A stretch of 64,000 bases of DNA, taken from the NCBI GenBank assembly GCA_902809825.1, contig LR778114.1:1054001-1118000 (forward strand). The letters are read 5' to 3'. Every line of letters begins with the position of its first letter. Positions within the stretch are counted from its first letter, which is position 1. A program made the position numbers and the translations under genes. Positions 1 to 64,000 of the stretch are shown one piece after another. This DNA comes from Candidatus Hydrogenisulfobacillus filiaventi. GTDB lineage: Bacteria; Bacillota; Sulfobacillia; Sulfobacillales; R501. Under the pieces are notes generated by a model. It did no database searches. It was not told the DNA's origin and was given only the letters and a program-made list of their open reading frames with translations.

Positions 1-443
1 CCTGCCGCGGTGGCCGGTACCTTGATCATGACGTTGGGCCGGCCCAGGCTGTAGAAGAGGCGCCGCGCCTCCTGAATGGTGCCGGCGGTGTCATAGGCTA
101 AAAGCGGAGAAACCTCCAGGCTGGCGTACCCGTCCCGGCCGTCGCTGCGGTCATAGACCGGCCGTAACAGGTCGGCGGCCCGGCGTACGTCCTCCAGGGT
201 CAGGGCATCGTAGATTTCCTGGACGCCTTTGCCTTCCTCCACCAGGGCTGCGATATCGGCGTCGTAATCGTGACCCTGGGCGATAGCCTTTTCAAAAATG
301 GTGGGATTGGAGGTCACGCCGGTGACCCCGAGGGCGATCAGGCGGGCCAGTTCGCCGCCTTCCAGCAACCCGCGGCTCAACGTGTCCAGCCACACGCTCT
401 GGCCCAGGTCCGCCAGGGCCAGCACGGTGTTGGTGCTCGGCAT
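1..443 (-). CDS. tal: transaldolase (partial, C-terminal part outside window)
   Basis: Pentose phosphate pathway enzyme that transfers a dihydroxyacetone unit between sugar phosphates through a Schiff-base lysine. The N-terminal 147 codons are read on the minus strand. They contain the family signatures SVWLDTLSRGLL near residue 16 and GVTGVTSNPTIFEKAI near residue 39, typical of the long transaldolase form. The gene runs off the left edge, so the catalytic lysine may lie outside. ATG at 443 is preferred over ATG at 449, because the purine-rich AAGGGGGAGGGG abuts 449 and is correctly spaced for 443. Divergent from the glucokinase and close to a sugar kinase, consistent with a sugar phosphate neighbourhood. 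Confidence 0.9.
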   Translation of the reverse strand, partial: MPSTNTVLALADLGQSVWLDTLSRGLLEGGELARLIALGVTGVTSNPTIFEKAIAQGHDYDADIAALVEEGKGVQEIYDALTLEDVRRAADLLRPVYDRSDGRDGYASLEVSPLLAYDTAGTIQEARRLFYSLGRPNVMIKVPATAA

Positions 444-449
444 CGTCAT

Positions 450-750
450 CCCCTCCCCCTTGACCGGGGACCCGGCTCCGGATCGGCCGGCGGGGGTCCC
501 CGCCCTGTGGTCCGGCCCCGGCCGGGCGTTCCAGTCCGACTCCTACCGCTCAGCCTGCCGGGGCTGATAGCCGGTTATGCCCGGTCCGTGTCCTTGCGGA
601 CACAAAAACCGGACGTCGCCGGGCAGCCCTAGTGTATCGCAAGCCCGGAAAGAGATGCCAAGCGGCCGCGACTTTTCCCTTGCTGCTGGTCTGCCGGCCC
701 CGGCACGCTTAGAATAGCGGGGACGAGACCGGGCAGGGGCGGGAGGCACC
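450..750. other. divergent intergenic region tal / glucokinase
   Basis: About 300 bases without a convincing gene. It holds a small hairpin (GTGTCC, TTGC loop, GGACAC, at 588-603) and a possible plus-strand -10 hexamer TAGAAT at 710-715 ahead of the glucokinase, without a good -35. The open frames here look like noise. Confidence 0.4.
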
Positions 751-1692
751 ATGCAGGCAGCGGTGGTGGGTATCGACATCGGCGGGACCAAGGTGGCGGT
801 CGGCGTGGCGCCGTGGGAGGGCGGGGAACCCTGGCGCACGGCCCGGCTGGAAACCGCTGCCCTTCCTCCCGGGGAGGAGGCTTTGGACCGCATTGCCGCG
901 GCGGCCCGGGAGCTGGTGGCCGCGGCCGGTCTGCCCTGGCAGGCGGTGCGGGGGGCGGGCGTGGGCAGCCCGGGCCCCTTCCGGGGCGGGCGCCGCCTGT
1001 ACCGGCCAGCCAACCTGCCCGGCTGGGACGGGCTCGACCTCGAGGCCGGGTTTCAGGCCCGGCTGGGGTGCCCGGTGCGGGTGGAGAACGATGCTAACGC
1101 CGCCGCCTGGGCGGAGTGGCGGCAGGGGGCAGGCCAGGGCAGCCGCAGCCTGGTGTTTGTGACCGTCTCCACCGGCATCGGGGCCGGCATGGTCCTGGAT
1201 GGCCGGCTTTATGAAGGCGCCGAGGGCAACGCCGGGGAGATCGGGCACTGGGTGCTCGACCCGAAGGGCCCGCTTTGTCATTGCGGCCGGAGGGGGTGCC
1301 TGGAGACCCTGGCTTCCGGCACCGCCCTAGCCCGCATGGCCGCGGACCGGCGCGCTGGGAGTCCTTACCTGCAGGCGGTGGAGCGGCCCACCGCGCGGGA
1401 GGTACTGGCCGGCTGGAAGGCGGGCGACCCCGTTTGCACGGGCATCGTGGAGGAGGCCACCTATCATCTCGGATGGGGCCTAGCCCTGGCCATCAACGCC
1501 TTCAACCCCGACCGCATCGTCCTGGGCGGCGGGGTCATGCTAGGCTCGGAACGCCTGCTGGAGCCGGTGCGGGCGGCGGCGCAGCGGTTCAGCCTGCCGT
1601 CCCTGTACGCGGCGGTCAGCTTCCGCCTGGCCGGTCTGGGCCCGGAGTCCGGACTGGCGGGTGCTCTGGCGGTGGGGAGACTGTTAGAGTAG
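751..1692 (+). CDS. glcK: ROK-family glucokinase
   Basis: Predicted cytoplasmic sugar kinase phosphorylating glucose to glucose 6-phosphate with ATP. The phosphate-binding motif GIDIGGTK lies at residues 7-14. The ROK zinc motif CHCGRRGC is at about residues 176-183, preceded by GNAGEIGHW with the metal-binding histidine. The length of 313 aa is normal for the family. The start ATG follows GGGGCGGGAGG with good spacing. The gene is followed by glnA, which has its own promoter; no terminator is evident between them. Substrate specificity cannot be read from sequence; N-acetylmannosamine or fructose kinases share the fold. Confidence 0.88.
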   Translation: MQAAVVGIDIGGTKVAVGVAPWEGGEPWRTARLETAALPPGEEALDRIAAAARELVAAAGLPWQAVRGAGVGSPGPFRGGRRLYRPANLPGWDGLDLEAGFQARLGCPVRVENDANAAAWAEWRQGAGQGSRSLVFVTVSTGIGAGMVLDGRLYEGAEGNAGEIGHWVLDPKGPLCHCGRRGCLETLASGTALARMAADRRAGSPYLQAVERPTAREVLAGWKAGDPVCTGIVEEATYHLGWGLALAINAFNPDRIVLGGGVMLGSERLLEPVRAAAQRFSLPSLYAAVSFRLAGLGPESGLAGALAVGRLLE

Positions 1693-1706
1693 TGTTAGCG
1701 GGCGGG

Positions 1707-1749
1707 TTTTCGATTGACGCTCTTACAATCGCATCGATATAATCGAAAA
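1707..1749 (+). promoter_or_regulatory. glnA promoter framed by palindromic arms
   Basis: A near-consensus sigma-A promoter is present: TTGACG at 1714-1719, 18 nt, TATAAT at 1738-1743. It is framed by the perfect 9-bp inverted repeat TTTTCGATT (1707-1715) and AATCGAAAA (1741-1749). A second inverted pair, CGATTG (1711-1716) and CAATCG (1726-1731), is nested inside. The arms overlap both hexamers, so a repressor binding here would block polymerase. A nitrogen regulator is an inference; the sequence is not the GlnR/TnrA consensus as I know it. Confidence 0.75.
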
Positions 1750-1813
1750 CGTATTGACGGGGTGGTAGGGGGACCTCACATCCCCGTGCGCAAAAAGGGG
1801 GAGTAGACCAGCG

Positions 1814-3232
1814 ATGACGCCTGCCGATGTGCTGAAAATGATTCGTGAACGCCAAGTAGAAATGGTAGACCTGCATGTCATCGACGTGCCCGGCACCTGG
1901 CAGCACGTAACGGTGCCTGTCTCCGAGATCTCGGAGGAGACCTTTGAGCAGGGCGTGCCCTTTGACGGGTCTTCGTTACGGGGGTTCCGCGGCATTGAGG
2001 AGAGCGACATGCTCATGATCCCGGACCCGGCCACCGCCGCCCTCGATCCCTTCGCCGAGGTCCCCACCTTGAGCCTGGTGTGTGACGTCACCGACCCCGA
2101 GCACGTGCCCTATTCCCGGGACCCGCGCCAGATCGCCAAGAAGGCGGAAAAGTACCTGGCCGAGAGCGGGATCGCCGACGTATCCTTCTGGGGGCCGGAA
2201 CTGGAGTTCTTCATCTTTGATTCGGTGCGCTTTGCGGTGGAGGGCCACCGCGCCCTGTACGCGGTGGACTCCGAGGAGGGTCACTGGCGGTCGGACTCCG
2301 AAAACAACAACCACGGGTATGTCATCCGGCCCAAGCTGGGGTACTTCCCGGTGGCGCCCTCCGACTCGCTGAGCAACCTGCGCACCGAGATGGTTAAGAC
2401 CCTGCAAAGCATGGGCATCCGGGTGGAGATGCACCACCATGAGGTGGCCTCGGGCGGGCAGGCCGAGATCGACCTGCGGTTTAACACCCTTACCCGCATG
2501 GCCGATACGGTCATGACCTACAAGTATGTAACCAAGAACGTGGCTGCCCGGCATGGCAAGACGGTGACCTTCATGCCCAAGCCCCTGTTCGGGGACAACG
2601 GCAGCGGCATGCATGTACACCAGTCCCTGTGGAAGGGCGAGACCCCGCTCTTCTATCAGGGCGGCGCCTACGCCAACCTCTCCGAGCTCGGTCTCTACTA
2701 CATCGGCGGCATCCTGAGCCACGCCCCTGCCCTGCTGGCGTTCACCAACCCCTCCACCAACTCCTACCGCCGCCTGGTGCCGGGCTTTGAGGCGCCCGTC
2801 AACATCGTGTTCTCCAAGGGCAACCGTTCGGCGGCCGTCCGCATCCCCATCACCTCCAACCCCAAGGCCAGCCGCATCGAGTTCCGGACCCCTGATTCCA
2901 GCAGCAATCCCTATCTGGCTTTCGCGGCCATGCTGATGGCGGGGCTGGACGGAATCCGCCGGCGCATCGACCCCCGCGAGGCGGGATTCGGACCGGTGGA
3001 TAAGAACATCTATCACCTCTCCGCAGAGGAGAAGGCGCGCATCCAAAGCGTGCCCGGTTCCCTGGCCGAAAGCCTGTCCAACCTGGAGCGGGATCACGAC
3101 TTCCTGCTGGAGGGCGGGGTGTTCGACGAGGACTTCCTGGCCACGTGGGTGGACTACAAGCGGACCAACGAGATCGACGCCGTTAACCTGCATCCCCACC
3201 CCGTGGAGTTCCAGCTCTACTACGACATCTGA
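1814..3232 (+). CDS. glnA: glutamine synthetase type I
   Basis: Cytoplasmic dodecameric enzyme making glutamine from glutamate, ammonia and ATP. Family signatures are VPFDGSSLRGF near residue 48, GPELEFFIF near 126 and NGSGMHVHQS near 262, and the protein ends PHPVEFQLYYDI. At 472 aa it is longer than the usual alpha-type Bacillota enzyme. It carries the C-terminal segment of the beta type, including a tyrosine (about Y400, in DKNIYHLSAEE) where enteric enzymes have the adenylylated tyrosine of NLYDLPPEE. No adenylyltransferase gene is in the window. The start ATG lies shortly after a leader with GGGGGAG. A strong terminator follows. Confidence 0.96.
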   Translation: MTPADVLKMIRERQVEMVDLHVIDVPGTWQHVTVPVSEISEETFEQGVPFDGSSLRGFRGIEESDMLMIPDPATAALDPFAEVPTLSLVCDVTDPEHVPYSRDPRQIAKKAEKYLAESGIADVSFWGPELEFFIFDSVRFAVEGHRALYAVDSEEGHWRSDSENNNHGYVIRPKLGYFPVAPSDSLSNLRTEMVKTLQSMGIRVEMHHHEVASGGQAEIDLRFNTLTRMADTVMTYKYVTKNVAARHGKTVTFMPKPLFGDNGSGMHVHQSLWKGETPLFYQGGAYANLSELGLYYIGGILSHAPALLAFTNPSTNSYRRLVPGFEAPVNIVFSKGNRSAAVRIPITSNPKASRIEFRTPDSSSNPYLAFAAMLMAGLDGIRRRIDPREAGFGPVDKNIYHLSAEEKARIQSVPGSLAESLSNLERDHDFLLEGGVFDEDFLATWVDYKRTNEIDAVNLHPHPVEFQLYYDI

Positions 3233-3253
3233 ACCGTCCGCTTCCACGTGCGT

Positions 3254-3288
3254 CCGGCACGGAGGCCGCCCGGCCTCCGTGCCGGCAT
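3254..3288 (+). terminator. rho-independent terminator after glnA
   Basis: Perfect 14-bp stem CCGGCACGGAGGCC (3254-3267) and GGCCTCCGTGCCGG (3272-3285) with a GCCC loop, followed by a short T-containing tail. It lies 22 bases after the glnA stop. Confidence 0.8.
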
Positions 3289-3309
3289 TTCGGGGAGGGG
3301 GAGGGGGTC

Positions 3310-3600
3310 ATGGGCGGGCGCGAGGCCGGCCGTTGGGCGGTCTGGGGACTGGAGGTACTGGCCCTGGGCGGTTTCATCCTAGCCGGGCTGGCGGCGGCGC
3401 TGACCTGGGTGCCGCCGGCGGGATCCGGACGTTTGGGCGCGGCCGGAGCGGCCCTGGGGCTGGATTTTCTGGCCTGGAGCGCCTGGCAGGCCGCCTGGCG
3501 GCGGGGATCCCGGCCTCCCCTGCGGGTGGCGCGGGCGGTACCTCTGGCGGCGCTGGTGCTGGCGGCGGCCACCCTCAGCGGATGGCTGGCGGGGCGCTAG
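3310..3600 (+). CDS. small membrane protein of unknown function
   Basis: 96 aa, not recognised. Three hydrophobic stretches, at about residues 12-34, 41-57 and 73-93, suggest a small integral membrane protein. The second hydrophobic pair is separated by an Arg-rich loop. A strong GGGGAGGGGGAGGGGG precedes the ATG. It sits alone between the glnA terminator and tRNA-Leu, so transcription may rely on read-through. Function unknown. Confidence 0.55.
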   Translation: MGGREAGRWAVWGLEVLALGGFILAGLAAALTWVPPAGSGRLGAAGAALGLDFLAWSAWQAAWRRGSRPPLRVARAVPLAALVLAAATLSGWLAGR

Positions 3601-3618
3601 GTCCGCAAAACACAAAAA

Positions 3619-3706
3619 TGGTGCCGAAGGCCGGACTCGAACCGGCATGTGGGATCACCACACGTGATTTTGAGTCACGCGCGTCTGCCAATTCCGCCAC
3701 TTCGGC
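3619..3706 (-). tRNA. tRNA-Leu (CAA anticodon)
   Basis: Minus-strand cloverleaf. The acceptor arm GCCGAAG pairs with CTTCGGC, the D-arm has TGGCGGAATTGGCAGACGC, and the anticodon stem is CGTGA/TCACG with loop CTCAAAA, giving anticodon CAA. A class II variable arm (GTGTGGTGATCCCAC) follows, then the T-arm GCCGGTTCGAGTCCGGC. The 3' CCA is encoded in DNA (3619-3621). Confidence 0.97.
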
Positions 3707-3756
3707 ACGCCCTCAGTCTAACACATGGCCGCCGGCGGCGTAAAGCGGCGGCGGGG

Positions 3757-4590
3757 TTAGGCCGGGGGGCTGCGCCGGAGGGGCCGGCTGCTGCCGGCGC
3801 CCCGCAGGTAGCGGGTCACCGTCCAGGTCAGGAAGATGACATAGGCGCCCGCCTGCAGGAGGGAGGGGGCCTGGGCGTACCCGAAAAAGCTGTGCAGGAG
3901 GTCGCCGAGGGTGCTGTTCTCGTTGAGCCAAGCCCCGCTGTGCCAGATGGCGGTGCGGAGGAACGGCAGCCAGCCCAGGCTCTGGAAATCCTCAATCCCA
4001 TCCGCCAGCAGGCCGGCGGCGAACACCAGGAGCAGGAGGCCCAGCCCCTGGAAGAACAGGCGCAACGGGACCCGCCGTCCCAGGCGGTAGACAGCGGCCG
4101 TGACCCCCAGACCCAGCATCAGCCCCGTTGCCGCGCCGGCGGCCAGGGCCGGCGGCGGGGCGGTGAAGGCGATGGCCAGGGTGAAGAACACCGTTTCCAG
4201 TCCTTCCCGGCCAACGGTGAGGGCGGCCAGCAGAGCCAGGGCCAGCACCGGCCCCCGGTCCAGAGCGGCGGCGACCTGCTGTTCCAGGGCGCGTTTCCAG
4301 TCGCGGTTCCGGCCCTGCATCCAGAAGCTCATGCCGGTGAGCACGGCGGCGGCCAGCAGATAGGTGGCTCCTTCCAGGATGGTCTGCATGCGCGATCCGT
4401 CATACTGCCGGATGAGATGATACGTGAGCAGGGCCACGACCAGATCGATGACCAGGGCGGCCCCCACCCCGGCCCAGACCGGCCGGGCGCGGTCCGGACG
4501 GCCGATGCGCTGGAGGTAGGCCAGAATGATACCGACCAGCAGACTGGCCTCCAGGGATTCCCGGAAGAAAATGACCAACGTCGGCAGCAA
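3757..4590 (-). CDS. FTR1-family high-affinity iron permease
   Basis: Multi-pass membrane protein of the FTR1/EfeU family, importing ferric or ferrous iron. It has seven or so hydrophobic segments and both diagnostic REXXE iron-exchange motifs: RESLE at residues 10-14 and REGLE at residues 128-132. Its 277 aa match the family. The start is a TTG with AAGGAGG eight bases upstream; no ATG lies in a better place. A Fur-like operator lies immediately upstream (4641-4659), supporting iron regulation. EfeO and EfeB partners are not adjacent, so it may act alone or be completed elsewhere. Confidence 0.9.
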   Translation of the reverse strand: MLPTLVIFFRESLEASLLVGIILAYLQRIGRPDRARPVWAGVGAALVIDLVVALLTYHLIRQYDGSRMQTILEGATYLLAAAVLTGMSFWMQGRNRDWKRALEQQVAAALDRGPVLALALLAALTVGREGLETVFFTLAIAFTAPPPALAAGAATGLMLGLGVTAAVYRLGRRVPLRLFFQGLGLLLLVFAAGLLADGIEDFQSLGWLPFLRTAIWHSGAWLNENSTLGDLLHSFFGYAQAPSLLQAGAYVIFLTWTVTRYLRGAGSSRPLRRSPPA

Positions 4591-4634
4591 GCCGTTCGCC
4601 TCCTTGCGGGCGGTGCCCGTGGGGTAGTGCGCTC

Positions 4635-4659
4635 ATAATAGCGAATGAAAGTCATTATC
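4635..4659 (-). promoter_or_regulatory. Fur-like box and -10 upstream of FTR1 permease
   Basis: Read on the minus strand, GATAATGACTTTCATTCGC (4641-4659) matches 14 of 19 positions of the classical Fur box GATAATGATAATCATTATC. It directly precedes a -10 like TATTAT (complement of 4635-4640). Binding would occlude the promoter, so repression by Fur with iron is the likely logic. Confidence 0.65.
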
Positions 4660-4753
4660 GATAGGGCCGTCCGGTCCTCCTGCCTGGACCCCATTCCTGG
4701 ACCGGCCGGCCGGCCCCGGACCCGTCGGCTGAACCGGGGATTCAGACCGGTCC

Positions 4754-6163
4754 TTACCCGCCGTCCCGCCCTGCACAGGCCGGGACGGCCGCTTCCAGGC
4801 GGAGGGCGAGGCGGGCGACGCGCGGGGCCAGGCTGGCGTCCGCGGGCGGAATCTCCCGGGTTGTGGCCGCTGCCGGCCGCAGGGTCCAGCCTACCGCGCC
4901 CGCAGCCAGGAGGGCCGCCCCCGTCACCGAGGCGTCGGTGTCCGCCGCCAGGGTCAGCGGCCGCCCTAGGGCCCCGGCCAGGAACCCGGCCAGGCCCGGC
5001 AGGTGCAACAGGGCTGATCCCGCCAGCACCTGGTCGATCGGACCTACGGCGGTTTCCACCGCGGTCAGCCCCTGCCGGAAGAGGGCTGCCAGGGCCAGCA
5101 GGGCCCCGCCCAGGCATTCTGCCCGTCCGTGGCGCGGGTCGAGGCCGAGGATGCCGGCCCGGAGTTCCTCCTGCCACCAGGGGGACCGTTCCCCGTACAG
5201 GGTGGGGAGGACCAGCGGCAGGCGGCGGCCGCGGGCGACGGCCGCCAGCCCCTCGCCTACGGCCACTTCCAGCGGCAGCCCGAACCAGCCGGCCAGCCAG
5301 GCCAGGAGGTTGCCGGCGTTGGAAAAGGCCGCTCCCAGCAGGTAGCCCCGTCCCGGTCCCGAGGAATAACAGAAGAGGCCCGGCGGCAGCGGCCGGGGCG
5401 GCCGCTCCACCGCCACCCGCACCGCGCCGCTGGTGCCGAAGCCCAGCACCGCACAGCGGCTCCCGGGGCCGGCAGCTAAGGCCAGGTGGGCGAAGAATGC
5501 GTCCGTTCCGCCCCGCAGCAGCGGTCCCGGGCCACCGGCCGGGGCCGCCGGGTCCCCGAGCCCGGGCAGCTGCGCCGGCTGCAGCCGCACGAGTCGGAGG
5601 GCCTCGGGCTGCCATTGCCCGTCCAGTCCCAGGAAGCCGCTGGCCCCGGCGGTGCTGTAGTCGGTGACCCAGGGGGCTCCTAGGGCATGCAGCACGTATT
5701 CCTTCAAGCCGACCGGATGCCAGGCGGGATCGGCATGGGGATGGCGGGCCTGCCACCAGCCCCATTTGACCAGGGGGGACATGGCGTGGACGGGGACACC
5801 GGTAGCCTGGCGAAGGGCTTCGGCATCCGGCTGCTGGCGCAAGGCCGCGGCCCAGGCCCGCGCCCGCCGGTCCATCCAGGTCCAGGCCCGGGTACGGGCA
5901 CGCCCGTCACCGTCCACCACCAAGAACGAGTGCATGGCGGCGCTCAGCCCGATCGCCTGCACGGACCAGCGCCGGCTGATGTCAGCCAGCCAGGCGCGGA
6001 GGACGCGGGCCACGGCCGCAGGGTCCTGATCCGCGTGCAGGCCGCGGATGGTGGTGCCGGCGGGCGCCGCCCCCCTCTCCCGCCGGCGGCCGGCAGCGTC
6101 GACCACCAGGTACTTGAGCCGGCTGCTGCCGAGGTCCAGGCCTACCACTACCCGTTCCGGCAT
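4754..6163 (-). CDS. FGGY-family carbohydrate kinase (gluconokinase/xylulokinase-like)
   Basis: Sugar or sugar-acid kinase of the FGGY family, 469 aa. The N-terminal ATP-binding motif VVVGLDLGSSRLKYLVVD lies at residues 5-22. Further signatures are the substrate-side IGLSAAMHSFLVVD, TWMDRRA, LKEYVLHAL, and TDYSTAGASGFLGL near residue 190. In the C-terminal half there are a glycine-rich phosphate-binding segment (VLGFGTSGAVR) and SVTGAALLAAGAVGW. Spacing of motifs resembles gluconate kinases most, but xylulose kinase cannot be excluded. With transaldolase and glucokinase nearby, a role in feeding the pentose phosphate pathway is plausible. It is divergent from polA. Confidence 0.8.
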   Translation of the reverse strand: MPERVVVGLDLGSSRLKYLVVDAAGRRRERGAAPAGTTIRGLHADQDPAAVARVLRAWLADISRRWSVQAIGLSAAMHSFLVVDGDGRARTRAWTWMDRRARAWAAALRQQPDAEALRQATGVPVHAMSPLVKWGWWQARHPHADPAWHPVGLKEYVLHALGAPWVTDYSTAGASGFLGLDGQWQPEALRLVRLQPAQLPGLGDPAAPAGGPGPLLRGGTDAFFAHLALAAGPGSRCAVLGFGTSGAVRVAVERPPRPLPPGLFCYSSGPGRGYLLGAAFSNAGNLLAWLAGWFGLPLEVAVGEGLAAVARGRRLPLVLPTLYGERSPWWQEELRAGILGLDPRHGRAECLGGALLALAALFRQGLTAVETAVGPIDQVLAGSALLHLPGLAGFLAGALGRPLTLAADTDASVTGAALLAAGAVGWTLRPAAATTREIPPADASLAPRVARLALRLEAAVPACAGRDGG

Positions 6164-6203
6164 ACCTCCACCCCCTTGCCCGCCCCGGAAGCGCTTACGC
6201 CCA

Positions 6204-6212
6204 TGCTATACT
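6204..6212 (+). promoter_or_regulatory. extended -10 promoter of the polA operon
   Basis: TGC-TATACT, an extended -10 element lacking an obvious -35 at the expected distance. It lies about 55 bases before the proposed polA start, in the divergent region with the sugar kinase. Confidence 0.55.
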
Positions 6213-6266
6213 AACCCCGAAGCCTGCGCCGGCATCCCGGCGCCCGAGAGGGGACGGAAAACCTTC

Positions 6267-8876
6267 GTGGGGTCCCGCAATGAGGCCGGCCTCGCGGCCG
6301 CTCCGGCTGCCACGACGCGGCCGGTGCTGCTGGCGGTCGACGGCCATAGCCTGCTGTTCCGTGCCTACCACGCCATGCCGCCGCTTACCCGCTCCGACGG
6401 CCTGCCCACCGGCGCCCTGCTCGGGTTCGCCAATATGCTCCTGCGGGTCATCCGGGAGGCTCAGCCTCAGGCGGTGGTGGTCTGCTGGGACTCGGGACGG
6501 CCGACCTTCCGCCATGCGGTGTACCCGGCCTACAAGGCTACGCGTCAGGAGGCTCCCCCCGAATTCCGCCAGCAGGTGGAGCTGGCTCATCAGCTGCTGG
6601 ATGCGCTGGGCATCCCGCGGCTGGCCGAACCCGGCTTCGAGGCGGATGACCTGCTGGGCAGCCTGGCCCGGCGCGCGCGCGAAGCGGGCTGGGAGGTGCG
6701 CATCGTGACCGGCGATCGCGACCTGCTGCAGCTGGTTCAACCCGGGGTGGAGGTCTGGCTTACCGCTGCCGGGCTGAAGGCGGTGGAACGGATGGACGCC
6801 GCAGCGGTGCGCCGCAAGCTGGGCGTGGACCCCGGCCAGGTGCCTGACCTCAAGGGCCTCATGGGCGACCCCTCCGACAACCTGCCCGGCGTCCCGGGAG
6901 TGGGGCAGAAAACCGCGGTGGCGCTGTTGCAACGCTTCCCCGACTTGGAGGCGCTCTTTGCCGGCCTGGACGGGGTAGAGCCGCGGGTTCGCCGGCGCCT
7001 GGAGGGGCAGGAGGCGGTGGCGCGGCAGTCCCGCGACCTGGCCACCATCCGCCAGGATGTGCCGGTTCCCTGGCCGCCGGCCGCGGCTCCCTTCCAACTG
7101 CGGGCCACGCCGGAGGCGCTGGCCTTCCTCGAGTCCATGGAGATGCGGACGGTGGCGGAACGGCTGAAGGACCGTGAGCAGCCGGAGGCCCCGGCTGCGA
7201 CGGCACTGCCGGACCCCGTTCCGGAACCGCCGGCCGCGGTGCCGGAGTGGACGGCCTGGCCCACGGAAGCGGCGGCGGTGGCCTTATTGCCCGACGGGGA
7301 CGCGGGATGGTGGGGATTTGCTCCCGGCCGCGGGAGCGGCCGCTGGCCCCGCCCGGCCCTGCCGGAGGCCGGGGGACAGCGCCGGGCGGGCTGGGGGGTG
7401 AAGGCGTTCTGGCGGCAGGCCTGGGAAGGCCGCAGACCGGAGCCCGCGCTCAGCGACGACGTTAAGATCATGGCCTACCTGGCTAATCCCGAGCGCAGCC
7501 GCTATGAGCTGGACGACCTGCTGGCCGATGCCGGGCTCACCGGGGCCGAGGGCCGTGACCCCGGCCGGCGGGTCGCCGGCTTGTATCGGCTGTGGGAACG
7601 GCTGGATGCGGAGCTGGCGGCCGCCGGCATGGGGCGCCTGTACCGGGAGGTGGAACTGCCGCTGATCCCGATCCTGGCCCGCATGGAGGCGGTGGGGATC
7701 CGGATCGACCGCGACCGGCTGGTCGCCATCGGGGAGGCGCTGGCGGCCGACATTGCCCGCACCCAGGCCCGCATTTATGAGCTGGCGGGGACGGAGTTCA
7801 ACATCAACTCCCCTCAACAGCTGGCTGACGTGCTGTTCAGCAAGCTGGGCCTGCCCAGCGGGAAGCGCACCAAAACCGGTTTTTCCACGGACGCCGAGAC
7901 CCTGGAGCAGCTGGCGCCGGCCCACCCGGTGGTGGCGGAAATCCTGACCTTCCGGCAGCTGGTCAAGCTGCGCGGGACGTATGTGGACGGACTCCTGCCG
8001 CTCATCGACGCCGAGGGACGGGTGCACACCACCTTCCACCAGACGGGGACCGCTACCGGCCGCCTTTCCTCCAGCGATCCCAACCTCCAGAACATCCCCG
8101 TGCGCCTGCCCCTTGGCCGGCAGCTGCGCAGCGTGTTTCTGCCTTCCCCCGGCCGGGTGCTGCTGTCGGCCGACTATTCCCAGATCGAGCTCCGGATGCT
8201 GGCCCACCTGTCCGGGGATCCGGGCCTGATAGAAGCCTTCCGCAGCGGGGAGGATTTCCACCGCCGCACCGCGGCCGAGATCTTCGGCCTGGACCCGGCG
8301 GCCGTGGACGAGACCTGGCGCAGCCGGGCCAAGGCGGTCAACTTCGGTATCGTCTACGGCATCTCCGACTTCGGCCTGGCCCGGGACACCGGCGTCAGCC
8401 GGGAGGAGGCGCGCGATTACATCGAGCGCTACTTCGCCCGTTACCCGCGGCTCAAGGCCTACCTGGAGGAATTGAAGGAACAGGCGCGCACGCGGGGATA
8501 CAGCACCACCATCCTGGGGCGGCGCCGGCCCCTGCGGGACATCCACAGCCAGAACCGCATGCGGCGGCAGTACGCGGAACGGATGGCCATGAATTCGGTG
8601 ATTCAGGGCAGCGCCGCCGACCTCATCAAGGTGGCTATGGTGCGGCTGGCGGAGGCCTTCCGCGAGCGGGGTCTCAAGGCGGAGCTGGTGCTGCAGGTTC
8701 ATGACGAGCTCATCTGGGATACCCCCCTGGAGGAGGTGCCGGCCGTCGCAGAGCTGGCGGCCGTCCATATGACCTCCGCCCTGCCGCTGGCGGTTCCCCT
8801 GCAGGTGGACCTGAAGGCCGGCGACAACTGGGAGGCCATGCATCCGATCGGGGAACCGGCGCCGCCGGGGACCTAA
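6267..8876 (+). CDS. polA: DNA polymerase I
   Basis: Repair and Okazaki-fragment polymerase, about 869 aa. An N-terminal 5'-3' exonuclease domain (starting LLAVDGHSLLFRAY, with GVPGVGQKTA helix-hairpin-helix) is followed by a middle 3'-5' exonuclease-like domain and the family A polymerase. Polymerase motifs are motif A DYSQIELRMLAHLSGD (about 635), motif B KAVNFGIVYGIS (about 688) and motif C QVHDELIWD (about 810). The acidic DxE proofreading motif is absent: the segment reads AVALLPDGDAGWWGF, so proofreading is probably lost, as in several thermophilic Bacillus enzymes. The frame is open further upstream, but GTG at 6267 after GAGAGGGGACGG gives the normal N-terminus and lies downstream of the promoter. 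Confidence 0.95.
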   Translation: MGSRNEAGLAAAPAATTRPVLLAVDGHSLLFRAYHAMPPLTRSDGLPTGALLGFANMLLRVIREAQPQAVVVCWDSGRPTFRHAVYPAYKATRQEAPPEFRQQVELAHQLLDALGIPRLAEPGFEADDLLGSLARRAREAGWEVRIVTGDRDLLQLVQPGVEVWLTAAGLKAVERMDAAAVRRKLGVDPGQVPDLKGLMGDPSDNLPGVPGVGQKTAVALLQRFPDLEALFAGLDGVEPRVRRRLEGQEAVARQSRDLATIRQDVPVPWPPAAAPFQLRATPEALAFLESMEMRTVAERLKDREQPEAPAATALPDPVPEPPAAVPEWTAWPTEAAAVALLPDGDAGWWGFAPGRGSGRWPRPALPEAGGQRRAGWGVKAFWRQAWEGRRPEPALSDDVKIMAYLANPERSRYELDDLLADAGLTGAEGRDPGRRVAGLYRLWERLDAELAAAGMGRLYREVELPLIPILARMEAVGIRIDRDRLVAIGEALAADIARTQARIYELAGTEFNINSPQQLADVLFSKLGLPSGKRTKTGFSTDAETLEQLAPAHPVVAEILTFRQLVKLRGTYVDGLLPLIDAEGRVHTTFHQTGTATGRLSSSDPNLQNIPVRLPLGRQLRSVFLPSPGRVLLSADYSQIELRMLAHLSGDPGLIEAFRSGEDFHRRTAAEIFGLDPAAVDETWRSRAKAVNFGIVYGISDFGLARDTGVSREEARDYIERYFARYPRLKAYLEELKEQARTRGYSTTILGRRRPLRDIHSQNRMRRQYAERMAMNSVIQGSAADLIKVAMVRLAEAFRERGLKAELVLQVHDELIWDTPLEEVPAVAELAAVHMTSALPLAVPLQVDLKAGDNWEAMHPIGEPAPPGT

Positions 8877-8890
8877 GGGGAGGAGCAGTC

Positions 8891-9772
8891 ATGCCCGAGC
8901 TGCCGGAAGTGGAGACCATCCGGGCCTACCTGGACCCCGCCCTGCGCGGCCGCCGCATCCGGGCCGTCCTGCATCTCGACCCGCGCATGCTGAAACCGGT
9001 CGGCGGCTGGGGGACCAGCGTCCCCGCGCTGCGCCGGGTTCTGACCGGCGCCTGCATCCGGGCGGTGGAGCGGCGGGGCAAGTTTCTGACCCTGCCGCTG
9101 GAAGTGGGGGGACGGCTGGTCCTGCACCTGGGCATGAGCGGGCGGCTGGTCCTCACCGGCCCGGGGACCGCCCCGCTCCCCCACACGCATCTGGTGCTGG
9201 AGGTGGCGGGCGCGGGGGAGCTGCATCTGACCGATCCGCGCCGGTTCGGCCGCATTGGCTGGCTACCGGCGCAGGCCCCGGAAATCGGGGCGGTGCTGGG
9301 CCTGGGTCCGGAGCCGCTGGGAGACGGCTGGGACGCCGGGGTGCTGGCCCGCCGCCTCGCCGGCCGCCGCGCGCCCCTCAAGGCCCTGCTGCTGGACCAG
9401 CGGGTGGTGGCGGGACTGGGCAACATCTACAGCGATGAGGCCCTGTTTGAAGCCCGCCTGGCCCCGGATCGTCCCGGCGGCGACTTGACGCCGGATGAGG
9501 TGGGGCGGCTGGCCCGGGCGGTGGTCACCGTCCTGCAGCGCTCCCTGGCTCACGGGGGGACCAGCTTTTCGGACTATGTCGATGCCCTCGGCCATCCCGG
9601 CCGCAACCAGGAGTACCTGCAGGTGTACGGGCGGGCGGGGAAGCCCTGCCCGGCCTGCGGGAGCCTGGTGGCCTCCCGGTCCGTGGGCGGGCGCACAGCC
9701 CATTTCTGCCCGGCCTGTCAGGGGCCCGGGGCGGGGTGGGCCGTAAGGGAGGAACGGCATGCAACAGTTTAG
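8891..9772 (+). CDS. mutM: formamidopyrimidine-DNA glycosylase
   Basis: Base-excision repair glycosylase/AP lyase removing oxidised purines such as 8-oxoguanine. The N-terminus MPELPEVETI supplies the catalytic Pro2 and Glu3. The helix-two-turn-helix segment KALLLDQRVVAGLGNIYSDE is present. A C-terminal zinc finger with CPAC (from about residue 253) and CPAC (about 273) completes the fold. 293 aa, slightly long at the C-terminus. GGGGAGGAG precedes ATG by 7 bases, 14 bases after polA; a polA-mutM pair is a common Bacillota arrangement. Confidence 0.96.
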   Translation: MPELPEVETIRAYLDPALRGRRIRAVLHLDPRMLKPVGGWGTSVPALRRVLTGACIRAVERRGKFLTLPLEVGGRLVLHLGMSGRLVLTGPGTAPLPHTHLVLEVAGAGELHLTDPRRFGRIGWLPAQAPEIGAVLGLGPEPLGDGWDAGVLARRLAGRRAPLKALLLDQRVVAGLGNIYSDEALFEARLAPDRPGGDLTPDEVGRLARAVVTVLQRSLAHGGTSFSDYVDALGHPGRNQEYLQVYGRAGKPCPACGSLVASRSVGGRTAHFCPACQGPGAGWAVREERHATV

Positions 9773-9965
9773 CCTGCTGCTCGAAAGCGAAGCCGAGGCC
9801 CGGGCGGTGATGGCGCGCCTGTGGGACAAGATGAAGGTGCGGGGGGAGATTCAGATGGTCCCGATGGCGGTGGAGGGGCGGACCGCCTACAAGCTGGACG
9901 TCATCACGGAGAAGGACCTGACGCCCGCCCAGCTGGAGAAGCTGCCCGGGAAGCGGTTGTCGTGA
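9759..9965 (+). CDS. small conserved-looking protein, unknown function
   Basis: 68 aa, not recognised. It overlaps the mutM end by 14 bases and the next gene by 4, so it is translationally coupled and very likely real. GGGAGGAACGGC precedes the ATG. It is predicted alpha/beta, soluble and charged, with alternating segments LLLESEAEARAVMARLWDKM and YKLDVITEKDLTPAQLEKL. There are no cysteines and no signal peptide. Confidence 0.65.
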   Translation: MQQFSLLLESEAEARAVMARLWDKMKVRGEIQMVPMAVEGRTAYKLDVITEKDLTPAQLEKLPGKRLS

Positions 9966-11269
9966 CCGCCCGCACTGCCTGGCCCTGGGTGCTGCTGGCG
10001 GTCTCCCTGCTGCCCGGCCTGCTGGCGGTGCGGCCGGCGGCCGTGGCGCCGTCCCATCCGGATGGCGGACAGGTCACCCTGGCGGTGCCGCAGCCCGCCG
10101 GCAGCCTGGATCCCGCGGCGGCCGCCAATCTGGCGGAACGGATGACGGCGATCAACGTGTTCGGGACTCTCGTCCGCCTGGGGCCGCAGGGGCAGGTCGA
10201 GCCTGGCCTGGCCCGGGTGGTGCAGGCGGGGCCCGACCGCCTGGTGCTGTCGGTGGCGCCGCGGCCCCTGACCGGGGGCGGCCGCCTCAGCGCGGCCCTG
10301 GCGGTGGAGGCCCTGGCCCGCACCCTCTGGCCGGGGGTGCGGACCCCCGCGACAGCCGCCCTGCTGGCCCCGCTGGTCGGTAGCGGGCGGGTGGAGAAGG
10401 GGCAGGCGCGCTACCCCTCGGGAGCCCGGCCGGTGGCCGGACATCCGGACCTGCTGGTCCTGGAGGCCCGCCGGGGACAGGCCGGCATCCTGTTGCGTAA
10501 CCTGGCCGACCCCCGCCTGGCGCTGGTGCCGCCGGCCGACCAGGCGGATGGGCAGGGATACTGGCAACGGGAGGATTTGTTCGGGGCCGGGGGATGGAGG
10601 CTGGCCGCCTGGGAGCCGGGCGGCAGCCTGCGCTTCCGGGCGCTGGATCCCTCCGCGCCCGTCCAGTCGGTCACCCTGCTGCCATTCGCATCCTGGCCCC
10701 AGGGGCTGCTGGCGTTCCGCAACGGGATGGTACAGGTCCTGCCGGTTCCGCCGTCCCGTTGGGCGGGGTTCCGGCCGCCGCCTGGCGGGCGCCTGCAGCT
10801 GGCGCGGACCGGGACCCTGACCTGGTATTGGAACCCCCGGGGGCCGCGCACTGCGCCCCTCAGCCTGCAGCTGCCGGAATGGCCCCGGGGACTGCTGGAC
10901 GGGCGGCTGCCGTCCTTGTCCCGGGCTTGGCCGGCGGGGCTGCACCCGCTGGGCCAGGGCCATCTGGACCTCTGGGTGAATGCCGCGGACGGGGAGGCGG
11001 TCGCCCTGGCCCGCCGCCTGGCCCGCCTGACACGCGGGCAGGTGGTGCCGGTGGTAGTGCCGGCCTCCACCCTCGACCAGGGCGTGCAGGCGGGGACGGT
11101 GCCGGCCTACCTGGGCCGGAAGGACCGTTTCCGCCGGCGGGGGCCGGCGTTGCCGGTAGCGCCGGCGGCCACCGCCTGGCTGGTGGCGCCGGGCCTTGGG
11201 CTGCGCACAACAGACGGGCTGCCGCTGTGGTCCTCCCTGCACCCGTTCCTCCCGGGCGGTCGCCGCTGA
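9962..11269 (+). CDS. family 5 extracellular solute-binding protein-like, orphan
   Basis: About 435 aa. After an N-terminal hydrophobic segment (residues 6-27, signal peptide or anchor, no lipobox cysteine) comes a region typical of oligopeptide-type ABC binding proteins: GSLDPAAAANLAERMTAINV, then FGTLVRLGPQGQVEPGLA and ALARTLWPGVRTPATAALLAPLVGS. The rest is shorter and more divergent than OppA-like proteins. No ABC permease or ATPase gene is adjacent, so it may have a scaffold or signalling role instead of transport. GTG at 9962 overlaps the previous stop (GTGA); the frame is open upstream but lies inside the previous gene. It overlaps coaE by one base. Confidence 0.6.
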   Translation: MTARTAWPWVLLAVSLLPGLLAVRPAAVAPSHPDGGQVTLAVPQPAGSLDPAAAANLAERMTAINVFGTLVRLGPQGQVEPGLARVVQAGPDRLVLSVAPRPLTGGGRLSAALAVEALARTLWPGVRTPATAALLAPLVGSGRVEKGQARYPSGARPVAGHPDLLVLEARRGQAGILLRNLADPRLALVPPADQADGQGYWQREDLFGAGGWRLAAWEPGGSLRFRALDPSAPVQSVTLLPFASWPQGLLAFRNGMVQVLPVPPSRWAGFRPPPGGRLQLARTGTLTWYWNPRGPRTAPLSLQLPEWPRGLLDGRLPSLSRAWPAGLHPLGQGHLDLWVNAADGEAVALARRLARLTRGQVVPVVVPASTLDQGVQAGTVPAYLGRKDRFRRRGPALPVAPAATAWLVAPGLGLRTTDGLPLWSSLHPFLPGGRR

Positions 11270-11868
11270 TGCGGGTGTTGGGGCTCACGGGCGGCATCGG
11301 GTCCGGCAAGAGCACGGCCGCCGCCGTGCTGGCCGGGATGGGGGTGCCGGTGGTGGACGCCGACCAGGTGGCCCGCCGGCTGCAGCAGCGGGGCGCTCCC
11401 GGCTGGCGCCGGGTGCGGGAGCTCTTCGGGTGGCCGGTGCTGCGCGCCGACGGGGAACTGGACCGCCCCCGCCTGGCGCGGTGGATCTTCACCGACCCGC
11501 AGCAGCGCGCCCGGCTGGATGCCGCCCTGCATCCCCTGATCGGGGCCGCCATCCGCGAGGACCTGCAGGAGCTGGAGGCCCACGGGGCCGACACGGCGGT
11601 GCTGGTGGCGCCACTACTGTTCGAGAGCGGGCTCGACCGGTTGTGCCGGCAGGTCTGGGTGGTGGAGGCTCCCTTCGCTCTGATCCTGGAGCGGCTGCGG
11701 GCCCGCGGACTGGCGGAGGCCGACGCCCGGGCCCGCATGGCAGCCCAGATGGCGCCGGCGGAGCGCCGGCGGCGGGCGCAGCTGGTGATCCCCAACGGCG
11801 GCAGCCGCGAGGAGCTGGCGGCCCGCGTGCAGGCCGCCTGGCAGCGGTTCCAGGAGGATGCCCGTTGA
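11269..11868 (+). CDS. coaE: dephospho-CoA kinase
   Basis: Last step of coenzyme A synthesis, phosphorylating the 3'-hydroxyl of dephospho-CoA. 199 aa, normal length. The Walker A motif GLTGGIGSGKST is at residues 5-16, followed by VVDADQVARRL, HPLIGAAIREDL and VLVAPLLFESGL, all family signatures. The start ATG at 11269 overlaps the previous stop by one base (TGATG). The polA-mutM-coaE-slt order is a familiar Bacillota operon. Confidence 0.95.
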   Translation: MRVLGLTGGIGSGKSTAAAVLAGMGVPVVDADQVARRLQQRGAPGWRRVRELFGWPVLRADGELDRPRLARWIFTDPQQRARLDAALHPLIGAAIREDLQELEAHGADTAVLVAPLLFESGLDRLCRQVWVVEAPFALILERLRARGLAEADARARMAAQMAPAERRRRAQLVIPNGGSREELAARVQAAWQRFQEDAR

Positions 11869-12452
11869 GGCGGGGCCGGCGGCTGCTGGCGGGACTCCTG
11901 CTGCTGACGGCGGTCTATCTGGGCCTCGCTCCCTGGCCCTACCGGCCCGCCATCCTGGCCGCGGCGCGGGAGGCCGGGCTGGACCCTCTGCTGGTGGCTG
12001 CGGTGGTCCGGGTGGAGAGCGGCTTTCGTGCCGGGGCCCGTTCGCGGCGGGGGGCAGTGGGGCTGATGCAGGTGGTACCGGCCACGGCCGCGTGGCTGGC
12101 GGCCAGCGGGCGTGTGCCCCTCCCGCCCCCGCCGGGGGTCCCGTTCAGCCGCTGGCTGGAGGAGCCGGCCGTGAACCTCACCTTCGGCAGCGCCTACCTG
12201 CGCTATCTGCTGGACCGCTACGACGGCAGCCTGGTGCTGGCCCTGGCCGCGTACAATGGAGGACCCGGCACGGTGCACCGCTGGCTGGAGGCCGGCCGCC
12301 TCCACCGCCGTGACCCGCGCCCGGGTGCCATCCCCTATCCCGAGACCCGGGCGTTCGTCCGCCGGGTGGAGGCGTATACCCGCTTCTACCGGTGGTGCTA
12401 CGGTTTCTGGTATGCCCGCCTGCCGGCGGGCCCACACTGGGGGCGGGGGTGA
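11865..12452 (+). CDS. lytic transglycosylase (SLT domain)
   Basis: Cell-wall enzyme cleaving the glycan strand of peptidoglycan with formation of 1,6-anhydro ends. 195 aa: an N-terminal hydrophobic segment (residues 6-20, signal or anchor) is followed by the SLT domain. The catalytic glutamate is in VVRVESGFRAGARSRRGAVG, followed by GLMQVVPATA and the AAYNGGPGTV motif. The start is TTG at 11865 with AGGAGG at the right distance, overlapping the coaE stop (TTGA). Confidence 0.9.
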   Translation: MRRGRRLLAGLLLLTAVYLGLAPWPYRPAILAAAREAGLDPLLVAAVVRVESGFRAGARSRRGAVGLMQVVPATAAWLAASGRVPLPPPPGVPFSRWLEEPAVNLTFGSAYLRYLLDRYDGSLVLALAAYNGGPGTVHRWLEAGRLHRRDPRPGAIPYPETRAFVRRVEAYTRFYRWCYGFWYARLPAGPHWGRG

Positions 12453-12456
12453 TCCC

Positions 12457-12618
12457 GTGGCCAAGATCCTGTCTGAAGCCACGAAGATGAAGCTGGGCGA
12501 ACGGTTGGGCGTCGCGGAGCTCGTACGCCGCGGCGGGTGGGGGGAAGTCCCGGCCCGTCAATGCGGGAACCTGGTACGGGAAGCGGTACGTCTGGCGGAG
12601 GAAACCCTGCAGAAGTAA
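12457..12618 (+). CDS. alpha/beta-type small acid-soluble spore protein-like
   Basis: 53 aa. The segment ERLGVAELVRRGGWGEVPAR followed by QCGNLVREAVRLAEETL parallels the SASP pattern ELG...GWGxLTxRExGxxGGxMVKRxIExAE, in which DNA-binding helices flank the glycines. The second glycine pair is degenerate here (QCGNLV). These proteins coat and protect spore DNA. GTG start, five bases after the transglycosylase stop, so apparently co-transcribed; a forespore promoter was not found. A strong terminator follows. The family call rests on short motifs. Confidence 0.65.
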   Translation: MAKILSEATKMKLGERLGVAELVRRGGWGEVPARQCGNLVREAVRLAEETLQK

Positions 12619-12624
12619 GCCCCC

Positions 12625-12656
12625 CGGCCCGGCGCGGCTGACGTGCCGGGCCGTTT
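12625..12656. terminator. bidirectional terminator between SASP and hom
   Basis: 9-bp stem CGGCCCGGC (12625-12633) and GCCGGGCCG (12645-12653) followed by TTT, between convergent genes. Confidence 0.7.
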
Positions 12657-12657
12657 G

Positions 12658-13866
12658 CTACCCGTCGCTGCCCGCTTCCTCCGGGTCCTCACGGGTTACG
12701 GCGGCAAACCCGGGATGCCGGGATAGCCAGTCCGCCACCTCGGCCACCGTCAGGGGCGGGGTCAGGTGCCAGGCCCGCGCCACCGGCTCCCACGGCACCC
12801 CTTCCGGCTCGGGGGCGTCCTCCCCTCCCAGCACCCAGAACTGTTCCCGCCACGGATCCGGTGCGAGGCGCACCGCCGCGTCGGCGGGGGCCTGCGGCGG
12901 CCGGTAACCGGCTGCCACCCGCACCAGGTCGGCCAGGACGGCATGGGCGGTGGCCAGGCCGCCGGCCCCGGGGCCGATGAGGGTGTAATCGCCGGTGGCG
13001 GTGCGCACGGCGATGGCGTTGTCCGGTCCTTTTAAAGAGGCGAACAGGTGGTCGGCCCCCATGGCCCGCGGCAGCACAGCCAGCTGCACGCAGCCGGCGC
13101 TGCAGTCCAGCACGGCTTGCGCCACCAGCCGCACCCGCAGGCCAATGCGGCGCATGCGGGCCAGGACCGCGGGACTGAGGGCTTCTATCCCGAGTACCGG
13201 CACCGCTTCCGGCCGCACGTCCACTCCCCAGACCTCCCGCACCAGCAGCACCAGCTTGCGGACGGCGTCCTGCCCGCTCAGGTCCGCGCCGGGGTCGGCC
13301 TCCGCATACCCCAGGCGCTGGGCCCGCCGCAGGGCCTGGGCAAAGTCAAGCCCCTCCTCCATGGCGTTGAGCATGAAGTTGGTGGTGCCGTTCAGCACGG
13401 CGCTGATGCTGTACACGGGGGTCAGGGCCAGGTGCGAGAGGAGGGGATCCAGCAGGGGGGTGCCTCCGGCCACGCTGGCCTCAAAGGCCAGGGCCACGCC
13501 CCGGCGGCGCGCCAGCTCAGCCAGGTCGGAGCCGTGATAGGCCAGGACCTCCTTATTGGCGGTCACCACGCTCTGCCCCTGTTCCATGGCGGCGGTGATG
13601 TAGGTCAGGGCCGGCTCCACCCCGCCCAGCACCTCCACCACGATATCGGCCGTGCGGTGGTCCAGAAGGTCCTCCGCGCGGGTGGTGAGGGGGATACCGG
13701 CATCCGGATGGCGGTCCGGGTTACGCACCAGGGCCCCCACCAGCACCAGCCGTTTGCCGGTCCGCGCCTCGATCCAGGGCCCGTGCTCGCGCAACAGCCG
13801 GGCGACCGCCTGCCCCACGGTCCCGAATCCCAAGAGCCCGATACGCACCTCTGCCAATGCGGTCAC
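12658..13866 (-). CDS. hom: homoserine dehydrogenase
   Basis: NAD(P)H-dependent reduction of aspartate semialdehyde to homoserine, the branch to threonine and methionine. Rossmann motif GLLGFGTVGQAVARLL at residues 10-25, VTANKEVLAYHG, catalytic-domain NGTTNFMLNAM and the YAEADPGADLSGQDAVRKLVL signature. At 402 aa it is shorter than the usual enzyme of about 430 aa. The last 70 residues do not show a clear ACT regulatory domain, so threonine feedback may be altered. ATG start preceded by GGAAAAGGAGTA. No thrC or thrB adjacent. Confidence 0.94.
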   Translation of the reverse strand: MTALAEVRIGLLGFGTVGQAVARLLREHGPWIEARTGKRLVLVGALVRNPDRHPDAGIPLTTRAEDLLDHRTADIVVEVLGGVEPALTYITAAMEQGQSVVTANKEVLAYHGSDLAELARRRGVALAFEASVAGGTPLLDPLLSHLALTPVYSISAVLNGTTNFMLNAMEEGLDFAQALRRAQRLGYAEADPGADLSGQDAVRKLVLLVREVWGVDVRPEAVPVLGIEALSPAVLARMRRIGLRVRLVAQAVLDCSAGCVQLAVLPRAMGADHLFASLKGPDNAIAVRTATGDYTLIGPGAGGLATAHAVLADLVRVAAGYRPPQAPADAAVRLAPDPWREQFWVLGGEDAPEPEGVPWEPVARAWHLTPPLTVAEVADWLSRHPGFAAVTREDPEEAGSDG

Positions 13867-13966
13867 GGCGGGTACTCCTTTTCCAATGTCGTCCCTTCCC
13901 GCGTCTCAGCCGGGCCTCTTCAGCCGTACCCGAGACCGCCCCTTGTGCTTTCCGGGACTAATCGAG

Positions 13967-13984
13967 CCCATGGTAGCGCAACCG
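13967..13984. repeat. 18-bp element shared with 16636-16653
   Basis: CCCATGGTAGCGCAACCG, identical to the copy at 16636-16653. Both copies lie in divergent intergenic regions. On the minus strand it reads CGGTTGCGCTACCATGGG with a possible -10 TACCAT, placing a start about 97 bases before hom. Confidence 0.6.
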
Positions 13985-14066
13985 TCCCGGCTTGAGAAGC
14001 CGGTTGCCGCGGCGCATAGCGGGGACGGCGCCGGCCATGCTAGGGCCAGGAGAGGGGGCGACGTGC

Positions 14067-14873
14067 GTGCAGCGCATGCGGGCGACGGCAGGGCTGCTGG
14101 CGGCTGCGGTCCTGGGGATGGGGGCGGCGCCGGCACCGGTGGTGGTGCCGCCCCCCGGGCAGGCCCAGGCGCAGATGCTGAAGCTGCCCTACCTCATGGC
14201 CAGCCGCACCACCACCTATTACCATGCCATCCCGTCCCAGGCCCGCAATATCGAGCTCCTGGCCCAGCGGCTCAACGGCACCGTGGTGGAGCCGGGGCAG
14301 GTGTTCAACTATTACGCGGTGGTAGGGCCCTACACCGCGGCCAACGGGTACGGGGAGGGGCGCATGTTCGTGGGCTGCAATATTGTGCCTTCCATCGGCG
14401 GCGGGGTCTGCCAGGGGGCCAGCACCCTGTACTCCGCTATCCTGCGTACCGGCCTGCCCGTGGTGGAGCGCCATCATCACAGCCTGACCGTGCCCTACCT
14501 CCCCCCGGGGGAGGACGCGACGGTGGCCGGTGACTACCTCAATTTCCGCTTCCGGAACAACCTGCGGGGTCCGGTCTTGATCGGGGCGAGTGCCGGCAAC
14601 CGCCATCTCACGGTGGCCATCTGGGGGCCGGTGCAGCCCCCGCCCATTGAAGTCCGGCACAAGGTGCTGAAGACCTTCCCCTACACCACCACCCGGCGGG
14701 TCAACCCGGCCCTGAAGCCGGGCGAGGAACGGGTGATCTTCCCGGGACAGGAAGGGGTGACGGTGGAGAGCTGGCTGGAAATCCGGGAACCCCAGGGGGT
14801 GGTCCGGCGGCCGCTCGGGATCGATCATTACCGTCCCAGCCCCCGGGTGGTGGAAGTGGGCCCCTCCGCCTGA
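14067..14873 (+). CDS. VanW family protein, exported
   Basis: 268 aa from the chosen GTG. A hydrophobic signal segment (residues 5-20) is followed by the VanW domain: LNGTVVEPGQVFNYYAVVGP, then GGGVCQGASTLYSAILRTGLPVVERHHHS and FRNNLRGPVLIGA. The domain is found in Gram-positive surface proteins, often with peptidoglycan binding; its biochemical function is not established. GTG at 14067 has AGGAGAGGGGG at the right spacing; ATG codons at 14037 and 14076 are alternatives. Divergent from hom. Confidence 0.85.
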   Translation: MQRMRATAGLLAAAVLGMGAAPAPVVVPPPGQAQAQMLKLPYLMASRTTTYYHAIPSQARNIELLAQRLNGTVVEPGQVFNYYAVVGPYTAANGYGEGRMFVGCNIVPSIGGGVCQGASTLYSAILRTGLPVVERHHHSLTVPYLPPGEDATVAGDYLNFRFRNNLRGPVLIGASAGNRHLTVAIWGPVQPPPIEVRHKVLKTFPYTTTRRVNPALKPGEERVIFPGQEGVTVESWLEIREPQGVVRRPLGIDHYRPSPRVVEVGPSA

Positions 14874-14895
14874 TCCCGGTGCTGCCGGCCTGCAC

Positions 14896-14910
14896 TACAA
14901 TCATGGTAGA
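14896..14910 (+). promoter_or_regulatory. putative -10 upstream of molybdopterin oxidoreductase
   Basis: TACAAT at 14896-14901 followed by ATGGTAGA at 14903-14910; no clear -35. The ATGGTAG string recurs in other intergenic regions of the window. Confidence 0.4.
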
Positions 14911-14948
14911 AGCCAGGCCGGTGCCGTCCGGGGAAGGGGAGAAGGACG

Positions 14949-15509
14949 ATGCCTGATCGCATCCCGCCGCATCAGACGGTGACCAGCGGGTTTCCCGTCC
15001 TGCACGCCGGTTCCGTGCCCCGTATGCCGGGGCCCCGCGACTGGCGGTTCGCCATCCGGGGCCTGGTCCGCCGGCCCCGCATCCTGACCTGGGAGGATAT
15101 GCTGGCCCTGCCGCGCGTGCGCATCACCGCCGACATCCACTGTGTGACCGGCTGGAGCAAGCTGGACGTCACCTGGGAGGGGGTGCCCACCCGGGCGGTG
15201 CACGCGCTGGCCGGGGCCGACCCCCGCGCGTGCTGCGTCATGGTGCACGGGGCCAACGATTTCAGTGCCAATCTCACCCTGGAGGATTTCCTCGCCCCCG
15301 GGTGCCTGTTTGCGATCGCCGTGGACGGGCGGCCGTTGAGTCCCGAACACGGCGGGCCCATGCGGCTGGTGGTGCCGCAGCTCTACTTCTGGAAGAGCGC
15401 CAAGTGGGTCACCGGCCTGGAATACCTGGCCGAGGAGCGCCCGGGCTTCTGGGAGGAGCGCGGGTATCATCTGCACGGGGATCCCTGGAAGGAGGAACGG
15501 TACTGGTAA
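14949..15509 (+). CDS. sulfite-oxidase-type molybdopterin-dependent oxidoreductase
   Basis: 186 aa single-domain protein of the oxidoreductase molybdopterin-binding family (YedY/sulfite oxidase fold). RGLVRRPRILTWEDMLALP, then DIHCVTGWSKLDVTWEGV with the molybdenum-ligating Cys65, LTLEDFLAP and HGGPMRLVVPQLYFWKSAKW are family hallmarks. There is no Tat or Sec signal, so it is predicted cytoplasmic, unlike MsrP/YedY. Substrate unknown; sulfite is one possibility in view of the sulfur cluster 27 kb away, but that is only inference. GGGGAAGGGGAGAAGG precedes ATG. Confidence 0.88.
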   Translation: MPDRIPPHQTVTSGFPVLHAGSVPRMPGPRDWRFAIRGLVRRPRILTWEDMLALPRVRITADIHCVTGWSKLDVTWEGVPTRAVHALAGADPRACCVMVHGANDFSANLTLEDFLAPGCLFAIAVDGRPLSPEHGGPMRLVVPQLYFWKSAKWVTGLEYLAEERPGFWEERGYHLHGDPWKEERYW

Positions 15510-15510
15510 A

Positions 15511-15525
15511 TGGTACAATGGTAGA
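15511..15525 (+). promoter_or_regulatory. extended -10 promoter for DUF2203 gene
   Basis: TGG-TACAAT (15511-15519), an extended -10 immediately after the preceding stop codon, overlapping ATGGTAGA (15518-15525). Confidence 0.5.
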
Positions 15526-15570
15526 AAAGTAGGAACCGCGGCGCCGGCCCAGCGCCGAGGGGAGGTCTGG

Positions 15571-16020
15571 ATGATGCCGATGCACGAACGGCAACAGCGG
15601 CAGTTTACGGTGGCGGAGGCCAATGCGCTGCTGGGGGACCTGAGCCGGCAGCTGGAACGCCTGCGGGAGCTCAAGGCCACCGCCGCCCGCCAGTACGAGG
15701 AGATGCGGTCCATCCGGGAGGTCGGTTACCGGGCCGACGGCAATCTCATCATGCTGACCGACTACCAGAACGCCAAGCGGGAATTCGACCGCGTGGTGGG
15801 TGAGGCCAACCGCATCGTGGCGGAGGTGCATGCCCTCGGCTGCCGCATTACCGACGTGGAGATGGGGCTGGTCGACTTCCCGGCCACGTTGGGCAACCAG
15901 CCGGTGCACCTGTGCTGGAAGCTGGGGGAACCGGAGGTGCTCTACTACCACGAGCCCCAGGAGGGCTACCGGGGGCGGCGGCCGCTGCCGCCTGCCTGGC
16001 GGCAACCGGCGGAGGACTAG
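15571..16020 (+). CDS. DUF2203 family protein
   Basis: 149 aa cytoplasmic protein of a family of unknown function. FTVAEANALLGDLSRQLERL at residues 11-30 is followed by a long helical segment, then GCRITDVEMGLVDFPA and HLCWKLGEPEVLYYHE, which identify DUF2203. GGGGAGGTCTGG precedes ATG. It ends by overlapping the convergent HD-domain gene by four bases. Confidence 0.85.
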   Translation: MMPMHERQQRQFTVAEANALLGDLSRQLERLRELKATAARQYEEMRSIREVGYRADGNLIMLTDYQNAKREFDRVVGEANRIVAEVHALGCRITDVEMGLVDFPATLGNQPVHLCWKLGEPEVLYYHEPQEGYRGRRPLPPAWRQPAED

Positions 16021-16586
16021 GGATTGAGCCCGAGGTCCTCCGCCAGCGGCTGCAGCGCCGCCACCACCAGGGCGACGTGATCCTCCAGGGTGACGCCCAA
16101 TTCCTCCAGGCCTCGCTCCACGGCTTCGCGGCTGACGCCGCGGGCGAAGGACTTGTCCTTCAGCTTCCTCCGCACGGCAGCGGGGGTTACTTCCGCCAGC
16201 CGGCGCCCGGGGCGGACCATGGCCACGGCCAAGACGAAGCCGGTCAGCTCATCGCTGGCGTAGAGCGCCTTTTCCAGCACCGACTCCCGCCTGAGCCCGT
16301 TACGGTCCACGTGGGAACGCACCGCCCGCACGATCACGGGCGGAAAACCCGCCTCCTCCAGCAGCCGCCCGCCTACCACGGTATGGTCCTCCGGGGCGGG
16401 AAACGCCTCATAGTCGAAGTCATGCAGCAGCCCCACCAGGCCGAACAGGTCCTCATCCTCCCCGTAGCGGCGGGCGATCGCCCGCATGACCGCCTCCACC
16501 GCGATCGCGTGGCGCAATAGGGCCGGCTGGTGGGTCCAGCGGGTGAGCAGGTCCCAGGCCTGAACCCGGGGCGGCCAATTGCCCAT
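16017..16586 (-). CDS. HD-domain metal-dependent phosphohydrolase
   Basis: 189 aa. HD superfamily: HAIAVEAVMRAIARRYGEDE, then GLVGLLHDFDYEAFPAPEDH with the HD dyad, and ALYASDELTGFVLAVAMVRP containing the distal aspartate. Typical of small HDIG-type hydrolases found in Bacillota; substrate unknown, a nucleotide being likely. Start ATG at 16586 behind GGGAGGAATCCGT; a much longer open frame continues upstream but is a shadow of accC. Confidence 0.85.
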   Translation of the reverse strand: MGNWPPRVQAWDLLTRWTHQPALLRHAIAVEAVMRAIARRYGEDEDLFGLVGLLHDFDYEAFPAPEDHTVVGGRLLEEAGFPPVIVRAVRSHVDRNGLRRESVLEKALYASDELTGFVLAVAMVRPGRRLAEVTPAAVRRKLKDKSFARGVSREAVERGLEELGVTLEDHVALVVAALQPLAEDLGLNP

Positions 16587-16635
16587 ACGGATTCCTCCCT
16601 TCTCCGGCCATCCGGCCGGCCGCTTCCTCCTCCCA

Positions 16636-16653
16636 CCCATGGTAGCGCAACCG
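16636..16653. repeat. second copy of 18-bp element
   Basis: CCCATGGTAGCGCAACCG, identical to 13967-13984, again in a divergent intergenic region (HD gene / accC). On the minus strand TACCAT at 16639-16644 could serve as -10 for the HD gene, about 50 bases before its start. Confidence 0.6.
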
Positions 16654-16745
16654 CGGCCGCCCGCACCGGCCCCTGGACAGCCGGGCGGGCTTGTGCTTGA
16701 GTTAGGAAGGCGAAGGCTGCGCCCGCGGGCGCGCAACTGGCGGGG

Positions 16746-18104
16746 GTGAGCGGGCTGTTTAGTAAGATCCTGGTGGCCAACCGGGGCGAAATCGCCATCC
16801 GCATCATGCGGGCGGCGCGGGAACTGGGGATCCGGACGGTAGCGGTGTACTCCGATGCGGACAAGGACGCCGCCCATGTGGCCTATGCCGATGAGGCCTA
16901 TCCCATCGGCCCGGCTCCCTCCACTTTGAGTTATCTGCATATCCCCAACATCATCAATGCCGCGGTGCAGACCGGGGCCGAGGCCATCCATCCCGGCTAC
17001 GGATTCCTGGCCGAGAACCACCATTTTGCCGCGGTCTGCAAGACCTGGGGCCTGGTGTTTATCGGTCCGCCGCCCGATGCCATCGAGCAGATGGGGGTGA
17101 AGTCCCAGGCACGGGCGGTCATGAAGGCGGCGGGGGTGCCGGTGCTGCCGGGGACCGAGGCGGGCTGGGATTCGCCGGAGGAGGCGCGGCGCCTGGCGGA
17201 GGCGGTAGGCTTTCCGCTGCTGGTGAAGGCCGCCTTCGGAGGGGGCGGACGCGGCATCCGGGTGGTGGAGAGCCCCGCCGACCTGGCCGACGCTGTGGAG
17301 CGGGCCCGGCGGGAGGCGGAGTCGGCCTTTGGCCGCGGCGACCTGTATCTGGAGCGGTATCTCAAGGATCCCCGGCATATCGAGATTCAGGTGCTGGCCG
17401 ATGCGCACGGGCAGGTGGTGGCCCTGGGTGAGCGGGAGTCCTCCATCCAGCGCCGCCGGCAGAAGATCCTGGAGGAGGCGCCCTCGGTGGCCGTAGACCC
17501 CGAACTGCGCCGGCGCATGAGCGAGGCCGCGGTGCGCGCCGCGCGGGCCGTGGGTTACAGCGGGGCCGGCACCTTGGAATTCCTGCTGGACCCTGCCAGC
17601 GGGGAATTTTACTTTATGGAAATGAACACCCGGATTCAGGTTGAGCATGCGGTCACGGAAATGGTAACCGGGGTGGATATCGTTAAGGAGCAGATCCGCG
17701 TGGCGGCGGGCGAACCGTTGGGCATCCGGCAGGAGGATGTGACCCTCAACGGCTGGAGCCTGGAGTGCCGCATTAACGCCGAGGATCCCGAGCAGGGCTT
17801 CCGGCCCAGCCCCGGGCGCATCATCACCTGGGAGGAGCCGGGAGGGCCCTGGGTCCGGGTGGACAGCGGGGTGGTGGCCTCGATGGAGGTGCAGCCCTTT
17901 TATGATTCCCTGTTGGCGAAGGTGGTGACCTGGGGCCGCGACCGGACCGAGGCCGTGGCCCGCATGCGGCGCGCGCTGGGCGAGTTTAGAATAGAGGGGG
18001 TGAAGACCACCCTGGAACTGCAGCGGGCGATCCTGGAGGATCCCGATTTTGTGGCCGGGCGCATCCACACCAACTTCCTGGCCCAGCGGGTGGCGGGCGC
18101 CTGA
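16746..18104 (+). CDS. accC: acetyl-CoA carboxylase biotin carboxylase subunit
   Basis: ATP-dependent carboxylation of the biotin on BCCP, first half-reaction of malonyl-CoA synthesis. 452 aa. KILVANRGEIAIRIMRAARE at the N-terminus, GFLAENHHFA, the ATP-grasp glycine loop FGGGGRGIRVV near residue 161, ERESSIQRRRQKILEEAPS, and MEMNTRIQVEHAVTEMVTG with the catalytic residues. GTG start; the ribosome site is weak (GGCGGGGG close to the start). accB is not adjacent, so it could also serve a pyruvate or acyl carboxylase. Confidence 0.95.
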   Translation: MSGLFSKILVANRGEIAIRIMRAARELGIRTVAVYSDADKDAAHVAYADEAYPIGPAPSTLSYLHIPNIINAAVQTGAEAIHPGYGFLAENHHFAAVCKTWGLVFIGPPPDAIEQMGVKSQARAVMKAAGVPVLPGTEAGWDSPEEARRLAEAVGFPLLVKAAFGGGGRGIRVVESPADLADAVERARREAESAFGRGDLYLERYLKDPRHIEIQVLADAHGQVVALGERESSIQRRRQKILEEAPSVAVDPELRRRMSEAAVRAARAVGYSGAGTLEFLLDPASGEFYFMEMNTRIQVEHAVTEMVTGVDIVKEQIRVAAGEPLGIRQEDVTLNGWSLECRINAEDPEQGFRPSPGRIITWEEPGGPWVRVDSGVVASMEVQPFYDSLLAKVVTWGRDRTEAVARMRRALGEFRIEGVKTTLELQRAILEDPDFVAGRIHTNFLAQRVAGA

Positions 18105-18127
18105 GGCGTACGGAGGGGGGAGGGGCT

Positions 18128-18535
18128 GTGCCGGAAGCGGCGGGTTCGACGGCGGTGCACATCCAGGTGGCCAATGATGTAATCGGGGCCATCGCCGGGA
18201 TGGCGGCCCTGGAGGTGGAGGGTGTCCACAGCATGAGCGGCGGGATCGTGGAGGGCATCGCCCAGGTGCTGGGGCGGCGCCAGTTGAGCCGCGGGGTGCA
18301 TGTGGAAGTGGACGGCCGCGACGTCAGCCTGGACCTGTTCGTGGTCATGGACTACGGGGCCCGGATTCCCGAGGTGGCAGAACGGGTGCAGGCCAATGTC
18401 AAGGCTCAGGTGGAAAACATGACAGGGCTCACGGTGGACGCGGTCAACATCCATGTGCAGGGGGTCTGGATGCCCGCCGGGCGGGGGGAAGGTGCGGCAC
18501 CGCCCGCCAAATCCCGGCCGGCGGAGGGGAATTAG
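18128..18535 (+). CDS. Asp23/Gls24 family envelope stress protein
   Basis: 135 aa. VHIQVANDVIGAIAGMAALE at residues 10-29, VHVEVDGRDVSLDLFVVMDYGARIP and VKAQVENMTGLTVDAVNIHVQ define the family, which in Bacillota (YqhY, Asp23) is linked to envelope homeostasis and acetyl-CoA carboxylase. The accC-yqhY-nusB order here is the same as in Bacillus subtilis. GTG start behind GGAGGGGGGAGGGG. Confidence 0.92.
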   Translation: MPEAAGSTAVHIQVANDVIGAIAGMAALEVEGVHSMSGGIVEGIAQVLGRRQLSRGVHVEVDGRDVSLDLFVVMDYGARIPEVAERVQANVKAQVENMTGLTVDAVNIHVQGVWMPAGRGEGAAPPAKSRPAEGN

Positions 18536-18538
18536 GCC

Positions 18539-18970
18539 GTGGCGCGCCACCAGGCCCGGGAGCGGGCCTTGAAGGCCCTGTTCGAATACGACCTGGTTCA
18601 CCCTGACCTGCCCGGCCTGCTGGAACGGACAGCGGCGGGCCTAGCGGGGGAGGATGCGGCCTTTGCCCTGCAGCTGGTGGAAGGGACCCTGGCCAATCTG
18701 CTCGACATTGACGCCCGGGTGGCCCGGGCGGCGACCGGCTGGAAGCTCAGCCGGATGCCCTCGGTCGACCGCAACATCCTGCGGATGGCTACCTTCGAGC
18801 TGATGACCGGCACCGCACCGCCCGAGGTCATCATCGACGAAGCGGTGGAGCTGGCGCGGGCCTTCGGAACAGAACAGTCCTACCGGTTTGTCAACGGCGT
18901 CCTGGCCGCGGTGGCCCGCGGCCTGCGGCCGGCGCCCGAAGGGGGTCCCCCCGTTCATGACGGGTCCTGA
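18539..18970 (+). CDS. nusB: transcription antitermination factor NusB
   Basis: RNA-binding antitermination factor for rRNA operons, acting with NusE (S10) on boxA. 143 aa; ARHQARERALKALFEYDL at the start and PSVDRNILRMATFELMTG, then VIIDEAVELARAFGTEQSYRFVNGVL, are diagnostic. GTG start three bases after the upstream stop, GGAGGGG near. The last 14 bases overlap the next gene. Confidence 0.95.
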   Translation: MARHQARERALKALFEYDLVHPDLPGLLERTAAGLAGEDAAFALQLVEGTLANLLDIDARVARAATGWKLSRMPSVDRNILRMATFELMTGTAPPEVIIDEAVELARAFGTEQSYRFVNGVLAAVARGLRPAPEGGPPVHDGS

Positions 18971-19934
18971 TCCCGGGCCGGTGCTGGGGATTGACACCAG
19001 CGCCTACACCACTTCGGTAGCGGTGCTGGCACCCGGCGGGCAGGTGATCGACCGCCGCCGGGTGCTGCCGGTGCCCGCCGGTGCCCGGGGGCTACGGCCG
19101 TCGGAAGCGGTCTGGCACCAGCTGCAGCAGCTGACCGACCTGCTGCCGGCGGTGCTGGCGGGGCTGGCCGTCCCACCGGCAGCGGTGGGGGTCAGTGTGC
19201 AGCCCCGGCCCCAGCCCGGCTCCCATCTGCCGCCGTTCGCGGTGGGCCGTCTGGCGGCGGCGTCCGTCGCCGCCGCCTGGGGTTGCCGGCTGGAAACCGT
19301 GAGCCATCAGGAAGGGCATCTGGCGGCCGGGCTTTGGGGACTGGGCCTGGCTCCCGGCTCCCCGGCGGTGCCGTCCCGCTTTTACGGCTTGCACGTTTCC
19401 GGTGGTACCACCGAGCTGGTGCAGGTGGAGGAGGAGCGCCCGGGCCACTGGCGGGTGGCGGTCGTGGGGGCCACCGCCGATCTTTATGCGGGCCAGCTGG
19501 TGGACCGGGTGGGGGTGGCGCTGGGGTTGCCCTTCCCGGCCGGGCCCGGCCTGGAGCGTCTGGCGGCAGGGGCACAGGCGGCGGTGCCTCTGCCGGTCGG
19601 TCCGCCCCGCCGTGACGGCGGCCGCTGGCTTATCAGCTTTAGCGGGCCGGAGACGGCCGCATTGCGGGCGCTGGCCCGGGGGGCCGAGCCGGCGGCGGTG
19701 GCCCGGGGCGTGGAGGCGGCGGTGGCGCGCGGGCTGGCCAAGCTGCTGGCCACCCAACCCCCCGGCCGGGTGGTGGTGGTCGGGGGGGTGGCCGCCAACC
19801 TGTTCGTGCGGCGGGAACTCGTGCGGCGGCTGGGCCCGGTCTGGGAGGTGGGGTTCGGGCCTCCGGCCCTTTCTGGCGACAACGCCGTGGGGGTGGCATG
19901 GCTGGCTGCCCGGCGGGCCCAGGCGGAGACATAG
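18957..19934 (+). CDS. TsaD/Kae1-like paralog
   Basis: 325 aa protein of the Kae1/TsaD ATPase fold. It begins VLGIDTSAYTTSVAVL; VSHQEGHLAAGLWG keeps both metal-binding histidines (H117 and H121); HVSGGTTELVQV, VVGGVAANLFVRREL and LSGDNAVGVAWLA match other TsaD motifs. Sequence around them is divergent, and the SGGH of true TsaD is SGGT, so it is probably a paralog rather than the t6A enzyme. Position between nusB and folD is seen in other clostridial-type genomes. Overlaps nusB by 14 bases. Function unknown. Confidence 0.75.
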   Translation: MTGPDPGPVLGIDTSAYTTSVAVLAPGGQVIDRRRVLPVPAGARGLRPSEAVWHQLQQLTDLLPAVLAGLAVPPAAVGVSVQPRPQPGSHLPPFAVGRLAAASVAAAWGCRLETVSHQEGHLAAGLWGLGLAPGSPAVPSRFYGLHVSGGTTELVQVEEERPGHWRVAVVGATADLYAGQLVDRVGVALGLPFPAGPGLERLAAGAQAAVPLPVGPPRRDGGRWLISFSGPETAALRALARGAEPAAVARGVEAAVARGLAKLLATQPPGRVVVVGGVAANLFVRRELVRRLGPVWEVGFGPPALSGDNAVGVAWLAARRAQAET

Positions 19935-19971
19935 CGGCGGCGGAGACCGGAAAGAAAGGCGGCAGACACCG

Positions 19972-20853
19972 GTGGATGAGGTGATGGGCGGGGCGCGGAC
20001 CCTGGATGGCAAGGCGGTAGCGGCGCGCGTGCAGGAGGAGATCCGGCAGCGGATCGCGGCCCGCGCGGCCCGGGACGGGCAGCGCCCCGGCCTAGCGGTG
20101 GTGCAGGTGGGCGAGGACCCCGCCTCCTCGGTCTATGTGCGCAACAAGCGGCGGACCGCCGAACGGCTGGGGATGCGCTCGCGGGAGGTGCACCTGCCGG
20201 CGGATGCCGGCACGGAGGCGGTCCTGGCGGCCGTGGCCGACCTGGCAGCGGATGATGCCGTGCATGGCATCCTGGTGCAGCTGCCGCTGCCGCCTGCGGT
20301 CGATGTGGAGGCGGTGCTGGCCGCCATCCCGCCGGATAAGGATGTGGACGGGCTCACCGTGACCAATCTCGGCCGGCTGCTGGCCGGGCGCCCGGGCCTG
20401 GTGCCGTGTACGCCGGCCGGGATCATGACCCTGTTGGGCGCCTACGGGATCACCCTGGACGGGGCCCGGGCGGTTGTCATCGGCCGCAGCCGGCTGGTGG
20501 GGCTGCCGGTGGCCCTGCTGTTGCAGCAGGCCAACGCGACGGTGACCGTGGTCCATACCCATACCCGCGACGCCGCCCGCTTGGCCCGGGAGGCCGAGGT
20601 CCTGGTGGTGGCGGCCGGACGGCCGCAGCTGGTGACGGCGGAATGGGTGCGGCCCGGCGCGGTGGTGGTGGATGTCGGGATCCACCGGCAGGGCGAGCGC
20701 CTGGTGGGGGATGTGGAGGCGGCGTCGGTAGCGCGGGTGGCGGGGTACCTGTCCCCGGTGCCGGGCGGGGTGGGCCCTATGACCATTGCCAGCCTGATGG
20801 CCAACACCTGGCAGGCGTTCACGGAGCAGGTGCCGCCGCCGGAGGAGCCATGA
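19972..20853 (+). CDS. folD: bifunctional methylenetetrahydrofolate dehydrogenase/cyclohydrolase
   Basis: Interconverts methylene-, methenyl- and formyl-tetrahydrofolate with NADP. About 293 aa. GLAVVQVGEDPASSVYVRNK holds the catalytic lysine region; GILVQLPLPP, PPDKDVDGLT, VVIGRSRLVGLPVALLL (Rossmann) and SPVPGGVGPMTIASLMANT are family signatures. Start chosen at GTG 19972 with AAAGGCGG nine bases upstream; ATG 19984 is an alternative. Ends with ATGA overlap with xseA. Confidence 0.95.
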   Translation: MDEVMGGARTLDGKAVAARVQEEIRQRIAARAARDGQRPGLAVVQVGEDPASSVYVRNKRRTAERLGMRSREVHLPADAGTEAVLAAVADLAADDAVHGILVQLPLPPAVDVEAVLAAIPPDKDVDGLTVTNLGRLLAGRPGLVPCTPAGIMTLLGAYGITLDGARAVVIGRSRLVGLPVALLLQQANATVTVVHTHTRDAARLAREAEVLVVAAGRPQLVTAEWVRPGAVVVDVGIHRQGERLVGDVEAASVARVAGYLSPVPGGVGPMTIASLMANTWQAFTEQVPPPEEP

Positions 20854-22097
20854 ACGGCCGCCGCCTGCCGGCCGCCGGCCTGCCGGCCCTGACCCTGGCG
20901 GTGGGGGAACTGGTGGCCCTGCTCCGCAGCCTGATTGAGGAGGACCCCCGGCTGGCCCGGGTGGGGGTGGTGGGGGAACTGTCGGGGGTCAAGCAGCACA
21001 CCTCCGGACACTGGTACTTCCTGCTCAAGGACGCCCGCGCCCAGTTGCGGGCGGTGCTCTTCCGGCGCGAGGCGGCCCGGCTCAGCTTCCGTCCTCGGGA
21101 CGGACAGATGGTGGTGGCGTGGGGCCGGGTGGGCGTGTTTGAGCGGGACGGGCAGACCCAGCTGTATGTGGACGCGCTGGAGCCGCTGGGGGAAGGGGCG
21201 GCCTTTCTGGAGCTCGAAGCCCTCAAACGCCGGCTGGAGGCGGAAGGGCTTTTCAACCGGCCGAAGCGTCCTCTGCCCCTGCTGCCGCGGGCGGTCGGGG
21301 TGGTGACCTCGGCGGCCGGAGCGGCCATCGCCGATATCCGGACCGTCATCGGGCGCCGGTACCCAGGGATGCCGGTGGTGCTACGGCCGGTGCTGGTGCA
21401 GGGGGAAGGGGCCCCGGCTGCGATTGCCGAAGCGGTACGCTGGTTCAGTCAGGCACCGGAGGCGGCCCGGGTGGACGTGCTGATCGTCGGGCGGGGCGGC
21501 GGATCGCGGGAGGATCTGATGGCCTTCAACCGCGAGGAGGTGGTGCGGGCGGTGGCGGAGTCCCGCATCCCGGTCATCGCGGCGGTGGGGCATGAGATCG
21601 ATAGTACCCTGACCGACCTGGCGGCTGATGTGCGGGCTCCCACCCCTTCGGCGGCCGCGGAACTGGCCGTGCCGGAGCGGGCCCGTCTCGAGGCCCTGGT
21701 GGAAGGACTGGCGGCTCGTGCGCGCCGGGCCCTGGAGCGGCGGCTGGCGGCAGACCGGCGGCATTGGCAGGCCTGGGCCGGACACGGGCTGTTGCGCCGG
21801 CCGGCGCGTCTGCTGGAAGCCCGCCTGCTCCAGCTGGAGCGGCTGACGGAGCGGGGACGGCAGGCGTTGGAGCGCCGGCTGGAGCGTGAGCGGGCGCGCC
21901 TGGAACGGGTGCGGTCGGTGCTCATGGCGTTGGACCCTGCCCGGGTCCTGGCGCGGGGGTACGCGGTGGTGCGGGAGGCGGACAGCGGGCGGCCGGTGGG
22001 CGCCCGCCAAATCCGGACCGGGGCCTGGTATCGGGTGGAATGGGTGGACGGCGGGCGGGCCATGCAGGCCGGCCCGCCGGAGGAGGGGAACGAATAA
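20850..22097 (+). CDS. xseA: exodeoxyribonuclease VII large subunit
   Basis: Catalytic subunit of the single-strand-specific exonuclease VII. 415 aa: an N-terminal OB-fold (VGVVGELSGVKQHTSGHWYF), a catalytic domain with GVVTSAAGAAIADI, VDVLIVGRGGGSREDLMAFN and AAVGHEIDSTLTDLAADVRA, then a long Arg/Glu-rich coiled coil (about 270-355), and C-terminal ARGYAVVRE. ATG overlaps the folD stop; GGAGGAG precedes it. Forms a unit with xseB, one base overlap. Confidence 0.96.
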   Translation: MNGRRLPAAGLPALTLAVGELVALLRSLIEEDPRLARVGVVGELSGVKQHTSGHWYFLLKDARAQLRAVLFRREAARLSFRPRDGQMVVAWGRVGVFERDGQTQLYVDALEPLGEGAAFLELEALKRRLEAEGLFNRPKRPLPLLPRAVGVVTSAAGAAIADIRTVIGRRYPGMPVVLRPVLVQGEGAPAAIAEAVRWFSQAPEAARVDVLIVGRGGGSREDLMAFNREEVVRAVAESRIPVIAAVGHEIDSTLTDLAADVRAPTPSAAAELAVPERARLEALVEGLAARARRALERRLAADRRHWQAWAGHGLLRRPARLLEARLLQLERLTERGRQALERRLERERARLERVRSVLMALDPARVLARGYAVVREADSGRPVGARQIRTGAWYRVEWVDGGRAMQAGPPEEGNE

Positions 22098-22318
22098 TGG
22101 AGGCCGGGGCGCCGGAGAATATGGCCGCCTTCGAGGGGATCATGGCGCGGCTGGAGGAAGTGGTCCGCCGGCTGGAAGCGGGGGAGGCCACCTTGGCGGA
22201 AAGCCTTGAGCTGTACCAGGAGGCGCAAGCGCTGAGCCGCCAGGCCCAGGCGCTGCTGGAACGGGCGGAAGCGGTCCTGACCGCCGATGTCGGGGACGGG
22301 GAGGCGGAGGGGCCATGA
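22097..22318 (+). CDS. xseB: exodeoxyribonuclease VII small subunit
   Basis: 73 aa helical partner of XseA. AFEGIMARLEEVVRRLEAGE and TLAESLELYQEAQALSRQAQ, then LLERAE, are the conserved pattern. ATG at 22097 shares a base with the xseA stop; GGAGGAGGGGAA lies at good spacing. Ends with ATGA overlap with the prenyltransferase. Confidence 0.95.
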   Translation: MEAGAPENMAAFEGIMARLEEVVRRLEAGEATLAESLELYQEAQALSRQAQALLERAEAVLTADVGDGEAEGP

Positions 22319-23202
22319 CCGCGGACTGGGACGGTGCCGCCTGGAGCCGGGAACGGGTGAGCCTGGTCAACCGCTGGCTGGAGGAGGCGGTGGAGCGCCG
22401 GGCGGGGGGCACCCGCATCCGGGAGGCGATGCACTACGCACTCATGGCGGGCGGCAAGCGCCTGCGCCCCCTGCTGGTCCTGGCGGCGGGGGAGGCGATG
22501 GACCCCCGGAGTGAGCGCTGGCGGGAGCCGGCGGTGGCGGTGGAGTTCATCCATACCTACTCGCTGATTCACGACGACTTGCCGGCGATGGATGATGACG
22601 ACCTGCGGCGGGGCCGGCCGACCTGCCATAAGGTCTTCGGCGAGGCGCAGGCTATTCTGGCCGGGGATGCCCTGCTGACCGAGGCGTTCGGGGTGCTGGC
22701 GGAGGCGCGGGCGCAGTGGCCGGCGGCGGCGGTGGCGGATGCCGTGGCCCTGCTGGCGGAGGCTGCCGGGGCCCGGGGGCTGGTGGACGGCCAGGCGCGG
22801 GACCTGGCGGCCGAGGGGCAGGCTGTGGGGCTGGCCGATCTGGAGGCCATCCACCGTCGCAAGACCGGGGCCCTCATCACAGCCGCCGCGCGCCTGCCGG
22901 CGGTGCTGGCCGGCCAGGCCGCGTGGGATGCGGCCCTGGGGGCCTACGGCCGCCATGTCGGGTTGGCTTTTCAGATCGCGGATGATATTTTGAACGTGGT
23001 CGGGGACCCCAAGATGCTGGGCAAACCGACCGGAACCGACGACGCGCACGACAAGGCCACCTATCCGCGCCTGCTGGGCCTGGAGGGCGCCCGCCGGCGT
23101 GCGGAGGACGAGGTGGCGGCCGCCCGGGCCAGCCTGGAGGGATTGCGCGGGACGGAGGCGTTGATCTGGCTCGCGACGGCGGCGGTGGACCGGGAACGCT
23201 AG
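22315..23202 (+). CDS. ispA: polyprenyl synthetase (farnesyl diphosphate synthase type)
   Basis: Head-to-tail condensation of isoprenyl diphosphates. 295 aa. First aspartate-rich motif DDLPAMDDDD at residues 87-96, preceded by VEFIHTYSLIHD; the second is QIADDILNVVGDP; AGGKRLRPLLVL near residue 45. Bacterial type II FPP synthases carry a two-residue insertion in the first motif (DDxxxxD), as here. Sits between xseB and dxs, the usual isoprenoid locus. Confidence 0.93.
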   Translation: MTADWDGAAWSRERVSLVNRWLEEAVERRAGGTRIREAMHYALMAGGKRLRPLLVLAAGEAMDPRSERWREPAVAVEFIHTYSLIHDDLPAMDDDDLRRGRPTCHKVFGEAQAILAGDALLTEAFGVLAEARAQWPAAAVADAVALLAEAAGARGLVDGQARDLAAEGQAVGLADLEAIHRRKTGALITAAARLPAVLAGQAAWDAALGAYGRHVGLAFQIADDILNVVGDPKMLGKPTGTDDAHDKATYPRLLGLEGARRRAEDEVAAARASLEGLRGTEALIWLATAAVDRER

Positions 23203-23245
23203 CACCGCCGTCCCGCCGGGTTCCGGACGGAAAGGGATGAGTACC

Positions 23246-25135
23246 ATGGCCCGATTGCTGGACACCATTGAATCCCCGGCCGATTTCCGGGGATGGGACC
23301 TGGCGCGGCTGGAACGCCTGGCGCGGGAAATCCGGGAGTATATTGTGGACGTCACCTCCGAGACCGGGGGGCACGTCGGATCCAGCCTGGGGGCGGTGGA
23401 GCTCACCCTGGCCCTGCATACGGTGTTTGACACCCCCCGCGACCGGCTGGTCTGGGACATCGGGCATCAGGCCTATGCCCACAAGATCGTGACCGGCCGG
23501 CGGGACCGCTTTCCCACTCTCCGGCAGCTGGGGGGCCTGTCCGGGTTCCTGAAGCGGCGGGAGAGCCCCTATGACGTTTGGGAGGCGGGGCATTCCTCCA
23601 CCTCCCTCTCCGGTGCCCTCGGCATGGCCGTGGCCCGGGACCTGCGCGGGGAGCGCTATCAGGTGGTGGCAGTGGTGGGGGACGGGGCCCTCACAGCGGG
23701 ACTGGCCTGGGAGGCGCTGAACCAGATCGGGCAGCTGGACACCCATCTGGTGGTGGTCCTGAACGACAATTCCATGTCGATTGCCCCCAACGTGGGGGCC
23801 ATCTCGCGTTACCTGACCCGGCTGCGGACCGCACCGGGCTATGCCCGTTTCAAGCAGGACATGGAGCTGCTGCTGTCGGCCATCCCCGCCATCGGGCTGC
23901 CGTTACGGCGCGCGGCGGAGCGCCTGAAGGATGCGGTCAAGCATGCGGTGGTGCCGGGGAACGTGTTCGAGGAGCTCGGCTTCCGGTATTACGGTCCGGT
24001 GGACGGCCACGACCTGGCTGAGCTGATCCCGGTGCTGGAGGCGGCCCGGGACGCCGACGGGCCGGTGGTGGTGCATGCCATTACCCAGAAGGGGCGCGGT
24101 TTCGCGCCGGCGGAGGCCAACCCTGACCGCTTCCACGGGCCCGGGCCGTTCGATCGCCGTTCCGGGCAGGAACGGGGGGGCGGGCGGCCCAGTTACAGCC
24201 AGGTGTTTACCGACGCCGTCATCCGGGTGGCGGAGCGGCGCGAGGACGTGGTGGCCATTACGGCGGCCATGCCGGACGGCACCAAGCTGGAGCGCTTCCA
24301 GCGGCGGTTCCCGCGGCGGTTCTTTGATGTGGGCATCGCGGAACAGCATGCGGCCGCCTTTGCCGCCGGGCTGGCGGCCAATGGCATGCGTCCGGTGTTC
24401 GCTGTCTACAGCACCTTCCTGCAGCGGGCCTATGACCAGGTCATCCACGATATCTGCCACCAGAACCTGCCGGTGCTGCTGGGGGTGGACCGGGCGGGCC
24501 TGGTGGGAGGGGACGGTGCCACCCACCAGGGGGTGTATGACATCGCTTTCCTGCGCACGGTGCCGAACCTCGAGATTGCAATGGGCAAGGACGAATTCGA
24601 ACTGGCGGCCCTGGTGGAGGCCGCCTTCGACCGGCCGGGTCCGGTTGCCATCCGCTACCCGCGCGGCAGCGGCCGCGGGGGGGAGCCGCCGTCCCAGACG
24701 GCCCCCCTGCACTGGGGGGAAGCGGAATGGTTGCGCCACGGGGCGGATGCCACCCTCATTACCCTCGGTCCTCTGGCCTACACCGCGCTTGAGGTGGCCG
24801 ACCGGCTGGCCCGGGAGGGGGTGGAGGTGGGCGTGCTCAACGCTCGCTTCGTGAAGCCGCTGGATACCCGGGCGCTGGCGCAGGCGGCCCGGGAAAGCCG
24901 GGTGCTCATCACGCTGGAGGAGCATGCCCTCCTGGGCGGGTTCGGCAGCGCGGTGCTGGAATGGGCGAATGAGGCGGGGGTGGATCGGCCCATCCATCGC
25001 CGGGGGCTGCCGGATGTGTTCATCGATCACGGGCCGGCCGACTATTTCCTGGACCTGTACGAGCTGACCCCATTGCGGGTGGCCGATCTGGTCCGCCGGC
25101 TGGTCGGCCATGGGGCCCGCTCGTTCCCCTCATGA
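23246..25135 (+). CDS. dxs: 1-deoxy-D-xylulose-5-phosphate synthase
   Basis: Thiamine diphosphate enzyme joining pyruvate and glyceraldehyde 3-phosphate, first step of the MEP isoprenoid route. About 629 aa. GHVGSSLGAVELTLALH and DIGHQAYAHKI at the N-terminus; the ThDP/Mg motif is GDGALTAGLAWEALNQIG through VLNDNSMSIAPNVG; the transketolase-like C-terminal half has DVGIAEQHAAAFAAGLA and TLEEHALLGGFGSAV. ATG 23246 has AAAGGG nine bases upstream; ATG 23237 lies directly on that purine run and is the alternative. Overlaps tlyA by four bases. Confidence 0.96.
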   Translation: MARLLDTIESPADFRGWDLARLERLAREIREYIVDVTSETGGHVGSSLGAVELTLALHTVFDTPRDRLVWDIGHQAYAHKIVTGRRDRFPTLRQLGGLSGFLKRRESPYDVWEAGHSSTSLSGALGMAVARDLRGERYQVVAVVGDGALTAGLAWEALNQIGQLDTHLVVVLNDNSMSIAPNVGAISRYLTRLRTAPGYARFKQDMELLLSAIPAIGLPLRRAAERLKDAVKHAVVPGNVFEELGFRYYGPVDGHDLAELIPVLEAARDADGPVVVHAITQKGRGFAPAEANPDRFHGPGPFDRRSGQERGGGRPSYSQVFTDAVIRVAERREDVVAITAAMPDGTKLERFQRRFPRRFFDVGIAEQHAAAFAAGLAANGMRPVFAVYSTFLQRAYDQVIHDICHQNLPVLLGVDRAGLVGGDGATHQGVYDIAFLRTVPNLEIAMGKDEFELAALVEAAFDRPGPVAIRYPRGSGRGGEPPSQTAPLHWGEAEWLRHGADATLITLGPLAYTALEVADRLAREGVEVGVLNARFVKPLDTRALAQAARESRVLITLEEHALLGGFGSAVLEWANEAGVDRPIHRRGLPDVFIDHGPADYFLDLYELTPLRVADLVRRLVGHGARSFPS

Positions 25136-25977
25136 GCGGGTCCTCCCTGCGCCGCCTTGACCAGCTGCTGGTGGAGCGCGGGCTGGCGCCCAGCCGGACC
25201 CGGGCCCAGGCCTGGATCCTGGCGGGCGCCGTGTATGTGGACGGCCGCCGGCGCGACAAGGCCGGCACCCCGGTGCCGGCGGATGCCGTAATTGAGGTAC
25301 GGGCGCCTGCCGAACGCTACGTGAGCCGGGCTGGGCTTAAGCTGGAGCACGCCCTGGCGGTCTTTGCCCTGGAGCCGGCCGGGTGGACCGTGGTGGACAT
25401 CGGGGCTTCCACTGGCGGCTTTACCGACTGCTGGCTGCAGCACGGGGCGGCGCGGGTTTACGCGGTGGATGTGGGACGGGGCCAGCTGGACTGGCGTCTG
25501 CGCCAGGACCCGCGGGTGGTGGTGCGGGAGCGCACCAACGCCCGCTATCTGTCCCTGGCCGCCCTGGGCCGGCAGGAGCCGGTGGAGGCGGTCTCGGTGG
25601 ATGTCTCTTTTATCGGGCTGGCCCGGGTCCTGCCAGCCGCCCGGGGCCTGCTGGCCCCGGGGGGCCATCTGCTGGCCCTGTTGAAGCCGCAGTTCGAGGC
25701 CGGGCCGCGCCGGGTGGGCAAAGGGGGCGTCGTCCGGGACCCGGCCGTACACGAGGCCGTCCTCCGCGAGTTCCTGGCCAGCCTCCCGGCGATGGGGCTG
25801 GCGGTGGCGGGGGCGACCCCCTCCCCCATCCGGGGCGGGGACGGCAATATTGAGTTTTTCTTCCACCTGGTGCCGGATGTATCATGGGAGCGGGACGTGC
25901 ACGCGTCGGCGGTGAACCCGGCGGCGTTGGTGGAGGAGGCCTGGCAGGGCCGGCGTCCGCCCGATCCCGGCCGTTAA
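25132..25977 (+). CDS. tlyA: TlyA family rRNA (cytidine-2'-O)-methyltransferase
   Basis: 281 aa. N-terminal S4 RNA-binding domain (RRLDQLLVERGLAPSRTRAQ) is followed by an FtsJ-type methyltransferase: RYVSRAGLKLEHAL, then VVDIGASTGGFTDCWLQHGA (SAM-binding), VSVDVSFIGLARVLPAA and LLALLKPQFEAGP. Members 2'-O-methylate rRNA; older annotations call them hemolysins. ATGA overlap with dxs, in the classical ispA-dxs-tlyA-nadK order. Confidence 0.94.
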   Translation: MSGSSLRRLDQLLVERGLAPSRTRAQAWILAGAVYVDGRRRDKAGTPVPADAVIEVRAPAERYVSRAGLKLEHALAVFALEPAGWTVVDIGASTGGFTDCWLQHGAARVYAVDVGRGQLDWRLRQDPRVVVRERTNARYLSLAALGRQEPVEAVSVDVSFIGLARVLPAARGLLAPGGHLLALLKPQFEAGPRRVGKGGVVRDPAVHEAVLREFLASLPAMGLAVAGATPSPIRGGDGNIEFFFHLVPDVSWERDVHASAVNPAALVEEAWQGRRPPDPGR

Positions 25978-26029
25978 CGGGTGCCGTCGGAACGGGAACG
26001 ATTCGGGGGCAAGGGAGGCCGGCCGGCGC

Positions 26030-26884
26030 GTGGCTCGGGTGTTGATCTGGCCCAATCCGGAAAAGGAGCGGGTACGGGGATTGGCGGCGCAGCTGGTGCG
26101 CTGGCTGGAGCGGCGGGGAGACACGGCGGTCATTCCGGCTGAAATGGCCGAGCTGGTGGGCTTGGGGGACTGGGGGCGCAGCTGGGAGGATCCGGAGCTC
26201 ACCGACTTCACCATCGGGGTGGTGTTGGGCGGCGACGGCACCCTGCTGCGGGCCGCCAAGCAGCTGCTGGAGGCCGACCGGCCCCTCCTGGGTGTCAATT
26301 TGGGGCATCTGGGTTTTCTGACCGAGGTGGAGGTGCCCGACCTGTACCCGGCGTTGTCCGCCTTCCTGGCCGGCGACTATGACCTGGATGAGCGCTACAT
26401 GCTGTCGGCCCGCATCCTGCGTGAGGGCCGGGAGCTGGCCCGCTACCACGCCCTGAACGACGTGGTGGTGACCAAGGGGCCCTTTGCCCGGCTGGTCAAC
26501 CTGGAGACCTTTGTAGGCCCCCATTATGTGGCCACCTACCCCGCCGACGGTCTGATTGTGGCCACCCCGACCGGGTCCACCGCCTACTCGCTGTCCGCCG
26601 GCGGGCCCATCCTGAGCCCTGACCTCGCCATCATGGTCATGACCCCCATCTGCCCGCATTCCTTCTTCGACCGGTCCATCGTGATCGACGGCCGGCAGCG
26701 TATCACCATCCGGGTCCACGCCCCCCACCGGGAGACCTTCGTCACGGTGGACGGCCAGGAGGGACTGCCGATCGAGGATGGGGACGAGGTGGCGGTGGAG
26801 GCCTGCGAACGGCGGGTCAAGCTGCTGCGCCGGCCAGGCTGGAGCTTTTTCAATGTCTTACGGGGATGGCGAACACGGCGATGA
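26030..26884 (+). CDS. nadK: NAD kinase
   Basis: Phosphorylates NAD to NADP. 284 aa. The GGDGTLL motif is at residues 67-73, followed by GVNLGHLGFLTEVEVPDL, ALNDVVVTKGPFARLV and TPTGSTAYSLSAGGPILSPD. GTG start at 26030 behind AAGGGAGG. Ends in ATGA overlap with argR. Confidence 0.95.
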   Translation: MARVLIWPNPEKERVRGLAAQLVRWLERRGDTAVIPAEMAELVGLGDWGRSWEDPELTDFTIGVVLGGDGTLLRAAKQLLEADRPLLGVNLGHLGFLTEVEVPDLYPALSAFLAGDYDLDERYMLSARILREGRELARYHALNDVVVTKGPFARLVNLETFVGPHYVATYPADGLIVATPTGSTAYSLSAGGPILSPDLAIMVMTPICPHSFFDRSIVIDGRQRITIRVHAPHRETFVTVDGQEGLPIEDGDEVAVEACERRVKLLRRPGWSFFNVLRGWRTRR

Positions 26885-27333
26885 CCGACAAGCGGACCCG
26901 CCAGGCGTTGATCCGGGACTTAATCCGGCGGCAGCCGATCGAGACCCAGGACCAGCTTTCCGAGCTGTTGGCCGCCATGGGCATTCCGGTGACCCAGGCC
27001 ACCGTGTCGCGGGACATCAAGGAGCTGGGCCTGGTCAAGGTGCCGCACGGCAACAGTCATTATTACGCCCTGCCGGAGGAGGCGGGGCTGATGCAGGCCC
27101 GGGACCGGCTGCGCCGGCTGCTGGGCGAGGTGCTGGTCTCGGTCACCCCGGCCGAAAACCTGGTGGTGATCAAGACCGTGACCGCCGGCGCGGAAGTGGT
27201 GTCCGAGGCCGTAGACGGCCTGGGCTGGCCGGAGATCGTCGGCACCCTGGCGGGGGAGAACACGGTGCTGGTGGTGGTCCGGAGCCGAGAGGAGGCCCCG
27301 GAGGTGGCCCGCCGCCTGGAAGGATTGGCCTAG
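26881..27333 (+). CDS. argR: arginine repressor ArgR
   Basis: Hexameric arginine-dependent DNA-binding regulator, about 150 aa. N-terminal winged helix: KRTRQALIRDLIRRQPIETQ, then TQATVSRDIKELGLVKVP. C-terminal arginine-binding domain: NLVVIKTVTAGAEVVSEAVD, then EIVGTLAGENTVLVVVRS. Start ATG 26881 overlaps the nadK stop; an in-frame ATG at 26866 is possible. In Bacillota this gene commonly sits before recN, as here. Confidence 0.95.
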   Translation: MTDKRTRQALIRDLIRRQPIETQDQLSELLAAMGIPVTQATVSRDIKELGLVKVPHGNSHYYALPEEAGLMQARDRLRRLLGEVLVSVTPAENLVVIKTVTAGAEVVSEAVDGLGWPEIVGTLAGENTVLVVVRSREEAPEVARRLEGLA

Positions 27334-27349
27334 GCGGGGAAGGGGAGCC

Positions 27350-29050
27350 ATGCTGGAGAATCTGGCCATCCACAACTTCGGTATCATGGCCGACAGCGTC
27401 ATCGACTGGGAGCCCGGCCTCAACGTGGTCACGGGGGAATCCGGTGCCGGGAAGTCGCTATTGGTGGAGGCCCTCGACACCGTGCTGGGGGCGCGCGCCA
27501 CGGCCGACCGCATCGGGCCCTGGGACGATGCCGCCCGCATCCGGGCCAGCTTCCGGGTAGGGGCGCAGCACCCGGTCTGGCAGGCGGCCGCCGCCTGGGG
27601 GCTGGAGCCTGATGAGGTGCTCATCGTCCAGCGCGAGTGGGGCCGCGACGGGCGTTCCCTCTTCCGCGTCCAGGGCCGGCCGGTCCCGGCCGCGGCCGTG
27701 CGGGAGCTGGCGGACTGCGGCCTGATGGAGCTCAGCGGGCAGCATCAGCATCAGCGCTGGCTCCGGCCCCATGCCCTGACCGGATGGCTGGACGAGGCCG
27801 GCGGCCTCGAGGGGTTACGCGCCGCGGTGGAGGAGGCCTGGGCAGCGTGGCGGCAGGCGGTCGAGGCCCTGGAGGAACTGCGCGGGCAGGCCCCCGACCC
27901 GGCGACGGTGGAGGCCTGGCGGGAGACGGTGGCTGAAATTGGGCAGGCAGGACTGAGCCCGGACGAGGAAGCCCGCCTGGAGGACGAGATCCGGCGCCTG
28001 CGTGCGGCCCGGCGCCTCATGGAAGGCTACGCCGCCTTCCGCGGCAATCTCGAGGGCGACGGCGACAGCCCCGGGGCGGAGGCGGCGCTGGCCGAGGCAG
28101 CCCGGGCCCTGGCCGCCCTGGCCGGGGTGGATCCAGCCCTGGCGCCGGCGCAGGCGCTGCTGGAAGGGGCGTTGGCCGATGTGGAGGAGGCGCGCCGTCA
28201 GGCCGGCGAATGGTATGCCAACCTGGACCTGGACCCCTCCCGGCTGGAAGCGCTGGAGGCGCGCCTGGACCGCATCGCGCGCCTCAAGCGCCGTTACGGA
28301 CCCACGGTGGAGGCCGTGCTGGCCGCCGGGGAGGAGGCCCGGCGCCGGTTGGAGGCCTGGGAAAACCGGGCCTGGGAGGAGCGGCAGGCCCAACGCCGGG
28401 AGGCAGCGGCGGCGGACCGCTACCGCGAGGCAGCGGCAGCCCTGGCCGCCGCCCGGGAAGAGGCCGCCCGCCGCCTGGAGCCCGAATTGCAGCGGCTGGT
28501 CCGGGCGATGGGCATGGAACACGCCCTGGTGGAACTGGTCTTGGAGGCGGCTGAACCTGGGCCCCGCGGCACCGAGGAGCCGGTGCTGCGTTTTTCCGCC
28601 AACCGCGGGCAGCCGCTGCGGCCGTTTCAGAAGGTGGCTTCCGGCGGTGAACTGGCCCGTCTGGGGCTGGCTCTGACCGTGTCCGGAGCCGGCGGCGGCG
28701 GCGAACCGCTGGTGTTCGACGAGGTCGATAGCGGGACCAGCGGACACGGGGCCCGCCAGGTCGCCGCCCTGCTGGCTGCCCTGGCCCGCACCAGACAGGT
28801 GATCGTGGTCTCTCATCAGGCGGTGGTGGCCTCCCGCGCCGGGGCCCATTATCACGTTGACAAGCTGGCCCAGGAGGGACGCACCCGTTCCCAGGTGCGC
28901 CGGCTGGAGCCGGCGGAACGGGTGACCGAGATCGCCCGCATGTTGAGCGGTGACACCACTGAGGCGTCGCTGCGCCATGCCCGCGAGCTGCTGGTATTGG
29001 CGGCCGCCGGGGAGGAGGACGCGAAACCGGGTGCCACAACCAATGGCTGA
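27350..29050 (+). CDS. recN: DNA repair protein RecN
   Basis: SMC-like ATPase acting early in double-strand-break repair. 566 aa. Walker A GESGAGKS at residues 29-36; long charged coiled coils (about 150-380); the signature motif KVASGGELARLGLAL and the Walker B region EPLVFDEVDSGTSGHGARQV near the C-terminus, then QVIVVSHQAVVASRAGAHY. AGGGGAGCC precedes the ATG. Overlaps the following gene by eight bases. Confidence 0.95.
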   Translation: MLENLAIHNFGIMADSVIDWEPGLNVVTGESGAGKSLLVEALDTVLGARATADRIGPWDDAARIRASFRVGAQHPVWQAAAAWGLEPDEVLIVQREWGRDGRSLFRVQGRPVPAAAVRELADCGLMELSGQHQHQRWLRPHALTGWLDEAGGLEGLRAAVEEAWAAWRQAVEALEELRGQAPDPATVEAWRETVAEIGQAGLSPDEEARLEDEIRRLRAARRLMEGYAAFRGNLEGDGDSPGAEAALAEAARALAALAGVDPALAPAQALLEGALADVEEARRQAGEWYANLDLDPSRLEALEARLDRIARLKRRYGPTVEAVLAAGEEARRRLEAWENRAWEERQAQRREAAAADRYREAAAALAAAREEAARRLEPELQRLVRAMGMEHALVELVLEAAEPGPRGTEEPVLRFSANRGQPLRPFQKVASGGELARLGLALTVSGAGGGGEPLVFDEVDSGTSGHGARQVAALLAALARTRQVIVVSHQAVVASRAGAHYHVDKLAQEGRTRSQVRRLEPAERVTEIARMLSGDTTEASLRHARELLVLAAAGEEDAKPGATTNG

Positions 29051-29486
29051 ACTGAGCCGGCTGCTATCGGTCAACCGTGTCCTGAGCGTGGCGCTGCTGG
29101 CGGCGTTGAGTGCGCAGGTCATTAAATTCCTGTTCTACTGGGGTGCCCGCCGCCGGGCCCGCCTGGACCGGCTGGTGGGGGCGGGCGGGATGCCAAGCTC
29201 GCATTCGGCGATGGTGGCGGCGCTGGCCACAGCCGTCGGGTATGATTACGGCTGGACCAGCGCCCTGTTTGCGGTGAGTTGTGTCTTTGGACTGGTGGTG
29301 CTGTACGACGCCATCGGTGTGCGGCGCACGGTGGGGCTGCAGTCACGCTATTTGAACCGGGTCAGCCGGACCCGGAAGGAATTTGATGTCCTGGATCGCG
29401 AATTCCCGGAATACGTGGGCCACACCCCCCGGGAGGTGGTGGCCGGCGCACTTTGGGGTATCCTCATTTCCTGGTGGCTGCATTAG
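29043..29486 (+). CDS. divergent PAP2 family membrane protein (YuiD-like)
   Basis: 147 aa integral membrane protein. SAQVIKFLFYWGARRRA, then GGMPSSHSAMVAALATAVG, LVVLYDAIGVRR, and GHTPREVVAGALWGILISWW define the DUF212/divergent PAP2 family, presumed phosphatases of membrane lipids (the PSSHS and GHTP blocks carry the phosphatase-like residues). ATG at 29043 overlaps recN. Confidence 0.9.
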   Translation: MAELSRLLSVNRVLSVALLAALSAQVIKFLFYWGARRRARLDRLVGAGGMPSSHSAMVAALATAVGYDYGWTSALFAVSCVFGLVVLYDAIGVRRTVGLQSRYLNRVSRTRKEFDVLDREFPEYVGHTPREVVAGALWGILISWWLH

Positions 29487-29519
29487 TCCGGGCGGAGGGC
29501 CGGGGGCGGGAGGCACGGA

Positions 29520-30599
29520 TTGGCACGGATTGTCATTGCGAGTTTACCCATCGGAACCGGGCATGACGTGGCCGCGGAGGCTTTGGCCGCGGCCTTGAGT
29601 GCCGGCGGCCATGAGGTGGTTTTTTCCCAACACCTGGTGCCGGCCGCGGCCCTGCAGACGCACGCCTATTTTGCGGCGGTGCGTTACGTGCCGGGATGGT
29701 ACGGCCGGCTCTTCCGCTGGGTGGAACATGCCCCGGCGGCCTGGCCCCGCTACCGACGCCACTGGCGCCGGGTGGGTGAACGCCGCCTGCTGGCGGCCTA
29801 CCGGGAATTGGAGCCGGACATCATCGTGGCGACCCACCCCTTCGCCCTCACCGCCTGGGGATGGGTCAAGAGCCGGTACCCGGAGTTGCGGCTGGTGGGG
29901 GTGCTGACCGACCTCTCGGTGCACCGGTTCTGGTGGGAACCGGAAGCGGACGGTTACGCAGTCTGGTTTCCCGAACAGCGCCTGGAGCTGATGCGCTGGG
30001 GCTGCGACCCGGACCGCATCCACGCCACCGGCATCCCCATCCGCGCCGCGTTTGCCCATCCCGGCAGCGGGGTTTATGCCCCCGGCACCGGCCCCATCCT
30101 CCTGCTGGGCGGGGGCCTGGGCATCGGCCCCTATCGCCGGATCCTGCGCCGGCTGGCGGTGCTGGACCACCCGGTGGTGGCCATCTGCGGGCACAATGAG
30201 GCGCTCCGGCTCAGCCTCTTGACCGAGTCCTGGCCGTCCCACGTCAGTATTCGCGGTTTCGAGCCGGATATGCCGGGCCTGATGCGGCAGGCGGCGCTGG
30301 TGGTCGGCAAGCCGGGCGGGGTGACGGCGGCTGAGGTGGCGCAGTCCCGCGTGCCCTGGATTTTGAGCCACTGGATTGCCGGACAGGAGGAGATCAACCG
30401 CGACCGGCTGGTGGCGCACGGTCTGGCCGTCCGGGAACAGGGGGATCTCGTCGCCCTGGCCGAGCGTCTCCTGGCTCCGGGGCCGGAACGTGAACGCATG
30501 CGGCAGCAGCAGGCCCTCTGGCGCCGGCCGGACGCCGCGCGCCACATCGCGGCCTGGCTGGCACAGCTTGAAGCGGCACGCAACTTCCGCAATTTCTAG
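29520..30599 (+). CDS. MGDG-synthase-type glycosyltransferase
   Basis: 359 aa GT-B enzyme resembling diacylglycerol glucosyl/galactosyltransferases and MurG-like enzymes. ASLPIGTGHDVAAEALAAAL at the N-terminus (nucleotide loop), DIIVATHPFALTAWGW, VLTDLSVHRFWW, IHATGIPIRAAF, LLLGGGLGIGP, and KPGGVTAAEVAQSRVPWIL for sugar-nucleotide binding. Likely makes membrane glycolipid anchors; substrate not determinable. TTG start with GGGAGG seven bases upstream. Confidence 0.85.
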   Translation: MARIVIASLPIGTGHDVAAEALAAALSAGGHEVVFSQHLVPAAALQTHAYFAAVRYVPGWYGRLFRWVEHAPAAWPRYRRHWRRVGERRLLAAYRELEPDIIVATHPFALTAWGWVKSRYPELRLVGVLTDLSVHRFWWEPEADGYAVWFPEQRLELMRWGCDPDRIHATGIPIRAAFAHPGSGVYAPGTGPILLLGGGLGIGPYRRILRRLAVLDHPVVAICGHNEALRLSLLTESWPSHVSIRGFEPDMPGLMRQAALVVGKPGGVTAAEVAQSRVPWILSHWIAGQEEINRDRLVAHGLAVREQGDLVALAERLLAPGPERERMRQQQALWRRPDAARHIAAWLAQLEAARNFRNF

Positions 30600-30609
30600 T
30601 CCCCGCACC

Positions 30610-30662
30610 AGGGCCCCTGCCCGCTGTCCCCGTCCCGGGGGCGCAGCCGGCAGGGGCCCTTC
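30610..30662 (+). terminator. terminator hairpin after glycosyltransferase
   Basis: Perfect 12-bp outer stem AGGGCCCCTGCC (30610-30621) and GGCAGGGGCCCT (30649-30660), with an additional GC-rich pairing inside the loop, then TTCC. It separates the recN group from spoIVB. Confidence 0.65.
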
Positions 30663-30787
30663 CTTGCCTGCCAGCCCGCTGCCGCCGTTTCCGGGGATGA
30701 GGCCCCGGGCCCGGCGGCACGGTAACGTCACCGCTTCACGCAGCCGCTTCAGCGGCCGCCGCGCACGCACGAAAGGGGGCGAGCAGG

Positions 30788-31972
30788 GTGCAGACGGAGC
30801 AGGCGGTCCGGCGGCGACGGCGGGCGCGGGTCCGGCGCGGGACCGCGCTGGCCGCCGCGCTGTTCGGATGGCTGTTGACGGCAACCCCGGCGGTCCCCGC
30901 CGGGCCGCGGGGGTGGCTGCCGGCGGCGGCGGGGTTATACGGGACGGCCTGGTGGCAGCGGCCGGCCGCGCGGGCTGCCGGCGGTCTGCCCCGGCGGGTG
31001 CGGTTGGGCGGCCTATCCATCGGGGTGGTGGTGCGGGTGCGCGGGCTGGTGGTCCTGGGCGTCGACGGGCAGGATCCCGCGGCCCGGGCCGGTATCCGGC
31101 CCGGGGAGGTGATCACGGCCGCTCAGGGGCAGCCGCTGCGGTCGCGGGCGCAACTGGCCGCCCTCACCGCGGCGGCCGGCCGGGCCCACCGAGGTGTGGA
31201 ACTGGAGGTCGCGGACGGGGGCAGCCTGCATCGGATACGGGTGCGGCCGGTGCGGGCGCCCGGCACCCGCGGCTGGCGGCTTGGGGTCACGGTGCAGGCC
31301 CGCTTCAGCGGGGTGGGCACCCTGAGCTTCTGGAGTGCAGACGGCCGCCGGTTCGTGGCCCTGGGCCACAGCGTGGTGCGCGCGGCGGCGGGGCCGGTGC
31401 CGGTGGAGGGGGCGGCGTATCCGGCCCGGGTGGTGGACATCGTGCCCAGCACGCCCGGGGAGCCGGGCGAGAAGATCGGGGTGCTGAACGACCCGCCGCA
31501 GCCCTTGGGCCGGGTGGAGCGCAACGGCCGTTTCGGCATCAGCGGCCGGACAGAGGGGACGGCCCCGGGGAGCCCGCTGCTGCCGCTGGCTGCTCCGACT
31601 GAGGTGCATCCGGGACCGGCCTGGCTGTATACCGCCCTGCGGGGCAGCCGCCCGCAACGGTTCCGGGTGCGGGTGCTCATGACCCTGCCGCAGGACCGGC
31701 CGCGCCAACGGGGGATCCTGTTTCAGGTGACCGATCCCCGCCTGTTGTCAGCAGCTGGCGGCATCGTGCAGGGGATGAGCGGTAGCCCGCTCGTCCAGGA
31801 CGGCCGGGTGATCGGCGCCGTGACCCATGTCCTGGTCAACCGGCCCCAGCTGGGCTACGCCTGTTATGCCGCCTGGATGGCCCGGGATGCGGGCTGGGGC
31901 CAGCATCCGGGGACGCAAAACGCGAAAACCTTCCCGGGGCGGCAGGAATCGCGGCGGCCGGCGCCGAATTAG
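30788..31972 (+). CDS. spoIVB: SpoIVB peptidase
   Basis: Serine peptidase of family S55 that signals from the forespore to activate pro-sigma-K processing. 394 aa: an N-terminal hydrophobic export segment (about 19-38); a PDZ domain (VVLGVDGQDPAARAGIRPGE, about 75-150); and the S55 domain with FVALGHSVVRA (catalytic His) and IVQGMSGSPLVQDGRVIGAV (catalytic Ser). GTG start after GGGGGCGAGCAGG. The spoIVB-spo0A order is conserved from Bacillus to Clostridium. Confidence 0.94.
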   Translation: MQTEQAVRRRRRARVRRGTALAAALFGWLLTATPAVPAGPRGWLPAAAGLYGTAWWQRPAARAAGGLPRRVRLGGLSIGVVVRVRGLVVLGVDGQDPAARAGIRPGEVITAAQGQPLRSRAQLAALTAAAGRAHRGVELEVADGGSLHRIRVRPVRAPGTRGWRLGVTVQARFSGVGTLSFWSADGRRFVALGHSVVRAAAGPVPVEGAAYPARVVDIVPSTPGEPGEKIGVLNDPPQPLGRVERNGRFGISGRTEGTAPGSPLLPLAAPTEVHPGPAWLYTALRGSRPQRFRVRVLMTLPQDRPRQRGILFQVTDPRLLSAAGGIVQGMSGSPLVQDGRVIGAVTHVLVNRPQLGYACYAAWMARDAGWGQHPGTQNAKTFPGRQESRRPAPN

Positions 31973-32006
31973 GGCCCTCGAACGGGATGGTTTTTTCCCG
32001 ACGAAA

Positions 32007-32195
32007 TTCGACACTGACCGGGTGGGCGGCATCCGCCGGTCTCAGCCGGCGCCGCCGGAGGGGCCATCCTCCCGGTCCCCGGTCCGCAGCCGGGCGGGGG
32101 CGGCCGGCGCGGAATCTGTCGCCTCACGGCACTCCCTGACAGGATTTTCGGGCCGCGGCCGGGCCCGGAACAACAGGAGATTGCCCGTTGTCGTA
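32007..32195 (+). promoter_or_regulatory. putative Spo0A boxes upstream of spo0A
   Basis: TTCGACA at 32007-32013 is a perfect reverse 0A box (TGTCGAA), and TGTCGTA at 32189-32195 is a one-mismatch direct box. AGGATTTT at 32141-32148 resembles a sigma-H -35, but no well-spaced -10 was found. The 290-base gap between spoIVB and spo0A holds no other gene. Confidence 0.4.
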
Positions 32196-32262
32196 GAACA
32201 AGGAACATGACGTGCCGAAGGCGGGCCGCGCGGCGCGAGGAACATTGGGCGGAGGGATGCCG

Positions 32263-33054
32263 ATGGCTATCCGGGTGTTGATTGCCGACGACAATCGGGA
32301 ATTCACCGAGTTGCTGCGGGAGGCCATCTCGAACGAGGAAGGTCTGGAGGTGGCCGGGGTTGCCAATCACGGCATGGAAGTGCTGGAATTCCTGGCCGGC
32401 CACCCGGTCGACGTCATCATCCTTGATATCATCATGCCGCACCTGGACGGCATCGGCGTCCTGGAGCGCCTGGCGCAGATGGACATGGAGCATCGGCCCA
32501 AGGTGGTGGTGCTGACCGCTTTCGGGCAAGAGACCATGACCCAGAAGGCCTTGGAGCTGGGGGCCGATTACTACATTCTGAAGCCGTTCAACCTGAAGGT
32601 GCTGGCAGCCCGGGTCAAGCAGCTGGCCGCGGGGGCGGAGGGCGAACGGCGGACGGCGGTGACCACCGCCCCGGCCTCCAAGGTGGCGGTGCTGCCGGTG
32701 CGCCATCTGGATGTGGAGGTCACCAACGTCATCCATGAAATTGGCATCCCGGCCCATATTAAGGGGTATCTTTACCTGCGGGAGGCCATCCTGATGGTCA
32801 TCCACCGTGTGGACCTGCTGAGCGGGGTCACCAAGGAGCTCTACCCGGCCATTGCCGCCAAGTACAAGACCACCCCCAGCCGGGTGGAGCGGGCCATCCG
32901 CCATGCCATCGAGGTGGCCTGGGCACGCGGCAACGTGGACGTCATCAACAGCATCTTCGGGCATACGGTCAACCGCGAGCGCGGCAAGCCCACCAATTCC
33001 GAGTTCATCGCCATGGTGGCCGACAAGCTGCGCATGCAGATGAAGGCCAGCTGA
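32263..33054 (+). CDS. spo0A: sporulation master response regulator Spo0A
   Basis: Phosphorelay-controlled transcription factor initiating sporulation, 263 aa. The receiver domain has acidic pocket D9/D10, phospho-acceptor D55 in [13 protein letters not shown], and the switch lysine in YYILKPF. The C-terminal DNA-binding domain has [40 protein letters not shown], and [20 protein letters not shown] (recognition helix region). Start ATG 32263 has GGAGGG six bases upstream; ATG 32257 directly abuts it. Confidence 0.97.
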
Positions 33055-33103
33055 GGCCCCCCGGCGCGGACGGCCGCGCTCGCAGGCTGAAGGGGGGGCC
33101 GGG

Positions 33104-34174
33104 GTGGAGATCTTCCGGGCCATGGCCGAATACGGCCACGAGGAACTGGTGTTCTGGTACGACCGCGCGAGCGGACTCCGGGCGGTGGTGGCCATTCACG
33201 ACACCACCCTGGGGCCGGCCCTGGGCGGCCTGCGGGTTTGGAACTATCCCTCCGAGGAGGCGATGGTAGAGGACGCCCTGCGGCTCTCCCGGGGCATGAC
33301 CGCCAAGAACAGCGCGATGGGGCTGGACCTGGGTGGGGGCAAGGCTGTCATCTGGGCGGACCGGGCCGCGTATGGTGAGGCACTCTTCCGCGCCTTCGGC
33401 CGGCTGGTGGAGAGTCTGGCCGGCCGGTACATCACGGCCGAGGACGTAGGGGTGGGTCCGGCGGAGATGGCGCTGGTGGCCCGTGAGACCCGTTTCGTTG
33501 GCGGGTTGCCGGAGGGCAGCGGGGATCCTTCCCCGGCCACTGCGCTGGGCGTGCTGGAGGGCATGAAGGCGGCCCTCGCCCATCTGGGCGGCAACGGCCT
33601 GAGCGGCCTGACCGTGGCGGTGCAGGGGCTGGGGCATGTTGGCAGCCTGCTGGCTCACATGCTGGCCGATCAGGGCGCCCGGCTGGTGGTGACCGATCTG
33701 GACCACGAGGCCGGACGCCGCGTCGCGGAGGAGACCGGGGCGCGCTGGGTGGATCCGGGGGCCATCTATGACGAGCCCTGTGACATCTTCGCCCCTTGCG
33801 CCCTGGGCGCGGTGTTGAATGCCGACACCGTCGAACGCCTGCGCTGCCGGATGGTGGCGGGGTCCGCCAACAATCAGCTGGCCACCCCCGCCGACGGCCG
33901 CCGGTTGTGGGAGCGCGGCATCCTGTATGTGCCGGACTTCGTGGTGAACGGCGGCGGCGTTATCAATGTGGCGGAGGAATTCGCCCGCGGGGGGTACCGG
34001 CAGGAGCGGGCCTATGCCCGTGTACGCCGGATCGGGCAGCAGGTGCGGGACATCCTGACGCTGGCGGAGCGGGAGGGGATTCCGCCCTTTGAGGCGGCTG
34101 ACCGGTTCGCCGAGGAGCGGCGGCAGCGCCTGGGGGCAGTTCGCAGGTCGTTCATTCCCCGGCCGCCGGCGTAG
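33104..34174 (+). CDS. leucine dehydrogenase (Glu/Leu/Phe/Val dehydrogenase family)
   Basis: NAD-dependent oxidative deamination of branched-chain amino acids. 356 aa. TTLGPALGGLRVWNYPSEEA, then GMTAKNSAMGLDLGGGKAVI with Lys68 and catalytic Lys80, ITAEDVGVGP, and the Rossmann motif VAVQGLGHVGSLLAHML; C-terminal VPDFVVNGGGVINVAEEF. Length and motifs fit leucine dehydrogenase better than glutamate dehydrogenase; valine or phenylalanine specificity is possible. In Bacillota leucine dehydrogenase supplies branched-chain precursors for spore-formers' lipids, and here it follows spo0A. Confidence 0.9.
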   Translation: MEIFRAMAEYGHEELVFWYDRASGLRAVVAIHDTTLGPALGGLRVWNYPSEEAMVEDALRLSRGMTAKNSAMGLDLGGGKAVIWADRAAYGEALFRAFGRLVESLAGRYITAEDVGVGPAEMALVARETRFVGGLPEGSGDPSPATALGVLEGMKAALAHLGGNGLSGLTVAVQGLGHVGSLLAHMLADQGARLVVTDLDHEAGRRVAEETGARWVDPGAIYDEPCDIFAPCALGAVLNADTVERLRCRMVAGSANNQLATPADGRRLWERGILYVPDFVVNGGGVINVAEEFARGGYRQERAYARVRRIGQQVRDILTLAEREGIPPFEAADRFAEERRQRLGAVRRSFIPRPPA

Positions 34175-34219
34175 GGGTCCCGCTCCACCATAGGCAGGCA
34201 CGAAGGAGTCGGCGGATCG

Positions 34220-34945
34220 ATGGCGGATGAAACGGAGCGGGTGGCGGTATCCGACCTGGAGGAGCTGATTGAGCAGCTCCCCGGGGTGTTGCGCTGCCAG
34301 GTGGTGACGAACGATTGGGGCGGCATTGAGGCCGTCCATGTGTTGAGCTCCCTGGAACGCTCGCCCAAGCAGACGGTGCGGGACATTGAAAGCGCCCTGC
34401 TGGCCCGTTGGCACTTGCGGGTGGACCGGAAGAAGATCTCGGTCGCCCAGGTGGCGGCGGGACGGCCCCAGGGGGGCGAGGCGCCCCGCCTGCGGGTGGC
34501 GGGCTGGGAGGTGGAGCACGATGCGGCCCGGGGGCGGGTAACGGCCACCGTCCTGCTGGCGGCGGCGGAAGGGGAGACGGTCATCCGCGGGGAGTACCGC
34601 GGGGCCTACATCCCCAGCCAACAGCCTCTGCCCATGGCTCTGGCCGCGGTGGAGGCCCTGAACCGCCTGCCCGGCGGCCAGGCCTTTGCCTTGGTGGAAC
34701 TGCGGGAGGTGACTGTGGCCGGGCATCCGGTTTTCCTGGCGGCGGTCAGCCACCTGGGGCCCAACCAGCAGGAGGAGCTCCTGATCGGGACCGCGGTTGC
34801 CGGTCCGGATCGGGCAGCCACCGCCGTGCGGGCGGTGCTGGATGCGGTCAACCGTCGCCTGGGCCGGGTGGCGGTGCAGGGCGCTGCGGCGGTGGCGGCC
34901 TCCCGCCCGCCGTCCCCCGAAGATGGGGAAAAGGAGGACGAATAG
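34220..34945 (+). CDS. conserved hypothetical protein
   Basis: 241 aa, function not recognised. The first 75 residues (LEELIEQLPGVLRCQVV, then GGIEAVHVLSSLERSPKQTV and RKKISVAQV) look like a compact, well-conserved ferredoxin-like or ACT-like fold. The rest is an alpha/beta segment with a hydrophobic core and an acidic, disordered tail (SRPPSPEDGEKEDE). No membrane segment, no cysteine pairs. Good AAGGAGTCGGCGG ribosome site. Co-directional with the Hfq-like gene five bases downstream. Confidence 0.6.
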   Translation: MADETERVAVSDLEELIEQLPGVLRCQVVTNDWGGIEAVHVLSSLERSPKQTVRDIESALLARWHLRVDRKKISVAQVAAGRPQGGEAPRLRVAGWEVEHDAARGRVTATVLLAAAEGETVIRGEYRGAYIPSQQPLPMALAAVEALNRLPGGQAFALVELREVTVAGHPVFLAAVSHLGPNQQEELLIGTAVAGPDRAATAVRAVLDAVNRRLGRVAVQGAAAVAASRPPSPEDGEKEDE

Positions 34946-34950
34946 CGGCC

Positions 34951-35268
34951 ATGTCCAAGGACTGGGTGGAGGTTCCGGCCCGGCCGGCCGGCACGGTGCG
35001 CGCGGGCGGGGTGGGGGCGGCCGCGCCGGCGGCCGCAACCGGCGGCAGCCGCAGCAGCGAGGCACAGAACGCCCTCTACCATCGCTGGATGGCGGAAGGG
35101 ACGCCGTTGGCCCTGCGCCTGCGGGACGGGACCACACTGGAGGCGCGCCTGCTCCGGTACGATACCTACGCCCTGCATCTCCAGGACGCGGAGGGCCGGG
35201 ACTGGCTGGTGTTTAAGCACGCCGTCAACGCCATCGTGCCGCCGTCGCCGGGCGGGGGGGAGAGCTAG
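34951..35268 (+). CDS. Hfq-like Sm-fold RNA-binding protein with N-terminal extension
   Basis: 105 aa. Residues 37-97 follow the Hfq plan: an N-terminal helix (SEAQNALYHRWMAEGTPLAL), an Sm1-like strand block (LRDGTTLEARLLRYDTYALH) and an Sm2 block ending in FKHAVNAIVP (KHA at 89-91), equivalent to the YKHAISTVVP of Hfq. The first 36 residues are an Ala/Gly-rich, probably disordered extension that Hfq lacks. Predicted to bind RNA as a ring. Start ATG five bases after the previous stop, with AAAAGGAGGACG upstream. The call rests on motif reading; pairwise similarity to Hfq is modest. Confidence 0.65.
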   Translation: MSKDWVEVPARPAGTVRAGGVGAAAPAAATGGSRSSEAQNALYHRWMAEGTPLALRLRDGTTLEARLLRYDTYALHLQDAEGRDWLVFKHAVNAIVPPSPGGGES

Positions 35269-35269
35269 G

Positions 35270-35797
35270 GTGGAGACCCGCAGGGGGCCCGGCCGGCAGG
35301 TCTTCCGGGGTCGCGCGCTGGCGGTCCGGGTGGACCCGGTCTGGGTGCGGGGCCGGCCCGCCACCCGCGAGGTCGTGGAGCGGGTCCCGGCGGTGGCCGT
35401 GGTGGCGGAAGCGGCCAGGCGGCGGCTGGTGGTCATCCGCCAGTGGCGCTGGGCGGTCGGGGAGCCGCTGTGGGAGATCCCGGCCGGCAAGATTGACGCG
35501 GGGGAAGCCGCCCTCACGGCAGCGGTGCGGGAATTACAGGAGGAGACAGGCTTCCTGGCCGGCGACTGCCGGCCCGTGTTGTCCATGTACCCTTCCCCCG
35601 GCTACACCACGGAGCGGATCGACCTGTTTTACGCCCGCGACCTCCGGGCCGGCGCGCCCCAGCCGGATGAGGAGGAGGAAATCGGGGTCGAATTGTGGGA
35701 CGAGGACCGGATCCGGCGCGCCCTGGCCGCGGGTGAAGTCCGCAACGCGGTGACTTTGTTGGGCCTCTACTGGTGGTTGGACCAGATGCGGGGCTAA
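35270..35797 (+). CDS. Nudix hydrolase (ADP-ribose pyrophosphatase type)
   Basis: 175 aa. The complete Nudix box GX5EX7REUXEEXGU occurs as GKIDAGEAALTAAVRELQ followed by EETGF (residues 73-95), with WEIPAGKID upstream and SPGYTTERIDLFYARDL downstream, typical of ADP-ribose pyrophosphatases (NudF/YqkG). In Bacillus, yqkG is likewise a neighbour of spoIIM, supporting the call. GTG start overlapping just after the upstream stop. Confidence 0.9.
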   Translation: METRRGPGRQVFRGRALAVRVDPVWVRGRPATREVVERVPAVAVVAEAARRRLVVIRQWRWAVGEPLWEIPAGKIDAGEAALTAAVRELQEETGFLAGDCRPVLSMYPSPGYTTERIDLFYARDLRAGAPQPDEEEEIGVELWDEDRIRRALAAGEVRNAVTLLGLYWWLDQMRG

Positions 35798-35882
35798 CCC
35801 TGCCGCCCTCCGCATAGGATGCGGGTAAGGACGAGCCGGCGGGGGTGGGCTGCATGCTGGCCAAGGTCACGGCCGCCTGGCG

Positions 35883-36467
35883 TTGGGGCGGGGCCGGGCG
35901 GGGGCGGCGTTGCTGGCGTTCGGGGCATTGGGCCTGGGGCTGGCCTTCGGCGCCATGGGCATGCGGGCCTTGACCGCCGCGGAACGGGAGGGGCTGGCGC
36001 AGTTCCTGCTGCAGTTCTGGGGCAACCCGGGACTGGTCCTTCACGCCGCTGCCCCCGCCGCCTTCCGCCGGGCGCTGGCTGCCAATCTCAAGGTGGAAGG
36101 CCTCCTCTATCTGCTGGGCATTTCCGTGGCCGGCATCCCGTTGGTGCCGGTGGTGCTGTTCTTCCGCGGCTTCGTGGCCGGCTTCGCCCTGGCGGCCGTG
36201 GCCACGGCCTTCGGCCCGCGGGGGCCGGCGGCGGTATTGACCTTGCTGGTCCCCGGTAGCCTGCTGCTGCTGCCGGCCTGGTGGTGGACGGCCGGGCAGG
36301 CGCTGGGATTGTCGTGGCGGCTGGTCCATCGGCCCGGCTCCGGCGGATGGGGCCGGGAACTGGCCCGCTTTACCGCCCTGGCGGCCGTCATGGCCGGGGT
36401 GGTGACCCTGGGGACGGCAGTGCAGTGCTTCCTCTCCCCTCTGGCCGCGCATTGGCTGGGCCTCTAG
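35883..36467 (+). CDS. spoIIM: stage II sporulation protein M (possible frameshifted N-terminus)
   Basis: Membrane protein of the SpoIID-SpoIIM-SpoIIP engulfment machine. About 194 aa with five hydrophobic segments. FRRALAANLKVEGLLYLLGI and VVLFFRGFVAGFALAAVATA are in the family-typical positions. The only in-frame start, TTG 35883, has no ribosome site. An ATG at 35854, with a GGGGGTGGG upstream, opens a plausible basic N-terminus (MLAKVTAAWRW) in another frame. A one-base frameshift in the GC-run at about 35885-35910 would join them. Either a sequencing error, a real lesion, or a poor TTG start. Confidence 0.8.
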   Translation: MGRGRAGAALLAFGALGLGLAFGAMGMRALTAAEREGLAQFLLQFWGNPGLVLHAAAPAAFRRALAANLKVEGLLYLLGISVAGIPLVPVVLFFRGFVAGFALAAVATAFGPRGPAAVLTLLVPGSLLLLPAWWWTAGQALGLSWRLVHRPGSGGWGRELARFTALAAVMAGVVTLGTAVQCFLSPLAAHWLGL

Positions 36468-36497
36468 CCCAAGGGAAGGGCTGCCAGCGCGTGCGTG

Positions 36498-36506
36498 TGC
36501 TATAGT
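36498..36506 (+). promoter_or_regulatory. extended -10 promoter of ald
   Basis: TGC-TATAGT (36498-36506), directly followed by GGTAG; about 75 bases before the ald start. No convincing -35. Confidence 0.5.
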
Positions 36507-36578
36507 GGTAGGCGCGGACGGGGCCCGGAGCCCGCGCGGCGGCGCAGGCGCGGCCCGCGGCCAGGAAGGGAGAGAACG

Positions 36579-37697
36579 ATGCGCATCGGGGTACCCAAGG
36601 AGATCAAGCCCGATGAGGATCGGGTGGCACTGACCCCGGCGGGTGTACTGGCCCTGACGCGGGCGGGGCATCAGGTTTTGGTCGAGCAGGGGGCGGGCAC
36701 CGGCAGCGGATTCGCCGACGCCGAGTACCTCCAGGCCGGAGCCCGGCTGCTGCCGGAGGCGGCGGCGGTCTGGTCTGAGGCGGAGATGGTGGTCAAGGTC
36801 AAGGAGCCGCTGCCGGAGGAATACCGTTATTTCCGTGCTGACCTCGTGCTTTTTACCTACCTGCACTTGGCGGCCGCTCCGGAGCTGACCCGGGCCCTGG
36901 TGGAGAGCGGCCTGGGGGCGGTGGCCTATGAAACCGTCCAGCTGGAGGACGGCAGCCTCCCCCTGCTGACGCCCATGAGCGAGGTGGCCGGGCGCATGGC
37001 CCCCCAGGTGGGGGCACAGTTCCTGGAGCGCCCCCAGGGGGGCCGCGGCATCCTGCTGGGCGGGGTGCCGGGGGTGCTGCCGGGCCGGGTGGTGATCATC
37101 GGCGGCGGCATCGTGGGGACCAACGCCGCCCGCATTGCCGTCGGCCTGGGTGCGGATGTGACCCTCATCGATATCAATCCGGAGCGGCTGCGCCAGCTGG
37201 ACGACCTCTTCCACGGCAGTGTGCGCACCCTCATGTCCAACGAATACAACATCGCCGAAGCGGTGCGGACTGCCGACCTCCTAATCGGCGCGGTGCTCAT
37301 CCCCGGGGCCCGGGCCCCCCATCTGGTGAGCGAAGCCATGGTAGCCAGTATGGCGCCCGGCTCGGTGATTGTGGACGTGGCCATCGACCAGGGCGGGTCC
37401 ATCGCGACCATCGACCGCGCCACCACCCACTCCCATCCTACGTACATCCGGCACGGGGTGGTGCACTATGCGGTGGCCAACATTCCCGGGGCGGTCCCGC
37501 GCACCTCCACCCTGGCGCTCACCAACGCCACCCTGCCCTACATCCGCCGGCTGGCCGACCGCGGGCTGCGGGACGCCCTGCGCGAAAGCCCGGCCCTGGC
37601 CCGCGGCCTTAATGTCTACCGCGGGCGGGTGGTCCATCCCGCCGTCGCGGCCGCCACCGGCTTCCCCTCCACCCCGGTGGCCGAGCTGCTGGATTAA
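36579..37697 (+). CDS. ald: alanine dehydrogenase
   Basis: NAD-dependent interconversion of alanine and pyruvate plus ammonia; in spore-formers needed for normal sporulation. 372 aa. [20 protein letters not shown] at the N-terminus, [13 protein letters not shown] with the substrate lysine, LFTYLHLAA with the catalytic histidine, [20 protein letters not shown] as the nucleotide fold, and [31 protein letters not shown] precedes ATG; the frame is open further upstream but overlaps the promoter. Confidence 0.96.
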
Positions 37698-37730
37698 GCG
37701 GCCCGCGCGGGGCCGAAGGAGGCCGGGCCG

Positions 37731-38630
37731 ATGGCGGATGGCGGTCTGCCGCGGGCGGACCAGGCCCTGCGGGAGCGGTTTTTGGCCTACCTGCGGGTGG
37801 AACGCAACCTGTCCCCCCATACGGTGGCGGCCTACGACCGTGACCTGGCGGACCTGGTCCGCTTTGCCGGGCGGCTGCCCGGGCCTGCAGATCGGGATCT
37901 CCTGCTGGCCTACCTGGCGGACCTGCAGCAGCGGGGGCTCACCTCCGCTACCGTGGCCCGGCGCCTGGCGGCGCTGCGGCGGTTCCTGGCTTTCCGGCAG
38001 GACGAGATGCCGGAAGGCAACGACCCCGGGCAGGGGATCCGGAACCCCCGGCCACAGCGAATGTTGCCCGGGGTCCTCAGCCCGGGGGAGGTAGCGCGGT
38101 TACTGACAATGCCCGACCTGGCCTCCCTGGCCGGGCGGCGTGATCGGGCCATGCTGGAGCTCCTGTACGCCACCGGCCTGCGGGTCAGCGAGCTGTTGTC
38201 CCTGACCGTCAACGACTGGTGGACGGATCCGCCCCGGGTCCGCTGCCGCGGCAAGGGAGGCCGCGAGCGGGTGGTACCGATGGGGGAGGAGGCGCGGTAC
38301 CGTCTGGAGGTGTATCTGGCCGAGCGGCCCCGTTGGGTGCGGGGCCGGGATCCCGGGTGGCTGTTCCTGAACCGGCGGGGGCAACGCCTGTCGCGGCAGG
38401 GCTTCTGGAAACGGCTCCGGGCCTATGCGGCGGCGGCAGGGGTGGGGCGGCCGGTGTCGCCGCACACCCTGCGCCATTCCTTCGCCACCCACCTGCTGGA
38501 GAACGGGGCGGACCTGCGGGCGGTCCAGGAGCTGTTGGGTCACCGGGACATCGGCACCACCCAGATTTATACCCACGTCAGCCGCAGCAGCTTGCGCCGG
38601 ATTTACGATCGGAGCCATCCCCGGGCGTAG
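37731..38630 (+). CDS. xerD: site-specific tyrosine recombinase XerD
   Basis: Chromosome-dimer resolving recombinase, 299 aa. N-terminal core-binding SAM-like domain ([19 protein letters not shown]), and a catalytic domain with R151 ([11 protein letters not shown]), K175, H245-x-x-R248 ([20 protein letters not shown]), H271 ([15 protein letters not shown]) and nucleophile Y280. All six catalytic residues are present. GAAGGAGGCCGG precedes ATG. Order xerD-deoB-dacF matches the Bacillus spoIIA neighbourhood. Confidence 0.95.
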
Positions 38631-38694
38631 GCGGCAAGTCCCCGGATGCCGGCGGGCATGCTGTAGGCATCAGCAGCAAGGGGGGAGGAGCACG

Positions 38695-39861
38695 GTGGCG
38701 CGGATCACCCTGATTGTGATCGATTCCGGGGGCATCGGGGCCGCTCCCGACGCCGCCCGGTTCGGCGACGCCGGCGCCAGTACCGTGAGCCACACCGCCG
38801 GGGCAGTCGGAGGGCTGGCGCTGCCCAACCTGGCCCGCCTCGGCCTGGGGGCGCTGACCGCCCTGCCCGGTACGCCCGATGGGGGGCAGGAGGGGGTCGC
38901 GGTCCGTCTGCACCCGGCCTCGGCCGGCAAGGACAGCCTGGCCGGGCATTGGGAAATGATGGGGCTGGTGGTGGAACAGCCCTTCCGGACCTATCCCCAA
39001 GGGTTTCCCGCGCCGGTGGTACAGGCCCTGGAAGAGGCCTTCGGGCGGCCCATCCTGGGCAACGAGGTGGCGTCCGGCACCGAGATCATAGCCCGGCTGG
39101 GGCCGGAACACCTGCGCACCGGGCGGCCCATCGTGTACACCTCCGCGGACAGTGTGCTGCAGATCGCGGCCCACGAGGACGTGGTGCCGGTGGAACAGCT
39201 CTACGACTGGTGCCGGCAGGCCCGGGCTATCATGCAGGGCCCCAACCTGGTGGGCCGCATCATTGCCCGTCCCTTTACCGGCCGGCCGGGGGCCTTCGTG
39301 CGCACCCCCCGGCGGCGGGACTTCACCGTCCCCCCGTCCGGGCCCACCGCCCTCGAAGCCCTGGCTGGGGCGGGGGTGGAGACGGTAGGCGTGGGCAAGA
39401 TCGGGGACATCTTCTCCGGCCGCGGGCTCCAGCGCCACCTGCCCACCAGCGGGGACCGGGACGGCCTGGAACAGACCGCACGGGTGCTGGAGACCTTGGG
39501 CGATCCCGGCTTCCTCTTCGTCAATCTGGTCGATTTCGACAGCAAATACGGGCACCGGCGCGACCCTGAAGGCTATGCCCACGCCCTGAGCGAGCTGGAC
39601 GCCTACCTGCCGCGCCTGGAACGCCTGCTGGGGCCCCATGACCAGCTCTGGATTACGGCCGATCACGGCTGCGACCCCACCTACTCCGGCACCGACCATA
39701 CCCGGGAGGACGTGCCCTGGCTGGCCGCCGGCCCTGCCCTGCGCCCGGCCGTATTGTTGCCCGGCCACACCTTCGCGGACATCGGTGCCACCCTGGGCGC
39801 CCTTTTCGGGGTGGCCGTGCCCGGCCCGGGCCGGCCGCGCCGCAGCCTGCTGCCGGCCTGA
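38695..39861 (+). CDS. deoB: phosphopentomutase
   Basis: Interconverts (deoxy)ribose 1- and 5-phosphates in nucleoside catabolism; alkaline-phosphatase superfamily metalloenzyme. 388 aa. ITLIVIDSGGIGAAPDAARF at the N-terminus, GKDSLAGHWEMMG (phospho-threonine region replaced by the usual KDSxxGHWE block), FVNLVDFDSKYGHRRDPEGY, and DHGCDPTYSGTDHTREDVPW. GTG start after GGGGGGAGGAG. The purine phosphorylase gene that often follows is absent. Confidence 0.95.
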   Translation: MARITLIVIDSGGIGAAPDAARFGDAGASTVSHTAGAVGGLALPNLARLGLGALTALPGTPDGGQEGVAVRLHPASAGKDSLAGHWEMMGLVVEQPFRTYPQGFPAPVVQALEEAFGRPILGNEVASGTEIIARLGPEHLRTGRPIVYTSADSVLQIAAHEDVVPVEQLYDWCRQARAIMQGPNLVGRIIARPFTGRPGAFVRTPRRRDFTVPPSGPTALEALAGAGVETVGVGKIGDIFSGRGLQRHLPTSGDRDGLEQTARVLETLGDPGFLFVNLVDFDSKYGHRRDPEGYAHALSELDAYLPRLERLLGPHDQLWITADHGCDPTYSGTDHTREDVPWLAAGPALRPAVLLPGHTFADIGATLGALFGVAVPGPGRPRRSLLPA

Positions 39862-39937
39862 ATCCAGTCGTATGCCGCCGCCGGCCGGGGCCGATACTAG
39901 CCCCCGGAACATCCGCAGGAGGGGCGGTGGCAGGACG

Positions 39938-41131
39938 ATGGCAACGGGTGGGCGCACGGCAGGCATGCGACGGCGGGTGATGGCCCTGGCCGCCGGCGTC
40001 TGGGTCTGGGCGGGCGGGCTGCTGGCCGGCTGGACCCCCCCTGTGCGGGCGGCGGAAGCGGCTCCAGCGGTTACCGCCCCTTCCGCCATCCTGGTGGACG
40101 CCACCACCGGCGAGGTGCTCTACGCCCGCAACCCCGACCAGGAACGGCCCATGGCCAGTGTGACCAAACTGATGACCCTCTACCTGGCGGTCCGGGCGGT
40201 GGAACAGGGCAAGGTGAAACTGAGCGAGTGGGTTCCGGCGGACGAGGAGGCCTACCGGGTGGGCGGCTCCCAGGTCTGGCTGGAGCCGGGCGAGTTTCTC
40301 AGCTATGACCAGATGCTGAAGGCGGTGGCGGTAGGGTCCGCCAACGACGCGGCCTACGCCCTGGCCAAGTTCCTCTCCGGTTCGGTGGAGGCCTTCGTGG
40401 CCCGCATGAACCAGGAGGCCGCCCGCCTGGGTATGCGGCACACCCACTTCGCCAATCCACATGGCCTGCCGCAGGCGGAGCACTACACCACCGCCCGCGA
40501 CCTGGCCATCCTGGCCCGGGCTGCGGTCCGTTCCCCGTTGCTGCTGCACTATACCGCCATGCGCGAGGACCGGTCCATCCGCAACGGCAAGGGCGGGCAC
40601 CTCTGGCTGGTCAACCACAACCGGCTGCTGCGGGTCTATCCAGGGGCAGACGGACTCAAGACCGGCTACACCACCGAGGCGGGCTATTGCCTGGCCGCCA
40701 CTGCCCGCCGCGGGGACACACGCCTGATCGCGGTCCTGCTGGGGGATCCGACCCCCAAAGCGCGGGTGGAGGACGCCGTGCGCCTGCTTAACTGGGGTTA
40801 CGGCCACTTCCGCACCCTGCTGGTGGCGCCGGCGGGCCGGGTGCTGGGGGAGGTGCCGGTCCGCCATGGACGGGCCGGCCGGGTGGCGGCGGTGGCCGCC
40901 CGGCCCCTGGCCCTGACCGTGCCCCTGACGGCCGGCGGCCGCCCGGCCCCGGTCGTCCGCCTGGCTGAGCGGGTGACCGCCCCCGTGCAGGCGGGCCAGA
41001 TCCTGGGCGAAGTCCGGGTGACCCTGGACGGCCGCACCGCCACGGTGCCCCTGGTGGCGGCGCGGGCGGTGGCCAGCACCAGCCCCGCGCGCCTGACCTG
41101 GGACTACTTCTGGCGGATTATCGGCGGCTGA
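39938..41131 (+). CDS. dacF: D-alanyl-D-alanine carboxypeptidase (DacF type)
   Basis: Low-molecular-mass penicillin-binding protein trimming peptidoglycan side chains; DacF acts in the forespore. 397 aa. A signal peptide (about residues 10-38) precedes the S11 domain with SVTK (S74-K77), SAN (S134-N136) and KTG (K241-G243). A C-terminal beta-rich PBP5-like domain follows. It ends with a C-terminal amphipathic segment (LTWDYFWRIIGG) for membrane association. ATG start behind AGGACG; an alternative ATG lies at 39965. Confidence 0.93.
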   Translation: MATGGRTAGMRRRVMALAAGVWVWAGGLLAGWTPPVRAAEAAPAVTAPSAILVDATTGEVLYARNPDQERPMASVTKLMTLYLAVRAVEQGKVKLSEWVPADEEAYRVGGSQVWLEPGEFLSYDQMLKAVAVGSANDAAYALAKFLSGSVEAFVARMNQEAARLGMRHTHFANPHGLPQAEHYTTARDLAILARAAVRSPLLLHYTAMREDRSIRNGKGGHLWLVNHNRLLRVYPGADGLKTGYTTEAGYCLAATARRGDTRLIAVLLGDPTPKARVEDAVRLLNWGYGHFRTLLVAPAGRVLGEVPVRHGRAGRVAAVAARPLALTVPLTAGGRPAPVVRLAERVTAPVQAGQILGEVRVTLDGRTATVPLVAARAVASTSPARLTWDYFWRIIGG

Positions 41132-41156
41132 GGGCGGAGGGAAAGGAGGCCCGGCA

Positions 41157-41828
41157 ATGGCGGGCGCGGAAGCAGGGTTGGCAGCGGTGGCGCATCACCT
41201 GGAGGCCTTGCGCAACCGCCTGCGGGTGCAGCTGAGTTTGTCCGAGACCGGGTCGGTCGGGGCGCTGTCCAGCTATGACAACCACCCGGCCGACCTCGGC
41301 AGCGATACCGCAGCCCGGGAGCTGGATGCCGGCATCCTGGCCGCAGCGGATGTACACCTGCAGGAGGTGGAACGGGCCCTGGAAAAGCTGCACGAGGGGA
41401 CCTACGGGCGCTGTGACCGCTGCGGGGGGCCCATTGAGCCGGAACGGCTGCAAGCGCGACCGGAGTCGGTGCTGTGCGCCGGCTGTCAGGCGGCCGTCGA
41501 GCCGGGATGGGTGCCGGAACAGATCCGGGATGCCGACCGCATTGCACGGCCCTTCGGGACGGCTCCGGCGGCCGGGGAGCCGGTGGAGGTGGACGGGGCT
41601 GATACCTGGCAGGACCTGGCGCGGATGGGCAACTCGGACGGCCCCCAGGACCTGCCGCCCGGGTCCGGCCCGGTGCCGGGCCCGCTGGGCACTGTGGAAC
41701 CGGTGGAGGCGGAGGTCGACGTCCAAGGGGAACCGGACTGGGAGACCGTCCGCGAGGCCCGCTGGCGGCACGGGCGCAGCGTGCGGCGGGAGAGCGACCG
41801 CTACCCGCCCGGTTGGGCCAGTCCCTGA
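41157..41828 (+). CDS. yteA: TraR/DksA-type zinc finger protein (YteA-like)
   Basis: 223 aa. N-terminal helical region (LEALRNRLRVQLSLSE, then ADLGSDTAARELDAGILAAA) and a four-cysteine zinc finger (C86, C89, C107, C110: GRCDRCG and VLCAGC) as in DksA/TraR. The extended acidic C-terminal half ends in a basic segment, as in Bacillus YteA, a sporulation or stress related protein of unknown mechanism. AAAGGAGGCCCGGCA precedes ATG. A strong terminator follows. Confidence 0.88.
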   Translation: MAGAEAGLAAVAHHLEALRNRLRVQLSLSETGSVGALSSYDNHPADLGSDTAARELDAGILAAADVHLQEVERALEKLHEGTYGRCDRCGGPIEPERLQARPESVLCAGCQAAVEPGWVPEQIRDADRIARPFGTAPAAGEPVEVDGADTWQDLARMGNSDGPQDLPPGSGPVPGPLGTVEPVEAEVDVQGEPDWETVREARWRHGRSVRRESDRYPPGWASP

Positions 41829-41842
41829 GCGCAGGGGTCTGT

Positions 41843-41871
41843 CGCCCCGGGGTGCTGCCCCGGGGCGTTTT
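41843..41871 (+). terminator. rho-independent terminator after yteA
   Basis: Perfect 10-bp stem CGCCCCGGGG (41843-41852) and CCCCGGGGCG (41858-41867), TGCTG loop, then TTTT. It cleanly separates the dacF-yteA unit from the Hdr cluster. Confidence 0.9.
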
Positions 41872-42237
41872 GGTTGGTCCGGGACCGGCGTTCAGCTCGA
41901 GCTGCCGTCCGGTTCAATGCCGCTGTTGCCTGGTATCCGCGCCCGCAAATTCGCCGGAATCCGGGTGCCGGCGGGCTTTATTTATCCCGCGCACGGTCCA
42001 TCAATGGTGCGCACACCTGTCTGCGTAAGTATAACCAGCCCAAATAGCCACTATTTTATGTAAACATCGGTGGTCAAAAATAAATATTTTTGAATTAATT
42101 ACCCGGATCTTTATTGCAGAACAGGCTTAATCGGAGTAGTCTGTCAACTGGCTCCGATGTCGCATCTGGGAGACCGGCACCGGGACGGGTACAGGCGCCG
42201 ATGGCGCCGCGGATCCGCGGGCCGGAGCGAGGGAGGG
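41872..42237 (+). promoter_or_regulatory. AT-rich leader/regulatory region of the Hdr cluster
   Basis: No gene is seen. Bases about 42025-42135 are conspicuously AT-rich against the GC-rich background and hold a perfect palindrome (42074-42093). They also contain TTGAAT (42090-42095), TTGCAG (42114-42119) and, 17 nt on, a poor -10 TAGTCT. A hairpin ATCGGAG (42130-42136) / CTCCGAT (42152-42158) follows. The exact promoter is not resolved. Confidence 0.5.
42074..42093. promoter_or_regulatory. 20-bp perfect palindrome, probable operator
   Basis: TCAAAAATA-AA-TATTTTTGA: 9-bp arms around an AA centre, about 145 bases upstream of hdrC1. Symmetry and AT content suggest a dimeric regulator site; identity of the regulator is unknown. 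Confidence 0.55.
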
Positions 42238-42924
42238 ATGACGGTGCCCTCAGACCGCTACACCGAGGTGCCGCTGGAGGAAAAGGAACGCCTGTTCGCG
42301 CAGGTGAAGGCGGACCCCCGTTACGGGTCCTATCTCTACGGGTGTTATGAGTGCGGCATTTGCGTGGCCGCCTGCCCGTCCGCCCGCTTCTACGACTTTT
42401 CGCCGCGCAAGATTGCTCAGACCCTGGCCCGCGAGGATGTGGAGCTCTTCTACGAGCAGCTCAACGACGACATCTGGAACTGCTCCCAATGCTTTTCCTG
42501 CCTGCGCTGCCCGCGCGGCAACAACCCCGGCGGGCTCATCACCATCATGCGCGAGGTGGCGGTCAAAAACGGGCTCAAGACCACGCGCGAGGCCCTGGCC
42601 GGCTACACCCGCATCATCTACAAGATCATGACCACCGGGACCCAGGTCTCGCCCGACATGCTGCAGGAGGATGCCTTCCCCGACTGGGGGCCGCAGGTCA
42701 AGGAGGTGGCGGATCATCTCAGCCTGTGGCGCAAGGCGCTGCCGCCGGAGACCATGCACACCACCTCCACCTCCTGGAAGGTGGCGGACCGCACCCGGCA
42801 GGAGCTCTACCTCATCTGGAAACTGACGGGCACCATCGACATGATTGCTGAACTGGACGCGGGGCTGCACGACATCATCGACGAGGTGATGGAGGACGCC
42901 CTGGAGGAAAGCGGGATTGCCTAA
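42238..42924 (+). CDS. hdrC1: sulfur-oxidising heterodisulfide reductase-like subunit C1
   Basis: Electron-transfer subunit of a heterodisulfide reductase-like (sHdr) complex, 228 aa, cytoplasmic. The first cluster motif is CYECGICVAACP (C36, C39, C42, C46). The second, CSQCFSCLRCP (C82, C85, C88, C91), has two rather than three residues before the last cysteine. The remainder is helical (LYLIWKLTGTIDMIAELDAG). ATG 42238 and GTG 42244 are both possible: GGGAGGG abuts the first and is six bases from the second. First gene of the cluster; hdrB1 follows 19 bases later. Confidence 0.88.
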   Translation: MTVPSDRYTEVPLEEKERLFAQVKADPRYGSYLYGCYECGICVAACPSARFYDFSPRKIAQTLAREDVELFYEQLNDDIWNCSQCFSCLRCPRGNNPGGLITIMREVAVKNGLKTTREALAGYTRIIYKIMTTGTQVSPDMLQEDAFPDWGPQVKEVADHLSLWRKALPPETMHTTSTSWKVADRTRQELYLIWKLTGTIDMIAELDAGLHDIIDEVMEDALEESGIA

Positions 42925-42943
42925 CGCGAAGGGAGGGGCAGCG

Positions 42944-44143
42944 ATGAACCCGATTCCGCTGCCGGTACGGGGCACCACCCCCGAGACCAGCCGGACCTTC
43001 ACCCCGGACCCCGCGCGGGCGCCGGATGAGGACCTGCGGGAGGCGGTCTGGGAACTGGGCCGGGAAGGGGAATGGATTGTCCAGCCGGTCCCGGAGCCGT
43101 TTGTAGAGGCACCCACCCGTTACGGCCGCAAGAAGAAGATCCCCCTGGAGCATACCTGGCATCATAAAAGCTGCGGCCAGTGCGGCCACATCCCCGGCTA
43201 CTCGACCTCCATCTTCTGGCTCAACCGGGTGCTGGGCTTCGACTACCACGATCCCGAGGACCAGACCTCCTGCACCGCCTGGAACTACTACGCCTCGGCC
43301 ACCTCCAATCAGGCGGCCCAGGCCGCGGTGGCCATGCGCAACTTCGCCGCCGCCTACGAATCGGGCTACTACCCCATCATCCACTGCGGCACTAGCTTCG
43401 GCCACTACAAGGAGGTGCGCCACGAACTGGTGCATGATGCCAACCTGCGCCGGCAGGTGCGGGACATCCTCACCCGGCTGGGCCGCCCCTTCGTGATGCC
43501 GGAAGAGATCGTGCACTACAGCGAATGGCTGTACGCCGTGCGCGACCGCCTGCGGGAGCGGGTGGTGCACGACCTCTCGGGGATCACCGCCACCGTTCAC
43601 CCCGCCTGTCATTACTACAAGCTGCAGTCGGGGGACGCCATCTACGACCCGGAGATTTACGGCGGGCAGCGCACGGCCGCGGTGACGGCGGTGGTGCAGG
43701 CGCTGGGGGCGCGGGTGGCGGATTACTCCACCTGGTTTGACTGCTGCGGCTTCGGCTTCCGCCACATCCTGGTGCAACGGGACTTTACGCGCAGCTTTGC
43801 CACCCTGCGGAAGATCGAGGTCATGAAGGAGGAGGCCAACCCGGACGTGGTGCTCACCCATGACACCGGCTGCGTCACCGCCCTTGACAAGAGCCAGTTC
43901 GCCGCCCGGGCCCACGGGCGCAACGTGGGGGTGCCGGTCATGTCCGAGTCGCAGCTGGCGGCCCTGGCGCTGGGGGCCCATCCCTACCGGGTGACCCAGC
44001 TGCACTGGCACGCCGTCGACTGCCGCCCCTTGCTGGAGCGGATGGGCATCGACCACGAACGGGCCTGGGCCGAGTTCCAGCAGGATCTGCAGCAGATCGA
44101 GTCGGGTGCCATGCCCTATCTGACCTGGGACAAGGTGCTGTAA
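42944..44143 (+). CDS. hdrB1: sulfur-oxidising heterodisulfide reductase-like subunit B1
   Basis: Predicted catalytic-type subunit binding non-cubane [4Fe-4S] clusters, 399 aa. Cysteine-rich (CCG-type) motifs are present: SCGQCGHIPG (C77, C80), C110, IIHCGTSFGHYKEVR (C148), VHPACHYYKL (C222), WFDCCGFGFRH (C267, C268) and HDTGC (C310). The final CxxC is reduced to a single cysteine. The first 70 residues are a long, charged extension. No membrane segment, which argues for a soluble complex. GGGAGGGGCAGCG precedes ATG. Confidence 0.88.
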   Translation: MNPIPLPVRGTTPETSRTFTPDPARAPDEDLREAVWELGREGEWIVQPVPEPFVEAPTRYGRKKKIPLEHTWHHKSCGQCGHIPGYSTSIFWLNRVLGFDYHDPEDQTSCTAWNYYASATSNQAAQAAVAMRNFAAAYESGYYPIIHCGTSFGHYKEVRHELVHDANLRRQVRDILTRLGRPFVMPEEIVHYSEWLYAVRDRLRERVVHDLSGITATVHPACHYYKLQSGDAIYDPEIYGGQRTAAVTAVVQALGARVADYSTWFDCCGFGFRHILVQRDFTRSFATLRKIEVMKEEANPDVVLTHDTGCVTALDKSQFAARAHGRNVGVPVMSESQLAALALGAHPYRVTQLHWHAVDCRPLLERMGIDHERAWAEFQQDLQQIESGAMPYLTWDKVL

Positions 44144-44189
44144 GCGGCCGCCCTACGGGCGGCGGCCGGACGGGAGGAGGGACGGCGGC

Positions 44190-45257
44190 ATGCCGGATCA
44201 GGATCGGGTGCTGGTGATCGGGGGAGGCCCCGCCGGTCTGGAAGCGGCGCGGGGGGTTGCGGAGATGGGCCGCGGGGTGCTGCTGGTGGAGGCCCGCGAG
44301 CGCCTGGGGGGAACGCCTCTGGAACATTATGCCACCCTGACCCCCGACCTGGGGGATGCCCGGGAAGCCATGGAGGCCATGGCCCGGGCGGTGGCCGCCC
44401 ATCCCCGGGTGGACGTGCGGCTGGGGACGCGGGTGGTGGCGGCTGCGGGGGAGGCGGGCGCCTTCCGGGTGACGCTGGAGGCCGCGGATGGCAGCCGCCG
44501 CGAGGAGGAGGCGGGAGCGGTGGTCATCGCCACCGGCTTCCAGCACTTCGACCCCGGGCGCGAAACCCAGATGTACGGCTACTATGAGTTCGACGATGTC
44601 ATCACCCTGGTGGACGCCGAGCACATGATGCGGGAGGGCCGGCTGGTGCGTCCCTCCACCGGGGAGCCGCCGGCGCGGGTGGCTTTCATCCAGTGCGTGG
44701 GATCCCGGGACCGCCAGATCGGCAACCGCTACTGCTCCAAGGTCTGCTGCGGCATCGCCTCCAAGCAGGCCATCGAGATCCGGCGCATGCTGCCGGACAC
44801 CAAGGTCTTCATCTTCTACATCGACATGCGCATGTACGGATTCTGGGAGGACCAGCTGTACTGGAAGGCGCAGGAGGAGCACAAGGTCAACTACATCCGC
44901 GGCATCGTCACTGAGGTGCTGAAGAAGGGCGACCGCCTGGTGATCAAGGGGGAGGACACCACCATGGGGCGGCCCATGGAGGTGCCCATGGACCTGGTGG
45001 TGTTGTCGGTGGGGATGGAGCCCTCGCCGGGGACGCTGGAGATGGCCCGCCTCTTCGGACTGCCGCGGGAGGACCACGGCTTCATCGCCACGGTGGGCGG
45101 GCCCCTGGATACCGTCAGCACCCCGGTGCCCGGCATCTTCGTGGCGGGGGCGGCCGCCGGGCCCAAGGATATCGAGGACAGCGTCTCCATGGGGGGAGCG
45201 GCGGCGGTGAAGGCGGTGGGCTTCCTGAACCGCCTGGCGGCCCTGCCCGCCTCATGA
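44190..45257 (+). CDS. hdrA: sulfur-oxidising heterodisulfide reductase-like subunit A
   Basis: FAD-binding subunit, 355 aa. Rossmann motif VIGGGPAGLEAARG at residues 9-22; VVIATGFQHFDP; the Fe-S signature FIQCVGSRD with C169 and YCSKVCCGIASKQAIEI with C182, C186, C187; and C-terminal PGIFVAGAAAGPKDIEDSV for FAD. It is much shorter than methanogen HdrA, lacking the N-terminal inserted cluster domain and C-terminal ferredoxin domains, which is the hallmark of the sHdr form. GGGAGGAGGGACGGC precedes ATG; overlaps the next gene by four bases. Confidence 0.92.
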   Translation: MPDQDRVLVIGGGPAGLEAARGVAEMGRGVLLVEARERLGGTPLEHYATLTPDLGDAREAMEAMARAVAAHPRVDVRLGTRVVAAAGEAGAFRVTLEAADGSRREEEAGAVVIATGFQHFDPGRETQMYGYYEFDDVITLVDAEHMMREGRLVRPSTGEPPARVAFIQCVGSRDRQIGNRYCSKVCCGIASKQAIEIRRMLPDTKVFIFYIDMRMYGFWEDQLYWKAQEEHKVNYIRGIVTEVLKKGDRLVIKGEDTTMGRPMEVPMDLVVLSVGMEPSPGTLEMARLFGLPREDHGFIATVGGPLDTVSTPVPGIFVAGAAAGPKDIEDSVSMGGAAAVKAVGFLNRLAALPAS

Positions 45258-46027
45258 AGGCGGTCATCGACGCCCTGGCCCTGGAGGAGTTCCTGGACAA
45301 GGCGGCGCCGCTGCTGGACCCCGTAGCCGCCCAGCTGGATCGGGAACTGGCCGCGCGCGACCGCGAGCTGGGAGCGGCCCCGCCCGACTGGTCCCGGCTG
45401 TGGGCGCTGGCGCCCGCTGCCCGCCGCCTGCCGGAGGCCGAACGCCGGCTGTGGCAGCCCCGGCTGGCGCCGTTGGTCCCGCTGCTCTGGGCGGGGCAGC
45501 CCGGGCAGGCCCTGGCGGAGGCGGCCCGCTGGGCCGACTGCCCGCCCTGGCTGCCGGACTGGCTGACGTTTTGGGCGGCGGTGGCCCAGCCGGGCCGGGC
45601 CTGGTGGGCGCGCTGGGTTTACCGGCCGGACACGCGGACGGGTGCCCTGCCGCTGGTGCTGGATGACCCGGGGATCCTCGACCCCGGCCTGCCGTTGCCG
45701 GAGGCGTACCGGCTGGTACAGGCCGGCACCGCCTTCGTGGGGGAAGTGCTGGCGGCCACCCGGCGCCTGCGCCAGGTGGGGGAGCCGTACCGCCCCCTGC
45801 TGGCCCTGGCGGCGGTCTACGGGGTATACCTCTTCACCATGACTGCCTGGAAGATGAGTCAGGAATTCACCACCCTGTTACCGCCCTTTCCGGCGGTACT
45901 GAAAACGATGCTCGGTCTCACAAGATGGGAGGGGAGGCCTCGTGGCCCAGAAGGCCAAAGCGGTGGAGCTGGAAGAGGCGGTGGTGGATGGGATCCGCCT
46001 GCCGGCCGCCTGGAACCGCATGTTTGA
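45254..46027 (+). CDS. sHdr-associated hypothetical protein
   Basis: 257 aa, in the position of the small hypothetical that accompanies sHdr operons between hdrA and the second hdrC/hdrB. The N-terminal part is helical (MKAVIDALALEEFLDKAAPL). It is Trp-rich in the middle. A hydrophobic helix near 195-210 (LLALAAVYGVYLFTMTAWKM) is followed by a likely helical end. The last 30 residues (RGPEGQSGGAGRGGGGWDPP) lie inside the next gene in another frame and look like read-through sequence, so the ancestral stop may have been lost near 45,940. Function unknown. Confidence 0.7.
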   Translation: MKAVIDALALEEFLDKAAPLLDPVAAQLDRELAARDRELGAAPPDWSRLWALAPAARRLPEAERRLWQPRLAPLVPLLWAGQPGQALAEAARWADCPPWLPDWLTFWAAVAQPGRAWWARWVYRPDTRTGALPLVLDDPGILDPGLPLPEAYRLVQAGTAFVGEVLAATRRLRQVGEPYRPLLALAAVYGVYLFTMTAWKMSQEFTTLLPPFPAVLKTMLGLTRWEGRPRGPEGQSGGAGRGGGGWDPPAGRLEPHV

Positions 46028-47222
46028 GCCGCGTCCCATTACCGAATACGACCTGAGCGCCCTGGAAGCGGTGACCGCCATTCCGGGGGCGGAGTCCCTG
46101 GCTTACTGCTACCAGTGCGGCAAGTGCACCGGGGTCTGCCCGGTCGAGACCGCCGGCGGTGACTATTCCCCGCGCAAGGTCTTCCGCCGCACCCAACTGG
46201 GAGCTTCCCTGTTCGACAGTCCCGACCTCTGGCTCTGCACCACCTGCCGCAACTGCCTGCGGGTGTGCCCTAAGCAGGTTGACATGATCTCCATCATGCC
46301 GGCGGTGCGGGAGCAGGCAGTGGCGGAGGGCAAGGCCCCCGCCGAGCTGCTGGACGCCTTTGAAAAAACCGCCCGCTATGGAAACCCGCTCGGCGAGCCG
46401 GCCCGCAAGCGCGCGGACTGGGTAAAGGAGGCGGGGGTGCCGGTCCCTGTCATGAGCCGCCACCAGGCCCCGGTGGATGTGCTCTGGTTTGTGGAGTGCT
46501 ATCCGTCCTACCATCCTCGGGGCCGGGATGCCTCCGTGGCCCTGGCCCGCGTCCTGCATGCGCTGGGCGTGGATTTCGGCATCCTGGGACCGGAGGAAAA
46601 GTGCGCCGGCGATTCGCAGCGCATGGCCGGGGAGAGCGGCCTGTTCGAGATGCTGGCCGAACACAACATCCGGATGCTCTCCAAGTACCAGTTCAACACC
46701 CTGCTGGTGACCGACCCCCACGCCTTTAACGCCTTCCGCCACGAGTACCCCAAGCTGGGCGGATCGTGGCCGGTCCAGCACTACACGCAATACCTGGCGG
46801 CGCGGGTGGGGGAGCTGCGGTTTACCAAGCCCCTGCCGTACCGGGTGACCTTCCACGATCCCTGCTACCTGGGTCGCCACAACGGGGAGTACGAGGCCCC
46901 GCGCACCCTGCTCAACGCCATCCCCGGGCTGGAGCTGGTGGAAATGGGCCGGTGCCGGGAGAACTCCTACTGCTGCGGCGGAGGCGGAGGGGGCATGTGG
47001 CTGGACAGCTTCACCTCCGACCGCCTGCGCCTGCGCCTGTCGGAACGGCGGGTCCTGGAGGCCCTCGAGTATGGGGCGGAGATCCTGGCGGTCACGTGCC
47101 CGTACGAGGTGTCCCGGTTCGAGGATGCGGTCAAGAACACCGGCAACGCCGGCCGCCTGGCGGTGATGGACATCGCCGAGCTGCTGGCCCAGGCCATGGA
47201 CCTGGTCCGGGCCCGCGTCTAG
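45942..47222 (+). CDS. fused HdrC-HdrB-like Fe-S oxidoreductase of the sHdr cluster
   Basis: 426 aa. An HdrC-like N-terminal half with two [4Fe-4S] motifs, CYQCGKCTGVCP (C56, C59, C62, C66) and CTTCRNCLRVCP (C99, C102, C105, C109), is joined to an HdrB/HdrD-like half with two CCG domains. CCG1 has ECYPSY (C186) and EEKCAGD (C221). CCG2 has HDPCYLG (C308), YCCGGGGGG (C344, C345) and TCPYE (C386), the last lacking the second cysteine of CPxC. In many sHdr operons these are separate hdrC2 and hdrB2 genes. GTG start behind GGGAGGGGAGGCCTC, inside the end of the preceding gene (86-base overlap). Confidence 0.88.
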   Translation: MAQKAKAVELEEAVVDGIRLPAAWNRMFEPRPITEYDLSALEAVTAIPGAESLAYCYQCGKCTGVCPVETAGGDYSPRKVFRRTQLGASLFDSPDLWLCTTCRNCLRVCPKQVDMISIMPAVREQAVAEGKAPAELLDAFEKTARYGNPLGEPARKRADWVKEAGVPVPVMSRHQAPVDVLWFVECYPSYHPRGRDASVALARVLHALGVDFGILGPEEKCAGDSQRMAGESGLFEMLAEHNIRMLSKYQFNTLLVTDPHAFNAFRHEYPKLGGSWPVQHYTQYLAARVGELRFTKPLPYRVTFHDPCYLGRHNGEYEAPRTLLNAIPGLELVEMGRCRENSYCCGGGGGGMWLDSFTSDRLRLRLSERRVLEALEYGAEILAVTCPYEVSRFEDAVKNTGNAGRLAVMDIAELLAQAMDLVRARV

Positions 47223-47243
47223 GCGGGGGAGGAGGGGATTCGG

Positions 47244-47738
47244 ATGGCGAGGGTCAACGCGTGCGAATTCCCGGAGCACCTCTGGTTTAACGTCGAGGAG
47301 GACACCTGGGTGGAACCGTTGCCGGACGGGACGGTCCGGGTGGGCATGACCGACCCGGCCCAGACCCGGGCCGGCCGCCTGCTCACCATCGGGGTGCGGG
47401 TCGGCAAGCACGTGGCCCGGGGCCGGAACCTGGCCACGGTGGAATCGGGTAAGTGGGTGGGGCCGGTGCCCTCCCCGCTGCCGGGGACCATCCTGGCCGC
47501 CAATCCCCAGGTGCTGGCGGACCCCAACCTCATCAACCGCGATCCCTACCGTGAAGGCTGGCTGGTGGTCTTGCGGCCGGATGCAGAGGCCACGGAATGG
47601 CGGGCCCTGGGACTGGTCCCAGGGCCGGAGGCGGTGGAGCCGTACCGGGTCAAGCTGGAGGCCGCCCGCCTGCTGTGCCTGCGCTGTGTGCAGACGCCGG
47701 CGGAGACGGCGCCCCACGGAGGGGAGGGCACCGCATGA
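47244..47738 (+). CDS. lbpA: lipoate-binding protein (GcvH-like, LbpA type)
   Basis: 164 aa protein of the GcvH fold. Lipoyl-lysine candidate K70 lies in VESGKWVGPVPSPLPGTI. TWVEPLPDGTVRVGMTDPAQ and DPNLINRDPYREGWLVVLRP match glycine-cleavage H proteins. No gcvT/gcvP genes occur nearby. Within an sHdr cluster this is the LbpA carrier, on which sulfane sulfur is thought to be bound and oxidised. The C-terminus carries an additional CLRC pair (RLLCLRCVQT) not found in H proteins. GGGGAGGAGGGG precedes ATG. Confidence 0.9.
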   Translation: MARVNACEFPEHLWFNVEEDTWVEPLPDGTVRVGMTDPAQTRAGRLLTIGVRVGKHVARGRNLATVESGKWVGPVPSPLPGTILAANPQVLADPNLINRDPYREGWLVVLRPDAEATEWRALGLVPGPEAVEPYRVKLEAARLLCLRCVQTPAETAPHGGEGTA

Positions 47739-47887
47739 GGCAGGGATGGTTGTCCGGCATGCCGGCTCCCGGTTTTCCGCCTCCGTTTCTTCCGCCCCGG
47801 CCGCCCCGCCGGCGGCCGCGGTCCTGGCGGGTCGCCGGCTACCCGGGCGGCAGGGGGCGGACGGGGGAGCTGCGGAAGGGAGGCTAA
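47735..47887 (+). CDS. possible small Pro/Arg-rich protein
   Basis: 50 codons starting at an ATG that overlaps the lbpA stop (ATGA), with GGAGGGGAGGG at good spacing, and ending six bases before dsrE. It encodes a Pro/Arg/Gly-rich peptide (PPPFLPPRPPRRRPR) with no recognised domain. Placement and coupling argue for translation; composition resembles out-of-frame GC-rich DNA, so it may be spacer. Uncertain. Confidence 0.35.
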   Translation: MRQGWLSGMPAPGFPPPFLPPRPPRRRPRSWRVAGYPGGRGRTGELRKGG

Positions 47888-47893
47888 GCAGCT

Positions 47894-48277
47894 ATGGCCG
47901 GGGAGACCGTCAAGAAATACCTCTACATCGTCACCACCGGGGTGGAGGCCCCGGAGCGATCGGCCTCGCCCTTCTTTCTCGCCACCACTGCCGCCCTGAT
48001 GGAGGCTGAAGCGACCATGGTCTTCACCATCACCGGCACCAGCCTGCTCAAGAAAGGGGTGGCGGAACAGCTGCATATCAAGCCCCGCGGGGAGAGTGCG
48101 GTCCTGGCCACCTTCATCGCCCAGGCGCGGGAGGCCGGCGTCCGGTTCCTGGTCTGCGCCCCCAGCCTTGACCTCAACGACCTGACCCTGGAGGACCTGA
48201 TCGAGGTGGACGGGGTGGTGGGGGGCACCGCCCTCAACCAGATGGCCGATGAGGCGGATGTGGTGATCACCTTTTAA
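47894..48277 (+). CDS. DsrE family sulfur carrier protein
   Basis: 127 aa protein of the DsrE/DsrF-like fold. YLYIVTTGVEAPERSASPFF, then FTITGTSLLKKGVAEQL, and VRFLVCAPSLDLNDLTLEDL with Cys88, the position of the persulfide-carrying cysteine in DsrE-type transferases. In sHdr clusters such proteins hand sulfane sulfur towards the Hdr/LbpA complex together with TusA and rhodanese, which are not in this window. ATG start with only a weak ribosome site (GGGAGGCTAAGCAGCT). Confidence 0.88.
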   Translation: MAGETVKKYLYIVTTGVEAPERSASPFFLATTAALMEAEATMVFTITGTSLLKKGVAEQLHIKPRGESAVLATFIAQAREAGVRFLVCAPSLDLNDLTLEDLIEVDGVVGGTALNQMADEADVVITF

Positions 48278-48321
48278 GACCTGCCGGACCCGCCCGGCAG
48301 CCACGGAGGGAGGAGAACGGT

Positions 48322-49089
48322 ATGCGCATTGCGGTACTGCTGAAGGATGTCCCCGACCTGGTGGAGGACCTGGAACTGACAGAAGAGGGGGCCTTGGCGG
48401 CTGACGAACTGGAATATGTCCCCAGCGAATGGGACGACCAGGCGCTCGAAGAGGCCCTGCTGGTAAAGGAGGAAGGCGGCGGGGTCGAAGTGACGGTGGT
48501 GGCGGTGGACACCGGGGATGTGGACGGCATGCTGTACACCGCCCTGGCCAAGGGAGCCGACCATGCGGTCAAGCTGACCGGCAGCTTCGGGCGCGACCTG
48601 CCCAACCGGGTGCGGGCGGCGGTCCTGGCCGCCTATCTCGAGGGCCGAGGGTTCGACCTTATCCTGACCGGCGTGCAGGCGGTGGATGACCTCGACGGGC
48701 AGGTGGCCGGCCTGGTGGCCAGCCTGCTGGGCATTCCCCACGCGTCTGCCGTGCGGGAGGTGACGGTCGAGGGCGGCCGCGTCCGCTTCCTGCAGGAATA
48801 CGCCGGCGGCCGGATGGCGGAGATGGCGGCAGCGGCCCCGGTCTTGCTGGGGATTCAGGCGGCCCGCAAGCCGCCGCGGTACGTGACGGTGGCTAAGGTA
48901 CGGCAGGTCAGCCGGTCCATGAGCCTGGAGGAAGTGCCGGTGGAGGTTCCGGAAGCGCCGGTGCTGAACGTCCGCCGCTTGTACCATCCGCAGGCGGCCG
49001 GCCACGCCGAAATGTGGGGAGACGATGTGGAGACGGTGGCGGATCGCCTAGTGGCGCTGCTGGAGGAGCGGAAACTCCTCAAGCGGTGA
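48322..49089 (+). CDS. etfB: electron transfer flavoprotein beta subunit
   Basis: 255 aa subunit binding AMP or a second FAD. IAVLLKDVPDLVEDLEL at the N-terminus, SEWDDQALEEALLVKEEGGG, FDLILTGVQAVDDLDGQVAG, and the adenosine-binding block VAGLVASLLGIPHASAVREV. GGAGGGAGGAGAACGGT precedes ATG. With etfA, carries two-electron equivalents between a flavoprotein dehydrogenase and the membrane oxidoreductase downstream. Confidence 0.93.
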   Translation: MRIAVLLKDVPDLVEDLELTEEGALAADELEYVPSEWDDQALEEALLVKEEGGGVEVTVVAVDTGDVDGMLYTALAKGADHAVKLTGSFGRDLPNRVRAAVLAAYLEGRGFDLILTGVQAVDDLDGQVAGLVASLLGIPHASAVREVTVEGGRVRFLQEYAGGRMAEMAAAAPVLLGIQAARKPPRYVTVAKVRQVSRSMSLEEVPVEVPEAPVLNVRRLYHPQAAGHAEMWGDDVETVADRLVALLEERKLLKR

Positions 49090-49120
49090 AGCGCAACGAA
49101 AGCGTAAGGAGGGTGGCCCC

Positions 49121-50080
49121 ATGGAACCGTTGATGGTGATGGCGGAACTGGAGGGCGGCCGCTTGAGCGACCCCTCCCGCGAGTGTCTGACCAAGGCCCG
49201 GCAGTTGGCGCAGGCCCTGGGCAGCACGGTGGTGGCGGCAGCGGTGGGTCCGGAAGCGGCGGCCGCCCTGGCGGACGCGGATGCCGACGAGGCGGTGGCG
49301 ATCACCGGGCCGGGCACCTCCGCCTATTCGCCCAGCCTCTGGGAGGCAGCGGCACGCGACCTGCTGGAACGCTACCGGCCGGCCTATGTCCTGATGCCCA
49401 ACACCACCATGGGCATGGACCTGGGCGCGGCCCTGGCCGCCCATAGCGGCCGGCCCGCCCTGGCCTACGCGGTGGCCCTGGAGCCGGAGGGACAGGGACT
49501 GCGGGCCACCAGCCAGGTGTACGGCGGCAAGCTGCTGGCCGAGGTGTTCCTGCCGCCGCAAGGGACGGTCATCACCGTAATCCCCGGATCCTGGGCGGCA
49601 CAGCCGCCGGCGGTGCACCCGCAGGTGACGGAGCTGCCGGCCCCCGCAGCCGCCGGCATCGAGGTGCTGCGGGTGATCGAGCCCGAGAGCGGGGGAGACG
49701 TGGACATTACCCGCAGCGACATCCTGGTCAGCGTGGGACGGGGGATTCAAGGACCCGAGAACCTGGAGCTGGCCGAGGAGCTGGCAGAGGTGCTGGGCGG
49801 GGCGGTCAGCTGCTCGCGGCCGGTGGTGGATGCCGGCTGGATGCCGCGCAGCCGCCAGGTGGGCAAGTCGGGCAAGACCGTCAAGCCCAAGCTGTATCTG
49901 GCCCTGGGTATCAGCGGGGCTCCCGAGCACCTGCAGGGGATGAAGGACGCCGAACTGATCGTTGCGGTCAACCAGGACGCCAAGGCCCCCATCTTCGACG
50001 TGGCTCAGTACGGGGCGACGGTGGACATTCTGGAGCTGATGCCGGCCCTGACCGAGCGCTTGCGGGGGGAGGCGGGCTAG
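49121..50080 (+). CDS. etfA: electron transfer flavoprotein alpha subunit
   Basis: 319 aa. The FAD-binding C-terminal domain is clear: ILVSVGRGIQGPENLELAEE, VGKSGKTVKPKLYLALGISG, then APEHLQGMKDAELIVAVNQD and APIFDVAQYGATVD. GGAGGGTGGCCCC precedes ATG. No ferredoxin domain fused at the N-terminus. Immediately followed by the membrane Fe-S oxidoreductase (start next base after the stop), so the three form one unit. Confidence 0.94.
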   Translation: MEPLMVMAELEGGRLSDPSRECLTKARQLAQALGSTVVAAAVGPEAAAALADADADEAVAITGPGTSAYSPSLWEAAARDLLERYRPAYVLMPNTTMGMDLGAALAAHSGRPALAYAVALEPEGQGLRATSQVYGGKLLAEVFLPPQGTVITVIPGSWAAQPPAVHPQVTELPAPAAAGIEVLRVIEPESGGDVDITRSDILVSVGRGIQGPENLELAEELAEVLGGAVSCSRPVVDAGWMPRSRQVGKSGKTVKPKLYLALGISGAPEHLQGMKDAELIVAVNQDAKAPIFDVAQYGATVDILELMPALTERLRGEAG

Positions 50081-52084
50081 GTGACCTTGCGGACGGCCCT
50101 AATGGCCCTGACGGTGCTCCTTTTTGTGGCCGGGATGACCGTCTTCGGGGTGCGGGTGCTGGCCATCGGGCGGGTGCTGCGGCGGGCACGGCCGGCGGTG
50201 CGTACGGACCGCGCTGGCGCCCGCCTGGCCTCCCTGGCCGGGCAGGTGCTGCTGCACCGCCGGCTCCTGCGCGTCCCGCTTTCGGGGGTGCTGCACTTCC
50301 TCATCTTCAGCGGGTTCGTGGTGCTCTTCATTGACATCGTGGAAACGGTGGGCGAAGTCTTCGTCCGTGGCTTCTCGGTCGGCCCCGTGCTGGCGCCGCT
50401 GGTGGACGTGTGGGTACTGCTGGTCCTGACCGGCATCGTCCTCGCCCTCTACAACCGGCTGGTATTACGGCCGGCCCGCTTTGAGGGCTCCGACGAGCGG
50501 GATGCTTTCCTCATCCTGGGCCTGATTGCCACCATCGTCGTCGGCATCGTGGTCCACGACTCCTTTTATCCGTTCGTGGCGCATGAGGTCTACCACATTC
50601 CCGACCCCACTGCCCGCAGCCACTTCCTGGGCTGGGCCCTGGCCGGCCTCTGGCGGCAGCTGGGTTGGACGGGGCCCGCCGCCGCCAGTGCAGGCTATGT
50701 GGTCGGCTACCTGATGGACATGGGCACCGTGCTGGCCTTCCTGGCCTACCTGCCCTACTCCAAGCACTTTCACATCTTCCTGGCGGTGCCCAACGTCTAT
50801 CTGCGCAACCTGGGACCGCGCGGTACCCTGGTCCCGGTTCCCCCCCAGGACACCATGGCTGTGCGCCGGTTCGAGGACTTTACCTGGAAGGACATCCTGG
50901 ACCTGTATACCTGTACCGAGTGCGGGCGCTGCCAGGCGGTGTGTCCCGCTCATGCGGCCGGGCAGCCGCTGTCGCCCAAGATGCTGATCCTGAACCTGCG
51001 TGACGCCCTCAACGCCCGGCTGGAAGCCGGGGCCACCGCGGAGGCGCCGCCCCTGGCCGGTGGCGTGATCAGCCGGGAAACCCTGTGGTCCTGTACCACC
51101 TGCGGGGCATGCCAGGAGGCGTGTCCGGTCTTCATCGAGCACGTGCCCAAGATCGCCGGTCTGCGCGCCGCTTTATTGGAGGACGGCGAGGTGGAACCAG
51201 GGGCCCAGAAGGTGCTGGTGGCCTGGGAGCGGCAGGGGAACTCCTTTGCCCAGCCGGCCCGGAAGCGGGCGCAATGGGTGAAGGAACTCGACTTCCCTGT
51301 CAAGGACGCGCGCAAGGAACCGGTGGACTGGTTGTGGTTCGTGGGGGACTTCGCCTCCTACGACCCCCGGGTGCAGCAGCTCACCCGGCTGGTGGCCCGC
51401 CTGCTCCATGCTGCCGGGGTGGACTTCGGCATCCTTTACGAAGGGGAGGTCAATGCCGGCAACGAAGCCCTGCGGCTAGGCGAGTACGGGCTGTTCGAGA
51501 CCCTGGCTCAAAAGAACCTCAAGGCGCTCGAGCAGGCGCAGTTCAACCGCCTGTTCACCACCGACCCCCACTCCCTCAACGCGCTCCGCAACGAATACCG
51601 TAAGTTGGGCTTCGAGCGGCCGGTCCTCCACTACACCGAGCTGTTTGTGGAGCTCCTGGACCAGGGCCGCCTGCACCTGGATCCGCTGCGGGTACGCGCG
51701 ACCTACCACGACCCCTGTTACCTGGGGCGTTGGAACCGCGTGTTTGAGGCACCGCGGGAGCTCATCCGGCGCTGCGGGGTGGAGCTGGTGGAAATGCCCC
51801 GGCATGGGGCGCAGAGCTTCTGCTGCGGGGCAGGCGGAGGCCGCATCTGGATGGACGAGAGCGGGGTGCAGGACCGGCCGGCCAATCAGCGCATCCGCGA
51901 GGCGCTGGCCCTGCCGGGGGTGAACCACTTCGTGGTCGCGTGCCCGAAGGATGTCTCCATGTTCTCCGCCTCGGTCACCGCCTTGGGGGTGGAGGATCGC
52001 CTGCGGGTGGTGGATGTAGCCGAGCTGTTGGCGGCGGCCGCCGGCCTGGCCCTCATGGAGGAGGGCAGCCTGGCGCTCTCCTAG
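50081..52084 (+). CDS. membrane-bound Etf-linked Fe-S oxidoreductase (EMO-type)
   Basis: 667 aa. The N-terminal 240 residues hold about six transmembrane helices resembling the NarI/cytochrome b gamma subunit, with histidines (LHFLIFSGF, VAHEVYHIPD, YSKHFHIFLAVP) suited to haem b. Two [4Fe-4S] motifs follow: CTECGRCQAVCP (C278-C288) and CTTCGACQEACP (C338-C348). Then two CCG domains. In CCG1 the expected cysteines are replaced (VGDFASY at D423 and EVNAGN at N458). CCG2 keeps DPCYLG (C546), FCCGAGGG (C581, C582) and ACPKD (C621). Proteins of this build pass electrons between EtfAB and menaquinone. GTG start. Confidence 0.9.
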   Translation: MTLRTALMALTVLLFVAGMTVFGVRVLAIGRVLRRARPAVRTDRAGARLASLAGQVLLHRRLLRVPLSGVLHFLIFSGFVVLFIDIVETVGEVFVRGFSVGPVLAPLVDVWVLLVLTGIVLALYNRLVLRPARFEGSDERDAFLILGLIATIVVGIVVHDSFYPFVAHEVYHIPDPTARSHFLGWALAGLWRQLGWTGPAAASAGYVVGYLMDMGTVLAFLAYLPYSKHFHIFLAVPNVYLRNLGPRGTLVPVPPQDTMAVRRFEDFTWKDILDLYTCTECGRCQAVCPAHAAGQPLSPKMLILNLRDALNARLEAGATAEAPPLAGGVISRETLWSCTTCGACQEACPVFIEHVPKIAGLRAALLEDGEVEPGAQKVLVAWERQGNSFAQPARKRAQWVKELDFPVKDARKEPVDWLWFVGDFASYDPRVQQLTRLVARLLHAAGVDFGILYEGEVNAGNEALRLGEYGLFETLAQKNLKALEQAQFNRLFTTDPHSLNALRNEYRKLGFERPVLHYTELFVELLDQGRLHLDPLRVRATYHDPCYLGRWNRVFEAPRELIRRCGVELVEMPRHGAQSFCCGAGGGRIWMDESGVQDRPANQRIREALALPGVNHFVVACPKDVSMFSASVTALGVEDRLRVVDVAELLAAAAGLALMEEGSLALS

Positions 52085-52089
52085 GGGCC

Positions 52090-52123
52090 GGGGGCGGGAG
52101 CGGCATGGGCCGTTCCCGCCCCC
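52090..52123 (+). terminator. terminator-like hairpin at the end of the Hdr-Etf cluster
   Basis: GGGGGCGGGA (52090-52099) pairs with TCCCGCCCCC (52114-52123), with an inner CGGC/GCCG pairing; no U-tract, so efficiency is uncertain. Confidence 0.6.
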
Positions 52124-52178
52124 GTGTGTGCCGGCCTTCGTCAGACTCCGGCATACCGGCCCCGCGCCGACGCCTACC

Positions 52179-52858
52179 ATGGGGCCCAAGCGCGTAGACA
52201 GGCGGGCAGTGGCGGAGGCGGATCGGCTCTACCGCACCATCCTAACGGTGACCGGGGGTCTGGCGCCGGTGACCGCCCGGACCGTCGAACACGGCCTCGT
52301 GCTGGACACCCGGATGAACGGCGAGCCCAAGGAGAGTTTCACCCCCGGCGCGGAGACGGCGCTGGAGGCCGGGACCGCCCGCTGGGCGGCCGCGGCGGGG
52401 GCCGTTTTCCCCAGCTACCGCATGCCACCCGCCTACAAGGAGGCGGTGTGCCCCGCCCCCCTTGACCGGGACTGCCCTCTACGAGGCGCAACGCCGCAGC
52501 GGGCGGCGGACGCGGAACGGTGCAGGCCGCCCCCGCCCGCCTGGGCGCGTTCATGGGCGAATCGGCGGCAGGGCTGGCGGCGGCTGCCACGCTGCCACGC
52601 GGTGGCGGCCGGCCATGAGGACCTGAACGCCCTGGGCTATTACGGGTCGATGGCCCGCGAAGACTCTCTGCTGGGTACTCTGCACCGCCCCTGGTCGGAC
52701 CGGCTCCTGCTCCTGGAACTCGCCTGCTACCTGCCGACCTGGCCTGCTGCAGCCGCTGCTGGCCGGGGCTGGTGAGGCCGTCGCATTTACGGCCCGCGGG
52801 CAGGAGGTGCCGGCGCGGTTCCGCATCGCCCTCGAACAGGCCGGGGAGTTGGCCTGAC
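52179..52858 (+). pseudogene. decayed gene of unknown function
   Basis: Protein-like text appears in alternating frames: KRVDRRAVAEADRLYRTILT, then VTARTVEHGLVLDTRMNGEP and FPSYRMPPAYKEA in one frame; GTVQAAPARLGAFMGESAAG in another; LNALGYYGSMAREDSLLGTL and RPWSDRLLLLELACYLP; finally AGEAVAFTARGQEVPARFRI ending in a stop at 52856-52858. At least three frame changes are needed to join these. Neighbouring genes are intact, so this is more likely real decay than poor sequence. The family is not recognised. Confidence 0.6.
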
Positions 52859-52898
52859 GGGAGATGCCCGGCGTTGGGGGATCGTCGGGGAGGCCCGA

Positions 52899-53603
52899 TT
52901 GCGACCGCGTGTTCGCCACCGTCTTTCCCGATCGCGCGCGCCTTCCTGGATGCCCTGCCCCTTCCGCCCGCGGGGCGGGTGTGGGAGATCGGGGCCGGAA
53001 GCGGGAGGGTTCCCTTCGGCCTGCGCGGGTGGCTGCCGCCGGGGGCCGCCTGACCGCGCTGGAGGCCTCCCCCTGCGAGGGATGCTGGAACGGAAACGGA
53101 CGGCCCAGGGCGCCACGGCGCTGGCGGTGCTCCAGGGGCGGGCGCAGGCGCTGCCCTTCCCCCCTGCGGCTTTGACGGGGGATGGTGGCGCCGGTGCTGT
53201 ACTTCCCCGGACTGGGCCCGGCCGACTTTTTCAGCAGCCCCCTGATGGCGGGCTGGTTCCGCCCCCTGCGGGGGCGGGCGGAGGCATTGGGGGTACCGTT
53301 GGGGAGCAGCAGGGGCGGGCGGCGGAGGCGGGGGAGGCCGCCTTCCGGGCTGCAGGCCTGCCGGTGGGGAGCCGGGTGACGACCCGCGAGCGGGCCGATG
53401 CGGGGGACCCGGAGGCCTTCCTGGCGATGGTCCTCAAGGACGGGGCCTTTTATTGGAACATCCTGGCCCGCCTGCCGTTCCGGGAGCGCCGGTGGCTACG
53501 GGAGCGGCTCAACCGGGAAGGCCCGCATGGGCCCGCGCCGCGGCCCCCCGGGGAGCAGCGGGCCTGCGGGACCGTCACCCGCATCCCGGCCCGCAAGGCC
53601 TGA
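52899..53603 (+). pseudogene. decayed class I SAM-dependent methyltransferase
   Basis: Remains of a methyltransferase spread over three frames: ARAFLDALPLPPAGRVWEIG, then AGSGRVPFGLRGWLPPG (SAM motif I), GGRLTALEASP, GMLERKRTAQGATALAVLQG, RAQALPFPPAAL, and VAPVLYFPGLGPADFFSSPL. The end, FLAMVLKDGAFYWNILARLP, then FRERRWLRERLNREGP, is in the first frame again. Four or more frameshifts are required. One 705-base frame is nominally open from 52899 to 53603, but its middle does not read as this protein. Lies directly upstream of the spoIIA promoter. Confidence 0.7.
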
Positions 53604-53641
53604 CCCCGCCGTCGGCGTCGCATAAGCCGCCTTTTTTCGTG

Positions 53642-53671
53642 GCAGGAAATGGGATCCGCTATGGCGAATCC
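53642..53671 (+). promoter_or_regulatory. sigma-H-type promoter of the spoIIA operon
   Basis: GCAGGAAAT (53642-53650) matches the sigma-H -35 consensus RnAGGAwWW perfectly, and GGCGAAT (53663-53669) matches the -10 RnnGAAT, with 12 bases between. It is about 35 bases upstream of spoIIAA. The Bacillus spoIIA operon is transcribed by sigma-H under Spo0A control. Confidence 0.75.
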
Positions 53672-53703
53672 CTCCCTGTAACCATGGCGGGGAGGGGAAG
53701 ACC

Positions 53704-54039
53704 GTGACGGTAGTGCACAGCGTGCAGGGCAACCGGATTGTCGTGGCCCTCAAGGGGGAGCTGGACCTGACCACGGCCGGCCCCCTGCGGGAGGCCCTGG
53801 ACCAGCTCCTCGACCGCCATCCCGGCCGCGACCTGGTCCTCGACCTGGCGGAGGTGCCCTTTGTCGACAGCTCGGGGTTGGGGGTCATCCTGGGCCGCTA
53901 CCGCCGGGTGCGCCAGGAAGGCCGGCAGCTGGCCATCGTAAATCCCCGTCCCCATGTGCGGGCGGTGTTCGACATGGCGGGCATGGATACGCTCATGAGC
54001 ATTGCCCCGGCGCGGCCGCCGGAGCGGGCCGGCCGCTGA
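53704..54039 (+). CDS. spoIIAA: anti-sigma F factor antagonist SpoIIAA
   Basis: STAS-domain protein that frees sigma-F by binding SpoIIAB. 111 aa. The phosphorylated serine lies in VPFVDSSGLGVILGRY (S56/S57), the exact family motif; RIVVALKGELDLTTAGPLR at the N-terminus. GTG start with GGGGAGGGGAAG seven bases upstream. First gene of the spoIIA operon. Confidence 0.95.
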   Translation: MTVVHSVQGNRIVVALKGELDLTTAGPLREALDQLLDRHPGRDLVLDLAEVPFVDSSGLGVILGRYRRVRQEGRQLAIVNPRPHVRAVFDMAGMDTLMSIAPARPPERAGR

Positions 54040-54075
54040 CGGTCGGGGCAGCCGGAAAAAACGGGGGGGTTCGCG

Positions 54076-54522
54076 GTGAAGGGCAACGAAATGCAGCTCA
54101 GGTTCCTGTCCAAGGCGGCCAACGTCGGCCTGGCGCGGGTGGCGGTGGCCAGCTTCGCCGCCCAGCTCCCCTTCTCCTTGGCCGACCTGGAGGAAATCAA
54201 GGTGGCGGTGTCGGAAGCAGTCTCCAATGCCATGATCCACGGCTATTCCGGACGGGAGGACGGCTGGGTGGAGGTGCGGGCGCGCATCGCCGGCCGGGAG
54301 CTGCAGCTGGCGGTCCAGGATTGGGGGGTGGGGATCGCCGACATCCACCTGGCCCGCCAGCCCAACTACTCGTCCGACCCGGAGCGCATGGGGCTGGGCT
54401 TCGCCTTCATGGAGTCGTTCATGCATGGCCTTGAGGTGGAATCCCGGGTGGGGGCGGGTACCACCGTGCACATGCGGCGGGAGGCCATCCTGGCCGGGGA
54501 ACTGGAAAGCCATGTCCAATAA
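54076..54522 (+). CDS. spoIIAB: anti-sigma F factor / serine kinase SpoIIAB
   Basis: 148 aa GHKL-type kinase that binds sigma-F or phosphorylates SpoIIAA. N-box VAVSEAVSNAMIHGYSG, DWGVGIADI (G1 box) and PERMGLGFAFMESFM (G2 region), with GAGTTVHMRR. GTG start after a purine-rich GGAAAAAACGGGGGGG. The last 11 bases overlap sigF. Confidence 0.95.
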   Translation: MKGNEMQLRFLSKAANVGLARVAVASFAAQLPFSLADLEEIKVAVSEAVSNAMIHGYSGREDGWVEVRARIAGRELQLAVQDWGVGIADIHLARQPNYSSDPERMGLGFAFMESFMHGLEVESRVGAGTTVHMRREAILAGELESHVQ

Positions 54523-55288
54523 CCACCCCGGCGCCGACCTCGACCCCCCCTCCGAGGCTGAATGGTTCCGCCGTGCCCAGGCCGGGGATCCCGACGCCCG
54601 CCGGGTGCTGGTGGAGCGGCACTGGAACCTGGTGTGGCACATCGTGCATCGTTTCCAGGGCCGCGGCTATGAGGCGGAGGACCTGTTCCAAGTGGGAGCC
54701 ATCGGGCTTCTCAAGGCCATCGACCGCTTTGAGGTGGAGCGGGGCCTGAAATTCTCCACCTATGCCGTGCCCCTGATCATGGGCGAGATCCGCCGTTATC
54801 TGCGCGACGACCAGCCCTTGCGGGTGTCGCGGTCGGTGCGCGAACTCGGGGTGCGCATCGAACAGACCCGGCAGCGCCTGAGCCAGGCCTGGGGCCGGGA
54901 TCCAACCGTGGAGGAGCTGGCAGGGGAGCTGGGCCTGGACCCCACGGCCATTACCGAAGCTATGGAGGCGGTTCAGCCCCCCGCCTCGCTCCATCAGACC
55001 CTGGACAGCCCCCATGGCGGGGAGACGCGCCTGCTCGACAACATCCCGGATCCCCGTTCGGAGGCGGAATGGCTTGAGCAGCTGGCGCTGACCCAGGCCT
55101 TCCAAGCCCTGGATGCCCGCGACCGGTATATCCTGCAGGCGCGGTTTGCGGAGGGCCGGACCCAGAGCGAGGTGGCAGAGCGCCTGCACATCTCCCAGGT
55201 CCAGGTTTCTCGGCTGGAACGCCGGGCTCTGGAGCGCCTGCGCCGGGCTCTGAGCGAGGAGACGACCGGGCGCCGGCCGGCGCCCTGA
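54512..55288 (+). CDS. sigF: forespore sigma factor SigF
   Basis: 258 aa sigma-70 family factor, first forespore-specific sigma. Region 2: NLVWHIVHRFQGRGYEAEDL, FQVGAIGLLKAIDRFEVERG, FSTYAVPLIMGEIRRYLRDD. Region 3: DPTVEELAGELGLDPTAITE. Region 4: RTQSEVAERLHISQVQVSRL. ATG start inside the end of spoIIAB, as in Bacillus. Confidence 0.95.
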   Translation: MSNNHPGADLDPPSEAEWFRRAQAGDPDARRVLVERHWNLVWHIVHRFQGRGYEAEDLFQVGAIGLLKAIDRFEVERGLKFSTYAVPLIMGEIRRYLRDDQPLRVSRSVRELGVRIEQTRQRLSQAWGRDPTVEELAGELGLDPTAITEAMEAVQPPASLHQTLDSPHGGETRLLDNIPDPRSEAEWLEQLALTQAFQALDARDRYILQARFAEGRTQSEVAERLHISQVQVSRLERRALERLRRALSEETTGRRPAP

Positions 55289-55341
55289 CCGGCGCGGCCC
55301 CCGGGCCGCCTCGCGTGAAGGGCGCCAGGGCCGGACATACT

Positions 55342-55373
55342 AGCGCCGTCGGCAACTAGGCCGACGGCGCTTC
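55342..55373 (+). terminator. terminator-like hairpin after sigF
   Basis: Perfect 12-bp stem AGCGCCGTCGGC (55342-55353) and GCCGACGGCGCT (55360-55371), AACTAG loop, tail TTCACATT. Confidence 0.65.
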
Positions 55374-55411
55374 ACATTCACTGGCCCGAAGGGCAAAGGA
55401 GGCACGGCAGG

Positions 55412-55624
55412 GTGAGCAGTGTAGCCAAGGTGGTGGAAATGGTCGGGCAGTCGTCGGAAAGCTGGCAGGACGCGGTCAACCGCGCGGTGGCCGAACTGCA
55501 CAAGAGCGTGCCCGACATTACCGGCGTGGAAGTGACCAATTGGACCGCCAACGTGCGCGACGGGCGGGTGGTGGAGTACAAGGTCGACGTGAAGGTAGCC
55601 TACGGGGCTGAAGGCGGCCGGTAA
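55412..55624 (+). CDS. dodecin family flavin-binding protein
   Basis: 70 aa. KVVEMVGQSSESWQDAVNRA, then AVAELHKSVPDITGVEV and DGRVVEYKVDVKVAYG match dodecins, dodecameric flavin-storage proteins with a beta-alpha-beta-beta fold. GTG start with AAAGGAGG upstream. Located between the sigF terminator and spoVAC with 45 bases to the latter, so possibly part of the forespore operon. Confidence 0.9.
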   Translation: MSSVAKVVEMVGQSSESWQDAVNRAVAELHKSVPDITGVEVTNWTANVRDGRVVEYKVDVKVAYGAEGGR

Positions 55625-55669
55625 GCCTTCAGGCCTTGGGCAACCAGGCGGGATGGAGGGTGGTGTCCC

Positions 55670-56155
55670 TTGGCGGAGGGAGCGCCGCGGGACCCCGCGG
55701 CCCCTTTGCGGGGCCTCACGCGGGAAGAGTACCGGCGGCTCGTGAGCCGGCAGCAGCCGAAGAAACCGCTGGTCCGCAACCTTTGGTGGGCATTCGCGAT
55801 CGGGGGGACCATCGCGGAGGTCGGACAGGCCATCCTCTGGGGGTTCACCCGGCTGGGCCTGCCCCAGAAGGAGGCCCTTTCGGCCACGGCGGTGGTCCTG
55901 GTGGGACTGGGGGCCCTCCTGACCGGTCTGGGATGGTATGACGCCATCACTAAGCTGGGCGGCATGGGCGGCAGCCTGCCCATTACCGGCTTTGCCAATG
56001 CCATGGTCGCCCCGGCGATGGAATACCGCCGGGAGGGACTGGTTCTGGGCATCGGGGCCCGCCTGTTCACCATCGCGGGCCCGGTTCTGACCTATACCCT
56101 GCTGGCCGGCTTTGTGGTCGGGTTCATCGGCTATTTCCTGGCCGGCTGGCGGTAG
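55670..56155 (+). CDS. spoVAC: stage V sporulation protein AC
   Basis: Inner-membrane component of the dipicolinic acid channel, 161 aa. LTREEYRRLVSRQQPKKPLV at residues 16-35, WWAFAIGGTIAEVGQ, and ITKLGGMGGSLPITGFANAM, then EGLVLGIGARLFTIAGPVLT; four hydrophobic helices. TTG start, GGAGG nine bases upstream. Confidence 0.95.
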   Translation: MAEGAPRDPAAPLRGLTREEYRRLVSRQQPKKPLVRNLWWAFAIGGTIAEVGQAILWGFTRLGLPQKEALSATAVVLVGLGALLTGLGWYDAITKLGGMGGSLPITGFANAMVAPAMEYRREGLVLGIGARLFTIAGPVLTYTLLAGFVVGFIGYFLAGWR

Positions 56156-56173
56156 CAGGAGGCGGAGGAGCCG

Positions 56174-57202
56174 TTGCAGAGGGAGCGCGGGATGGAAGCC
56201 CTGGGGCCCGGGACCTACCGGCTGTACGGGGTCGGCATCGCGACCACGGCGGCGGTGGTCGGTCCCAAGGAGGGACGGGGGCCTCTGGGCGGCTACTTTG
56301 ACCGGGTATGGCCGGATGATGAGCACGGGCAGGCCACCTTCGAGGCCGCGGAACTGGCCCTGGCGACCGAGGCCGCCACGGTGGCGGTGGAGCGGGCAGG
56401 CCTCGAATGGGAGCAGGTGGAGGCCGTCCTGGGGGGCGACCTGCTGGACCAGCTCATCACGACCAATTTTGCCGGCCGCGCGCATGGCCGCCCCCTCCTG
56501 GGCGTGTTCGCCGCCTGTGCCTCCTTCACCGAGGCCCTGGGGCTGGGGGCCTGTCTCATTGCAGGCGGGGGACCGCGCACCGTGCTGGCCATGGCGGCCA
56601 GCCATCATTATGCGGCGGAGCGGCAGTTCCGCTTCCCGACCGAGCTCGGCTATCAGCGGCTGCCGACCGCCTCCTGGACCGCCACGGCCGCCGGGGCCAC
56701 CGTCCTGACGGCGGACGTGCCCCCCGGAGGTCTGATAGTGGAGGCGGTCACCTTCGGACGGGTGGTGGACTACGGGCAGAAGAACCCCAACGACATGGGG
56801 TCGGCCATGGCCCCCGCGGCGGCCGACACCATCCTCCGCCACCTGCAGGCCACCGGCCAGCGGCCCGGGGATTTTGACCGCATCGTGACCGGGGATCTGG
56901 GTGCGGTGGGGGTCCCACTGGCTGCGGAGGCCGCCCGGCGCAGCGGGACCGAGATCGCGCCGGTGCTGGACGATTGCGGGCTCCTGCTCTACGACCGCGA
57001 CGATGAGGATGTCCATAACGGCGGATCCGGGGCGGGCTGTTCTGCCGCCGTATTTAACGCCTACCTGGCTACGCGCCTGTTGGGCGGGTCCTGGCGGCAC
57101 CTTCTGCTGGCGGCCACGGGCGCCTTGTTCTCCCCCACCACCTACCGCCAGGGGGAGAGCATCCCGGGCATCTGCCATGCCGTGGAGATCCGCCGGGGCT
57201 AG
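56174..57202 (+). CDS. spoVAD: stage V sporulation protein AD
   Basis: 342 aa thiolase-fold protein that binds dipicolinic acid. VAVERAGLEWEQVEAVLGGD, FGVFAACASFTEALGLG-like block (GVFAACASFTEALGLGACLI) with the thiolase-type cysteine, NPNDMGSAMAPAAADTI, and GGSGAGCSAAVFNAYLATRL. TTG start with GGAGGAGCCG; an ATG at 56192 is the alternative. In the spoVAC-AD-AE order. Confidence 0.95.
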   Translation: MQRERGMEALGPGTYRLYGVGIATTAAVVGPKEGRGPLGGYFDRVWPDDEHGQATFEAAELALATEAATVAVERAGLEWEQVEAVLGGDLLDQLITTNFAGRAHGRPLLGVFAACASFTEALGLGACLIAGGGPRTVLAMAASHHYAAERQFRFPTELGYQRLPTASWTATAAGATVLTADVPPGGLIVEAVTFGRVVDYGQKNPNDMGSAMAPAAADTILRHLQATGQRPGDFDRIVTGDLGAVGVPLAAEAARRSGTEIAPVLDDCGLLLYDRDDEDVHNGGSGAGCSAAVFNAYLATRLLGGSWRHLLLAATGALFSPTTYRQGESIPGICHAVEIRRG

Positions 57203-57226
57203 GCCCGGGGGGAAAGGAGGGTACCG

Positions 57227-57577
57227 GTGACATTCCTGTGGGCGTTCGTGGTGGGCGGGCTGATGGCGGCCCTGGCCCAGCTGGTGCTGGACGTCTTCAA
57301 CCTCACCCCGGCCCACGTCCTGGTCCTGTTTGTGGTCCTGGGGGTGCTGGTGGGGGCGGTGGGGCTGTACAAGCCGCTGGTGGCCCTGGCGGGGGCGGGC
57401 GCCACCGTGCCGCTCCCCGGTTTCGGGTACACTTTCGTGGAAGGCGTGAAGGAAGGCATACACGAACGGGGCGTGCTGGGCATCTTCGCGGGCGGCCTGG
57501 CCGCCACCGCGGGCGGGATCAAGGCCGCGGTGGTGTTCGGGCTGCTGGTGGCGGCCCTGTTCAAGCCCAAGGTGTAA
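57227..57577 (+). CDS. spoVAE: stage V sporulation protein AE (membrane subunit, AEB type)
   Basis: 116 aa membrane protein with three or four helices. FVVGGLMAALAQLVLDVFNL, TPAHVLVLFVVLGVLVGAVG, and GAGATVPLPGFGYTFVEGVK are family signatures. GTG start with AAAGGAGGGTACC upstream. Confidence 0.94.
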   Translation: MTFLWAFVVGGLMAALAQLVLDVFNLTPAHVLVLFVVLGVLVGAVGLYKPLVALAGAGATVPLPGFGYTFVEGVKEGIHERGVLGIFAGGLAATAGGIKAAVVFGLLVAALFKPKV

Positions 57578-57602
57578 CGGCCAAGGCGGAAGGGGCGGCA
57601 AC

Positions 57603-58181
57603 ATGGCGGAGCGGGTGCCGGTGATCGTGGTGACCGACGGGGACCGCACAGCGGCGGCGGCCGTGGAGGCCGCGGCGCAGGAGTTGGGGTTGGAGGTGCT
57701 GGGCCGGTCCGCCGGCAATCCTACCCCTCTCAAAGGCCGGGAGCTGGTGGATGCGGTGCTACGAAAGGCTCCGGGCCCGGTGGTGGTGATGGTGGACGAC
57801 CGGGGGGATCCCGACACCGGCCCGGGCGAGCGTGCCTTACGGACCCTGCTGCGCAGCCCGGAACTGGATGTGCTGGGGGTGGTGGCGGTAGCGGCCGACA
57901 CCCGGCCGGTGGAGGGGGTGGAGGCCGACCAGTCTGTCAGCCGGGCCGGGGACCTGGTGGAAGGGGCGGTGGACAAGCGGGGGCATCCCCGGACCGGCCT
58001 GCTGCGCGGCGATACGGTGGACGTGCTGCGGGAATTTCCCCGGGTGCCTGTGGTCGGACTGGGTGATCCGGGCAAAATGGACGGGCACGACGCCCCCGGG
58101 GCGGGCGCCCCGCTGACGCGGGCCGCGCTGGAGGCGGTCCTGCGGGAGGCCGGCCGCCTGCCGGCCGGGCGGGAGCGGTAG
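57603..58181 (+). CDS. stage V sporulation protein AE-A (Toprim-like)
   Basis: 192 aa soluble protein matching SpoVAEA. VPVIVVTDGDRTAAAAVEAA, RSAGNPTPLKGRELVDAVLR, VVVMVDDRGDPDTGPGERAL, GVVAVAADTRPVEGVEADQS, and VVGLGDPGKMDGHDAPGAGA. The acidic VTDGD and MVDDRGD motifs recall Toprim domains. In Bacillus this gene lies before spoVAEB; here it follows it. Peripheral partner of the SpoVA channel, role unresolved. GGAAGGGGCGGCAAC precedes ATG; a terminator follows. Confidence 0.85.
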   Translation: MAERVPVIVVTDGDRTAAAAVEAAAQELGLEVLGRSAGNPTPLKGRELVDAVLRKAPGPVVVMVDDRGDPDTGPGERALRTLLRSPELDVLGVVAVAADTRPVEGVEADQSVSRAGDLVEGAVDKRGHPRTGLLRGDTVDVLREFPRVPVVGLGDPGKMDGHDAPGAGAPLTRAALEAVLREAGRLPAGRER

Positions 58182-58213
58182 GCCGCCCGGGGGCCCTGGC
58201 CCGGATGCCGGCT

Positions 58214-58243
58214 GCCCGGGGGCTGCGCCGCTCCCGGGCTTTT
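58214..58243 (+). terminator. terminator after the spoVA genes
   Basis: GCCCGGG (58214-58220) pairs with CCCGGGC (58233-58239), followed by TTTT. Confidence 0.7.
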
Positions 58244-58351
58244 GCGTGCCCGCCCCGGCTGCTGGCCGCCCGGGCCGGCGGCCCCGTACCGGGCTTGGCC
58301 CCGGCCGCATATAGGGGGAATTAGATGAAGGTAGGATACCGGGAACGGGCG

Positions 58352-58381
58352 TTGACGGGCCAAAAACCGCCATGCTACGCT
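58352..58381 (+). promoter_or_regulatory. lysA promoter
   Basis: TTGACG (58352-58357), 18 bases, extended -10 TGC-TACGCT (58373-58381). It puts the transcription start near 58388 and therefore decides for ATG 58453 as the lysA start. The 65-base leader is too short for a lysine riboswitch. Confidence 0.65.
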
Positions 58382-58452
58382 ACAACAAGTGTTCGGGCCG
58401 GAGGCATGGCCCGACCGGCGGAATATTCCAGGAAGGCGATGAGGTTTCGCCT

Positions 58453-59748
58453 ATGCAGCCCGACACCCTCGCCATGGATGCAGCGGGGTACCTCAGCATT
58501 GCGGGCATCCGGGTGGCGGACCTCGCCCGCCGTTACGGGACGCCGCTTTACGTCTTCGACCTCGAGACCCTGGACCGGCGGCTGGCGGCCTACCGGGTGC
58601 CGGGCCTGCCGGTGCCGGTGGATGTGTATTATGCCGGCAAGGCCTTTTTATGCACCGCCATGGCCGGCTTCCTGGCCGATCGGGGCGTGGGCCTGGATGC
58701 GGTGTCGGGCGGGGAGCTGTTCACGGCTCTGGCCGGCGGGTTGGATGCGGCCCGGATTGTATTCCACGGCAACGTGAAAACCCCCCTGGAAATCACTCAG
58801 GCGGTGGAGGCCGGGGTGGGAGCCGTGGTGGTGGATTCCCTGGACGAGCTGGGTCCCCTGGCCCAGGAGGCCCGCCGTCAGGGGCGCACGGTGCCGGTGC
58901 TGGTCCGGGTGACCCCCGGTATCGAGGCGCATACCCATGCCTTCATCCGTACCGGACAATACGATTCCAAGTTCGGCTTTGCCCTCACCGGCGGGCTGGC
59001 CGAGGCGGCCGTGCAGGCGGTCCTGGCGGAACCCGCGCTGCGGCTGATCGGCTTGCACTCCCACATAGGATCCCAGATACTGGATCTCGAGCCCTTTGTG
59101 GCCAATGTGGAGGTCCTGATGGGTTTCAGCCGGCATCTGGCCCGGCGCTACGGCTGGTGGCCTCAGGTGTTGGATGTGGGCGGCGGGTTGGGGGTCCGGT
59201 ACCAGCCCGAGGACGATCCCCCGCCAACGGCGGCGGTGCTGGAGGCCATGGCCCGCGCGGCGGTTACGGGCACGCCGGCCGGCCGGGAGCCGCCCCGCCT
59301 GGCGGTGGAACCCGGCCGCTCCATCGTGGCGGAGGCGGGGGTGACCATCTACCGTATCGGGGCCATGAAAACGGTCCCTGGCGGCCGGCGCTACTGGGCG
59401 GTGGACGGCGGCATGGGGGACAACATCCGGCCCGCCCTTTACCAGGCGCGCTATCAGGCCCTGGTGGACGGGCGCCGGGGCCCGCCGGAGGAGACGGTAA
59501 CCCTGGCCGGGCGGTATTGCGAAAGCGGGGATATCCTGATCCAGGAGGCTCGCCTGCCGGCGGCGGCGGTCGGCGATCTGGTGGTGGTGCTGGGCACCGG
59601 TGCCTACAACTACGCCATGGCCTCCAACTACAATCGCGTCCCGCGGCCGGCGGTGGTGACGGTCCGCAACGGCACCAGCCGGGTCTGGGTGGAGCGGGAG
59701 GGGTATAGCGACCTTCTGCGGCTGGACCGGCCTTGGGAGCCGTGGTAG
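58453..59748 (+). CDS. lysA: diaminopimelate decarboxylase
   Basis: PLP enzyme forming lysine from meso-diaminopimelate. 431 aa. PLP lysine K63 in VDVYYAGKAF; GLDAVSGGELFTAL, IGLHSHIGSQILDLEPFV, LDVGGGLGVRY, ACEP-like block replaced by LAVEPGRSIVAEAG, YCESGDIL and GAYNYAMASNYNRVPRPAVV. ATG 58453 chosen by promoter position, GATGAGG upstream. lysA follows spoVA in Bacillus as well. Confidence 0.95.
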   Translation: MQPDTLAMDAAGYLSIAGIRVADLARRYGTPLYVFDLETLDRRLAAYRVPGLPVPVDVYYAGKAFLCTAMAGFLADRGVGLDAVSGGELFTALAGGLDAARIVFHGNVKTPLEITQAVEAGVGAVVVDSLDELGPLAQEARRQGRTVPVLVRVTPGIEAHTHAFIRTGQYDSKFGFALTGGLAEAAVQAVLAEPALRLIGLHSHIGSQILDLEPFVANVEVLMGFSRHLARRYGWWPQVLDVGGGLGVRYQPEDDPPPTAAVLEAMARAAVTGTPAGREPPRLAVEPGRSIVAEAGVTIYRIGAMKTVPGGRRYWAVDGGMGDNIRPALYQARYQALVDGRRGPPEETVTLAGRYCESGDILIQEARLPAAAVGDLVVVLGTGAYNYAMASNYNRVPRPAVVTVRNGTSRVWVEREGYSDLLRLDRPWEPW

Positions 59749-59769
59749 CGGGGCGGGAACGGACACGCG

Positions 59770-60423
59770 ATGCTGCTGTTCGGAACCGGCGTCAAGACAG
59801 TCCTGCTGCTGATTCCCGGCGTCATCCTGGCCATGAGCCTGCACGAGTACGCCCATGGTCTGGTGGCCACCTGGCTGGGCGACCCCAGCGCCCGGCGCGC
59901 CGGACGGCTGTCGGTGGATCCCTGGGCGCACATCGACTGGATGGGGCTTCTGGCCCTGCTGCTCTTCGGATTCGGCTGGGCCAAGCCCATGCCGGTGGAC
60001 CCCCGTTACTTCCGCCGCCCGCGGCAGGGCATGGCCCTGACCGCCCTGGCGGGGCCGGGGATGAATTTTTTGCTGGCCTTCCTGTCCGACCTGGGGCTGG
60101 CGGTCTGGAGCCGGGCCGGAGGATTGCCCGGGGCCGGTATCGCCGGCAATCTGGCCCGCATGCTGGAGTACTGCGCCGAGCTGAACGTTGCCTTCGGGCT
60201 GTTCAACCTGCTGCCGGTGCCGCCACTGGACGGCAGCCGGGTGCTGGCGGGCCTGCTGCCGGAGGCCGGGGCCCGGATCGTGGACCGCCTGGAACGGTAC
60301 GGGTTCGTGCTGGTGCTGCTGCTGTTTGTGGCCGTGGTGGGCAGCGGGAGCGCCTACGCGGTGCTGGAGGCGGTGGCGGGGGCCATCCAGGCACTGGCGC
60401 GCTTCCTGACTGCTTGGGTGTAA
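59770..60423 (+). CDS. site-2 protease family membrane metallopeptidase (M50)
   Basis: 217 aa, five or six hydrophobic segments. Zinc motif HEYAH at residues 25-29 (SLHEYAHGLVATWLGDPSAR), LAGPGMNFLLAFL, and FNLLPVPPLDGSRVLAGLLP with the third zinc ligand. Resembles Bacillus YwhC/YdiL-type rhomboid-adjacent S2P of unknown substrate. GGGGCGGGAACGGACACGCG precedes ATG; upstream gene is lysA, 21 bases away; scpA follows 11 bases later. Confidence 0.93.
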   Translation: MLLFGTGVKTVLLLIPGVILAMSLHEYAHGLVATWLGDPSARRAGRLSVDPWAHIDWMGLLALLLFGFGWAKPMPVDPRYFRRPRQGMALTALAGPGMNFLLAFLSDLGLAVWSRAGGLPGAGIAGNLARMLEYCAELNVAFGLFNLLPVPPLDGSRVLAGLLPEAGARIVDRLERYGFVLVLLLFVAVVGSGSAYAVLEAVAGAIQALARFLTAWV

Positions 60424-60434
60424 GGGGGAAGGGG

Positions 60435-61142
60435 ATGTCCGCAGGGACCCCGGTGGGGATGACGCCGGTGGACGGGGAGCTGGCCGGACTGGCCCGGCAG
60501 CTGAAGGCCCAGCCGCACAAGGCCCGTGACCTGGTATTGCGGGCTGTGGTGGCGCGGGCCACCCGGCGTTGGCGTACCGCCCCCGATCCGCTGGCGTGGA
60601 GCGATGAGATGCCCCTGTGCGCCTGGATGGTAAAGCGCAAGAGTCAGGCGGTGCTGCCCGGGGCGGAGGCGGACGAGGAGCCGTCGGCGCCCCCCGAACC
60701 GGCCCCGGATCCGCTGCCCTGGCGCCAGGCGGGGGCTGCCCTTGCCGCCTTGGCCCGGGAGGGGGCCCGCCTGCGCTACCGGCCCCCCGCCCCGCCCCGG
60801 CAGCCACCGCCGGTGGCGGGGGCTGATCCGGCCCGCCTGGCGGCTGCCTTCCCCCGCTTGCGGCCCCGGCCGCTGCCGCCCCCCCGGGTGGTGGTGCGTC
60901 CGCCGCTGTTGCTGCCGGATGTCATGGCCCGCCTGGAGGCGGCCCTGGCCGCCGGCGGCATCTACGATCTGGAGGCCCTCTGCCCGGCCCTCAACCTCTG
61001 CAGCCGGGGGGAGCGCGGCGCGCGCGCCGCGGTGTTCCTGGCTGCCGTGGTGCTCTGGCATCAGGGGCGCATCACCGCCCGCCAGTCGGAGCCCTTCGGG
61101 CCCATTCGCCTGGAAGGGAGGCGGCCGGGTGAGCGCGGTTGA
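60435..61142 (+). CDS. scpA: segregation and condensation protein A
   Basis: Kleisin subunit of the SMC condensin. 235 aa, divergent. The helical N-terminal region contains LAWSDEMPLCAWMVKRKSQA, equivalent to the AxLxxIKSxxLLP block of ScpA (KRKSQAVLPG). A proline-rich linker follows. The C-terminal winged helix is RAAVFLAAVVLWHQGRITAR, then QSEPFGPIRL. Adjacency and 14-base overlap with scpB support the call. GGGGGAAGGGG precedes ATG. Confidence 0.85.
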   Translation: MSAGTPVGMTPVDGELAGLARQLKAQPHKARDLVLRAVVARATRRWRTAPDPLAWSDEMPLCAWMVKRKSQAVLPGAEADEEPSAPPEPAPDPLPWRQAGAALAALAREGARLRYRPPAPPRQPPPVAGADPARLAAAFPRLRPRPLPPPRVVVRPPLLLPDVMARLEAALAAGGIYDLEALCPALNLCSRGERGARAAVFLAAVVLWHQGRITARQSEPFGPIRLEGRRPGERG

Positions 61143-61689
61143 CCCCGCCCGCCTGCTGGAGGCCATCCTGTTCCTGCAAGGGGAGCCGGTGGCGGTGGCA
61201 GCCCTGGCCCGCCGGCTGTCCCTCCCGGAAGCGGTGGTGGAGGAGGCCCTGGAGCGGCTGGCCCGCCGCCTGGAGGCCGGCGGGTCCGCGCTCCGGGTGG
61301 TGCGGGTGGCAGGCGGGGTGGCCCTGGCCACTGATCCGGCCCTGGACGCCGCGCTGTCCGCAGCCGATTTCGGGCAGGAGCCGGTGGCCCTCTCCCATGC
61401 CGCCTGGGAGACCCTGGCGGTGGTAGCCTACCGGCAGCCGGTCACCCGACTGGAAATCGAAACCCTCCGGCGGGCCAACCCGGAGCGGGCATTGGCCACC
61501 TTAATCGAACGCGGCCTGGTGGAGGAGGTCGGTCGCAAGGATGTTCCCGGCCGGCCGATCCTCTACGGGACCACTCCCTTCTTTCTCAAGGCCTTCGGCC
61601 TCAGCGGGCTCGAAGCCTTGCCCCCCCTGCCGGAACCGCCCGCCCCCGACCCGGAGGAGGACGGGACCGGTTCCTCCCCGGGTACATAA
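61129..61689 (+). CDS. scpB: segregation and condensation protein B
   Basis: 186 aa partner of ScpA with two winged-helix domains. PARLLEAILFLQGEPVAVAA, LSHAAWETLAVVAYRQPVTR, LIERGLVEEVGRKDVPGRPI, LYGTTPFFLKAFGLSGLEAL. GTG start inside scpA, GGAAGGGAGGCGG upstream. Confidence 0.95.
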   Translation: MSAVDPARLLEAILFLQGEPVAVAALARRLSLPEAVVEEALERLARRLEAGGSALRVVRVAGGVALATDPALDAALSAADFGQEPVALSHAAWETLAVVAYRQPVTRLEIETLRRANPERALATLIERGLVEEVGRKDVPGRPILYGTTPFFLKAFGLSGLEALPPLPEPPAPDPEEDGTGSSPGT

Positions 61690-61728
61690 CCTGTCCGCTC
61701 CCGGTCATGCTAGGGCGGGAGGGAGGAG

Positions 61729-62304
61729 ATGGCCGTGCTGTACCTCCTCCCGGTTGCCCTGGCCGCGCTCCTGGGCGCGTGGGCGGCCTGGCCGCTCGAG
61801 GTGCGGGCGCGGGCGGCGACCGGCCTCGACCCGGGCGGCCTGGCCGCCCTAGAATGGGAGGTCTGTCTGCGCCATCCCTGGGGGCCCCGCTGGCGGCGCC
61901 GCCGGCGTCTGGACTGGCGGGTGCTGAGGCGGCACCCGCGGCCGCCGGCAGGCGTGCGGCCGGTGGCGCGGGCCGACCCCCGGCTGGTGGCACACCGCCT
62001 GGCGGCCTACCTGCGCCAGGGGGAATGGGGCCTGGAGATCCGGCTGACGGGAGGCGATCCGGCCCGGCTGGCGCGGCTGGCCGGGCTGTGTTACGGCGGC
62101 TTCTGGGCCGCGGTCGCCCCCTGGCTGGAGCAGCGGGCGGGGACGGTGCCAGGCTTGCGGGTCCGGGTGGCACCCGGCCCCCCCGCCCTCACGGTGGCGG
62201 CACGGGCGCGGGTCCATATCAGCCTGGCCGCCCTGGCCTGGATCCTGATTTCGGAACGTTGGGCAAGCCGTAGGAGGGGAGGCAGCCGTCATGGCACTGG
62301 CTAA
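61729..62304 (+). CDS. DUF2953 domain protein (YtfI-like)
   Basis: 191 aa. One N-terminal transmembrane helix (residues 2-21), then a basic, Arg/Trp-rich region and VRVHISLAALAWIL-type end (ARVHISLAALAWILISERWA), typical of DUF2953. The scpB-DUF2953-gerW order is shared with Bacillus ytfI-ytfJ, which is the main support. Probably sporulation-linked; function unknown. Overlaps gerW by 14 bases. GGGAGGGAGGAG precedes ATG. Confidence 0.75.
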   Translation: MAVLYLLPVALAALLGAWAAWPLEVRARAATGLDPGGLAALEWEVCLRHPWGPRWRRRRRLDWRVLRRHPRPPAGVRPVARADPRLVAHRLAAYLRQGEWGLEIRLTGGDPARLARLAGLCYGGFWAAVAPWLEQRAGTVPGLRVRVAPGPPALTVAARARVHISLAALAWILISERWASRRRGGSRHGTG

Positions 62305-62749
62305 TGAGCCGGCCGGGACGCCGGCACCGGGAGACGGGCGGACGTCGCCCGCCCATCCCATCGAGGGCCTGATGAAGACGGCCATGGAATCCATCAAAGG
62401 CATGATTGATGTCAACACGGTGGTGGGCAACCCGGTCCAGACCCCAGAGGGGGCGACCATCATCCCCATTTCCCGGGTCACCCTGGGGTTCGCCGCCGGG
62501 GGCGGTGATTACGGGCATATGGAGGCCGGCAGCCTGCCTTTCGGGGGCGGCAGCGGAGCCGGGGTGACGGTGCAACCGGTGGGGTTCCTGGTGGTCAACG
62601 GGGAATCGGTGCGGTTGCTGGCGGTCAATCACACCGACGTGGTGGATGCGGTGCTGAACTACGCGCCCCAGATCATGGAACAGCTCGGCAGTCTGCTGCA
62701 CGGTCCGGCCCCGGCGGAAGCGGGTGACTCCGCTGCGGGACCTGTTTAA
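62291..62749 (+). CDS. gerW: GerW family sporulation protein (YtfJ)
   Basis: 152 aa. HPIEGLMKTAMESIKGMIDV, then NTVVGNPVQTPEGATIIPIS, RVTLGFAAGGGDYG, and FGGGSGAGVTVQPVGFLVVN are diagnostic. Required for efficient L-alanine germination in Bacillus. The start is ATG 62291 with GGAGGGGAGGCAGCCGTC upstream. The last 26 bases overlap the Ku gene. Confidence 0.94.
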   Translation: MALANEPAGTPAPGDGRTSPAHPIEGLMKTAMESIKGMIDVNTVVGNPVQTPEGATIIPISRVTLGFAAGGGDYGHMEAGSLPFGGGSGAGVTVQPVGFLVVNGESVRLLAVNHTDVVDAVLNYAPQIMEQLGSLLHGPAPAEAGDSAAGPV

Positions 62750-63521
62750 GGGCGTCCTCGGCTTCGGCCTGGTCAGCATTCCGGTGGAGGTCTACAAGGC
62801 GGTGGAGGATGAGCACATCCCCCTGCACTGGATTCACCGGCCGTGCGGCACCCGGATCCGCTACCGCAAGTATTGTCCGACCTGCGACAGCCTGGTCCCG
62901 GATACGGAGGTGGCGCGGGCCGCGGAAACGGAGAACGGCGGCCTGGTCGTGCTGGAGGAACCGGAGCCGGGCGCGCGGTCGGGCGGGGAGGCGCCGGCCA
63001 TTGCCATCCTGGGGTTCCATGGTCTGGAGGAGATCGACCCCGTGCTCTACCGGGCCGCATACTGGTTGAAACCGGGCAAGGGCGGACTTAAGGCCTACCG
63101 TCTGCTGGGGGAGGTCATGCGGGCCAGCGGCCGGGTGGCAATGGCCGAGCTGGAACGCCGGGGTCACCGCCAGCTGGCCCTGGTGCGGCCGTACCCCCGC
63201 TCGGCCGCGCTCCTGCTGCATACGCTGTATGCCCCCGCCAGCCTGCGCCGGGAAGGAGAGGCGTTCGGCGGGGAACCGGTGGCGCTCACCCGGCAGGAGC
63301 TCACGGTGGCCACCAGTCTGGTCAAGGCCATGAGCCGGCCTTTCCGACCTGAGGCGTATCCCAACCGCGAGCGGGAGGCCCTCTTGGCCCGCATCCGCGC
63401 CGCGGCGCCGGCGGCCGGGCCGCCGGCGGCGGGGGGGGCGGCGGAGGAGCTGCTGGCCCAGCTGCGGGCCTCGGTACGGGAGGCGCGGGAGGAGGCCCGG
63501 CCCGCCCGCCGGCGCGCATGA
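62724..63521 (+). CDS. ku: non-homologous end joining protein Ku
   Basis: 265 aa DNA-end-binding protein. FKGVLGFGLVSIPVEVYKAV at the N-terminus, IHRPCGTRIRYRKYCPTCDS with a zinc-ribbon-like cysteine set, YWLKPGKGGLKAYRLLGEVM, and LTVATSLVKAMSRPFRPEAY, then PNREREALLARI. The C-terminal tail is Ala/Pro/Arg-rich, as in bacterial Ku proteins that recruit LigD. GTG start within gerW; ATGA overlap with the ligase. Confidence 0.93.
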   Translation: MTPLRDLFKGVLGFGLVSIPVEVYKAVEDEHIPLHWIHRPCGTRIRYRKYCPTCDSLVPDTEVARAAETENGGLVVLEEPEPGARSGGEAPAIAILGFHGLEEIDPVLYRAAYWLKPGKGGLKAYRLLGEVMRASGRVAMAELERRGHRQLALVRPYPRSAALLLHTLYAPASLRREGEAFGGEPVALTRQELTVATSLVKAMSRPFRPEAYPNREREALLARIRAAAPAAGPPAAGGAAEELLAQLRASVREAREEARPARRRA

Positions 63522-64000
63522 TCCCCCGCGATCCGGCGGCTTTCCTGCCGCCGATGCTGGCCGTCACCGCCGACACCCCGTTCGATGACCCGGGCTGGTG
63601 GTACGAAATCAAGTGGGACGGGTTCCGGGCGCTCATCCACCGGGGGGAGGACCTCAAGGTCTATTCCCGGCGGGGGGCTAACCTGCTGGCACGCTGGCCG
63701 GTCCTGGCCGACCTGGCCGGTCAGCTGCCGGTCCCGCTGGTGCTGGATGCCGAACTGGTGGCGATGGGGCCCCAGGGGAGCGGACGGCCCGGGTACCGGC
63801 CGGGCGCCCTGGTGGCGGTGGTCTTTGACTGCCTCTACGGTCCGGAGGGGTGGCTGCTGGACCAGCCCTTCGAACGCCGGCGGGAATGTCTCTTGCGGTG
63901 GATCCCTGGCGGCGGCCGCGTGGTACTGTCGGAAGGGGTGACCGGATCCGGCCTTGCCCTGCTGGAGGCGGCCCGGCGGCGGGGCCTGGAAGGGGTGATG
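63518..64000 (+). CDS. ligD: ATP-dependent DNA ligase, LigD ligase-domain type (partial)
   Basis: First 161 codons of a ligase cut by the right window edge. PMLAVTADTPFDDPGWWYEI, nucleotidyl-lysine K32 in EIKWDGFRALIH, YSRRGANLLARWP, VLDAELVAM and VVFDCLYGPEGWLLDQPFER are ligase motifs I, III and IIIa. Whether polymerase and phosphoesterase domains follow cannot be seen. Directly coupled to Ku. Confidence 0.92.
   Translation, partial: MIPRDPAAFLPPMLAVTADTPFDDPGWWYEIKWDGFRALIHRGEDLKVYSRRGANLLARWPVLADLAGQLPVPLVLDAELVAMGPQGSGRPGYRPGALVAVVFDCLYGPEGWLLDQPFERRRECLLRWIPGGGRVVLSEGVTGSGLALLEAARRRGLEGVM

Follow-up and report, generated by a model that had tools for sequence, protein, structure and literature searches.

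The protein encoded at positions 34951-35268 of the forward strand, which we call HfqL (P0001), is supported by profile searches and a predicted structure as a divergent Hfq-like Sm protein, and it is the sole kind of Hfq found in its order, where the miaA-linked Hfq of the class was not found. The Sm/Hfq domain itself is known; what appears new is a lineage, displaced and equipped with an N-terminal arm, that replaces classic Hfq in most of the order. A literature search found no description of the protein, nor of such a lineage in the accessible portions of the sources, and the supplementary trees of PMC11607428 might include some members. The window, i.e., the whole stretch of DNA analysed, spans 64,000 nucleotides (G000:C1:1054001-1118000) of a genome, G000, which is a single contig of 2,570,337 bases and is given as 100% complete.

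The reading frame of HfqL opens with an ATG, and a chance frame or a wrong frame was rejected because the conservation among relatives starts at this same ATG, at 34951. A longer open frame (34408-35268, TTG start, 286 aa) is the HfqL frame opened from within the upstream gene P0002 and not a separate gene. Given the short gaps on both sides of HfqL, P0002, HfqL and the NUDIX hydrolase gene look like one operon (Table 1). Among relatives, within the reach of their contigs, the gene order is spoIVB, spo0A, ELFV dehydrogenase, P0002, HfqL, NUDIX and spoIIM, followed in some loci by ald and xerD, and the window shows the same series. In the loci of G085-G088, no NUDIX gene was found between HfqL and the next genes. 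The best NCBIfam match of the ELFV dehydrogenase is tryptophan dehydrogenase ScyB, at 342 bits against a cut-off of 600. The surroundings (27350-41131, forward strand) are what we take to be a sporulation and cell-cycle cluster, with presumed homologues of recN, spoIVB, spo0A, ald, xerD, deoB and dacF named from their open frames; SpoIIM and NUDIX in this cluster were identified by profile. The base composition of the window is about 71% G+C, and an Rfam search over it returned one tRNA and nothing else.

Table 1. Features of the HfqL locus, in window coordinates.
Feature	Position	Strand	Evidence
HfqL, Hfq-like Sm protein, 105 aa	34951..35268	+	ORF, Pfam, predicted structure, structure matches
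Likely ribosome-binding site of HfqL, AAAGGAGG	34930..34937	+	Read from sequence
HfqL conserved N-terminal motif, residues 1-17, MSKDWVEVPARPAGTVR	34951..35001	+	Alignment of relatives
HfqL variable linker, residues 18-33	35002..35049	+	Alignment, low pLDDT
HfqL Sm core, residues 34-97: N-terminal helix, Sm1, Sm2 (VFKHAVNAIVP)	35050..35241	+	Pfam, predicted structure
P0002, conserved uncharacterised gene directly upstream of HfqL, 5-nt gap	34220..34945	+	Homologue searches, predicted structure
NUDIX hydrolase, 1-nt gap after HfqL	35270..35797	+	Profile, relatives' loci
Glu/Leu/Phe/Val-type dehydrogenase (ELFV), conserved upstream neighbour	33104..34174	+	Profile, relatives' loci
SpoIIM homologue, conserved downstream neighbour	35883..36467	+	Profile, relatives' loci

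The family assignment relies on profiles and on a predicted structure. The Pfam Hfq profile PF17209 matches residues 42-99 with an E of 1.1e-6 and 28.5 bits (29.1 bits in the genome search), above its cut-off of 27, and a phmmer search of the PDB returned Hfq chains, with a best E of 7e-4. The NCBIfam model for the RNA chaperone Hfq equivalog, TIGR02383, scores 26.6 bits against a curated cut-off of 61.7, so that HfqL is not filed as an Hfq equivalog. A search of PHROGs gave no credible match. An AlphaFold2 monomer model built from 26 aligned sequences presents a helix at residues 34-49 and five strands reaching residue 96, with a mean pLDDT, taken by tens of residues, of 96-97 at 41-90, 90 at 91-100, 67 at 31-40 and 47-53 at 1-30; residues 1-30 are without secondary structure. 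Searched with Foldseek, the model ranks Hfq crystal structures first (E about 1e-5), and a second aligner superposes it on E. coli Hfq (5uk7_E) with a Z of 12.4 and 1.4 Å over 66 residues, a best match with which Synechocystis Hfq (3hfo_A) and others tie at the same Z. The original prediction of a divergent Hfq-like protein, with an N-terminal helix, Sm1-like strands and the FKHAVNAIVP segment as the equivalent of Sm2, was thus borne out in all these elements, and the monomer model gives an Sm fold where a non-Sm fold would have spoken against it. Weak Hfq-like calls can be wrong: FlgV (BB0268), formerly annotated as an atypical Hfq, has an entirely different structure according to the accessible part of PMC11607428. 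Unlike FlgV, HfqL is predicted to adopt the Sm fold, which rules out a misannotation of that type.

In the Sm fold, the N-terminal helix and the order of Sm1 and Sm2, HfqL resembles classic Hfq as known from E. coli, B. subtilis and Listeria (PF17209). It differs from it by its low score for the equivalog, by the absence of a linkage to miaA and by an N-terminal arm carrying a conserved motif. Among the 26 aligned proteins, all from families f1 and f3, residues E7, P9 and R17 of the arm are each conserved in 24 and W5 in 15, and residues 20-33 vary. The linker (18-33) is rich in Ala and Gly in the window protein and often rich in K, S and P in relatives, so base composition probably explains its Ala/Gly look. 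Pooled over 13 pairs, which share species and include some saturated dS values, pN/pS reaches 0.32 in the linker, against 0.18 in residues 1-17 and 0.17 in the core. HfqL is under purifying selection and its N-terminal motif is as constrained as the Sm core; the openness of the 26 frames is no evidence here, because the genes were chosen as open frames. What had been described as a low-complexity, Ala/Gly-rich extension of about 36 residues is therefore a variable linker at residues 18-33, preceded by a conserved motif at residues 1-17, which that description does not fit. By eye, similar short patches stand near the likely starts of non-canonical Hfqs outside these two families: RWVRIG (G087), RYVRTG (G089), RFIRIG (f34), QFIEFIP and LIRFRP (f35) and GFVRLP (G057); in G043, no clear N-terminal patch was seen by eye.

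The residues of the RNA sites were read in E. coli numbering through the phmmer alignment to PDB chains, their roles being taken from the accessible text of PMC10628458 and PMC5379935. The proximal uridine pocket is complete in the window protein, as in classic Hfq: Q8, the aromatic residue 42, K56 and H57 are Q39, Y73, K89 and H90. Among the 26 aligned proteins, Q8, a Tyr at 42 and K56 are each present in 26. His57, said in the portions of PMC10628458 and PMC5379935 at hand to contact ribose or the 3' end, is kept in three proteins (the window's, L084 and L087) and replaced by Ser in 12 and Gln in 11, i.e., lost in 23 of the 25 aligned relatives of the window protein. Position 60 (residue 93 of P0001) is an Arg in 22 of the 23 proteins without His57 and in none of the three with it; the loss of H57 and the gain of Arg60 may be one inherited event.

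The other two RNA sites depart from classic Hfq. The basic patch of the rim (16/17/19) is absent from the window protein, which has no Arg there (M47, A48 and G50). Position 16 is hydrophobic in all 26 aligned proteins, position 17 is Arg in one, and seven carry Arg or Lys at position 19, so that some members do have a basic residue on the rim; in Gram-positive Hfq generally the patch is described as less conserved, in the part of PMC10628458 that we could consult. On the distal face, Y25, N28, I30 and Q33 are replaced by R56, D59, T61 and E64; across the alignment, Y25 and I30 occur in no protein, N28 and Q33 in two each, G29 in 25 and L32 in 16. R16, Y25 and I30 are thus each found in 0 of 26. 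Judged from sequence, HfqL of the window keeps its proximal pocket whole and is missing the rim patch, together with the greater part of the distal site. Outside this alignment, the K-H pair is kept in f34, f26, G058 and the best f35 matches, and the second Hfq copy of G069 reads FRSA at that site. Family f2 reads RW, RH or RQ instead of the pair, and one member, G087, has lost Q8 by hand alignment; on residue identity, the pocket of f2 looks broken.

A PF17209 search over the whole genome of the window, with E up to 10, matched a single place, HfqL, and an LSM profile gave no match in the same genome at the same limit. The miaA gene lies elsewhere (G000:C1:1262835-1263548, reverse strand), presumably between a MutL-like frame before it and, after it, a convergent frame that we take from its sequence to resemble a cell-wall hydrolase. 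The observation that no miaA adjoins HfqL therefore holds, and miaA in this genome has no hfq beside it. CsrA is encoded elsewhere in G000. Of the two options first proposed, that of the genome's only Hfq fits these searches; that of a second Sm protein finds no support in this genome and fits in a wider sense, G058 having both a P0002-linked and a miaA-linked Hfq.

The order comprises 42 genomes, in GTDB families f1 (one genome, that of the window), f3 (34) and f2 (seven). In 35 of them (1/1, 28/34 and 6/7, respectively), HfqL directly follows P0002, usually with some tens of nucleotides between the matches and about 300 nt in G108 and G109. The f2 members were recognised by match coordinates in G089 and G090 and by position and mutual similarity in G085-G088, where the assignments are weak, resting on place, mutual similarity and one profile match (G087, E 0.0018). 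In G084, G093, G094, G096, G099, G100 and G123 (63% complete), a search at E up to 0.01 found HfqL neither at this spot nor in the rest of the genome, so it is dispensable; matches broken by stops in G099 (E 0.0995) and G100 (E 0.0607) were too weak to be called remnants. A weak second Hfq match was noted in G109 (C1:267023-267196, E 0.0039). The miaA gene was found in 41 of the 42 genomes, and a second Hfq beside it was rejected, for the genome of the window and for all 30 miaA loci fetched from the order, some of which end at a contig edge (two profiles, E up to 0.01). Among the named relatives with the P0002 locus are Sulfobacillus thermotolerans, S. harzensis and S. benefaciens, along with many MAGs. 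At the 80 of 92 named P0002 loci that were retained, HfqL is present by profile (E up to 0.01) in 26 and absent by profile in 54; close relatives searched for with the single protein in genome contigs gave none.

Across the class, canonical Hfq (PF17209 E of 1e-25 or better) is found in 65 of 154 genomes and its gene lies directly 3' of miaA in all 30 loci fetched (from 30 of the 65). Non-canonical Hfq is found in 45 genomes: 35 of the order, two of f34, five of f35 and one each of f23, f26 and f27. Both kinds occur together in one genome, G058 (f27), against about 19 expected (65 x 45 / 154, kinship ignored); there, the second copy (L118) adjoins P0002 and the other (L023) is linked to miaA. 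We built a tree of 30 canonical class rows and 40 non-canonical ones, mobile-clade proteins being left out; it has 66 columns, is unrooted, and shows unsettled bootstraps and several long branches, with L118 among the longest. The 30 canonical rows, L023 included, form one group at 100/100 with HfqL outside, and L118 groups with the HfqL proteins of the order at 98/81. The presence of both kinds in G058 points to HfqL being a distinct lineage, within the limits of a short alignment and long branches. The Hfqs of f34, f35, f26 and f23 fall on the canonical side of the 98/81 branch, that of f23 although its gene is linked to P0002, so neither a single origin of all non-canonical Hfqs nor membership of these four in the HfqL lineage is supported. 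In f34, f35 and f26, the contig with the non-canonical Hfq is not the one that bears the best P0002 match. Non-canonical Hfqs of these families (L194-L201 and L083) carry long N-terminal extensions rich in proline and alanine, and G069 carries two non-canonical Hfqs. A match in G057 (C30, L202, E 0.042) was judged from its sequence to be due to chance.

The reading that we prefer, and hold with about even confidence, is that of a non-canonical Hfq-type Sm ring which would hold U-rich RNA, anneal poorly and dock to a partner through its arms. HfqL would form a hexamer whose proximal face could hold U-rich single-stranded RNA, e.g., the 3' ends of transcripts, and which, with the rim patch gone, would do little active annealing. 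The arms would exit at the proximal face, where the helix of Hfq sits, and could dock the ring to a partner, most likely, at a guess from gene position, the operon neighbour P0002. Such a ring would be a tethered holder of RNA more than a free matchmaker of sRNAs. Against this reading stand the loss of H57 in 23 of 26 proteins, the pocket changes of f2, the Arg or Lys at position 19 in seven proteins, the wider spread of P0002 than of HfqL, the separate contigs of the two genes in f34, f35 and f26, and the absence of HfqL from 7 of the 42 genomes.

We consider it unlikely, though well worth weighing, that HfqL is simply the working Hfq of its lineage, a global sRNA/mRNA chaperone with a new address and a new sequence doing the same job. 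The complete proximal pocket of the window protein, a PF17209 match above the cut-off, the status of sole Hfq of the genome and the rarity with which the two kinds meet (in 65 and 45 genomes out of 154, together in one) would all suit such a chaperone; R16, Y25 and I30 are missing from all 26 aligned proteins, however, the equivalog score falls far short (26.6 against 61.7) and 7 of the 42 genomes have no detectable Hfq. We also judge it unlikely that the Sm ring of HfqL has become a protein scaffold whose role in RNA would be small or absent. Its precedent would be the Hfq of cyanobacteria, a divergent Hfq with a role in a protein complex, as proposed likewise for HfqL: in the accessible text of PMC8092324, this protein is part of a complex at the pilus base, where it may act so, and binds PilB and EbsA, its RNA substrates not being identified there. 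The conserved N-terminal motif, the loss of H57 in 23 of 26 proteins and of rim and distal residues, and the pocket changes of f2 are what a scaffold would lead one to expect, but Q8, the aromatic residue 42 and K56, which a pure scaffold does not need, are invariant in all 26 proteins, and the window protein retains H57.

The likeness to cyanobacterial Hfq also extends to the Sm fold and the tied match to 3hfo_A. PMC11607428, as far as its text was accessible, splits Hfq into a classic clade and a mobile one and describes the latter as spread by transfer. We hold it very improbable that HfqL was acquired laterally from this mobile, cyanobacterial-type clade. The transfer described for the clade and the weak matches of HfqL to its models, under their cut-offs (Hfq_1, PF21979, 22.2 of 27 bits; Hfq_rel_Cyano, NF047718, 18.3 of 52 bits), would suit such an origin, but the scores are weaker there than for classic Hfq, the best E over the 26 members being 3.6e-12 for PF17209 against 1e-5 for PF21979 and, with the NCBIfam models, 1e-13 (TIGR02383) against 7.2e-6 (cyanobacterial). 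To our knowledge, cyanobacterial and Hfq_1 proteins carry no N-terminal motif. That HfqL is a decaying remnant leaving the lineage, as its strong divergence in f2 and the seven genomes where it was not found could suggest, is scarcely credible and was already disfavoured by pN/pS values of 0.17-0.18 in core and motif against 0.32 in the linker.

The candidate partner, P0002, matches no Pfam or NCBIfam family over the cut-off and was itself matched in 59 of 61 relatives, in agreement with the original prediction that HfqL follows a conserved gene of no known family. A match to the P0002 family is present in 128 of the 154 class genomes, in a few by a distant paralogue only, and relatives also occur in Armatimonadota and Clostridium records, mostly without HfqL. 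Many relatives have a second, more distant paralogue, and in four loci of the class without HfqL (L067, L075, L077 and L130) a gene of about 370-405 aa, which we take to resemble DUF3866, lies between P0002 and NUDIX, in the place that HfqL takes in the order. The predicted structure of P0002 (mean pLDDT 89.8) combines an N-terminal ferredoxin-like domain, whose structure matches (Z about 8) belong to a fold too common to assign a function, with a part that has the fold of the regulatory domain of LeuA-type synthases, a domain that binds leucine or isoleucine: residues 88-214 align to residues 493-643 of M. tuberculosis LeuA with a Z of 9.7, 2.6 Å over 109 residues and 23% identity. Foldseek gives an E of 1.5e-5 for this pair with a poor superposition of the whole chain. 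The Pfam LeuA_dimer profile does not match P0002 itself; at E up to 1 it hits six of the 50 relatives that were aligned, the best with 7.2e-4. P0002 shares the predicted fold of this regulatory domain, has no LeuA catalytic domain and carries another N-terminal domain; a stand-alone amino-acid sensor near spo0A is possible on the predicted fold. We think it improbable that HfqL and P0002 work together as a single device, an arm-tethered RNA ring on an amino-acid sensor, gated by a metabolite, in the spo0A locus. P0002 is older and more widespread than HfqL and 54 of its 80 loci lack it, so that the link may be one of shared location only. If the device were real, the RNA binding or the location of HfqL would be gated by branched-chain amino acids, which would make it a metabolite-controlled Hfq.

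For the family, HfqL amounts to a natural experiment that asks which elements of Hfq are important. High G+C has been proposed to make the rim patch necessary, a view relayed by the review PMC10628458 in the part accessible to us; most of this order, including a genome whose window has about 71% G+C, makes do with an Hfq devoid of the arginine patch of the rim. For the organism, a specific candidate for the partner lies next to spo0A, master gene of sporulation: P0002, whose predicted fold resembles that of a sensor.
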